A stretch of DNA of 36,382 nucleotides from a virus. Each line of letters opens with the position of its first letter. Positions within the stretch are counted from its first letter, which is position 1. The DNA is taken from IMG/VR virus record IMGVR_UViG_3300021093_000200, positions 1-36,382 of that record, one strand, 5' to 3'. The notes under the pieces are model-generated. The model made no database searches and was not told where the DNA came from. It saw only the letters and a program-made list of their open reading frames with translations. Shown in pieces: positions 1-36,382 of this stretch. A program made the translations under genes and the position numbers.

Positions 1-2
1 CT

Positions 3-3000
3 TCCGGTACTAGAGGAACCTCTGGTTCTTCTGGATCATCCGGTTCTTCAGGATCATCAGGTTCTTCAGGATCATCAGGTTCTTCAGGATCTTCCGGAAC
101 TTCAGGCTCATCAGGTTCTTCTGGATCTAGCGGAACAAGAGGTACTTCAGGAACTTCTGGCGAAACCCCTTCCGACGGATGTTGGAGTTGGGGTTCAAGT
201 GAGGCTGTTTCATCCGGCCAAATATTTGGGACTAATGGTGAAATCGGATCGAACGTTACATCTTTTTCTATAAGCGATACAGATTCAAACAGTAATAATG
301 TAGATGCCTTTCTGGATAGTGTTACGGTTGGCTCTGTAATGCGAGTTTTAATCAACGGGAAGCAATACAGATACCAGGTTACTTCCAACACCGACCAGGG
401 AACATATCACGTTTTTGGTGTTTCTTTTATTTCAGCTAACGCTTCAAATAATTTTCCCACCGCAGGAGATCAAGCTTGTTTAGATTTTGGGATTGCCGGA
501 TCTTCTGGCACTTCCGGGTCAAGCGGAAGTTCAGGAAGTTCAGGAAGCTCAGGTTCATCGGGTTCTTCTGGAACATCAGGTTCTTCTGGAACATCTGGTT
601 CTTCTGGATCTTCCGGTACTAGAGGAACCTCTGGTTCTTCTGGATCATCCGGTTCTTCAGGATCATCAGGTTCTTCAGGATCATCAGGTTCTTCAGGTTC
701 TTCAGGATCATCTGGATCATCAGGTTCTTCAGGATCATCAGGTTCTTCAGGATCATCTGGATCATCAGGTTCTTCAGGTTCTTCAGGATCATCAGGTTCT
801 TCAGGATCATCTGGATCATCTGGAACTTCTGGTTCTTCCGGAACATCTGGTTCATCAGGATCGTCAGGTTCTTCTGGATCATCAGGATCATCAGGTTCTT
901 CAGGATCATCAGGTTCTTCAGGATCATCAGGTTCTTCTGGATCATCGGGTAGTTCTGGATCTTCAGGAACTTCTGGATCTTCAGGAACTTCTGGATCTTC
1001 AGGAACTTCTGGATCATCCGGTTCTTCAGGATCTTCAGGATCATCGGGTTCTTCTGGATCATCAGGTTCTTCGGGATCATCGGGTTCTTCTGGATCATCC
1101 GGTTCTTCTGGATCATCCGGTTCTTCTGGATCGTCCGGTTCTTCTGGGTCATCTGGTACTTCTGGATCTTCAGGAACTTCTGGATCTTCAGGAACTTCTG
1201 GATCATCCGGTTCTTCTGGATCGTCCGGTTCTTCTGGATCATCAGGTTCTTCAGGATCATCCGGTTCTTCTGGATCATCCGGTTCTTCTGGATCATCCGG
1301 TTCTTCTGGATCGTCAGGTTCATCAGGAACTTCGGGAACTTCTGGTGTTACTGGAGCATCTGGTACTTCGGGAACTTCTGGATCTTCTGGAACATCAGGT
1401 TCTTCTGGAACATCTGGATCATCTGGGTCATCTGGTTCTTCAGGATCATCAGGTTCTTCAGGATCATCTGGATCATCAGGTTCTTCTGGAACTTCTGGTT
1501 CTTCAGGTTCTTCAGGTTCTTCAGGATCATCAGGTTCTTCTGGATCATCAGGTTCTTCTGGAACATCAGGTTCTTCTGGAACATCTGGTTCTTCTGGATC
1601 TTCCGGTACTAGAGGAACCTCTGGTTCTTCTGGATCATCCGGTTCTTCAGGATCATCAGGTTCTTCAGGATCATCAGGTTCTTCAGGTTCTTCAGGATCA
1701 TCTGGATCATCAGGTTCTTCTGGAACTTCTGGTTCTTCAGGTTCTTCAGGTTCTTCAGGATCATCAGGTTCTTCTGGAACATCAGGTTCTTCTGGAACAT
1801 CAGGTTCTTCTGGATCTTCCGGTACTAGAGGAACCTCTGGTTCTTCTGGATCATCCGGTTCTTCAGGATCATCAGGTTCTTCAGGATCATCAGGTTCTTC
1901 TGGATCATCCGGTTCTTCTGGATCCTCTGGAACATCTGGCTCATCGGGAACATCTGGTTCTTCTGGATCATCAGGTTCTTCTGGATCATCCGGTTCTTCA
2001 GGATCTTCAGGATCATCGGGTTCTTCTGGATCATCCGGTTCTTCAGGATCTTCAGGATCATCGGGTTCTTCTGGATCATCCGGTTCTTCTGGATCTTCTG
2101 GATCATCTGGTTCTTCTGGATCTTCTGGATCATCTGGTTCTTCCGGATCATCAGGTTCTTCAGGAACTCCTGGATCCTCTGGAACATCTGGCTCATCGGG
2201 AACATCTGGTTCTTCTGGATCATCAGGTTCTTCTGGATCTTCTGGATCATCTGGTTCTTCCGGATCATCAGGTTCTTCTGGGTCTTCTGGATCATCCGGT
2301 TCTTCAGGATCTTCAGGATCATCGGGTTCTTCTGGATCATCCGGTTCTTCAGGATCTTCAGGATCATCGGGTTCTTCTGGATCATCCGGTTCTTCTGGAT
2401 CTTCTGGATCATCTGGTTCTTCTGGATCTTCTGGATCATCTGGTTCTTCCGGATCATCAGGTTCTTCAGGAACTCCTGGATCCTCTGGAACATCTGGCTC
2501 ATCGGGAACATCTGGTTCTTCTGGATCATCAGGTTCTTCTGGATCTTCTGGATCATCTGGTTCTTCCGGATCATCAGGTTCTTCTGGGTCTTCTGGATCA
2601 TCCGGTTCTTCAGGATCTTCAGGATCATCGGGTTCTTCTGGATCATCCGGTTCTTCAGGATCTTCAGGATCATCGGGTTCTTCTGGATCATCCGGTTCTT
2701 CTGGATCTTCTGGATCATCTGGTTCTTCTGGATCTTCTGGATCATCTGGTTCTTCCGGATCATCAGGTTCTTCTGGTTCTTCCGGATCATCAGGAACTTC
2801 TGGTTCTTCGGGAACAAGAGGTACTTCTGGATCATCAGGTTCTTCTGGATCATCAGGTTCTTCAGGATCATCAGGTTCTTCTGGATCATCCGGTTCTTCC
2901 GGATCGTCCGGTTCTTCTGGTTCTTCTGGATCATCAGGATCTTCGGGAACATCTGGTTCTTCTGGATCGTCAGGTTCTTCTGGATCTTCTGGATCATCTG

Positions 3001-4397
3001 GTTCTTCTGGATCATCCGGTTCTTCTGGATCTTCTGGATCATCTGGTTCTTCCGGATCATCAGGTTCTTCTGGTTCTTCCGGATCATCAGGAACTTCTGG
3101 TTCTTCGGGAACAAGAGGTACTTCTGGATCATCAGGTTCTTCTGGATCATCAGGTTCTTCAGGATCATCAGGTTCTTCTGGATCATCCGGTTCTTCTGGA
3201 TCGTCCGGTTCTTCTGGTTCTTCTGGATCATCAGGATCTTCGGGAACATCTGGTTCTGTCACCTTATCTGGAACAACTGACAATGGTGTTTTAACCCTAA
3301 ATGGTTCTTCTCCTAATGTATCTGTTGAATCGAATATAACTTTTTCTTCCCCGACTTTAAATCTTCTTGGAACCCCAACAAATGCTTTAGGTGGCGGTCA
3401 AATTCATCTTTCAAATACAACATCAAATAGAATAGAGTTTTCTCCTTATCCTAATGCATCGGCGGGGAATGCTGGTCCTACTCCCACTAATGTTTCCACC
3501 GGAGAAAAGATAACATTGTGGTCTGGTATTAATGCTTCTAATGTAAACTACGCCTTTGGTACATATCCCCTCACTGGAAGACTTTGGTATTCTGTTCCAC
3601 AGGCAACCTCTTCTTTTGTTCATGCTTTCTACGGGGGAACAACAGAATTATTTAGGATTCAAGGAAATGGACAAATTCAATTAACGGCAGGAAGTGTTTC
3701 ATTGCCTTCTATCTCTGCTGGTTTAGCAAATTCTTCAGACACCAACACCGGAATTTACTTTCCGGCTGCCGACACAATTGGATTTGTTGAAGGTGGCGTA
3801 GAAGCGATGAGGATAGATTCTAATGGAAGAATTAATCTTCTGGCAGGGTCTGCTGCTAATCCGATCTTAAACGCTGGTCTAAATTCTACAGACACCAACA
3901 CCGGAATTTACTTTCCCTCAGCCGACAATATGGGTCTTGTGGCTGGTGGTACCGAGACTCTCAGATTGAATACAACGACCAACGCCAATATCCAGTTGGT
4001 TGCAGGATCTGCCACCGCACCAGTTCTTAACGCTGGTTTAAATTCTTCAGACACCAACACCGGAATTTACTTTCCGGCAGCTGATTCGATTGGATTTTCA
4101 ACAAATGGTACCAGTAGAGGTATTATTAATAACACAGGTTATGGAATTCAAACGTCACCAAGTGCATGGGTACATATATCATCAACACCATCATCCTCTA
4201 AATGGATAAGATTTGATGCCACGCGATATAGTAATACACCGCCCGTAAATCAGGTAGTTCCGCCAGAATATGCTATAGGTAGTGATGGTAGCGCTGAAAT
4301 GTATCTCAAAGAACCAGATGTTTGGATGGAAGTTATACTTGATTCAGCTGGTAAAGGTGGTGCTGTAGTTTTAATCCCTTGTTACAGGCCAGGTTAA
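3..4397 (+). CDS. Giant Gly-Ser-Ser-repeat tail fibre protein (5'-truncated by window edge)
   Basis: The frame is open from base 3, so the start lies outside the window; at least 1464 residues are visible. Order: a short GSS/GTS triplet tract (to about residue 53), a globular module with Cys-Trp near its start (about residues 54-164), a tract of roughly 300 G-S-S/G-T-S triplets with rare GTR, GTP and GVT interruptions, then a C-terminal region of about 380 residues. The C-terminal region holds three copies of a module with the motif DTNTGIYFP followed by a Gly-Gly-x-Glu turn, as in tail fibres of many environmental phages. The triplet tract is collagen-like in period but nearly free of proline. 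It probably forms a long shaft or a flexible Ser-rich stalk, with the C-terminus distal for host binding. Next to a SET protein and glycosyltransferases. Fibre role is inferred from architecture; no enzyme domain seen. Confidence 0.85.
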   Translation, partial: SGTRGTSGSSGSSGSSGSSGSSGSSGSSGSSGTSGSSGSSGSSGTRGTSGTSGETPSDGCWSWGSSEAVSSGQIFGTNGEIGSNVTSFSISDTDSNSNNVDAFLDSVTVGSVMRVLINGKQYRYQVTSNTDQGTYHVFGVSFISANASNNFPTAGDQACLDFGIAGSSGTSGSSGSSGSSGSSGSSGSSGTSGSSGTSGSSGSSGTRGTSGSSGSSGSSGSSGSSGSSGSSGSSGSSGSSGSSGSSGSSGSSGSSGSSGSSGSSGSSGSSGSSGTSGSSGTSGSSGSSGSSGSSGSSGSSGSSGSSGSSGSSGSSGSSGSSGTSGSSGTSGSSGTSGSSGSSGSSGSSGSSGSSGSSGSSGSSGSSGSSGSSGSSGSSGSSGSSGTSGSSGTSGSSGTSGSSGSSGSSGSSGSSGSSGSSGSSGSSGSSGSSGSSGSSGSSGTSGTSGVTGASGTSGTSGSSGTSGSSGTSGSSGSSGSSGSSGSSGSSGSSGSSGTSGSSGSSGSSGSSGSSGSSGSSGTSGSSGTSGSSGSSGTRGTSGSSGSSGSSGSSGSSGSSGSSGSSGSSGSSGSSGTSGSSGSSGSSGSSGSSGTSGSSGTSGSSGSSGTRGTSGSSGSSGSSGSSGSSGSSGSSGSSGSSGSSGTSGSSGTSGSSGSSGSSGSSGSSGSSGSSGSSGSSGSSGSSGSSGSSGSSGSSGSSGSSGSSGSSGSSGSSGSSGSSGTPGSSGTSGSSGTSGSSGSSGSSGSSGSSGSSGSSGSSGSSGSSGSSGSSGSSGSSGSSGSSGSSGSSGSSGSSGSSGSSGSSGSSGSSGSSGSSGSSGSSGTPGSSGTSGSSGTSGSSGSSGSSGSSGSSGSSGSSGSSGSSGSSGSSGSSGSSGSSGSSGSSGSSGSSGSSGSSGSSGSSGSSGSSGSSGSSGSSGSSGSSGSSGSSGTSGSSGTRGTSGSSGSSGSSGSSGSSGSSGSSGSSGSSGSSGSSGSSGSSGTSGSSGSSGSSGSSGSSGSSGSSGSSGSSGSSGSSGSSGSSGSSGSSGTSGSSGTRGTSGSSGSSGSSGSSGSSGSSGSSGSSGSSGSSGSSGSSGSSGTSGSVTLSGTTDNGVLTLNGSSPNVSVESNITFSSPTLNLLGTPTNALGGGQIHLSNTTSNRIEFSPYPNASAGNAGPTPTNVSTGEKITLWSGINASNVNYAFGTYPLTGRLWYSVPQATSSFVHAFYGGTTELFRIQGNGQIQLTAGSVSLPSISAGLANSSDTNTGIYFPAADTIGFVEGGVEAMRIDSNGRINLLAGSAANPILNAGLNSTDTNTGIYFPSADNMGLVAGGTETLRLNTTTNANIQLVAGSATAPVLNAGLNSSDTNTGIYFPAADSIGFSTNGTSRGIINNTGYGIQTSPSAWVHISSTPSSSKWIRFDATRYSNTPPVNQVVPPEYAIGSDGSAEMYLKEPDVWMEVILDSAGKGGAVVLIPCYRPG
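496..3258 (+). repeat. Long coding tract of 9-nt GGN-TCN-TCN (Gly-Ser-Ser) repeats
   Basis: About 300 consecutive 9-nt units encode Gly-Ser-Ser or Gly-Thr-Ser. Synonymous Ser codons (TCT, TCA, TCC, TCG) and Gly codons (GGA, GGT) alternate, giving higher-order blocks. A related short tract is at 3-160. The lack of stop triplets in the unit opens long artificial reading frames in other phases and on the minus strand. Confidence 0.95.
2163..2774 (+). repeat. 306-bp tandem duplication inside the Gly-Ser-Ser tract
   Basis: The rare block GGAACTCC (encoding Gly-Thr-Pro) occurs at 2163 and again at 2469, exactly 306 nt (102 codons) apart. The sequence following each copy matches closely until about 2770. 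A second pair based on GGAACAAGAG at 2811 and 3108 has a 297-nt spacing. Both indicate recent in-frame expansion of the shaft by unequal recombination. Confidence 0.8.
3736..4075 (+). repeat. Three 28-bp direct repeats in the fibre C-terminus
   Basis: An identical 28-base stretch starting CAGACACCAACACC occurs at 3736, 3889 and 4048 (spacings 153 and 159 nt). It encodes the DTNTGIYFP core of three tandem C-terminal modules. Confidence 0.85.
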
Positions 4398-4400
4398 TTT

Positions 4401-4961
4401 ATGATAACTGATCCTCAAATAATTCAAAAAATCAAAAATAGCGGAGCTATGGTTATAACAGTTGACTTAGAAGATTTTAAAAAGAAAATAAAGGGATATC
4501 ACCACCTAGGTGAAAATTACACATTGCCTGAAAATGTCTTTGTGTCAAAAGAAAAAATTTCACAATTAAGATCAGAACCTCCTCCACAAATAAATGTACC
4601 AACAAAAATAGAAATTAAGATATCAGAAGGAAAGGGAATGGGAGTTTTTGCAACTCAAAAAATTTCAAAGGGAGAAATAATTGAAACTTGCTATCTATTA
4701 AAAATACCAAAAGAAGGTGATCTTCTCACTGATTATAGATATCTTTATCCAAAAAGAACACTCTCCGAGTATGTTATTCCACTTGGATATGGATGTATTT
4801 ATAATCATTCCAATTCACCAAATGCTGATTGGATAGACCATCCCGAATATAAAGCTTTCAATTTCTTTGCTTTGGAAGATATAGAAATAGGAAAAGAGAT
4901 ATGTATTTATTACGGGGGTGAAGATTATTGGAATTCGAGAGAAAAGAAAAACATAATATAA
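4401..4961 (+). CDS. SET-domain protein, putative protein-lysine methyltransferase
   Basis: 186 residues. The SET signature is visible in order: KGMGVFATQKISKGEIIE (about residues 77-94), YNHSNSPNADW (about 132-142, the NHS motif that binds S-adenosylmethionine), and FFALEDIEIGKEICIYYG ending in Tyr-Trp (about 153-177), which matches the end of SET domains. The N-terminal 70 residues are not recognised. SET enzymes transfer methyl groups from AdoMet to lysine side chains. The start is 3 nt after the fibre stop, so co-expression with the fibre is likely. A substrate among virion proteins or host proteins is a guess. Assignment of the fold is firm; activity is inferred. Confidence 0.8.
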   Translation: MITDPQIIQKIKNSGAMVITVDLEDFKKKIKGYHHLGENYTLPENVFVSKEKISQLRSEPPPQINVPTKIEIKISEGKGMGVFATQKISKGEIIETCYLLKIPKEGDLLTDYRYLYPKRTLSEYVIPLGYGCIYNHSNSPNADWIDHPEYKAFNFFALEDIEIGKEICIYYGGEDYWNSREKKNII

Positions 4962-4975
4962 AAAAATATAAAAAT

Positions 4976-5284
4976 ATGGCAATTCAAGTTACAGGACTTT
5001 TTAAAAGTCCAACATCGCTTCTCATTCACGAGTCTCCTTTGTTGAAAATAAATGCACATCTTTCTTATAAAGGAGATTTAATGGTGGATCTTTTTGTTAC
5101 CTCATCTGATGGAATTTGTAGGGATACAGTGGTTTACCCCGATTTAAACAGAGAGACATTAACTTTCGACGTCAATATTTCTGATCCTTATGATCGGTTG
5201 ATAAACGGATTGGAAACTTTTCTTATAACGGAACTACAATCTTCAAATTCTATCAACTCCACTTCTACTTTCAGCAGGGTATGA
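4976..5284 (+). CDS. Small hypothetical protein downstream of fibre
   Basis: 102 residues starting MAIQVTGLFKSP. The ATG at 4976 follows an A/T-rich leader and is preferred to an in-frame ATG at 4928 that would overlap the SET gene. It looks like a compact beta-rich domain without signal peptide or membrane segment; small proteins starting this way are common beside fibre genes of T4-like environmental phages, but no function is recognised. Its stop overlaps the next start (ATGA at 5281), so the two are translationally coupled. Confidence 0.7.
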   Translation: MAIQVTGLFKSPTSLLIHESPLLKINAHLSYKGDLMVDLFVTSSDGICRDTVVYPDLNRETLTFDVNISDPYDRLINGLETFLITELQSSNSINSTSTFSRV

Positions 5285-5547
5285 ATACAACAGATTCCAC
5301 ACAGCAAACAATTACCTCCGAAGAATTAAATAAAATTCAGGATTTGAAATCCACCGGTGAAAAATTTATAATTGAGTTTGGATCTTTGGAATTGGAGATG
5401 TTGGTTCTATCTCAAAGAAAAAAAGATTTAGAGGATAAATTCATGAAATTCAAAATCGAGGAAAAGAACTTCATGGGAATGATGGATTACAAGTACGGAA
5501 ACGTTAATTTGGATATAGAAACAGGAATTCTCACTCCTAGAAATTAA
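5281..5547 (+). CDS. Small coiled-coil protein, paralogue of the protein at 6795
   Basis: 88 residues, charged and helical, with heptad-like Leu/Ile spacing across residues 14-65. It shares an N-terminal SEEL-x-K-[IV]-Q pattern and a C-terminal KYG-x-[GV]-x-[LI]-D-x-x-TGI motif with the protein at 6795-7085, so the two are paralogues. The ATGA overlap with the preceding gene suggests coupling. Function unknown; possible small structural or chaperone-like protein of the fibre/glycosylation region. Confidence 0.7.
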   Translation: MNTTDSTQQTITSEELNKIQDLKSTGEKFIIEFGSLELEMLVLSQRKKDLEDKFMKFKIEEKNFMGMMDYKYGNVNLDIETGILTPRN

Positions 5548-5564
5548 AGACATCAATTTTAATT
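5542..5564. terminator. Possible bidirectional hairpin between convergent genes
   Basis: AATTAAA (5542-5548) and TTTAATT (5558-5564) form a 7-bp inverted repeat with a 9-nt loop, exactly where the plus-strand gene ending at 5547 meets the minus-strand gene ending at 5559. The stem is A/T only and short, so this is weak evidence for a shared terminator. Confidence 0.25.
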
Positions 5565-6704
5565 CAGGAGTTCACGGTAAACTTCTGCCATTTTTTCTCC
5601 AGCCGAAAACCATGTATATTTCTGGCATGTTTTTCTTCCCTGCTCTCTGAAATAATCTTTTCTTTCTTCCGACAAATTCAAGAATTCTAAAAATCCTTGT
5701 TCGATCCCTTCTACCGTGGGATCAACAAAAATAGAATTTTCTGAATTAACGAAATCTGATAACCCGTCTCTTCTGGAAGAAAGTAAAACGCAATTAGAGG
5801 CCATCGCCTCCAAGGCAACCAGTCCAAATGGTTCGTGAACAGATGGCATAATAACTCCATCGGCATCGTTCAAGACATGAATTTTTTCTGAACCGTGTTT
5901 TGGACCCAAATAAAACATGTTCTTTTTTCCCTCCTGAAGTTTTTGATCCAAAAGTTTATTGCACAATAAATCTCCCCCATCGGGAGAACCAATGATCCAA
6001 AGTTCAATGCCGTCTGGGATATTGGCTTCCAATAATTTATCCACTCCCTTCATCTCGCAAAACCGTCCGATATAAACAATTTTATTTTTTTTCTTTTTGG
6101 GATTTGGGTTGTTTGATTTCCATTTTTTAAGGTCAATTCCATTTGGGACCAAGGACATCTTGGACGAAAATTCTGGAAATATATCGAGATAAAATTTAGA
6201 TATGGTGATAATTCGATCGGACCATCTCAAAAATCCAGTTTCCATTTCCAATAAAGTTTCTTGAATTGTTTTCCCGTCTTTTGTTGTTGGATCAAGGGCA
6301 ATATTCAAATTCCTATGGATCTGCCCTCTTATTGCCAAATTTAAAGAGCACACCAAAGGAACATTGAAGTGATTAGACAAATGTCCACCGGGCATGTATA
6401 CCGGCCAGTCGTACGCGTGCACCAAATCTGGTTTTGGCATACCCAATGATGTGACAAAGAAATTAATTTGATGTGCCAAATTGAAAACCAAAGGGTTTAT
6501 ATTTCCACCGTTTGTTGGAACAAAACTCGGAAAAATTTGTTTGGTATTTGGAAATTCAAAACCAGAAGAAAGATGGGGAAAGCAAATGGTGTGTAATTCA
6601 AATTCGGAACTCAATTCATCGTGTAAGGCTAAATATTGATAGCCTAATCCTCCCATAGGTTTTTCCAATCTATCTGGAATTAAACTTAAAATTCTTTTTT
6701 TCAT
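5559..6704 (-). CDS. GT4-family glycosyltransferase (glycogen/starch-synthase-like GT-B fold)
   Basis: 381 residues. The N-terminal half has the GGLGYQYLALHDEL donor-loop region typical of glycogen-synthase-like GT4 enzymes. The C-terminal half has VYIGRFCEMKGVDKLLEA and the E-x7-E nucleotide-sugar binding motif in EPFGLVALEAMASNC, followed by a Ser-Arg-Arg-Asp-Gly loop. It should transfer a sugar from a nucleotide-sugar donor with retention; donor and acceptor cannot be read from sequence. No membrane segment. It is the only minus-strand gene in the window, flanked by the two paralogous small proteins, as if inserted between them. Likely partners are the other glycosyltransferases at 7069 and 8127. 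Confidence 0.88.
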   Translation of the reverse strand: MKKRILSLIPDRLEKPMGGLGYQYLALHDELSSEFELHTICFPHLSSGFEFPNTKQIFPSFVPTNGGNINPLVFNLAHQINFFVTSLGMPKPDLVHAYDWPVYMPGGHLSNHFNVPLVCSLNLAIRGQIHRNLNIALDPTTKDGKTIQETLLEMETGFLRWSDRIITISKFYLDIFPEFSSKMSLVPNGIDLKKWKSNNPNPKKKKNKIVYIGRFCEMKGVDKLLEANIPDGIELWIIGSPDGGDLLCNKLLDQKLQEGKKNMFYLGPKHGSEKIHVLNDADGVIMPSVHEPFGLVALEAMASNCVLLSSRRDGLSDFVNSENSIFVDPTVEGIEQGFLEFLNLSEERKDYFREQGRKTCQKYTWFSAGEKMAEVYRELLN

Positions 6705-6740
6705 TCTTCCATTTGAACTTTTATGAATTTGAAAAATAAA

Positions 6741-6780
6741 AATTTCAAAAGAGGGATGAAATAATTACCCAATTTCAAAA
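6741..6780. repeat. 10-bp direct repeats in a divergent intergenic region
   Basis: AATTTCAAAA occurs at 6741-6750 and 6771-6780, exactly 30 bp apart, in the 90-bp region between divergent genes. The first copy also overlaps a 7-bp inverted repeat TTTGAAA (6728-6734)/TTTCAAA (6743-6749). This may be an operator or promoter region; the low-complexity AT background makes chance possible. Confidence 0.3.
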
Positions 6781-6794
6781 TAAAAGAATTTGCT

Positions 6795-7085
6795 ATGGAA
6801 AATCAAATTAAATTAAGTTCAGAAGAACTAGAAAAGGTTCAATCTCTAAGAAACGAGGCTCGTGAAAACGTTGACAAAATAGGTCGCATGAACATCCAAC
6901 ATCATTTTCTGACCGAGGAAATCAGATTTGTTGAAGAACAACTTCAGTCTTTATATGGAGAAACGTCGGATATCAAAAAAAGAGAACAAGAATTGGTGAA
7001 CAATATTGTATCTAAATACGGTGAAGGGCAATTGGATTTCAACACCGGAATTTATTCCCAAAACCAAGATGAAAAGCCCAACTGA
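6795..7085 (+). CDS. Small coiled-coil protein, paralogue of the protein at 5281
   Basis: 96 residues. Mostly helical and charged with coiled-coil spacing (residues 10-75), ending with KYGEGQLDFNTGIYS, the same KYG...D..TGI motif found in the 5281 protein. The last 17 nt overlap the start of the downstream glycosyltransferase, so expression is coupled to it. Function unknown. Confidence 0.7.
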   Translation: MENQIKLSSEELEKVQSLRNEARENVDKIGRMNIQHHFLTEEIRFVEEQLQSLYGETSDIKKREQELVNNIVSKYGEGQLDFNTGIYSQNQDEKPN

Positions 7086-8130
7086 TACCCTGCGAAGAAC
7101 AAAATATCACCTTCATAGAATTTTAAGTTCTGTTGAAAATTCTATCCTCGAAGAATCTGGAAATAAACCCAGAATTCTTTTTGTTGCTCCGCACCTTTCA
7201 ACTGGGGGGATGCCTCAGTATCTTTATAAGTGCATCGAGAAACTTTTGCCAGAAGGAGAAATCTATTGTGTAGAATACAATAACCTATCGGACGAATTTG
7301 TAGTTCAAAGACAAAGAATACAAAATTTATTGGGGGAAAATTATTTTAGAATAGACACAGAAGACAAAAGTGAATTTCTAGAAATTGTGGAAAGGGTTTG
7401 CCCAGACGTCATCCACTTCCAAGACTTTGTGGAATTCTTCGTTGGTGATGATATTTGTCGAAAAATATTCTCCCCAGACAGACCTTGGTTTATTTTTGAA
7501 ACGTGTCACTCTTCAAATGTTAAAATTTTGGACAAATTCTGGGCTCCTGATAAATTGGTGATGGTAAATAAATGGATGACCGAAGTTTTTAAAAGTTCTG
7601 GTTTCGAATTGGATATCTTGGAATATCCCATAGAAGATTTTATCGGGATTGGAAAAGAAAGTGCCAGGGAACAACTTGGTTTAGACCCAAACAAAAAACA
7701 TGTTATTAACATCGGTCTTTTCACCCCAGGTAAAAATCAAGGGGAACTCATGGAATACGCCAGACTACTAGAAAATGAACAAATAGAATTTCATTTCATT
7801 GGTAATTTGGCGGGTAACTTTCAAGAATATTGGGAGCCTCTGATGAAGAATGTTCCAAGAAATTGCAGAATTTGGGGGGAAAGACACGATACTGACCTAT
7901 TTTATGAAGCATCCGATTTGTTTGTTTTCTCCTCGATTTGGGAATTGAACCCGATTGTTATAAAGGAATCTCTTTCTTGGAATTTACCCATACTAATGAG
8001 GAGATTGCCTTCTTACATGGACGACTACGACGAAACCCCCTTAGTTCATTTTTATTCAAACCAAGAGCCTGTGACTGATCATGAATACAATGTTGAACTA
8101 ATTCGAAAAATTTTGAATTTACCATCATGA
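7069..8130 (+). CDS. GT4-like glycosyltransferase (GT-B fold)
   Basis: 353 residues from the ATG at 7069; an upstream TTG at 7006 would extend it deep into the preceding gene and is less likely. Motifs: VAPHLSTGGMPQYLYK near residue 36 (N-terminal GT-B loop), NIGLFTPGKNQGELMEYARL near residue 215 (start of the C-terminal Rossmann domain), and EASDLFVFSSIWELNPIVIK with a downstream Glu-Ser pair near residue 282, corresponding to the donor-binding region of GT4 enzymes. No signal or membrane segment. The stop overlaps the next start (ATGA at 8127), so it forms a unit with the O-heptosyltransferase. Donor and acceptor unknown. Confidence 0.8.
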   Translation: MKSPTDTLRRTKYHLHRILSSVENSILEESGNKPRILFVAPHLSTGGMPQYLYKCIEKLLPEGEIYCVEYNNLSDEFVVQRQRIQNLLGENYFRIDTEDKSEFLEIVERVCPDVIHFQDFVEFFVGDDICRKIFSPDRPWFIFETCHSSNVKILDKFWAPDKLVMVNKWMTEVFKSSGFELDILEYPIEDFIGIGKESAREQLGLDPNKKHVINIGLFTPGKNQGELMEYARLLENEQIEFHFIGNLAGNFQEYWEPLMKNVPRNCRIWGERHDTDLFYEASDLFVFSSIWELNPIVIKESLSWNLPILMRRLPSYMDDYDETPLVHFYSNQEPVTDHEYNVELIRKILNLPS

Positions 8131-9308
8131 AAAAAAGTGGGATAGAAATTTACAGAAATATCAACAAAAATAAAAACGTACACGTTCCTGAACAAATCCA
8201 ATTTCAATTTTCTTATGATTATTCTCCAAAAATAGATTTGAAGGGAAATGATCCAAAGAGTGAAAGAAATATAAAATTCATTGATCCAACCACTTCGGAG
8301 TGTGTCCACGAAAGTACTTTGAAGCCTGGTCATTTTACCTCCCTTTTTCGAAGATGGTTTACCCCCTGGTTAGTGGAAGGTTATGATCGTGAAAATAAGG
8401 TTTGGTCTTTAGATTTCGAGTCTACTTTGTTTGGGGGAAAAATTTTGATATCAATAGATTCTTCTTCATTAGGAGACACAATTGCATGGTTACCTGTGAT
8501 TGATCAACTAAGAAAAAAATACAAGGCACAATTAATCGTTACAACATTTTGGAATGAAATTATGTCACACTTTTTCCCCCAAATTAAATTTTCACCCCCT
8601 GGATTTAGGGATCCAGCTGCCAATGTGGTGTTTGGGGTAGGATGGTATGAAGAAGACGATAGGAACATACACCGGCGTGATCCGAGATCAATTTCTTTGC
8701 AACAAGTTGCAGGTGACTTAATTGGTGTCGAAGTAAATTCGGATATTTTACCTTCTCAAATTCCGGGATGGCTGGAGACAACTAAATCGAGGTTTGAAGG
8801 AAAATATGTTTGTATTGCCACCGAGTCCACGGCAAATGCAAAACATTGGCACTATCCAGGAGGTTGGCAAACTTTGGTTGATCATCTCGAATCAATTGGA
8901 TATGAAGTGGTGGTGATTCACAGCCAACAAAATACTTTGGATGGAGTTGTTGATAAAACCGGAACTATAGACATGACCGACCGAATGATAGATTTATATC
9001 ATGCAGATTTTTTCGTCGGTATTGGATCCGGTTTATCTTGGCTGGCTTGGGCTTTGAGAAAACCAGTGGTAATGATTTCTGGATTTTCTTCTCCCCATTG
9101 TGAATTTTCTCATTTGAATTATAGAGTAATTAATTTCGATGTGTGCCATGGGTGTTTCAACGACGTTAGACACAAATTCGATCGTGGAGATTGGAATTGG
9201 TGTCCTAGACTCAAGAACACAGAAAGAATGTTTGAGTGTACAACACAAATCACCCCCGATATGGTAATTTCAAAAATCCAAAATTTAATGTCCGAACAGA
9301 AATTGTAA
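8127..9308 (+). CDS. TibC/Aah-like O-heptosyltransferase (GT9-related)
   Basis: 393 residues. The central part has an ADP-heptose-transferase-type GT-B core: GGKILISIDSSSLGDTIAWL (about residue 102), IATESTANAKHWHYPGGW (about 230), and FVGIGSGLSWLAWALRKPVV (about 294). The C-terminus has four cysteines at residues 340, 343, 359 and 371 (C-x2-C-x15-C-x11-C). This resembles the iron-binding finger of bacterial autotransporter heptosyltransferases such as TibC, which add heptose to Ser side chains of autotransporter repeats. That family is usually bacterial. Here it lies downstream of a Ser/Thr-saturated fibre, and a heptose kinase gene begins at 35680. Modification of the fibre is an inference. 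A related heptosyltransferase with another acceptor remains possible. Confidence 0.8.
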   Translation: MKKSGIEIYRNINKNKNVHVPEQIQFQFSYDYSPKIDLKGNDPKSERNIKFIDPTTSECVHESTLKPGHFTSLFRRWFTPWLVEGYDRENKVWSLDFESTLFGGKILISIDSSSLGDTIAWLPVIDQLRKKYKAQLIVTTFWNEIMSHFFPQIKFSPPGFRDPAANVVFGVGWYEEDDRNIHRRDPRSISLQQVAGDLIGVEVNSDILPSQIPGWLETTKSRFEGKYVCIATESTANAKHWHYPGGWQTLVDHLESIGYEVVVIHSQQNTLDGVVDKTGTIDMTDRMIDLYHADFFVGIGSGLSWLAWALRKPVVMISGFSSPHCEFSHLNYRVINFDVCHGCFNDVRHKFDRGDWNWCPRLKNTERMFECTTQITPDMVISKIQNLMSEQKL

Positions 9309-9327
9309 CCTCTGTTAGATATTTGGT

Positions 9328-9336
9328 GATATATAC
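9328..9336 (+). promoter_or_regulatory. Candidate phage late promoter GATATATAC
   Basis: GATATATAC ends 35 nt upstream of the neck-protein ATG at 9372. The same octamer GATATATA recurs before most structural units (14524, 14575, 20704, 25623, 28041) with no shared -35 element, as in T4-type late promoters. Confidence 0.6.
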
Positions 9337-9371
9337 AAGAAAAGCCCTCCTTTTCGAAGTAATCGCCTTAC

Positions 9372-11921
9372 ATGTCAGCCATTCCCCCTAACAAAGCTAT
9401 CTTTACTGGACTTCCCGTATATAATGGGAATGGTCAACAGAGAAATTTATCGGATCCTAGATATAGATATCAGGACGATTTACCTAATACTGCCAAGGTT
9501 CAAGAGACAAGCACGGATAATCTTTACGGAACAACCGGTGCTGCTTTGGCCAGAGCAATTCAAATAGGTTGCAATGGTTATCATACGGTTTTGGCTTCAA
9601 ACGGAACGTATTATTATGCTCCTTGTCAATCGCAGGAATGGCTAATTGAAAGGTTGACCCAGTTAGACTCTGCCCTGAATTTTACCTATATAGGAAACTA
9701 CAGAGTTCTAAGTTATGATCAACCTTTTTATTATGTTAGTTCTTTCAATGGATGGATTATTGATTCAGCTTCATCTTTAGAGGGATATAGTGTGAATTTA
9801 AATTCCGTATCGAACGCAAATGTCTCCAATGGTATTGCAATTGATTTTAGATATTCCGTCGATGGTGAAACTTGGTCTCTTTGGGTAAATATGGGGTTTG
9901 CAACAACGGGATTACAAAATTCTTATGAGTCAGGTGAAGGAGCAGAAGTGTTTACGATACAATTGGATCCAAGCAAGCCATTTTACCCCGAGTTTAGATT
10001 CACGTCCGTTGTCGTAAATCCGGACGGGAGTATAGCCTATCAATCAGAAGAACCAATCAGTCCAAATGTAGTCATTGTTAATTTCGATTTGAATTTAACT
10101 TATGATGCTAATGTGCCGACTGGCCCTGATAATTTAGTTATTAGAAACCCAGTTCCTCAATGTTCTCCTGAACAATCAAATCGCCCTGTGGTATTTAACG
10201 AGTGTGGACCTTTCACATTCAATCCTTATAACATCAATAAGGCAATCAATCTTTACAAGGATCTAAGTTTGATTGTCAACAAAATGTTTGGATTTGAAAC
10301 CAATTACTATTCTGTTCAACCTCAGTCCAGATCAAAAGACGTGGTACTCAAAGAATGGACTTTGTATGACGTGGTGGAAGAAAGATGCGTTAAAGTGCTG
10401 GTTCCGCAAAACCAATTTCCTGACAATAAACCCAACTATGACCCGTTTGGCATTTCTTTCGAAGAGCCATTCGAAATACACATTGACAAGGTATATTTTG
10501 AAAGTCTTTTTGGTCGTGGTTCACAACCCCGTAAAAGGGATATCCTTTATTTTCCTCTCACCAATAGAATTTATGAAATCAATTCTACCTATTTGTTCAG
10601 AGACTTCATGTATTCCCCGATTTATTTCAAAATTGAATTGAAAAAATATAATCCGAAATCTAACACTTACTTCAGAGATCCTGCCTACAAAGAAGAACTA
10701 GACGGAATAGCTTTAAATTCTCAAAAATTGTTTGGTGCGGAAACCGAGGCTCAGGAGGAATTAATCACCAAACCCCAGCAATACGAAACGACCACGATCG
10801 ACCGAGGGAACGACCCCACCCGATCGTACGTGTACGAAAAACTTCCCATTGTAAGTTACGATTTGAACAACAACTGGACTATTGTGTTTAACAATTATTA
10901 TGATTTATATGATGCTTTCCAATCTAATCCAGAATTTGTATTTGAACCGAATAAATATAGAAATGGGGTGAGATATTTAACTACCCCTAAATTAGATTCT
11001 GATGGAGAAATAGCTTTTACATGCTGGTTTTCAATTAAAAATTATGTAAACGAAAATTCTCTAACTAAAAAACCTTATCCCCCTGTCCCGATGGCTCAGG
11101 AAACGGTAACCCCAACAAGAATTGTTTACAACACTACTCCTTATAAACATGGACTTTCTCCGTGGCTTGGCTATGCTGAAAATCCAGATGGATATGTTGC
11201 AATAAAATCAGATTTAAATCACTCCGGTGGATTTCAGGTGGCTTCTGTGATTGACCAATTCAAATTTTCCGTCGTCAATCCTAATTTACCTTTTTCATTA
11301 GATACCCCTACCCTTAAGATGCAAAAAGCACAGGCTAGAAATTTGATTGCAGGAGATTATTTGGACCCAAATGATGGACCACAAGGTCTTAGAGTAGATT
11401 TAATTTATTCTGGTTCACAAGAATACAACAACACGAATTTTCTTCAGGAGGGCAGCATTCAAATAAATTTGAATGATTTTGTTTTCAATTCGAAGCTACA
11501 ATTCATACCAGAAATAGGGGAATGGTATGGATTGGTTGTAAATATTTCTAATAAATATCACCAGATGGGTGTCAATATGTGGAAGATGAGTTACGATGTG
11601 AATAACCCACAGGAACAATCTTCTAATCTAATCCCGGTCCATGAAGATTTTAGAACTTTGTCCCAAACATATACTTTCGACTTACCTAAAGATATTGTTA
11701 CTAATCCAGCCAACCCCCTATATGGAACAGACAACAATGCCTATAGGATATATACTTCGCCCGTTTTGCTTTCCAATATTCGAATTTTCAAATCGATGAT
11801 AGATATAAACAAACAATCGATTGTGTTGAACCAAAACATCGTGAGGGATGCACAACTGGCTCACATAATCGACAACGCCAAACCAACTTTGGCAATTCCT
11901 AAAATTCCCAGAAAGGGTTAA
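9372..11921 (+). CDS. Neck-like structural protein with gp14-type domain and C-terminal LamG-like region
   Basis: 849 residues. About residues 310-430 include KEWTLYDVVEERCVKVLVPQ and RDILYFPLTNRIYEINSTYL followed by a Phe/Tyr-rich strand, a pattern like T4 neck protein gp14. The genome order supports this: in T4, gp13-gp14-gp15-gp16-gp17 precede sheath and tube, and here small and large terminase follow. The N-terminal 250 residues look beta-rich and partly fibronectin-like. From about residue 530 the sequence resembles a LamG/concanavalin-like jelly roll (FTCWFSIKNYV, WYGLVVNISNKYHQMGVNMW, LLSNIRIFKS). It is far longer than T4 gp14. Neck role is moderate confidence; the lectin-like part may be decoration or carbohydrate binding. 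Confidence 0.55.
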   Translation: MSAIPPNKAIFTGLPVYNGNGQQRNLSDPRYRYQDDLPNTAKVQETSTDNLYGTTGAALARAIQIGCNGYHTVLASNGTYYYAPCQSQEWLIERLTQLDSALNFTYIGNYRVLSYDQPFYYVSSFNGWIIDSASSLEGYSVNLNSVSNANVSNGIAIDFRYSVDGETWSLWVNMGFATTGLQNSYESGEGAEVFTIQLDPSKPFYPEFRFTSVVVNPDGSIAYQSEEPISPNVVIVNFDLNLTYDANVPTGPDNLVIRNPVPQCSPEQSNRPVVFNECGPFTFNPYNINKAINLYKDLSLIVNKMFGFETNYYSVQPQSRSKDVVLKEWTLYDVVEERCVKVLVPQNQFPDNKPNYDPFGISFEEPFEIHIDKVYFESLFGRGSQPRKRDILYFPLTNRIYEINSTYLFRDFMYSPIYFKIELKKYNPKSNTYFRDPAYKEELDGIALNSQKLFGAETEAQEELITKPQQYETTTIDRGNDPTRSYVYEKLPIVSYDLNNNWTIVFNNYYDLYDAFQSNPEFVFEPNKYRNGVRYLTTPKLDSDGEIAFTCWFSIKNYVNENSLTKKPYPPVPMAQETVTPTRIVYNTTPYKHGLSPWLGYAENPDGYVAIKSDLNHSGGFQVASVIDQFKFSVVNPNLPFSLDTPTLKMQKAQARNLIAGDYLDPNDGPQGLRVDLIYSGSQEYNNTNFLQEGSIQINLNDFVFNSKLQFIPEIGEWYGLVVNISNKYHQMGVNMWKMSYDVNNPQEQSSNLIPVHEDFRTLSQTYTFDLPKDIVTNPANPLYGTDNNAYRIYTSPVLLSNIRIFKSMIDINKQSIVLNQNIVRDAQLAHIIDNAKPTLAIPKIPRKG

Positions 11922-11932
11922 AAAAATGAGTT

Positions 11933-12718
11933 ATGCCAAGACGTAAACCAAAGCCAGAGAAGGTTGTCCAGGAGAGAATCAAGGCAAATTTAGATTCCAT
12001 TCTAATGGAAGAAAATTTGGAAATTGAATCGTTGACTGTAGACAACCTTCCCCGTATGAAAACTACAGAGGTTATGGATTTTCAGGTTCAAATCCAGTCT
12101 ACCGGTACAGACTCTAGGGATCTGCTAGAGTCATTGGTTAAATTTTATGTGGATCAAAATCTAATTGATGAATCAGAATTCCTTGAATACAAGAAGAAAA
12201 TAGATGCCATGAACGTTGGATCGATGATGCTTCAAATAAAAACTGCACAACACGCCATCACAAAATTGGTAGAAGAAATTGATTTAGGAAGTGCTTCTGC
12301 TCGAATGTTCGAGGTTCTTGCACAATTACAGGGACAAATTATGCAAATGTCCAAGGATCACCAGACCTATCTCGAAAAGACGGAAGCCAGCTACAAGAAT
12401 ATAAGAAAAGAATTGGAGATGAAAGCTTCATCGGGTTATGTTCCCATGCAACAAAATCAAGGTTCGGATACTTCTTTTTCTCCCAGTCCCCCTCCACCTG
12501 CCCAAGGAATAAACTCTGCATTGAAGGTTAGAGGAACTAAAAGTCTAATGGAAGGACTCAGAGACATTTTGGGTGCTGAAATTCAGGATGTGAAAGTCGA
12601 AGAAGTGAATGAAAATGCGGTGGTTAATGCCAGACAAAAAGCAAGTCAAGATGCCTCTAAAAATATAAGTCCCGAAAGCGAAGGAACTTTCGAAATCGAC
12701 GATGATTTATTCCAATGA
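11933..12718 (+). CDS. Putative terminase small subunit (gp16-like)
   Basis: 261 residues. The middle is helical: residues 60-160 with a coiled-coil segment (QLQGQIMQMSKDHQTYLEKT). A Pro/Ser-rich linker follows near residue 185, then an acidic C-terminus ending DDDLFQ. Sequence similarity to known small terminases is not obvious. The call rests on position: its stop overlaps the large-terminase start by 4 nt (ATGA at 12715), the usual arrangement. In T4, gp16 forms a ring that regulates gp17 and recognises DNA for packaging. The start at 11933 follows an A-run 11 nt after the previous stop. Confidence 0.6.
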   Translation: MPRRKPKPEKVVQERIKANLDSILMEENLEIESLTVDNLPRMKTTEVMDFQVQIQSTGTDSRDLLESLVKFYVDQNLIDESEFLEYKKKIDAMNVGSMMLQIKTAQHAITKLVEEIDLGSASARMFEVLAQLQGQIMQMSKDHQTYLEKTEASYKNIRKELEMKASSGYVPMQQNQGSDTSFSPSPPPPAQGINSALKVRGTKSLMEGLRDILGAEIQDVKVEEVNENAVVNARQKASQDASKNISPESEGTFEIDDDLFQ

Positions 12719-14514
12719 GCAAACATGAAGATGACCCCCTAGATTCCAATTATTGGTCTACCAAAAGGGTAGACGACCTTATGAGGAAGGTTGAGGATGA
12801 AGGTTTAGATTACAAATCTGTTGATAATCCATTTCACGAAGGTGACCCTTCTTTAAAAAGATCAAATTTGCTTTGGGAGTATACACCAGAGGAATTACAA
12901 GAAATGCAAAAATGTGCCTTAGATGTGGTACACTTTGCCCAGTACTGTCAGGTTATGACCGATGATGGTCTCCAATACATCACATTACGAGATTACCAAG
13001 AATCTGTATTGAGAGAATATCAAAATAATCGTTTTAATATTTTTCTTGCACCCCGTCAAGTTGGAAAATCCATCACTTCATCAATTATTTTGGTGTGGTA
13101 TTTGCTTTTCAATCACGATAAAAACGCAATGATTTTGGCTAACGTTGGATCAACTGCCGAAGAACTCATGGATAAAATCAAGGCTATTGTGAAAGGTTTG
13201 CCTTGGTTTTTGAAGCCAGGTATGATTGTGAACAACGTTATGTCCATGAAATTCGATAACGGATGTAGGGCTATAGCCAAAACCACAACGAAAACAACCG
13301 CGATTGGTTTTACAATTCACTTTTTGTACATGGATGAGTTTGCACACATTCATCCGAATTTTATTGAGTCTTTCTTCCGCTCTTCTTATCCCACTGTTTC
13401 ATCATCTAAGGTCTCGAGGATTATCATTACTTCTACCCCAAATGGAATGAATAAATTTTATGACATTTATCAAGGAGCACTGACAGGAGAAAATTCATTC
13501 AATCCTGTTCGAGTTGATTGGTGGCAAGTTCCAGGTAGAGACGAAGAATGGAAAAAACAGGAAATCGCCAATCTTGGCAGCGAAGAGCTTTTCAATCAGG
13601 AATACGGAAACCAATTTCTAAGTTCAACCTCCTTGTTGCTCGGATCGAATGAGCTGAAGAAAATAAAATCAAATGAATCTGAATATGAGTGGAGAGAAAT
13701 AGATGTTCTAAGTGATCTAGGAATTTTCTATGAAAATTTTAGATGGCATCCAAAATTTTCTTTAGATTCGGCATCTTTAGATGATAAAAATTTTGTTTTA
13801 TCTGTCGATCTTGCAGGAGGGGGCAGAGGAGATTTTACGGTTATCAATATTTTTAGAGTTGTTCCTTTACCCAAAAAATTAATTGAAAGCATAGATGATT
13901 TCAAGGACGAAGGTGATTTTTTTAGTTTACTCCAGGTTGGGGTTTTCAGAGACAATGGTATTCAAATTGAAGATATTAAAAAAATGATTGAGGCCTTGAT
14001 TTTAAATATATTCAATAAAGAAAGATTGACTGTTTTACTCGAAATGAATTTTAGAGGGGAGCTCCTATTAGACAAATTGATTTCCAACGATGAGATTTCT
14101 CTGGATATGTTTTTACACACCAAACACACGGAGTCTGCACGAACTGCAAAACCTGGCATCAAGTACAACGAAAAAAACAAAATGAAGTACTGTGAAATGT
14201 TGAGGGCATCGTTCAGACAAAACAGAGTCATTATCAACGAAAAAGCATGGACAATTCCAGAAATTTTTTCTTTTGGATTAAACAATAGCGGAACATATTC
14301 ATCACAATCTGGACACGACGATGTCGCCATGACTTTGGTGAATTTGTCTGCACTTTTTGAAACAACAGCTTTCTACGATTTGATTGGGGATCTCTACGAT
14401 CGAATGGACGAGGACTATAGAAAATTGATTGAAACCAAATTAAATGACAAGGAAACCGACGGAAAAACTAAAGAAGGAAGCTTCTATGATTCATTTAGCA
14501 AGCTAATGTCATAA
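12715..14514 (+). CDS. Terminase large subunit (gp17-like packaging ATPase/nuclease)
   Basis: 599 residues, close to T4 gp17 (610). ATPase domain: Walker A variant APRQVGKSITSSI near residue 115, Walker B FLYMDEFAHI near 204, coupling motif TSTPNGM near 240. Nuclease domain: LSVDLAGGGRGDFTVINIF near residue 363 (first Asp), LLEMNFRGELLLDKL near 441 (second acidic position), and GHDDVAMTLVNLSAL near 532 (last Asp). It drives ATP-dependent packaging of DNA through the portal and cuts concatemers. Coupled to the gene before it; followed by a 95-nt gap containing two candidate late promoters. Confidence 0.97.
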   Translation: MSKHEDDPLDSNYWSTKRVDDLMRKVEDEGLDYKSVDNPFHEGDPSLKRSNLLWEYTPEELQEMQKCALDVVHFAQYCQVMTDDGLQYITLRDYQESVLREYQNNRFNIFLAPRQVGKSITSSIILVWYLLFNHDKNAMILANVGSTAEELMDKIKAIVKGLPWFLKPGMIVNNVMSMKFDNGCRAIAKTTTKTTAIGFTIHFLYMDEFAHIHPNFIESFFRSSYPTVSSSKVSRIIITSTPNGMNKFYDIYQGALTGENSFNPVRVDWWQVPGRDEEWKKQEIANLGSEELFNQEYGNQFLSSTSLLLGSNELKKIKSNESEYEWREIDVLSDLGIFYENFRWHPKFSLDSASLDDKNFVLSVDLAGGGRGDFTVINIFRVVPLPKKLIESIDDFKDEGDFFSLLQVGVFRDNGIQIEDIKKMIEALILNIFNKERLTVLLEMNFRGELLLDKLISNDEISLDMFLHTKHTESARTAKPGIKYNEKNKMKYCEMLRASFRQNRVIINEKAWTIPEIFSFGLNNSGTYSSQSGHDDVAMTLVNLSALFETTAFYDLIGDLYDRMDEDYRKLIETKLNDKETDGKTKEGSFYDSFSKLMS

Positions 14515-14523
14515 TTGATTAAA

Positions 14524-14531
14524 GATATATA
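14524..14531 (+). promoter_or_regulatory. Candidate late promoter GATATATA (distal) before sheath
   Basis: An exact copy of the recurrent octamer, 78 nt upstream of the sheath ATG and 10 nt after the terminase stop. With the copy at 14575 it forms a tandem pair in front of a gene needed in high amounts. Confidence 0.5.
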
Positions 14532-14574
14532 GGATGGAACCCTAGTAATATCCTCATTTGTGGTAATTCATTTT

Positions 14575-14583
14575 GATATATAC
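14575..14583 (+). promoter_or_regulatory. Candidate late promoter GATATATAC (proximal) before sheath
   Basis: Exact recurrent motif ending 26 nt upstream of the sheath ATG at 14610, preceded by TTTT. The spacing fits a -10-like element with a short leader. Confidence 0.6.
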
Positions 14584-14609
14584 TAGGAAAAAATATCTTT
14601 AAAACGATA

Positions 14610-17600
14610 ATGGCTAAGAAAATCAAACTCGATTTATCACAATTCAAAGCTTCCGGCGTTTATACGTTGGAATTTGATGCCTCTGAAAACATCATTCTAA
14701 CCTCCCAAACAATTCGTCTGGTGGTTGGTTTTTCGAATAAGGGTCCTTTCAATGCTCCGGTTTATATCCCAGACGTCACAACTGCAGTTGCAATTTTTGG
14801 TGACATTGATAAAAATCTAGAATCACAGGGATCGTATTTTCAGAGATCAATTTTAACCTGTCTTTCAACAGGACCAGTTTTTGCCTTGAATTTGCTTCGA
14901 CTCAACAACGATGTTGATTCACCAACTGCAGACAAAGTAGACTATTTTGGTTTCTCTGTTGCTACCGATGAGCCCAATGGAGTTCTAACTTCCCGTTTGT
15001 ACTCGTCTTTTTACAACAAAGAAAGATTTTGGTTTGCCGATGTCGATTATTTTCTCGCCACAATGTCTGTGGTGGATCAGGGAAGAATTTTCAATTTGGT
15101 GAATTTAGGACAACAGTCTATGTCTGTCATTGTTAGAAAATCCACTGATGCTACACCCCCTCTTCAGGGATACGACGTATTCGCGATTGATTGGTATGGT
15201 GCAAATAATGTACCCAGTTATGTACACCCATATGACTACATTTCCGATTGGTTTATTGATATTATTGCGGTTTCGGGGGATTGGACGGATTACCAGGCTC
15301 TATCTAAAGATCCAGAATGGTCTGCTTTCTTCACCCCAAATGGATTCATAAAAAGTCAAATCAATAATTTTCTGAGCCAACAAAACGTGAACATCGTCAC
15401 CCAAATAACTGGGTGTTTGATTGTTGATTTTGTCGATCTAAACGGTAACAATCAATTCATTGAAACTCTGGTTAACAACAACACTCCTTCCTCTGGACTA
15501 TTTTGTGCAGTAGATGCAGAAGGATTGGAATATCTATGCCAGAATAGATTCAAAGTAGATTTGGTCGGTAACTTTTTGATCGATGAGCTCACTTCAGATA
15601 GAGACCTTCAAGATCCTACTTTGAATTTTTTAAGTTACGATCAACAGTTGATTCAGGATTATCTTTATACGCAAAATTCGATCGGAATAACTGGAGCATC
15701 GGGGGTAACGGGAGGAACAGCGGGTGTTGATTATAACCAATTAAATGTTGGAACTTTGTTCAATCTAGGCGGTCCGACCGGACCCACTGCTGGAGTTCCC
15801 GCATCCGCATTGGAACCCTATAACCCAAGTTTAACATTTGGTGGTCTTCATTATCTCCGTACCAATTCTGGTGTTACTGGGGGTGCAGTTGTAAATGTTT
15901 ATATTACCAACGGCGGTTCTGGTTACATAAGTGCACCAACGGTATCTTTCTCCGGGTCTGGAACTGGTGCTGCTGCCACTGCGGTCTTAACCTCGGGTGC
16001 TGTATCTAGCATTGTTTTAATAGATGGTGGATCTGGATATACGTCCAACCCATCAGTATCCATCTCGGGGGGTGGAGGTGGTACGGGAGCAGCGGCTTCT
16101 GCAGATATCTTAACTGAACCTTCTCTTACCTCTGCAGAAAAATTGAGGCTGAAGGATTTTGTTACCCCCACTTCTTCATACAGCCCATTCATTGTTGGAA
16201 CAGTTACAATTCCAGCGGGAGCTTCGGGAAATATCATAAATCAATTTACAACCGGTGATTTAGTAAAACTAAAAATCTCCGGTGTTAGAGAAATTGCCGG
16301 AAATTTGACCATTACATTTACTCATCCTTTGGATTCACCAGTTTATGCTTCACAGGGAATTGAAGTAAGACCAACTTCATTTACCGAAAGTACTTCTAGT
16401 GTAGTTGCTGGATATTATCAACAATTCGGTGCTTCCGATTATTTAGACATTGTTAATGTTGCTTCAATAACAGGTGGGACAGCTAGTTCTAATGCTCTAA
16501 CTGGTCAAATTTCTACCAGATTATATCAAAATATTTTATACCGAGAAATAGAAGACGGGGACACAGTTTGGCTGGACGAAGACGGAACAGACATTTTATA
16601 TCTGGACACACAGAATACGGTCGACAGAGACCAATTTAATGTTTCTTTTGTCAGAGCTTTTAATAATATTGCTAGACAAAGCCCATCTGATCTGGTTGCC
16701 TATCCACCTTTTGGAGATGTTTATGCCTCTGATAATATCGGATTCCCCGTTGGGTCAAACCAGACGGACATTGTTTCGAGTGTTGCATCTATCAACCAAT
16801 TCTTAGATGTATTGGGCACAACTGGTCCAAACAGTTTTACGTTCGTTCCTGATCAGATTAACAATAAAATAATTTCCGTGGGAGATTATTTAGTTTCCAC
16901 TGACCTAGAATTGTGTGAAACCGTAGGAGCCAACAGACAATCTAGATTGACTAAAGTAACCGCAGTGGCACGAACCACTACTTCTGGAGTTGTTAGAGTT
17001 GTTTGCGCTAGGCCTATTTTCTTTTATTCTGGATCCCCAATTCAAGTTCAAAAGTTTAAATCAATTCCCCAATTCACCAGATCATTCGATTTCATTTATT
17101 TGGGTGGTTACACAATGAGAGATGCTCAAAGACCTAATGGAACAGATTTGAGAGTGGATGAAATTTTAAACGTTTTGTATGACACAAATTTGGCTGCAAC
17201 CTTGGCTACTAAGGACGTTATTTCATTCCGTTATATCGTAGATACTTTCAGCGGAACGATTCAACCGAATTCTAAATACCAACTTTCAAAGCTTGCTATG
17301 ATGAGACAGAAGGCTTTGGCATTTATCAATGCTCCTTCTATGGCTCAGTTTAGAGCCAGCACGGATCCAAGATTTACTAATGCTCCAACAGCTGTAGATC
17401 CGTTCCCTCCCCTAGAAGCACAATACATTGCAGAGGGTGGAAATTTATCTTTGAATCCAGCTTACACATTCAGCCTTCCTACCCAAGATTTGGGAGCTTC
17501 TTTTGCTGGTTATTTCACTCCTTATATTACTGTTAGGGAAAATAACAGAAACGCGAATGTTCCACCAGCTGCTTATGTCTCTAACAATTTCGTAAGAAAA

Positions 17601-18146
17601 TTCGCAAACGGAGAACCCTACAACATCATAGCAGGTCAAAAAAGAGGTACGATTTCCGGAGGTAATATCGTCGGAGTTGAATATGATTTCACCAACGAAG
17701 ATCGCGGATGGCTAGAACCCTTTGGATTGAATCCTATTATTAAGAAAAGAGGTTTTGGTGTAGTTATCTTTGGTAATCAAACTGCTTACCAGACTGTTAA
17801 TTCCGCCTTTGGGTTGCTTCACGTCAGAGATTTATTGATTAGTCTGGAGAATGACGTGGAAGAAATACTATCAAACTATTTGTTCGATTTCAACGAGGAT
17901 TCTATCCGTCTTGAAATCAAAACTCTGGTCGATACCTATTTAGATGGAGTGAGAGCAGGTGGAGGTATTTATGCCTATCAAGTAATTATGGACGCATCAA
18001 ACAATCCTCCTTCTGTTATCGACATGAATATGGGTATTATTGATATCATCATAGAGCCTGCTCGAGGAATTCAGAAATTCATCAATAGAATCACGGTTAC
18101 TAAAACTGGTGGTATTGCATCTGGTGGTTTCATCAACTTTGTATAA
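14610..18146 (+). CDS. Tail sheath protein (gp18-like) with inserted repeat domain
   Basis: 1178 residues against about 660 for T4 gp18. The N-terminus (SGVYTLEFDASENIILTSQT, then LVVGFSNKGPFNAPV) and the C-terminal 250 residues (GFGVVIFGNQTAYQT, AFGLLHVRDLLISLENDVEE, IIIEPARGIQKFINRITVTK) are typical of T4-type sheaths, which form the contractile outer tail cylinder. The extra length lies in the middle. About residues 427-500 contain two copies of a Gly-rich module (ITNGGSGYISAPTVSFSG and IDGGSGYTSNPSVSISGG) of a type usually seen in phage fibre or surface proteins. It is preceded by a short collagen-like GASGVTGG/GPTGPTAG stretch. The insertion probably projects from the tail surface. Confidence 0.93.
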   Translation: MAKKIKLDLSQFKASGVYTLEFDASENIILTSQTIRLVVGFSNKGPFNAPVYIPDVTTAVAIFGDIDKNLESQGSYFQRSILTCLSTGPVFALNLLRLNNDVDSPTADKVDYFGFSVATDEPNGVLTSRLYSSFYNKERFWFADVDYFLATMSVVDQGRIFNLVNLGQQSMSVIVRKSTDATPPLQGYDVFAIDWYGANNVPSYVHPYDYISDWFIDIIAVSGDWTDYQALSKDPEWSAFFTPNGFIKSQINNFLSQQNVNIVTQITGCLIVDFVDLNGNNQFIETLVNNNTPSSGLFCAVDAEGLEYLCQNRFKVDLVGNFLIDELTSDRDLQDPTLNFLSYDQQLIQDYLYTQNSIGITGASGVTGGTAGVDYNQLNVGTLFNLGGPTGPTAGVPASALEPYNPSLTFGGLHYLRTNSGVTGGAVVNVYITNGGSGYISAPTVSFSGSGTGAAATAVLTSGAVSSIVLIDGGSGYTSNPSVSISGGGGGTGAAASADILTEPSLTSAEKLRLKDFVTPTSSYSPFIVGTVTIPAGASGNIINQFTTGDLVKLKISGVREIAGNLTITFTHPLDSPVYASQGIEVRPTSFTESTSSVVAGYYQQFGASDYLDIVNVASITGGTASSNALTGQISTRLYQNILYREIEDGDTVWLDEDGTDILYLDTQNTVDRDQFNVSFVRAFNNIARQSPSDLVAYPPFGDVYASDNIGFPVGSNQTDIVSSVASINQFLDVLGTTGPNSFTFVPDQINNKIISVGDYLVSTDLELCETVGANRQSRLTKVTAVARTTTSGVVRVVCARPIFFYSGSPIQVQKFKSIPQFTRSFDFIYLGGYTMRDAQRPNGTDLRVDEILNVLYDTNLAATLATKDVISFRYIVDTFSGTIQPNSKYQLSKLAMMRQKALAFINAPSMAQFRASTDPRFTNAPTAVDPFPPLEAQYIAEGGNLSLNPAYTFSLPTQDLGASFAGYFTPYITVRENNRNANVPPAAYVSNNFVRKFANGEPYNIIAGQKRGTISGGNIVGVEYDFTNEDRGWLEPFGLNPIIKKRGFGVVIFGNQTAYQTVNSAFGLLHVRDLLISLENDVEEILSNYLFDFNEDSIRLEIKTLVDTYLDGVRAGGGIYAYQVIMDASNNPPSVIDMNMGIIDIIIEPARGIQKFINRITVTKTGGIASGGFINFV

Positions 18147-18172
18147 CATATTTTGTGAATTTTAGAAGGTAA

Positions 18173-18180
18173 GATAAATA
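18173..18180 (+). promoter_or_regulatory. Possible late promoter GATAAATA before first tube gene
   Basis: A one-base variant of the recurrent GATATATA motif, closer to the T4 late consensus TATAAATA, ending 19 nt upstream of the ATG at 18200. Confidence 0.4.
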
Positions 18181-18199
18181 AAAAAAAGAAAAACAATTA

Positions 18200-18754
18200 A
18201 TGGCCGGTTTACCACATTACCAAAATTCATTGTATTCGATCAATAAATACGAACCAGTTTATCTCAATCAATTTGAGGTAACGGTAATTCCCCCTGCAGC
18301 TGTTCTAGGGGGTCAAATTTTGTTACAACAGGTTATGAGTGTACAAGGAATGGACGTGGATAAAAACCCATCTTTTATTTTTCAGAAATACAAGTTTGCC
18401 AAAAGAAACTATGCGGGGGGTAAACCAGATAAAACCAGTTTGGATTTGAGCGTGAAATTTACGGTTAATTTGAATGACGATAATTCGATGTACACGTTTA
18501 AAACCCTAAGACAGTGGACCGATTTGATTTACAATCCACTCACGGGAGCTATGGGGATCAAAAGGGATTACACTGGAACGGTTATCATTTCTATTTTCAA
18601 CAAAAACGGAGATGTTTTCAGGAGAATTACCTGCAAAGACTGTTTCCCTATGAAAGCTATTGATCCGATGGAGTTGGATTATGTGAATGGAACTACTTTG
18701 TATGAAATCACCATGACATGGGCGGTTGATTATTGGGATGATCTATTTACTTAA
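18200..18754 (+). CDS. Tail tube protein 1 (gp19-like)
   Basis: 184 residues, close to T4 gp19 (163). It has the T4-type tube pattern: NQFEVTVIPP near residue 28, KFAKRNYAGGKPD near 66, LRQWTDLIYNPLTGAMGIKR near 101, and GDVFRRITCKDCFPMK near 135, ending in a WAVDYWDD strand. Tube subunits stack as hexameric rings inside the sheath. Located directly after the sheath as in T4. A second related copy follows after 15 nt. Confidence 0.92.
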   Translation: MAGLPHYQNSLYSINKYEPVYLNQFEVTVIPPAAVLGGQILLQQVMSVQGMDVDKNPSFIFQKYKFAKRNYAGGKPDKTSLDLSVKFTVNLNDDNSMYTFKTLRQWTDLIYNPLTGAMGIKRDYTGTVIISIFNKNGDVFRRITCKDCFPMKAIDPMELDYVNGTTLYEITMTWAVDYWDDLFT

Positions 18755-18769
18755 AAATTAAAAAAATAA

Positions 18770-19351
18770 ATGGCAGGTTTACCACACTTCAATAATTCTC
18801 TAGCGGCTCGCAACAACTTCGAACCAGTTTTTCTTAACCAATTCGAAGTTCTGATTACACCTCCGGCAGGAGTGACATTAGGTAATGTGAGATTCAATGG
18901 GGAATCTATTATGACGCAGCAGGTCAAAAGCGTAACCGGATCTCTTGCAGTTGATATTCAACCTGCTGCCCCAGTAACTCAGTATTATAAATTTGCCGAA
19001 AGAAGATATGCAGGTGGTGAACCTTCAACTTCCGATGTTCAATTTTCGATTTCTTTTGAGGTGAACTTAAACGAGAATAATTCAATGACCATTTTTAAAA
19101 TCTTGCGTCAATGGTCAGATCTGATTTACAATCCTCTGACTGGTGCTATGGGATTGAAAAAAGATTACACTGGACAAATTGTTGTTTCAATCTACAACAA
19201 ACAAGGCGATGTTTTTCGCAGATTAACTTTAAACAACTGCTTTTTGATCGAACCTTTGACCACAATGGCATTAAGTTATGATTCTGGGGATGCTTTATAC
19301 ATTCTAGATACTACCTGGAAATCTGATTACTGGCAAGACCAATTCCTATAA
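18770..19351 (+). CDS. Tail tube protein 2 (gp19-like paralogue)
   Basis: 193 residues, clearly homologous to the preceding protein along its whole length: shared MAGLPH start, NQFEV, KFA-x-R-x-YAGG, LRQWSDLIYNPLTGAMGLKK, DVFRRLT and a WKSDYWQD C-terminus. It carries a longer N-terminal loop (about residues 33-50) and has diverged at many positions. Either both form a mixed tube, or one makes a specialised ring or baseplate-proximal/terminator segment. The A-rich leader (aattaaaaaaataa) has no Shine-Dalgarno. Confidence 0.9.
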   Translation: MAGLPHFNNSLAARNNFEPVFLNQFEVLITPPAGVTLGNVRFNGESIMTQQVKSVTGSLAVDIQPAAPVTQYYKFAERRYAGGEPSTSDVQFSISFEVNLNENNSMTIFKILRQWSDLIYNPLTGAMGLKKDYTGQIVVSIYNKQGDVFRRLTLNNCFLIEPLTTMALSYDSGDALYILDTTWKSDYWQDQFL

Positions 19352-19367
19352 TTTTAGTTTTTTTTCT

Positions 19368-19402
19368 GTCACACATATATAAGGAGCACATTTATGTGTG
19401 AC
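19368..19402. promoter_or_regulatory. 10-bp inverted repeat spanning a late-promoter-like TATATA, candidate operator
   Basis: GTCACACATA (19368-19377) is the exact reverse complement of TATGTGTGAC (19393-19402), with a 15-nt spacer containing AAGGAGC. The left arm overlaps CATATATA (19374-19381), a variant of the recurrent promoter motif, 35 nt before the ATG at 19417. There is no T-run after the right arm, so it is not a usual terminator. Possible operator or 5'-leader hairpin. Confidence 0.45.
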
Positions 19403-19416
19403 CTAATTTGAATTAT

Positions 19417-20511
19417 ATGGATCCAAAAAATTTATCACCAGAAAAAATTTTACAAGAAAAAGAAAAACTTGGCGGAATTTCTTTTGATGATGGCGTAGCC
19501 GATCTAAACCCAATCAATCCTTTAGAGGAAAGGGCAGAGAAAGAAGCCAATGCCTTATTCCAACAGGCACAAGAAAAAACCGAAGGCCCATCTCAGACGA
19601 GATTGGCTGAGCAAATAAAATCTGAGCCTATTCTCACCACAAGTCCAGAAAATTCCATCCCAAGGGATTTCGGACCTTCTGATTTGGGTTGGAAAAATTT
19701 ACCTCCTTCACTTCTTCCCTCTGGCGGACTATTTTACCCGGAAGGAGTTCAGATCGCTATACGTCCTGCAGAGGTAAAGGAAATAAGACACTTTTCAACC
19801 ATCGATGAAACAGATATGCTCGACATTGATGCCAAATTAAATTTGATTCTCGAAAGATGCTGTGTAATCAAGTTTCCACAATACGGAGTTGTGTCCTACA
19901 AAGAAATTAAACAGGAGGATCGCTTTTTTATCCTTATGACGATCAGAGATTTAACCTTTGTACGGGGAGAAAATATGATTGTTTTAAAACCTAAAACTAA
20001 TTGTGTAACTGGGGATTGTCCGTTTCAAAATGGTGTTGAGCTAAGGACTGGGGTTTTATCCAAATATGCTATAGACGAGAAATTGATGTCCTATTATTCC
20101 AAATCGGATAGAAAGTTCGTTCTGAATATTTCAAAGTTATCTAGAACCATCAAATTAACAGTTCCTTCAATAGGTGTTGTAGATGCAATCTCTACTTATG
20201 TTCGAAATAGGATTAGAAAGGGGATGGATGTAGACGAAAGTTTCATCAAAATAGCACCGCATCTCTACGAAGATTGGAGAGGTTTAGATGAAAACCGATT
20301 GGCCGAACTTGAAGAGGCATCAAATTCTTGGTCCAAGGAGGAATTTTCTATTTTATTTCAAGTAGCAGACTTACTTAAGATAGGTACGAAGTTGGAGGTG
20401 AATTTACCTTGTTCTAAGTGCGGTGCTCAGGAGGTCACCGCCCCAATTTCCTTTCCCGGAGGGATCAGATCTCTTTTCGTTATTTCAGATATCTTTGGAG
20501 AACTACTTTGA
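19417..20511 (+). CDS. Baseplate hub protein, T4 gp26-like
   Basis: 364 residues from the ATG at 19417 (a TTG at 19408 is less likely). The N-terminal 90 residues are polar and probably disordered. The conserved part starts with WKNLPPSLLPSGGLFYPEG (about residue 90), continues with IRPAEVKEIRHFSTIDETD, and ends with CSKCGAQ (about residue 335) and a hydrophobic SFPGGIRSLF segment. This layout matches the T4 gp26/hub-assembly family. It follows the tube genes and precedes a tape-measure-like gene. The zero-frame stop is TGA in the context CTT TGA; the +1 frame continues a plausible hub sequence, see the next entry. Confidence 0.65.
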   Translation: MDPKNLSPEKILQEKEKLGGISFDDGVADLNPINPLEERAEKEANALFQQAQEKTEGPSQTRLAEQIKSEPILTTSPENSIPRDFGPSDLGWKNLPPSLLPSGGLFYPEGVQIAIRPAEVKEIRHFSTIDETDMLDIDAKLNLILERCCVIKFPQYGVVSYKEIKQEDRFFILMTIRDLTFVRGENMIVLKPKTNCVTGDCPFQNGVELRTGVLSKYAIDEKLMSYYSKSDRKFVLNISKLSRTIKLTVPSIGVVDAISTYVRNRIRKGMDVDESFIKIAPHLYEDWRGLDENRLAELEEASNSWSKEEFSILFQVADLLKIGTKLEVNLPCSKCGAQEVTAPISFPGGIRSLFVISDIFGELL

Positions 20512-20683
20512 TTTGAAGTTTCGCCTTTGGAACGAACACAAATTAGATCCGGAATGGATAGAAAAAATTCCATATTACGAGTTCCAAATTTGGTTGGATA
20601 AAATTAACAAGTCTGTAGAAAAACAAAACAAAGAAAATATGGAGGATTCTGGCCAATCTGAGGTTTTTAATTTTTCGAAATGA
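20423..20683 (+). CDS. Hub protein extension or small hub protein in +1 frame (likely made by +1 frameshift)
   Basis: Frame open across the end of the gp26-like gene, with only GTG (20423) or TTG (20495) as possible starts and no ATG. The coding-looking part begins at 20510: DLKFRLWNEHKLDPEWIEKI, then PYYEF and WLDKIN. It resembles the small helical proteins found after gp26-type genes in T4-like phages. At 20506-20511 the zero frame reads CTT TGA. A +1 slip there joins Leu directly to Asp-Leu-Lys, and GGAG sits 5 nt before CTT, which resembles the bacterial prfB frameshift site. Either a fused hub protein is made, or the short protein starts on its own at a non-ATG codon. Confidence 0.6.
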   Translation: MLRRSPPQFPFPEGSDLFSLFQISLENYFDLKFRLWNEHKLDPEWIEKIPYYEFQIWLDKINKSVEKQNKENMEDSGQSEVFNFSK

Positions 20684-20703
20684 TTTCCATTTTGCAACAA
20701 TTA

Positions 20704-20711
20704 GATATATA
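20704..20711 (+). promoter_or_regulatory. Candidate late promoter GATATATA before tape-measure-like gene
   Basis: Exact motif ending 13 nt upstream of the ATG at 20725. This is the shortest leader of the set. Confidence 0.5.
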
Positions 20712-20724
20712 AATTAGTTTTATT

Positions 20725-22449
20725 ATGGCACAGGACACAGCTAGCATTTTGAAGGAGCTATCTTCTCTTTCCAACAATTTAGATTCTTTAGCTCGGGAGC
20801 TCAAAGAACAAAATAAAATTTCTGCAGAAACCAACAAAAATACGAACCAACTTGTCAATGAATTAAAGCAGGAAAACAAATCTGGGTCACAAAATTCCAC
20901 CGAAGAAAAGGAAGATCCAAAAAAGTTTGAAAAAATGGTTGGATCTTTCTCTAAAGAATTAGAAAAAACTTTAGGGAAGCAGGCAGAGAAAAATTCGAAG
21001 ACAGCAAATTCTAATAAATCCGATGGCGTAGGTTCTAAATCTAACGTATCTGATTTATTGAAAGAAATGAAAGAATCCATCGCAAAAAATCAGACGAAGC
21101 CAGCAGAAGTGAAACCAAATATTCCAAATTTGGATTTGACTAAAATTTTAGGTTTGGGTAATTTAGGTTTGGATAAGTTAGGTTTGGATAAGTTAGGTTT
21201 GGGTAATTTAGGTTTGGATAAGTTAGGTTTGGATAAGTTAGGTTTGGATAAGTTAGGTTTGGATAAGTTACCCAAACTAAAAGACGGAGGACAAATTGAA
21301 AAGGATGGGATGGCTATTGTAGGCGAAGCAGGACCAGAAATTGTAAAGTTGAAAAAAGACCAGAAAGTTATCAATCAAGATGAACTTTATAAATCCGCTC
21401 TAGAAGAAATGGAGGAAGACAGAAAAAGACGAGCTAATCCAGAAAAACAGGATTTGTCTGTGGTTGCCCCTCAGCAAAGATTGGCAGACATAAAAAAAAC
21501 AAAACAAAAAGAAATAAACACAGCAAAATCCCAAATAAATGAAGTTTCGTCTGAAAAAAATTCTAATTTTCTGCAGGATATTGTTACCCAAATGCCTACA
21601 CTAGAAGGGTTCATAGAAAATAAATTTGGTGTTAAAGTCCCAAAAGCTGCTATTCAAAAAGAAAGAGAAGATCTTTTGAAATCCGATCTAGATTACTACA
21701 CCAAATATCCAGAAGATCTTCAAGAGGACCTAGATTATTTTATAGAGTCCTATAATGAAGCACCCGAACCAACCGAAACCCAACCAATCTCTGTTTTATC
21801 ATCTCTCACACAGAAAGAACAAGGGCAAAAAATACCTACACAGAAAGAACAAGGGCAAAAAATACCAGGGCTTACGGACGGAATGAAACCAGAAACAGAT
21901 TCAAAAATTAAATCTAAAAAAGAAAATAAGAAAAATCAAGAATCTGTAATTTCCCCGACTAAGCCTAAACTTTTGGAATCATTAAAGGCCAAGGGAAAAG
22001 AATTTGGTTCAAAATTCAAGGAAAATTTGACTAAAGGAATCAAAGATTACCAACAATCTTTATCCCAAAAAACTCCAGAAAGTGGGGACCCAACGATGGA
22101 TTATTTTTCCAAACAAGCGGGAAACTTAGTTGAAAAATTGGATTCATCCAAACTAAATAAAGAAACTCCAACTTTAAAAAAGTCAGACGAAAAAAGTCCA
22201 TCCGCATCTTCACCCCAACAAGCTGAACCATCACCAAGCACATCAACCCCCGATAAAGTAGAAAACACACCCCCACAAGCTCCAACAAAAACAAATAAAA
22301 CCCCTAAAGGAACAAAAGAAGGCGAAACTTTATCCTCTTCAGACATTAAAGAGATAAAAGGACTTTTGGCAGGAATTTATAAATCTTTATCGGGTCCTTT
22401 AAGGATAGCAAATGACACGCCATTCAGACCAAGTTCTAATATAATTTGA
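20725..22449 (+). CDS. Tape-measure-like tail protein with pentapeptide repeat
   Basis: 574 residues, similar in length to T4 gp29 (590). N-terminal 120 residues are coiled-coil-like and charged. Residues about 142-182 are eight LGLDK/LGLGN pentapeptides. Then DGMAIVGEAGPEIVKL (about residue 193) matches the VGEAGPE motif common in tail tape-measure proteins. The remainder is Lys/Glu/Pro/Ser-rich, with a perfect duplicate of TQKEQGQKIP. The C-terminus ends PFRPSSNII. Position after the hub gene fits gp29, but the chain is very hydrophilic and has no long hydrophobic part, so it could instead be a hub-associated scaffold. Own promoter-like motif. Confidence 0.45.
   Translation: MAQDTASILKELSSLSNNLDSLARELKEQNKISAETNKNTNQLVNELKQENKSGSQNSTEEKEDPKKFEKMVGSFSKELEKTLGKQAEKNSKTANSNKSDGVGSKSNVSDLLKEMKESIAKNQTKPAEVKPNIPNLDLTKILGLGNLGLDKLGLDKLGLGNLGLDKLGLDKLGLDKLGLDKLPKLKDGGQIEKDGMAIVGEAGPEIVKLKKDQKVINQDELYKSALEEMEEDRKRRANPEKQDLSVVAPQQRLADIKKTKQKEINTAKSQINEVSSEKNSNFLQDIVTQMPTLEGFIENKFGVKVPKAAIQKEREDLLKSDLDYYTKYPEDLQEDLDYFIESYNEAPEPTETQPISVLSSLTQKEQGQKIPTQKEQGQKIPGLTDGMKPETDSKIKSKKENKKNQESVISPTKPKLLESLKAKGKEFGSKFKENLTKGIKDYQQSLSQKTPESGDPTMDYFSKQAGNLVEKLDSSKLNKETPTLKKSDEKSPSASSPQQAEPSPSTSTPDKVENTPPQAPTKTNKTPKGTKEGETLSSSDIKEIKGLLAGIYKSLSGPLRIANDTPFRPSSNII
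21148..21270 (+). repeat. Eight 15-bp tandem repeats encoding LGLDK/LGLGN
   Basis: Unit TTAGGTTTGGATAAG (variant TTAGGTTTGGGTAAT in units 1 and 4) repeats eight times in register, followed by a final TTA. The units are almost identical at the nucleotide level, so the array is likely young and may vary in copy number. Confidence 0.95.
21808..21867 (+). repeat. Two 30-bp tandem repeats encoding TQKEQGQKIP
   Basis: Units at 21808-21837 and 21838-21867 are identical except for the last base. Confidence 0.9.
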
Positions 22450-22487
22450 AAAATCAGGTTAAATTTTTATTTGTCAAAGAAGTTGGC

Positions 22488-22495
22488 TATATTTG
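22488..22495 (+). promoter_or_regulatory. Possible host-type (Bacteroidota) -7 element TATATTTG
   Basis: TATATTTG fits the Bacteroidota -7 consensus TAnnTTTG and lies 22 nt before the ATG at 22518. A TTTG at 22470-22473 could be the -33 element, but the 14-nt spacer is shorter than the usual 19-21. It would let the host sigma factor drive the nucleotide-metabolism/sigma operon before late transcription. Confidence 0.35.
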
Positions 22496-22517
22496 AACTT
22501 TTCAAACCGAATTCCTT

Positions 22518-23096
22518 ATGAGCACCAATAAATTTAAATTCAAAGAAATACCTGTGGATGAGTTTTTTCAGGATTTGGGCTCATATGAAGAATTTTCCTG
22601 GGTGGCAAAACCTAACCTGAGAAATGTTTTTATTTTTAGTGAAATTGAAAATTTAAAAGACGAAACCTTTTATAAACCAAAAGATATTAAAACTGATCCT
22701 GTATATTTGGCCATGGCTGAAATCTGGGCACAAAATTCACATTGCAGAAGAATGAAGGTAGGTAGTCTAATTGTAAAAGATAAATCAATTATATCCGATG
22801 GTTATAATGGATCTCCTACGGGATTTCCAAATGAGTGCGAAGATGAAAATTTTGTGACTTTGAGCTATGTGCTACATGCCGAAGCTAATGCAATCACCAA
22901 ACTTGCCAAGAGCACACAAAGTTCAGAAGGATCAACTATGTATGTAACCGTTTCTCCTTGTTTTGAATGTTCTAAATTGATCATTCAATCGGGAATCAAA
23001 AAAGTAGTTTTCGGCAAGGTCTACAGAAAACCTGAGCCCCTGTCTTTCTTATTGGAGGCAGGTTTAGAAATTGTAAAATTGGGAAAAAAAATCTAG
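22518..23096 (+). CDS. Deoxycytidylate (dCMP) deaminase
   Basis: 192 residues. Zinc-dependent deaminase motifs: HAEANAI (His and catalytic Glu, about residue 120) and SPCFECSKLII (two zinc-binding Cys, about residue 150). The VGSLIVKDKSIISDGYNGSP strand near residue 82 is typical of the dCMP deaminase/ComEB family. The enzyme converts dCMP to dUMP to feed dTMP synthesis, as T4 gene cd does. An N-terminal extension of about 60 residues precedes the usual family start. First gene of a run with the sigma factor, 11 nt apart. Confidence 0.92.
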   Translation: MSTNKFKFKEIPVDEFFQDLGSYEEFSWVAKPNLRNVFIFSEIENLKDETFYKPKDIKTDPVYLAMAEIWAQNSHCRRMKVGSLIVKDKSIISDGYNGSPTGFPNECEDENFVTLSYVLHAEANAITKLAKSTQSSEGSTMYVTVSPCFECSKLIIQSGIKKVVFGKVYRKPEPLSFLLEAGLEIVKLGKKI

Positions 23097-23107
23097 GGAA
23101 CAAAAAA

Positions 23108-23725
23108 ATGGCAAAGGAGAAAAACATTCAGGTATTAGCAGAAAATTTTATTCAAGGTAAAGACGATATGTCTTTTAAATTTTTATTTGAAAGGTTAAAA
23201 CCGGGGGTCTTGAACCACTGTTTCACCATCCTCAACGACATGGAATTAGCAGAGGATGCTTTTTTAAATTCTATGTCCAAGGTCTGGCAAAAAATAGATC
23301 AATATGATGCGGAGAAGGGAAATTTTTCAACTTGGTGCTACAATATAGCCAAAAACGAATCTTTACTTTTACAAAAAAGTAGAAAAAGGCTCGTAACAAA
23401 AACCACAGAAGAAATCGAATTGGATTCAACCAAGATGGACTCAGACTCAGTGGTTTATTCGGTGGAAGAAGATCCTATCTGGAGTTTCCTATCAGGCGGA
23501 TCTGATATTGATGAAGTTTATGAGCAGGTTGTAGATGAAATTAGAGATCTCCCGGAACTTTATAGGGATATCATGATTGATAGAGAGATCTATGGTATGA
23601 AGTACAAGGACATAGCTGACAAGTATGGAATTAAGAAAAGGTCCATCGCTACAAGAATAAGAAGGGCCAGAACAAAAATTCGTAAGAAAATCGAGACCTT
23701 GACGAAAAAAAATTCAAAAAAATGA
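23108..23725 (+). CDS. ECF-type RNA polymerase sigma factor
   Basis: 205 residues. Region 2: FERLKPGVLNHCFTILNDME with AEDAFLNSMSKVWQKIDQYD, then GNFSTWCYNIAKNE (about residues 28-83), the core-binding and -10 recognition helices. A 50-residue acidic linker follows. Region 4: LPELYRDIMIDREIYGMKYK with DIADKYGIKKRSIATRIRRA, a helix-turn-helix (about residues 147-190). The C-terminus is Lys/Arg-rich. The two-domain form is a complete ECF sigma, unlike T4 gp55. It probably redirects host RNA polymerase to phage promoters. The stop overlaps the next start (ATGA at 23722). Confidence 0.9.
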   Translation: MAKEKNIQVLAENFIQGKDDMSFKFLFERLKPGVLNHCFTILNDMELAEDAFLNSMSKVWQKIDQYDAEKGNFSTWCYNIAKNESLLLQKSRKRLVTKTTEEIELDSTKMDSDSVVYSVEEDPIWSFLSGGSDIDEVYEQVVDEIRDLPELYRDIMIDREIYGMKYKDIADKYGIKKRSIATRIRRARTKIRKKIETLTKKNSKK

Positions 23726-24204
23726 TTGACTTTTTAGGTAGAATCATAGTTACCCTTCGATTATGGGATGTTCTCAAGGACCTGAAATTATATTCAGATT
23801 ATCTCACGATTATTAAAAAAGAGTCATTGAGTTCTCCTCAGTGGAGCAAACTAAGATTGAGAAAAGATTGGTTTGGTAGAATTTACACGGTGGTAAATCT
23901 TCCGCCAGAGGTAACACAATCCAGAGATTTCCCCGACGATGCCAGGCCAGCTTTTGTTTTCGAAGAAATCAGACCTATCAACGAATACCTAACCCGCCTT
24001 AATTTGCACGAAATAATTGCTCCTTGGTTGCAGCCTATCAAAGAAACTGGCGGTGATTCATTTTTGGTTATTTATTATTTTGTATATAGGGAATTGAGTT
24101 GGATTTGGTTGCTAAGATTCTGTTTAGAAATGGTAGCTCTTGGTTATGTGATTAGGAATTGGGAACAGATCATGCAATTTGTAAATTCATTCATATCGTG
24201 GTAA
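23722..24204 (+). CDS. Hypothetical protein with hydrophobic C-terminus
   Basis: 160 residues, coupled to the sigma gene by a 4-nt overlap. The first 100 residues are a soluble domain (RLRKDWFGRIYTVVNLPPE). Residues 114-157 are rich in aromatic and aliphatic residues (FLVIYYFVYRELSWIWLLRF, LEMVALGYVI) and may form one or two membrane helices or a hydrophobic oligomerisation segment. Not recognised; small proteins of this type occur in T4-like phages without known function. Confidence 0.65.
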   Translation: MIDFLGRIIVTLRLWDVLKDLKLYSDYLTIIKKESLSSPQWSKLRLRKDWFGRIYTVVNLPPEVTQSRDFPDDARPAFVFEEIRPINEYLTRLNLHEIIAPWLQPIKETGGDSFLVIYYFVYRELSWIWLLRFCLEMVALGYVIRNWEQIMQFVNSFISW

Positions 24205-24998
24205 ATTGGGAAGAAGTATTAAATGAATATCAAAAAAAATTGGATTTTTTCAAAGATCCATATTTTATTTTTGAAGAAAACAGCCACTCCTATTCTTACC
24301 GAGGGATAACATACGATTCAGTAACAACTTTTCTAAGGAGATTCAAAATTCCCTTCGATCGTGATTATTGGATCAAAAGAAAAGCTTCAGAAGCAGGTGT
24401 TGATCCTTCTGTAATAGAAAATGATTGGACACAAAAAGCAGTTACTGCAGCTTCACTTGGAACCCGTGTTCACAAATGGATCGAAGATTTTTGGTCTGGC
24501 GATAATCCAGAAATGCCTGAGAAAGAAGAGGATATCCGGAGAGTTCAGTCTTTTCTGAATTTATACGAATCAAGATTGAAAAAATTGAAGCCTTTGAAAT
24601 CAGAGCTAAAAATTTTTTCTAAAAAATGGAAATTGGCTGGAACTATCGACCAACCTTTTTTAATGTGGGACGAGAAACAAAACAAGCTTTTGTTTCTTAT
24701 CGGTGACTGGAAAACCAACAAAGAGTTCAAGGATGACCACCACCCTAAAGGAAGATACAAAAAACTTCTTCATCCATTTGTTGATTTATACGAAAATTCA
24801 CACAACGAGTATTCGATTCAAATTAGCTTGTACCGTTTGATTTTAGAGGAAGAACTGGGGATAGAAACTCATGGAGGTTTTTTAGTTCACATTGGACCGG
24901 AATCCGATGCCAAAATTTACCCAGTAAAAGATCTGAGGGAAAGGCTAAAAATTTATTTACAACAAAATCGGGAAGATTTCGATGTTTTTAAGGTCTAA
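24198..24998 (+). CDS. PD-(D/E)XK nuclease, RecB/Cas4-like exonuclease
   Basis: About 266 residues from a GTG at 24198 that overlaps the preceding stop; an in-frame ATG at 24159 would add 13 residues read from the upstream gene in another phase. Motifs: LGTRVHKWIEDF (His of the RecB-type nuclease, about residue 86), KLAGTIDQPF (Asp, about 146), LFLIGDWKTNKEF (Asp-x-Lys, about 164) and SIQISLYRLILEEELG (Gln-Tyr motif, about 205). These are ordered as in RecB/Cas4-type exonucleases that resect DNA ends. Four-Cys iron-sulphur ligands of Cas4 were not seen. Likely role in phage recombination or DNA processing. Confidence 0.82.
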   Translation: MVNWEEVLNEYQKKLDFFKDPYFIFEENSHSYSYRGITYDSVTTFLRRFKIPFDRDYWIKRKASEAGVDPSVIENDWTQKAVTAASLGTRVHKWIEDFWSGDNPEMPEKEEDIRRVQSFLNLYESRLKKLKPLKSELKIFSKKWKLAGTIDQPFLMWDEKQNKLLFLIGDWKTNKEFKDDHHPKGRYKKLLHPFVDLYENSHNEYSIQISLYRLILEEELGIETHGGFLVHIGPESDAKIYPVKDLRERLKIYLQQNREDFDVFKV

Positions 24999-25048
24999 TT
25001 GTTGAAACAAATTTAGAATCTCATGTAAGATCAATAAAAAATTTTATC

Positions 25049-25573
25049 ATGGGAAAAAAGATTTCAACAAAAAATTCGGAAGTTGTCACTCAGGTTCTTC
25101 CAGTTAATTCAAACGATTTTGAAGGATTAGATGTTCCATTCCAATTGGATCAAAAAAGAATACAAGAATGTGAAAAAAGATTACAGGAAGCAAAAGAAAA
25201 ATTTTCCAGTAAATTGTATGCAATCAAATTCGAAAAATCGGAACACATTCAGATTTTCTATAATTACATGTTGGAAGAAGCCGAATGGAAAGAAAGAGAA
25301 GCGGTTGGAATTATCGAAATTAATAAATTGATTACAAAATTTAAGAAGGAAAAGATAAAAGAAAATACCTTATTCATTGAGGCAACCCCTTTGGATGCTA
25401 TTTATTATTTCCTATCTAAAAAAACAGGAAAAGGTTTGAAAGATGCCGAAAATTTTGTTTCTGTTCTTAGACCCTTCGGAATTGGATTAGAAATTTCTAA
25501 ACAGGATGCACAAATTATTGCTAACTTAGAAAAAGAATTAGCCGCTGCACAGCAAGGTATAGATATAGTCTAG
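25049..25573 (+). CDS. Hypothetical coiled-coil protein
   Basis: 174 residues, Lys/Glu-rich. Residues 33-60 and 70-110 are strongly helical with coiled-coil spacing. The middle has the ordered segment PLDAIYYFLSKKTGKGLKDA (about residues 114-133), then RPFGIGLEI and a helical C-terminus. No catalytic motif. It sits 50 nt after the nuclease with an A-rich leader and may be an accessory structural or regulatory protein. Not recognised. Confidence 0.7.
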   Translation: MGKKISTKNSEVVTQVLPVNSNDFEGLDVPFQLDQKRIQECEKRLQEAKEKFSSKLYAIKFEKSEHIQIFYNYMLEEAEWKEREAVGIIEINKLITKFKKEKIKENTLFIEATPLDAIYYFLSKKTGKGLKDAENFVSVLRPFGIGLEISKQDAQIIANLEKELAAAQQGIDIV

Positions 25574-25622
25574 AAAAATCTAGGATTGTGATTTCATCCA
25601 GTAAAAGATTTTAGTTTTTAAA

Positions 25623-25631
25623 GATATATAC
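25623..25631 (+). promoter_or_regulatory. Candidate late promoter GATATATAC before membrane-protein pair
   Basis: Exact motif preceded by TTTAAA and ending 19 nt upstream of the ATG at 25651. Confidence 0.55.
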
Positions 25632-25650
25632 TTGAAGAAAAATTGAAATT

Positions 25651-25998
25651 ATGGAAAGGATAAAAGTTTTTTTCTCTAAACACGGGTTTTTGGTTTTTGT
25701 GATGATGTTTTTTCTCATGTTCATTCATAATTGTTCAAAGAACAGTGAAATAAGAAAATTAAACAAAGAAAAAACGAATTGTACCGGCCAGCGGGACAGT
25801 TTAAGTAATTTGGTCATTTCTCGGGAAAATCTTGAAAAAATTAAGATTGAATCAAAATTAGAATTATATAATTATCTAAATGATGAAATTTCTAAAAAGG
25901 ATAGAAGTCAGCAAATGATGCAATTTCAAAAAGAACATATATTGCCGGGAAAAAAGGATTTGGAAACCAAAATAAAATTGTTGAAACATGAACAGTAA
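25651..25998 (+). CDS. Small membrane-anchored coiled-coil protein (possible lysis/spanin-like)
   Basis: 115 residues. A single N-terminal hydrophobic segment (GFLVFVMMFFLMFIHNC, about residues 12-28) follows positive residues, giving an Nin-Cout anchor. The Cys at residue 28 could be a lipidation site, but the preceding residues are a poor lipobox. The rest is a charged coiled coil to the C-terminus. This layout is like inner-membrane spanin subunits or other small envelope proteins. The last 11 nt overlap the next gene. Late-promoter-like motif upstream supports late expression. Function is only a suggestion. Confidence 0.65.
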   Translation: MERIKVFFSKHGFLVFVMMFFLMFIHNCSKNSEIRKLNKEKTNCTGQRDSLSNLVISRENLEKIKIESKLELYNYLNDEISKKDRSQQMMQFQKEHILPGKKDLETKIKLLKHEQ

Positions 25999-26788
25999 AA
26001 AGTTGCATTGGTTTATTATTTCAACCTTTGTTTCTCTTTATGTTGTGGTTAGTGTGATCTCAACCATCCACGTAATTGAGTTTTTTAAGTTGTCTAATCC
26101 AGAATGGTTGGCAATTTTTTTGGCTATCGCCTTTGAGATAGGAGCAGCAGCTTCTTTGGCTTCAATTATAACTTTGGAAAAGATGAACAAAAATTTGATT
26201 TGGCTCTTATTTTTTGTTTTGACTTTCATGCAATCAATGGGAAACACCTATTATGCATTTGTTAATTTGGAAAATTTCGAATCATGGAGTCAACTTTTTG
26301 GATTAGAAGGGGAAGAGTTAATTTTTCAAAAAAGAGTTCTAAGTCTAATTTCTGGAGCTATTTTACCCTTGGTCGCTCTCGGATTTATAAAATCCCTTGT
26401 TGATTATCTTAAACCGACCGAAAAAATTGAAGAAGATCAAAAATTCGAACAACCTGAGACCAAAACTTTTCAGAATATTTCATTTACTCACGATTACTCT
26501 AATCAAGATGAAGTGATTATTGATGGTGGAGGAATTCTTGTTAAATCTGTTGATGATAAAGTAAATCCGGAAAATGAACACTTTAACCCTGATGAAATAC
26601 AAAATCTATCCTCTGAAGAAAATTCTAACCAAGAAATTTTGGAATTAGAAAAATCCGAAACAGAACAAGAAAAAAATTTAGAAAGCAATATTGATTTTTC
26701 AAACCAGCAAATTCTTTATACAAATTCCAATAGACCAAAAATAAGTGATCCTCCAAAGAAACCTTGGGTCGATCCGACCACATTATAA
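25988..26788 (+). CDS. Four-helix membrane protein with long acidic C-terminal tail
   Basis: 266 residues. Four hydrophobic segments at about residues 8-30 (FIISTFVSLYVVVSVISTIH), 37-60 (WLAIFLAIAFEIGAAASLAS), 69-90 (NLIWLLFFVLTFMQSMGNTY) and 117-140 (LISGAILPLVALGFIKSLVD). The remaining 125 residues are hydrophilic and acidic (Glu/Asn/Gln-rich), probably cytoplasmic. It overlaps the preceding membrane-protein gene by 11 nt, so they are likely a pair. A holin or superinfection role is conceivable, but nothing in the sequence proves it. Confidence 0.7.
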   Translation: MNSKKLHWFIISTFVSLYVVVSVISTIHVIEFFKLSNPEWLAIFLAIAFEIGAAASLASIITLEKMNKNLIWLLFFVLTFMQSMGNTYYAFVNLENFESWSQLFGLEGEELIFQKRVLSLISGAILPLVALGFIKSLVDYLKPTEKIEEDQKFEQPETKTFQNISFTHDYSNQDEVIIDGGGILVKSVDDKVNPENEHFNPDEIQNLSSEENSNQEILELEKSETEQEKNLESNIDFSNQQILYTNSNRPKISDPPKKPWVDPTTL

Positions 26789-26790
26789 AA

Positions 26791-27468
26791 ATGTCCAATG
26801 GGAATAATTCAATAACCGGCGGGGATCTTGATATTTATGGAGGAAGTTCTCCTGCGATAACGGGTGGAACATATTTTGGTGAAGGGTCTTCACAGATAGG
26901 ATTGGACCCAGGACCATCGGCTAATTTCGATACTAGGTACACTTTGATTGCTTTAAATCCTGGTGGTTTAGAAAGAGTTAATTTGACTTTTTCGAATTTC
27001 AATGACCCTAAAAAAATCAGGTTCTATAATACATCTATGAATGTTGCGTGGCAAGACGTTACAGAACAAAAGTTGGATCTGGTTGATTTTTTCTATCCGG
27101 TGAGAGATTTCTCTGGGTATCAACAGCAGACTTTTGTTATAGCTCCTTATACATCGGTTAATCTAGATCAGGGTGACTTTGACACAACCTTGGGTGAAAT
27201 TGGTTTATTTATGGCAAGAGCACAATTTTATGCAGATGCTACACCAGATCAAAGAATGCTTTACTGGGAATACAAAGGTTCAAGATTCATTATGGCTGAT
27301 TTTATGATGTTGACCGGGCAGGTAAAAAATGGTAGAATTTGGAAGGGGTGGCAAACAAGCAATGATGTTAGTTCAGAGATAGGATACACCGGAGCTGCAA
27401 CCGGGGGGTTTGTATTTTCAAATCCAACCGAGTATAATGTAAAATTAACGGTTCTAACCGCAAGTTAA
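26791..27468 (+). CDS. Hypothetical structural-looking protein, paralogue of the next gene
   Basis: 225 residues from the ATG at 26791, which follows TATAAAA and lies 2 nt after the previous stop. N-terminus is Gly/Ser-rich; the rest is beta-rich. Its C-terminal part (LYWEYKGSRFIMADFMMLTG, then a FSNPTEYNVKLTVL end) matches the next protein (HWSYQGKNYNLGELMVLSGN, FTNPHPDFDVKLQVLVAK). The pair are paralogues with a shared C-terminal beta domain. Possibly decoration or baseplate proteins; no family recognised. Confidence 0.65.
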   Translation: MSNGNNSITGGDLDIYGGSSPAITGGTYFGEGSSQIGLDPGPSANFDTRYTLIALNPGGLERVNLTFSNFNDPKKIRFYNTSMNVAWQDVTEQKLDLVDFFYPVRDFSGYQQQTFVIAPYTSVNLDQGDFDTTLGEIGLFMARAQFYADATPDQRMLYWEYKGSRFIMADFMMLTGQVKNGRIWKGWQTSNDVSSEIGYTGAATGGFVFSNPTEYNVKLTVLTAS

Positions 27469-27469
27469 A

Positions 27470-28012
27470 ATGGCTACCAGACCTATACTCTGCCCTCCAA
27501 TTCCTCCCAATGGTTGGATTTTCTTCAAAAACCAATTCGTGTTGGAGGAAGATTTCAACTATACAACTTTTTTTAATTTCAAAGATTTATTCTTTGATGT
27601 TGAGGATTACTCAAGATTGATGATCACACTCAAAAGAACTAAATCAATAAAACTAAGTCAAACCGATATTGGAACTGAAGGATTTGTGAGATGGATAGCA
27701 GTCAAAGTTCAATATCCAGCTCCTAAAAATCCAATATTATTCGCTTCACAAACTCCAATTATTCCCGGCGTTCCAACCCCTACTAACGGTACACCTCAAA
27801 TTCAAAAATACATTCATTGGAGCTATCAAGGAAAAAATTACAACCTAGGAGAACTTATGGTGTTGAGCGGAAACCCCCTCGGATCTACCGATTCCGATGT
27901 AACTGGATGGAATTTGAGCGAATATGATTTACTTTATTCTGGTGGGGGAATCACTTTTACTAATCCCCACCCCGACTTTGATGTTAAGCTACAAGTTCTT
28001 GTTGCTAAATAA
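27470..28012 (+). CDS. Hypothetical structural-looking protein, paralogue of the previous gene
   Basis: 180 residues, starting 1 nt after the previous stop with no Shine-Dalgarno. Beta-rich, with a Pro-rich N-terminus (ILCPPIPPNGWIFF) and the shared C-terminal domain described for the preceding gene. The middle has an insertion rich in Pro/Thr (PIIPGVPTPTNGTPQ). Function unknown; likely expressed together with its partner. Confidence 0.65.
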   Translation: MATRPILCPPIPPNGWIFFKNQFVLEEDFNYTTFFNFKDLFFDVEDYSRLMITLKRTKSIKLSQTDIGTEGFVRWIAVKVQYPAPKNPILFASQTPIIPGVPTPTNGTPQIQKYIHWSYQGKNYNLGELMVLSGNPLGSTDSDVTGWNLSEYDLLYSGGGITFTNPHPDFDVKLQVLVAK

Positions 28013-28040
28013 AAAAATTCGGAAAACGAAATTTCTGAAT

Positions 28041-28048
28041 GATATATA
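28041..28048 (+). promoter_or_regulatory. Candidate late promoter GATATATA before long repeat protein
   Basis: Exact motif ending 24 nt upstream of the ATG at 28073. Confidence 0.55.
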
Positions 28049-28072
28049 GAACGTAAAAAAATTCAAAACAAA

Positions 28073-30739
28073 ATGGATTTACTGAATAAACTCAAAACAC
28101 TAAGAAATACAACAACCTCTCCTGAGGTAAAAGCTATCTGCGAATCAAACATTCAAAAGATAGAAAGGGGGGATTCTAATATCAACACCGATCTGATTAT
28201 GGAATCTATTCAAAATATTGAAACTGTGAATACACCAGCACAAGATCCCTTTCAGTTGATAAGAGAACAAGAATTGGCTAGATCGAGAAACTCAGCTAGT
28301 AGAATCATGGAATCTTGGGGTGGTGTTGGAAACGGATTATCCAAAAACTCAGGAAGCTATGTTGAAAGCGAAAAGTCGCAAACGTCTAAAGTAGACTATT
28401 CTAGTTTGAACGAAAATTTAGCCGCTCTTTCTTCACACGACAAAGGGGTAGAAGCTTTCATGAAATCCGAAGAAGTACACAATCTAGGTGTTTTAGAAGG
28501 TATTAATATTATTCGTAATTCTGGCATTTTCGAGCATCCTTCTATCAAAATTATTTGCGAAAAATATTATCATTTGCTCAAAACCAAAAACATGCCAGAA
28601 TTTCTTGTTGCAGAAGGATTTCTACAAGAAATGAAGAATTTCGATTGGGATGAAAGAGTTCAGGAAATTACCGAATCTATAGAAGACCTTTTAAATGATC
28701 TTAGACCCGAAATTGAAGTTTCAAAAGCATTGTATGCAATTTCTAGCAATGCCGGATCCGACTTTTACTCGCCAGTAACTGAATCCTTGAACAATTGGTT
28801 GGTTTCCGAAAATAAATCAATTTCTCTTTTGTCGAAGGAAATTTCAAGATGGCAATTTAATCCAATCGTGAGAAATTTATTGAATAATCTTTCTCTGATG
28901 GAGAGCGATTCGTCCAAATTAAATATTCCAATTCATTCTGGTAATTCTTCGGTGAGAAGAGTTTTCTCACCTGTTCTCGTTGAAGGAGGTAAAACAATAT
29001 TTACTATAGGGTCAAATGTTTTCGAAGGATCTAATCAAGGATTGAAGAGGTTGAATCGTGGCCAAGTTGCTGTTTTGCCTAAAAATTATCTTTCTATTTT
29101 GGAATCTTTTTATGCTCCTTATGTGAAAGCTGATGAGCATGGTTTAAATGTTTTTGTAGGTAAAAATAAATTCTCATTGGTCGAAGAAGGGGAAGGCGTA
29201 TCGGTTCTTTTCAATGGAAAATCGATGAGATTTCAAGATAAAATCAATCTTTCAAAAGCAATCGGATTAGAAATTTCTGGATCACTGGGAATGAATGAAA
29301 ATAAAATTGTTTATGACATTCTGAATTTGTATGAAAACTTCTTTTCTATCGTAGAACTTGATTTTGCAAAGAGAATCGAATCTAAAGTTTACGAAGGTGC
29401 TTCTGTTAATTTGATCAAGTGGGAAAACAAAATTTTCCTAAATCGAATCAACGAGTCAATGTCAGATAATTCCGTATTCGAAGTTAACGGAACACAGGCA
29501 ACTAATATGGTTAAGGAATTCCTAAAGTATGACATTTCAGAAGGTTTAACAGAATTCTTAGAGGGAGAATCTAGAATCAAATCTATTATGATTAATGATA
29601 GAAAAAAACTGATGGAAAATATCACAGTTTTAGAAGGACAGCTTCGAAAAGTTGAATCTCAAATGGGTTTAAATCCTTTGTTTGCTAATTCGGACGAACT
29701 TCAAAGAGCACAAAATTTGTTAGAAAAAGAACTTTCTTCGTTGCGCAAAAAATGGTCTGCTGTTAACAGCGAACTGGATAAAATTGAAAACCAAGCTCTT
29801 GCTTTCGAGGAAGTTTTCGAGGATGATAAATTCAATGTGGGAGAATATGTTAAAGTTTTAGAGAACGGTAATACGGGAAAAATTATTTCTATTGACAGCA
29901 CCTCTGGGTCCTACACTGTTTTGATGGATAACGGCAGAACCGGGGATTTTAAAATCGATGAGATTGAAAATTTAGATGATGCTTTATCCAGAGCAGGGGA
30001 TGAGAACGAAGCAGATTCAGAATCACAAGAGGAATTAAAAGAAGCTTCGCAGCAAATGGCAATTGCCCCTGGAAAATCTTCGAAAGAAAAGAAAGATTCA
30101 ACACCAGCAAACACGATGAGAAAAAATACCGAAACTGCTCCCAAGGGAAAGGATAACGATAAGTCTGGTCAAAAAGATTTCGAAAATTTGAAGGATGCTA
30201 ATTTAGAAGAAGCTCCAGAAGGAAATGAAAAACACACCAAATATAAGGCAAATAAAGGTGCAGGTTATAATTTGTCCGAAGATACAACATTTAGCAAATC
30301 TGATGTTAAACTCATGAGATTGGCAGAAACCCCCGGATCCGAAGAAGGAGATGCAGATTATGATGTAAAAGGAATTAGATACAAAGCAAAAAATCCACAA
30401 GTCATGAAGACAGATCCGAATTTTGCTTCTGCCCCCGGAAATGAAAAGGGAAAACAACCCCATTACAAAGTAGACGATGAAATGGGTTACAATGTTGATG
30501 AAAAAACTGGACTAGGAAAAATAAATCAAAATTTTGCTGTTGCCCCGGGTAAGGCTGAGGGAGATGCCGGGTATGGAGTAAAAACCATCAAAGGTAAATC
30601 ACACAGTCCGCAGGTACAAAAAACAGATCCTAATTTTTCGGTTGCACCCTCTAAAGGAGCAGACGGTAAACTTGATTATAAGTCAAACAGTGAAATGGGT
30701 TACAATATCGACGAAAGCGAAGAGTCAAAAAAAAACTAA
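28073..30739 (+). CDS. Long hypothetical protein with C-terminal APG repeats (zero-frame product)
   Basis: 888 residues in the zero frame. Residues 1-110 are helical and polar. Residues 110-560 appear mostly helical and globular. Residues 510-575 are coiled coil. About residues 585-634 are a small SH3/KOW-like barrel (KFNVGEYVKVLENGNTGKII, then YTVLMDNGRTGDF). From about 710 the chain alternates two repeat types with cores APEGNEK...YK...GYN and APGKAEGDAGYGVK...PQV-x-KTDPN. The stop TAA at 30737 directly follows the classic -1 slippery heptamer A AAA AAC, and the -1 frame continues the repeat. Function unknown; own promoter-like motif, next to structural genes. Confidence 0.8.
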   Translation: MDLLNKLKTLRNTTTSPEVKAICESNIQKIERGDSNINTDLIMESIQNIETVNTPAQDPFQLIREQELARSRNSASRIMESWGGVGNGLSKNSGSYVESEKSQTSKVDYSSLNENLAALSSHDKGVEAFMKSEEVHNLGVLEGINIIRNSGIFEHPSIKIICEKYYHLLKTKNMPEFLVAEGFLQEMKNFDWDERVQEITESIEDLLNDLRPEIEVSKALYAISSNAGSDFYSPVTESLNNWLVSENKSISLLSKEISRWQFNPIVRNLLNNLSLMESDSSKLNIPIHSGNSSVRRVFSPVLVEGGKTIFTIGSNVFEGSNQGLKRLNRGQVAVLPKNYLSILESFYAPYVKADEHGLNVFVGKNKFSLVEEGEGVSVLFNGKSMRFQDKINLSKAIGLEISGSLGMNENKIVYDILNLYENFFSIVELDFAKRIESKVYEGASVNLIKWENKIFLNRINESMSDNSVFEVNGTQATNMVKEFLKYDISEGLTEFLEGESRIKSIMINDRKKLMENITVLEGQLRKVESQMGLNPLFANSDELQRAQNLLEKELSSLRKKWSAVNSELDKIENQALAFEEVFEDDKFNVGEYVKVLENGNTGKIISIDSTSGSYTVLMDNGRTGDFKIDEIENLDDALSRAGDENEADSESQEELKEASQQMAIAPGKSSKEKKDSTPANTMRKNTETAPKGKDNDKSGQKDFENLKDANLEEAPEGNEKHTKYKANKGAGYNLSEDTTFSKSDVKLMRLAETPGSEEGDADYDVKGIRYKAKNPQVMKTDPNFASAPGNEKGKQPHYKVDDEMGYNVDEKTGLGKINQNFAVAPGKAEGDAGYGVKTIKGKSHSPQVQKTDPNFSVAPSKGADGKLDYKSNSEMGYNIDESEESKKN

Positions 30740-30903
30740 AAAAAATCCTTAGCAGGGTTTGGGCTTTTGCACCATCTGATCCGGATCAGGATAAAAAACC
30801 AAAACCTTTTGTAGATGACTACAAAAAAGGAATGAGTTTTGCTCCGACTGGAAAATCTGAAGACAACAAACTTTCTGATGATTCACCAGAGGAAAATAAG
30901 TTT
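30207..30903 (+). repeat. Degenerate alternating APG protein repeats continuing past the zero-frame stop
   Basis: Five units in the zero frame begin with [AT]P-[GES] cores near 30207, 30327, 30427, 30541 and 30643. Two further cores, WAFAPSDPDQ (near 30760) and MSFAPTGKSE (near 30832), lie in the -1 frame after the stop. Confidence 0.7.
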
Positions 30904-30906
30904 TAA
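30736..30906 (+). CDS. -1 frameshift extension of the long repeat protein
   Basis: 56 residues read in the -1 frame from CTA at 30736 to TAA at 30904-30906, including SRVWAFAPSDPDQDKKPKP, DDYKKGMSFAPTGKSED and a final ENKF. It has no ATG until 30829, so separate initiation of the whole segment is unlikely. Two FAP cores continue the upstream repeat type. The join point is A AAA AAC (30730-30736) just before TAA. Programmed -1 frameshift or slippage on the A9 run would give a 944-residue product. A single-base sequencing error in the A9 or A8 run, or a real frameshift mutation, is the alternative. Confidence 0.65.
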   Translation, partial: LKKILSRVWAFAPSDPDQDKKPKPFVDDYKKGMSFAPTGKSEDNKLSDDSPEENKF

Positions 30907-30964
30907 ATGAAACTAACCCCGAGGTTAAAACTAAGATTCTAAGTTAGCAATTTTTTAACATTTA

Positions 30965-31324
30965 ATGACGAAAGTTTACGTTACCAACTCCAGTTTAATG
31001 GATGCTATTTTAGAATCTAAAAAAAATGGACAGCTGACTGTAGAGGCCATTGAAATGTTCAATTTAATGATTGCTGGAATTTCCAAGAAAATGGCTTACA
31101 AAGATCCAGACGACAAAGCTGATTGTATGGCTTTTGCCATGGAGGATCTTTGTAAATATTGGAACAGATTCGACCCTACTAAATCAAATAATCCATTTGC
31201 ATATTATACACAAATAGCTAAAAACGGATTTGCAAAGGGCTGGAAAAAAATACATCCCCCAAAATCACCCAAAACCATTCCATTTTCTTATATTACAGGA
31301 GAAGACAATTCCTATAATATTTAA
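30965..31324 (+). CDS. Late-transcription sigma factor, T4 gp55-like
   Basis: 119 residues. The core ISKKMAYKDPDDKADCMAFA, MEDLCKYWNRFDPTKSNNPF and AYYTQIAKNGFAKGWKKIHP matches the region-2-like part of T4 gp55 (compare its Asn-Pro-x-Ala-Tyr-x-Thr-Gln...Ala-Phe motif). T4 gp55 (185 residues) directs RNA polymerase to TATAAATA late promoters together with the clamp. This protein is shorter and lacks the visible C-terminal clamp-binding tail. It is directly followed by the gp4-like gene (stop TAA then ATG). Natural candidate reader of the GATATATA motif. Confidence 0.78.
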   Translation: MTKVYVTNSSLMDAILESKKNGQLTVEAIEMFNLMIAGISKKMAYKDPDDKADCMAFAMEDLCKYWNRFDPTKSNNPFAYYTQIAKNGFAKGWKKIHPPKSPKTIPFSYITGEDNSYNI

Positions 31325-31810
31325 ATGACTGACATCAAGAAAATAAAACCCAACGGTGACTACAAATCTGGTTTGTATGTACCCGTTAATCCAGAAAAAT
31401 ATGTTGGGGATATTCACAACATTATTTGTAGATCAAGCTGGGAATTCAGATTTTGCAAATATTGTGACAACAACGAAAAAATTTTAAAATGGAGTTCTGA
31501 ACCAGCGGCAATTCCTTATTACAATCCACTAGATAAAAAAGATCACAATTACAACGTTGATTTTTACTTGAAAGTTCTTCAAGATGATGGAAATGAGCAG
31601 GAATGGTTGGTCGAGGTGAAGCCAGAAAAACAACACCAAAAGCCAATATACGAAGGAACATACACAGTAGAAAAATTAAAATCTTACAATCACAAAATGC
31701 AAATTTGGATTACAAATCAAGCAAAATTCAAAGCTGCAAAACACTGGGCAGAAAGCAGGGGTATGAAATTCGGAGTTGTCAACGAGAAATTCCTATTTCA
31801 AAGCAAATGA
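31325..31810 (+). CDS. Head-completion protein, T4 gp4-like nuclease fold
   Basis: 161 residues (T4 gp4 is 150). Conserved pattern: YRSSWE-type element (here CRSSWEFRFCKYCDNN, about residue 35), KWSSEPAAIPYYNPLD (about 55), YNVDFYLKVLQ (Asp, about 77) and WLVEVKPEKQ (Glu-x-Lys, about 94). The Glu, Asp and Glu-x-Lys set is that of PD-(D/E)XK nucleases, to which gp4 is related. gp4 finishes the head after packaging before tail joining. Starts immediately after the gp55-like stop and overlaps the next gene by 4 nt. Confidence 0.88.
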   Translation: MTDIKKIKPNGDYKSGLYVPVNPEKYVGDIHNIICRSSWEFRFCKYCDNNEKILKWSSEPAAIPYYNPLDKKDHNYNVDFYLKVLQDDGNEQEWLVEVKPEKQHQKPIYEGTYTVEKLKSYNHKMQIWITNQAKFKAAKHWAESRGMKFGVVNEKFLFQSK

Positions 31811-32409
31811 TAGACTTTCCTGAACAGGCTAAAAAATTGAGAAGTCAATTTTCCTCTTTATCTGAACTTAATTCCTCCGTAAACCAAGAATTCTCGGAGA
31901 AGTATGGTCCCGACTCGAAAAATACCGGTGAAAAATTCACAGCCTTCAAAAGTGGAAAAATTTATTTTGGATTGCATACCACAAAATCAAAAACAGGAGA
32001 AAAAAATTCTTTTGTGAATAGATACCCTTGTTTTCTTTTTTTATCCGAAGAAAGAATTGGAAATAGGATAATTTGTAAAGTTATGGATTTAACAATTATC
32101 CCACCCGATAATCTCGCAGAAATTTTAACACGTTTGACCACGACTTTTTCGGAAATACTTGAAGAAAATGTGAGAAACATTTCCGAATCTCAGATGCCAT
32201 TGAATCTAAAAGGGGAAAATTTACAAAAAATATTTAAAGGAACTGGATATGAATTCGCAATTTTTGGATTCGAAAAGGAAAATTTGCGAGGAATGAAAAT
32301 AGTAGATTATTCAGATTGGGTAAAAATTCCATATTTTAGCCAAGCAACTTTAGAGGGTCTCTCTTTGGATCAGATATATAAAGAATATAAATCGAAAATA
32401 AAAATTTGA
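31807..32409 (+). CDS. Conserved T4-like-phage protein of unknown function
   Basis: 200 residues from the ATG at 31807, which overlaps the gp4-like stop (ATGA); longer in-frame readings would run through the gp4-like gene. It has GKIYFGLHTTKS, NRYPCFLFLSEE and MDLTIIPPDNLAEILTRL. A pattern of a strand pair followed by (I/L)xx(L/I)PP and a helix is common in an uncharacterised protein family of T4-like phages. Position after gp4 corresponds to T4 gp53 (baseplate wedge), but no clear gp53 similarity or LysM motif is visible, so only the conserved-unknown label is given. Confidence 0.65.
   Translation: MIDFPEQAKKLRSQFSSLSELNSSVNQEFSEKYGPDSKNTGEKFTAFKSGKIYFGLHTTKSKTGEKNSFVNRYPCFLFLSEERIGNRIICKVMDLTIIPPDNLAEILTRLTTTFSEILEENVRNISESQMPLNLKGENLQKIFKGTGYEFAIFGFEKENLRGMKIVDYSDWVKIPYFSQATLEGLSLDQIYKEYKSKIKI
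32373..32380 (+). promoter_or_regulatory. Coding-internal GATATATA upstream of portal genes
   Basis: Exact motif, 59 nt before the ATG at 32440, but inside the preceding gene, where it encodes Gln-Ile-Tyr. It could drive the portal pair, or be chance in an AT-rich sequence. Confidence 0.3.
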
Positions 32410-32439
32410 TTTTGTCTATAAAACCAAATTTCTGACTTC

Positions 32440-34065
32440 ATGGCAGGATTTAATGAGAACCCAAACACCAACCCTGTATTCCAAAGAATTAGGGACTCGA
32501 TCAAAAATCTGAGCAATTTCGGATTGAGATATGGAGACATGGTGGTCAAAAATTCACAGGCAATTGGTACCACAGAAGCAGAATTTTTAAAGAAAGGTCC
32601 GATTGAAGATGAAACTACACTTTTCTCTTTAGGTAGACAAGATACGACTACCAGACAGTATATTTCATATTTTGATAAAGACTATGCAGGAAAAAGAGAT
32701 TATCTAAGAAAATTTTCTTTAAATCCTGAGATTGAATACATTTTGGATACGGTCTGCGACGAGGCAATTTCCTATGATGGATTTAATTTTTTCGCATATC
32801 CAGCCTTCTTAAACATTATTGGAATTAAAAAAGATGTTTCAGATAAAATTGATTCGACGTACAAAAAATTGTACGACATGTTTGGTTTCAATGACGATAT
32901 TTCTGCATGGCAATATTTCAGACAACTCCTTGTTGATGGTTTCGTTGCTTTCGAAATCGTATACGATGACAAGGGGAAAAATATTATTGGTTTCAAAGAA
33001 CTAGACGCAACCACCCTTATGCCTTCCGTAGAAAAGCAAAAAGATGGAACCTTTTTAAATGTTTGGTATCAATATCCTAAGGACGAAAGAAAAAGGAGAA
33101 TGCTTTACGATTCCCAAATCATTTATCTTTCTTATGCCAAAGGCAATACTGTTTCAAGAGTAAGTTATTCAGAAAGATTGATTCGTCCGTACAATGTTCT
33201 CAGGATCATTGAATACACCCGTGTTATTTGGTCTGTGATGAATGCATCATTCCGTCTAAAAATGACAGTCCCAGTGGGGTCCAGATCGCAACAAAAGGCT
33301 ATGCAAACCCTTGGCGAGTTGATGTCCATATACAAAGAAGATATTCAATTCAACGATGAAAGTGGGGAACTTTCGGTAAATGGTCAGCCAAAAATTCAAT
33401 TTTACAAAAATTATCTTATGCCTAAGGGAGCTTTAGGTACTCCAAATATTGAACCCCTTAACACCGCCGGACCAAATTTGAATGATCCAGCTCCTTTGGC
33501 TTATTTTTTCGACAAGTTGGTTCAAGAATCTAAAATTCCATTTTCTAGATTCCAAGGACCAGATGGTGGATCGATTGGTAAATATGCCAATGCAGCCGAA
33601 GGATTGGATAAAGAGGAAATTAGATTCGCAAAGTTTATCATGAGATTAAGATCCGTTTTCCAGGACATTCTTATAAAACCTTTGTGGATTCAATTGTGTA
33701 GAGATTTTCCGCAATTGGAGAAAGATTATATGTTCAGAAGTCAACTTGGATTAACTTTTGTTTCGGATAATCCATTCAGAGTGAATCAGGAAATAGAAAC
33801 GATGAACAAAAGGAAAGAATCCATAGATGCCATGTATGGATTGGTGGACGGAGAAGGACAGCCTTTCTTTTCTTTGGGTTATCTAATTGAAAATTTTCTA
33901 GGAATGACTGAGGATGATATCAAAGCCAATGAAGAAGCTAAAGAGAAGACCAAGAATAAAAAATCAAAAGAAACTCCAGAAGGTGGAGAAGGCGCTGAAG
34001 GTGGTGATTCAGAAGCAGGAACTGAACCAGAAGGATCCCCGCCAGAAACAGAAACACCGGCATAA
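32440..34065 (+). CDS. Portal protein 1 (gp20-like)
   Basis: 541 residues, near T4 gp20 (524). Conserved blocks: YISYFDKDYAGKRDYLRKFS (about residue 75), EIEYILDTVCDEAI (about 96), IVYDDKGKNIIGFKELDATT (about 173), SYAKGNTVSRVSYSERLIRP (about 233), VMNASFRLKM and IPFSRFQGPDGGSIGKYANA with the following EEIRFAKFIMRLR (about 366-405). It forms the dodecameric ring through which DNA enters the head. The C-terminal 45 residues are acidic and Pro/Gly/Glu-rich. A second portal gene follows after 2 nt. Confidence 0.93.
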   Translation: MAGFNENPNTNPVFQRIRDSIKNLSNFGLRYGDMVVKNSQAIGTTEAEFLKKGPIEDETTLFSLGRQDTTTRQYISYFDKDYAGKRDYLRKFSLNPEIEYILDTVCDEAISYDGFNFFAYPAFLNIIGIKKDVSDKIDSTYKKLYDMFGFNDDISAWQYFRQLLVDGFVAFEIVYDDKGKNIIGFKELDATTLMPSVEKQKDGTFLNVWYQYPKDERKRRMLYDSQIIYLSYAKGNTVSRVSYSERLIRPYNVLRIIEYTRVIWSVMNASFRLKMTVPVGSRSQQKAMQTLGELMSIYKEDIQFNDESGELSVNGQPKIQFYKNYLMPKGALGTPNIEPLNTAGPNLNDPAPLAYFFDKLVQESKIPFSRFQGPDGGSIGKYANAAEGLDKEEIRFAKFIMRLRSVFQDILIKPLWIQLCRDFPQLEKDYMFRSQLGLTFVSDNPFRVNQEIETMNKRKESIDAMYGLVDGEGQPFFSLGYLIENFLGMTEDDIKANEEAKEKTKNKKSKETPEGGEGAEGGDSEAGTEPEGSPPETETPA

Positions 34066-34067
34066 TT

Positions 34068-35669
34068 ATGGCAGGATTTAACGATGATAACAGTCAACAG
34101 CGTTCCTTTTTAGGAAATCTGTACCGAAACCTATCTAAAATTGGAAGGTTTGGTATGCAGTACGAGGATATGGTTATCCGGAATTCTCAGGCTATAGGGG
34201 CAACCGAATCTACCTTTTTCAACAATGAAGGAACTGGATTTACCGAGAATGACGCTTTCTTCTGGACTTTAGGTTATCAAGATACTAGAGTAAGAAAATA
34301 CATAGCCTATTTCGACAAGGATTATCTCGGGAAAAGAGAATTCTTAAGAAAATTTGCTTTAAACGGAGAAATTGATTTCATTCTGGATACTTTATCAGAC
34401 GATGCTATCAACTACGACGACAAAAATTTCTTCGGGTATCCATCTTTATTAAATGTTGATTTAAAACCCGAAGTCCGTTCTAAGGTAGAAGAAAATTTCA
34501 GAACTTTGTACATGCTGTTTGGTTTTCAACAAAGTACTCTTGCCTGGCAGTATTTTCGTCAATTTCTAATTGATGGTTTTTTGGCTTTTGAAATTGTGTA
34601 CTCGACAGATGGAAAAAAAATTGTTGGTTTCAAAGAATTAGATGCCACCTCTCTTCAACCTGCAACTGAACAACAGCCCAACAAAGAATTTCAACAAATC
34701 TGGATTCAATATCCGGGTGATCCTAGAATGACCAGAAAATTAAAGGCAGAGCAGGTCATTTATCTTTCCTATGCCAAGGGTAATTCCGTTTCCAGAGTCA
34801 GCTACACTGAAAGGCTGATCAGATCTTATAACATTCTGAGAATCATGGAAAATACTCGGGTAATTTGGAATGTCATGAACGCTTCGTATCGTTTGAAATT
34901 CGTTATTCCTGTTGGAACACAATCCGGACAAAAAGCTATGCAAACCCTGGGACAGCTGATGTCTCAGTATAAAGAAGAAATTCAAATTAATGATACTTCC
35001 GGGGAATTGACTGTCAATGGTGCCCCCAGAGTACAGTTTTACAAAAATTATCTCTTTCCGGAAAAAGACGGGGAATCGCCAGACATTAACACTTTAAATC
35101 CAAATGGTCCCGATTTTAACGTGATGGAAAATGTTGTTTATTTTTACAACAAGCTAAAATTAGACTCCAAAATTCCATATGCTAGGTTTGCTGGGAGAAG
35201 TGGTCCTGCCACCTATCAAATATCAATCGACCAGTTAGAAAGAGACGAAATTAGATACGAAAAATTTGTTACCCGTTTGAGATCTATTTTCCAAGAACTT
35301 TTGGTTAAACCTCTTTATATCCAAACTTGTTTGGATTTTCCTGCCTTGTCTGAAGACAGATCATTTAAAGTAAATTTGGGTTTGAACTTCGTTAAAGAAA
35401 ATGTTTTCGAACAACTAATTGTTTTATCTAACTACACGAAAAGAACGACATTTATCACCGCATTGGGAGATATGAAACAAAAAATCGGAGAAGAGGAAGT
35501 TCCATATTTCGATAAGGAGTGGTTAATAAAAAGATGGCTTGGTTTGAGTATGGACGAATATAGAGAGAACGAAAAATTCAAAAAAGACGAAAAGAAACAA
35601 GCGGACAAGGCCAAAAAGGATAAAGGGGAAGGTGGGGAATCAGCAGATGCACCAGATTTCACTCTTTAA
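34068..35669 (+). CDS. Portal protein 2 (gp20-like paralogue)
   Basis: 533 residues, homologous to portal 1 throughout: MAGFN start, YIAYFDKDYLGKREFLRKFA, IVYSTDGKKIVGFKELDATS, LSYAKGNSVSRVSYTERLIR, VMNASYRLKFVIPVG, KIPYARFAGRSG followed by RDEIRYEKFVTRLRSIFQEL. All main blocks are intact, so it is not a decaying copy. Differences concentrate in loops (the region equivalent to the Gly-rich loop near residue 375 and the C-terminus, which here is Lys/Asp-rich). The two may form a mixed ring or serve different roles. Confidence 0.92.
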   Translation: MAGFNDDNSQQRSFLGNLYRNLSKIGRFGMQYEDMVIRNSQAIGATESTFFNNEGTGFTENDAFFWTLGYQDTRVRKYIAYFDKDYLGKREFLRKFALNGEIDFILDTLSDDAINYDDKNFFGYPSLLNVDLKPEVRSKVEENFRTLYMLFGFQQSTLAWQYFRQFLIDGFLAFEIVYSTDGKKIVGFKELDATSLQPATEQQPNKEFQQIWIQYPGDPRMTRKLKAEQVIYLSYAKGNSVSRVSYTERLIRSYNILRIMENTRVIWNVMNASYRLKFVIPVGTQSGQKAMQTLGQLMSQYKEEIQINDTSGELTVNGAPRVQFYKNYLFPEKDGESPDINTLNPNGPDFNVMENVVYFYNKLKLDSKIPYARFAGRSGPATYQISIDQLERDEIRYEKFVTRLRSIFQELLVKPLYIQTCLDFPALSEDRSFKVNLGLNFVKENVFEQLIVLSNYTKRTTFITALGDMKQKIGEEEVPYFDKEWLIKRWLGLSMDEYRENEKFKKDEKKQADKAKKDKGEGGESADAPDFTL

Positions 35670-35679
35670 ATTTCAATAA

Positions 35680-36382
35680 ATGAATTTCAAAGAATTATTT
35701 TCAACACAAAAAATTCTTGTTGTGGGTGATTCCATTTTGGATCACTATGTGTATGGAAAAGTTCACAGGGTATCTCCAGAAGCACCAGTTCCGGTTGTTC
35801 TTAAGAACAAAGAAGAATTTTTCCTGGGCGGGGCGGCAAATGTAGCACAGAACATCACGACATTCGGAGCCAATTGTACCCTGTTATCTTTGGTTGGTGA
35901 TGATGAAGATGGAAAAATTTTGTTTGAAAAATGTATCGAGAAAAAAATCAATCCTATTTTTATCGAAGAAGAATCCAGACCAACAACAAAAAAAACCAGA
36001 GTAATAGGGAACAAACATCAAATCGTTAGAATTGATGTTGAAACAACTTGTGATTTATTAGAAAACTCAACTTCAAAAATTATTGAAATTTTCGACGAAC
36101 AGATTCAATTTCACGATGGAGTTATTTTTCAAGATTATGGGAAAGGATTACTAACGAATTATGTTTTAGCGTCTCTAATTGAAATAGCGAAAAAATACTC
36201 GAAAAAGATTTTGGTAGATCCTAAAGTGGCAGATCTTGGGCGATATCAAGGAATCGATCTGATCAAGCCAAATCTGAGTGAATTTAAGGCTATGGTGAAT
36301 ATCAAATCTGAAGAAGATTTAGAAATTGACCAGATTGTAAATTATGCCCAATTGGTGATGGAAGAATTCGACTACCAATATT
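35680..36382 (+). CDS. D-glycero-D-manno-heptose-7-phosphate kinase, HldE/RfaE-like (3'-truncated by window edge)
   Basis: 234 residues visible; the gene continues past the window. The PfkB-type start ILVVGDSILDHYVYGKVHRV, then SPEAPVPVV and FFLGGAANVAQNI, closely follows the HldE/RfaE kinase domain, including the SPEAPVPVV segment. Later IFQDYGKGLL (about residue 150), LVDPKVADL (about 180) and IKPNLSEF (about 195) are also conserved. The catalytic GAGD region would lie outside. The enzyme phosphorylates heptose-7-phosphate at C1 on the way to ADP- or GDP-heptose. Whether a nucleotidyltransferase domain follows cannot be seen. With the O-heptosyltransferase at 8127 it suggests phage-directed heptose use. 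Confidence 0.88.
   Translation, partial: MNFKELFSTQKILVVGDSILDHYVYGKVHRVSPEAPVPVVLKNKEEFFLGGAANVAQNITTFGANCTLLSLVGDDEDGKILFEKCIEKKINPIFIEEESRPTTKKTRVIGNKHQIVRIDVETTCDLLENSTSKIIEIFDEQIQFHDGVIFQDYGKGLLTNYVLASLIEIAKKYSKKILVDPKVADLGRYQGIDLIKPNLSEFKAMVNIKSEEDLEIDQIVNYAQLVMEEFDYQY

What the first reader, a model, noticed from the sequence alone, without database searches (positions are those of the whole stretch)
3..9308. Candidate phage-encoded glycosylation system for a Ser/Thr-saturated fibre
A fibre with about 300 Gly-Ser-Ser/Gly-Thr-Ser triplets is followed by two GT4-type glycosyltransferases and a TibC/Aah-like O-heptosyltransferase, and a heptose kinase lies at 35680. TibC-type enzymes modify Ser residues in repeats of bacterial autotransporters. 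The parsimonious reading is that the phage decorates its own fibre shaft with heptose and perhaps extends the glycan, which could stiffen the shaft, protect against proteases or alter host recognition. I know of no described phage system of this kind.
Basis: partly seen in the sequence, partly recalled or inferred. Interest (0 to 1): 0.88.

Follow-up and report, generated by a model that had tools for sequence, protein, structure and literature searches.

The report
Phage sugar-coating system for serine-rich fibres
This virus of bacteria carries, beside the gene for a very long glycine-serine tail fibre, a sugar-attaching enzyme of a family known from bacterial adhesins; the same enzyme sits beside serine/threonine-rich fibre genes in many unrelated phages, so these phages probably sugar-coat their own fibres.

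Summary
3-4397 encodes a collagen-like fibre (270 GSS + 42 GTS triplets, cut by the contig end). 5559-6704(-) and 7069-8130 are GT4 glycosyltransferases. 8127-9308 is a genuine BAHT (TibC/Aah-type protein O-heptosyltransferase): above the curated cut-off, PDB TibC E=1e-56, modelled fold TM 0.82 to TibC, catalytic Asp and four iron-finger Cys kept. BAHT occurs in 21/50 viral records sampled only for GSS/GTS repeats, 0/50 random-pattern records and 0/42 records with Pro-rich collagen repeats. 78/79 viral loci found through the 7069 GT4 also carry a BAHT. The module lies beside Ser/Thr-triplet structural genes in several unrelated phage backbones, in one isolate (Microcystis phage Mel-JY01) and in some methanotroph chromosomes. 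Best explanation (about 0.8): a phage-encoded O-glycosylation system for Gly-Ser/Thr fibre shafts. Weak points: no glycan has been observed; the sugar may not be heptose everywhere (the adenine-contacting Arg is lost in many relatives); the BAHT oligomerisation thumb is shortened; the heptose kinase is distant, unlinked and confined to this clade. Virion glycosylation by phage enzymes is already known in mycobacteriophages; this enzyme-substrate pairing was not found in the literature I could search.

The parts
3..4397 (+). Collagen-like Gly-Ser-Ser/Gly-Thr-Ser fibre (5' end beyond the contig); repeat runs at about 6-167 and 489-3260, tail-fibre-like C-terminal part about 3267-4394
5559..6704 (-). 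GT4 glycosyltransferase (GT4a); present in the closest relatives only (55-98% identity), antisense to the operon
   Evidence: Pfam PF00534 E 1e-21
7069..8130 (+). GT4 glycosyltransferase (GT4b), conserved partner of the BAHT; stop overlaps the BAHT start codon
   Evidence: Pfam PF00534 E 5e-11; 39-74% identity across phages; 78/79 GT4b loci carry BAHT; start codon
8127..9308 (+). BAHT, TibC/Aah-type protein O-heptosyltransferase; D117 = TibC D110, T235 = T226, K239 = K230, R286 = R286, W305 = W305, C340/C343/C359/C371 = iron finger
   Evidence: TIGR04414 261.9 bits; PDB 4rap E 1e-56; model TM 0.82 to TibC; residues
4401..4961 (+). SET-domain protein directly downstream of the fibre, putative protein methyltransferase (role in this system unknown)
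   Evidence: Pfam PF00856 E 6e-12
35680..36382 (+). HldE/RfaE-type heptose-7-phosphate kinase domain (cut by the window end); possible but unproven donor-supply gene
   Evidence: TIGR02198 240.9 bits on the cut gene; PDB 4e84 E 1e-40; full gene

Best explanation
The phage encodes a cytoplasmic O-glycosylation system for its own fibre. Inferred order: during late expression the BAHT (8127-9308) takes a nucleotide sugar, most likely ADP-heptose from a Gram-negative host, and attaches it to Ser/Thr hydroxyls in the Gly-Ser/Thr-X shaft, before or while the chains assemble. The neighbouring GT4b (7069-8130), and perhaps GT4a, extend or cap the sugar. In relatives the GT4b homologue is fused to an FkbM-type methyltransferase, suggesting a methylated cap. 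Because the shaft has almost no proline, the sugars may supply the solvation and stiffness that (hydroxy)proline gives collagen, and may shield the shaft from proteases or unspecific binding. Shown here: the gene identities, the conserved active-site and iron-site residues, the repeated adjacency, and the specificity of the association for Ser/Thr-rich rather than Pro-rich triplets. Inferred: the acceptor sites, the sugar and the physical effect.
For: BAHT identity. Catalytic D and W305 in 73/73 and all four iron-finger Cys in 72/73 distinct relatives. BAHT in 21/50 GSS/GTS records vs 0/50 random-pattern and 0/42 Pro-type collagen records; Fisher p 7e-8 and 3e-7, still significant within size classes. 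GT4 domains 25/50 vs 3/50. 49/79 BAHT loci have a long triplet run within 10 kb vs 0/80 control loci. 41/50 BAHT records match the collagen family. GT4b and BAHT co-occur in 78/79 loci. Order GT4b - GT4-BAHT fusion - GXY gene in other backbones. A cultured phage, Mel-JY01, has a GSS/GTS ORF next to a BAHT fusion. Methylobacter/Methylococcaceae have a putative secreted GTS/GTA protein directly upstream of BAHT. On the tree, the repeat-associated BAHTs fall apart from the TibC/Caballeronia group.
Against: No glycan, peptide or activity data. 29/50 GSS records lack a detected BAHT, although many are fragments. 34/79 GT4b loci have no run of 8 or more triplets within the flanks; in several of these the adjacent giant ORF has only short runs or another Ser-rich repeat. 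Some BAHT-linked fibres are mostly GAQ/GAK/GDK; in most of these a few GSSGTSG islands remain, but none is seen in two short truncated fragments. In TibC the thumb residues F265/V266 build the dodecamer; the thumb is about 10 residues shorter here, so assembly and substrate handling may differ. LR756504 has a distant BAHT and no collagen match. Counts are not phylogenetically independent.
Confidence: 0.8

Rival explanations
1. The enzymes glycosylate a different virion protein (for example the neck-like 849-aa protein at 9372-11921 directly downstream, or other tail proteins), and the GSS fibre is merely a neighbour in the late tail module.
For: In the window clade the BAHT abuts the neck-like gene and lies about 3.7 kb from the fibre gene. 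Some BAHT/GT4b loci have no long triplet runs.
Against: The neck-like gene is not found beside BAHTs of the other backbones by sequence, whereas Ser/Thr-triplet genes are. The association is specific for Ser/Thr rather than Pro triplets. Chromosomal BAHTs sit next to GTS/GTA proteins with no phage genes nearby.
Confidence: 0.08
2. The glycosyltransferases modify the host envelope (LPS seroconversion, superinfection exclusion).
For: Phages are known to use glycosyltransferases this way (general knowledge); GT9-fold enzymes include LPS heptosyltransferases.
Against: The sequence belongs to the protein-acting TIGR04414 family (262 bits) rather than LPS heptosyltransferase families (32 bits or less); fold match to TibC 0.82 vs about 0.5 for WaaC/WaaF; iron finger kept; linkage to late structural genes and Ser/Thr fibres.
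Confidence: 0.05
3. The glycosyltransferases decorate hypermodified phage DNA.
For: T4-like phages glucosylate hydroxymethylcytosine; a dCMP deaminase lies in the window.
Against: The BAHT family acts on Ser of proteins (PMC4358343); the genes are in the tail region; the association with fibre repeat type is not expected.
Confidence: 0.03

Closest known systems
BAHT family: TibC (TibA), Aah (AIDA-I); Yao et al. 2014, PMC4358343
   Same: Sequence family, fold, catalytic Asp-110, Lys-230, Trp-305, four-Cys iron finger; gene neighbouring a repetitive Ser-rich surface/fibre protein.
   Different: Substrate is a Gly-Ser/Thr-X collagen-like fibre instead of a beta-helical autotransporter; thumb about 10 residues shorter; often fused to a GT4 domain in phages; obligate-looking GT4b partner; TibC Pro-300 is Gly here.
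Mycobacteriophage capsid/tail-tube glycosylation (Freeman et al. 2023, read only as cited in PMC12619734)
   Same: Phage-encoded glycosyltransferases modify the phage's own virion proteins.
   Different: Capsid and tail-tube C-termini; no BAHT or collagen-like fibre mentioned in the citation.
Bacillus BclA collagen-like exosporium glycoprotein (PMC8968730)
   Same: Collagen-like triplets modified with sugars, thought to aid hydration of the helix.
   Different: Bacterial spore protein; no BAHT is described there.
Mimivirus collagen glycosylation (R699, PMC9546862)
   Same: A virus encodes collagen-like proteins and an enzyme that glycosylates collagen.
   Different: Sugar on hydroxylysine, made by other enzyme families, in a eukaryotic virus.

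Membership tests
BAHT (TIGR04414) | Score above the curated model cut-off | tested here: met
   261.9 bits vs 200
BAHT (TIGR04414) | Catalytic base Asp-110 and donor-binding Thr-226, Lys-230, Arg-286, Trp-305 | tested here: met
   All five aligned in the window protein; in relatives Arg-286 is often Thr/Ile/Val
BAHT (TIGR04414) | Iron finger with four Cys | tested here: met
   C340, C343, C359, C371; 72/73 distinct relatives keep all
BAHT (TIGR04414) | Overall TibC fold | tested here: met
   Model pLDDT 90, TM 0.82 to 4rap/4rb4
BAHT (TIGR04414) | Beta-hairpin thumb that builds the dodecamer | tested here: not met
   Region about 10 residues shorter than TibC, F265/V266 hydrophobic pair not kept. 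A feature of TibC structure and assembly rather than of the family model; oligomeric state untested
BAHT (TIGR04414) | Adjacent autotransporter substrate | tested here: not met
   Adjacent structural genes are collagen-like fibres, not autotransporters
BAHT (TIGR04414) | Transfers heptose from ADP-heptose to Ser | not testable with these tools
   needs enzyme assay
Collagen-like (PF01391) protein | Long uninterrupted Gly-X-Y repeats | tested here: met
   329 triplets, E 1e-136
Collagen-like (PF01391) protein | Triple helix formation | not testable with these tools
   Pro almost absent (2 GTP triplets); polyglycine-II-like packing is an alternative
ADP-heptose pathway (HldE kinase) | Kinase domain with HldE signature and catalytic GAGD | tested here: met
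   (full gene in the sister contig L105)
ADP-heptose pathway (HldE kinase) | Other pathway genes encoded nearby or in the phage | tested here: not met
   No gmhA in the clade; adenylyltransferase-type matches only in a few larger relatives and mostly weak or partial; kinase flanked by portal and DNA ligase genes. Records are fragments

The most novel reading that the evidence does not exclude
A widespread phage (and partly bacterial) O-glycosylation module, GT4b plus BAHT with optional FkbM methyltransferase, is dedicated to Gly-Ser/Thr-X triplet shafts, with sugar replacing the structural role of proline/hydroxyproline in collagen-like fibres. It would be a branch of the BAHT family distinct from the autotransporter branch and possibly use other sugars in some phages.
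Probability: 0.55. Interest if true: 0.88.

Novelty: new variant of a known kind. Interest (0 to 1): 0.8.

Why it matters
It gives a function to some of the glycosyltransferases abundant in large aquatic phages, which are usually read as DNA- or LPS-modifying. It predicts that extremely long Ser-rich phage fibres are glycoproteins, links the BAHT family to a second kind of substrate, and can be tested at once in a cultured phage (Mel-JY01) and in E. coli co-expression. It would also suggest how collagen-like shafts without proline can be stable. At least 569 IMG/VR stretches encode a GT4b relative (scan stopped at its limit), so the system would be common.

Tried and rejected
Kinase as part of an ADP-heptose operon: neighbours are ligase, clamp-loader-like ATPase and 5'-3' exonuclease genes, no gmhA; rejected as linked, kept as possible. 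A scrambled codon pattern as control gave only 4 records, so a different random pattern was used. tblastn of a GSS peptide against phage records failed, probably because of the low-complexity filter. The low-Ser/Thr fibres were suspected to break the rule; most carry GSSGTSG islands, two short fragments do not, so this is left open. Promoter scan of 4300-9500 found no excess over shuffles. Literature searches for BAHT or heptosyltransferase genes with phages found no description of this system; the library lacks most subscription papers.

Full report
What is there. The window is a whole IMG/VR record of 36,382 bases from a T4-type myovirus: two T4-type portal proteins, large terminase, sheath, tail tubes, late sigma factor. 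Its first ORF, open at the contig edge, is a collagen-like fibre with 270 GSS and 42 GTS triplets; 97% of X/Y positions are Ser or Thr. Third codon positions vary 43-56% while first and second positions vary 0-17%, so the amino-acid repeat is maintained and is not just recent DNA expansion. The C-terminal non-repeat part matches tail-fibre families on its own. Downstream come a SET-domain gene, small ORFs, a minus-strand GT4, GT4b (start ATG 7069) and the BAHT at 8127-9308.

Enzyme identity. The 8127 product exceeds the curated cut-off of TIGR04414, aligns with TibC over 349 residues at E 1e-56 and its predicted model (pLDDT 90) superposes on TibC with TM 0.82, against about 0.5 for the LPS heptosyltransferases WaaC/WaaF. 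TibC residues shown by mutation to matter (D110, K230, R286, W305 and the iron-finger cysteines; PMC4358343) are all present. Among 73 distinct phage and record sequences D110 and W305 are invariant and the four cysteines are kept in 72. Two differences stand out: Arg-286, which contacts adenine in TibC, is kept in the window clade but replaced in many others, so donor choice may vary; and the thumb that holds the TibC dodecamer together is about ten residues shorter.

Co-occurrence. 79 viral loci with BAHT relatives were fetched. 49 carry a run of at least 8 Gly-X-Y triplets within the fetched flanks, against 0 of 80 control loci; 41 of 50 whole records match the collagen family. The reverse test started from a DNA pattern for GSSGTSGSSG and ignored enzymes: 21 of 50 records encode a BAHT above cut-off. 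Controls: 0 of 50 records chosen with an unrelated pattern and 0 of 42 records with Pro-type collagen repeats. The difference holds within size classes. GT4 domains are likewise enriched, 25/50 vs 3/50. Starting instead from GT4b, 78 of 79 loci have a BAHT nearby, including 56 of 57 outside the window's clade. Counts are not independent samples of phylogeny, but the module appears in phages that do not share the window's terminase or sheath by sequence, with the order GT4b, GT4-BAHT fusion, GXY gene. GT4b homologues there carry an FkbM methyltransferase domain.

Isolate and bacteria. Microcystis phage Mel-JY01 encodes, on the plus strand at 2-3049 of its record, a GSS/GTS protein that its depositors annotated as antisense ORFs, followed by a structural protein and a 1,226-residue GT4...BAHT fusion annotated as FkbM methyltransferase. 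The 735-kb phage LR756501 also has both features. In Methylobacter and other Methylococcaceae a BAHT lies directly downstream of a gene for a putative secreted protein with GTS/GTA triplets. In the tree these group with phage BAHTs, apart from TibC, Pelosinus and Caballeronia enzymes.

What does not fit. Not every GSS fibre record has a BAHT, and not every BAHT/GT4b locus has a long triplet run; some have giant fibres with short Gly-Thr/Ser runs and two have Ser-Asp-like repeats. Some fibres are mostly GAQ/GDK; in most of these scattered GSSGTSG islands remain, while two short truncated fragments show none. The heptose kinase is intact in sister contigs but sits between portal and ligase genes and is limited to the window clade, with a shortened form in some members, so it may raise donor supply or may be unrelated.

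Reading. The most likely function is O-glycosylation of the Ser/Thr triplet shaft. Enzyme class, active-site integrity and specific genomic association are shown; modification, sugar, sites and benefit are inferred. Phage-encoded virion glycosylation is known from mycobacteriophages (cited in PMC12619734) and collagen glycosylation from Bacillus BclA (PMC8968730) and mimivirus (PMC9546862). I found no paper combining BAHT with phage fibres, within an incomplete library.

Noticed in passing
4401-4961: A SET-domain (putative protein lysine methyltransferase) gene follows the fibre stop directly; in the homologous region it was found only in near-identical relatives.
   Followed up: partly
L542, L543, L549, L528, L524 (Methylobacter, Methylococcaceae, Polaromonas, Gammaproteobacteria): Bacterial contigs carry a BAHT next to a Gly-Thr/Ser-triplet protein, in several cases with a signal-peptide-like start and no phage genes seen nearby.
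   Followed up: partly
L521 (PP395634.1) 2-3049 +: Microcystis phage Mel-JY01: the GSS/GTS fibre-like ORF is annotated on the wrong strand as two hypothetical proteins; the BAHT fusion is annotated as FkbM methyltransferase.
   Followed up: yes
L621 and L622, about 883-2247: GT4b/BAHT loci with a SVSESDSV repeat ORF (53% Ser+Thr) instead of Gly-X-Y triplets, reminiscent of Ser-Asp repeat adhesins; the coding strand is not certain.
   Followed up: no
L015 1-3204: A 230-kb relative has a long NTTGxNNTAVGxxSL repeat protein upstream of the BAHT region instead of GSS triplets near it.
   Followed up: no
L078 4986-7667: Phage genes for RmlD-like reductase and UDP-galactopyranose mutase between the GT4b gene and the BAHT fusion, suggesting phage-made sugar nucleotides.
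   Followed up: partly
32440-35669: Two consecutive T4-type portal (gp20) genes, both Pfam Portal_T4 E about 1e-59.
   Followed up: no
L112 and L113 (G024, G021): The heptose kinase is shortened (about 260 aa, middle part missing) in some relatives, hinting at changed or lost function.
   Followed up: partly
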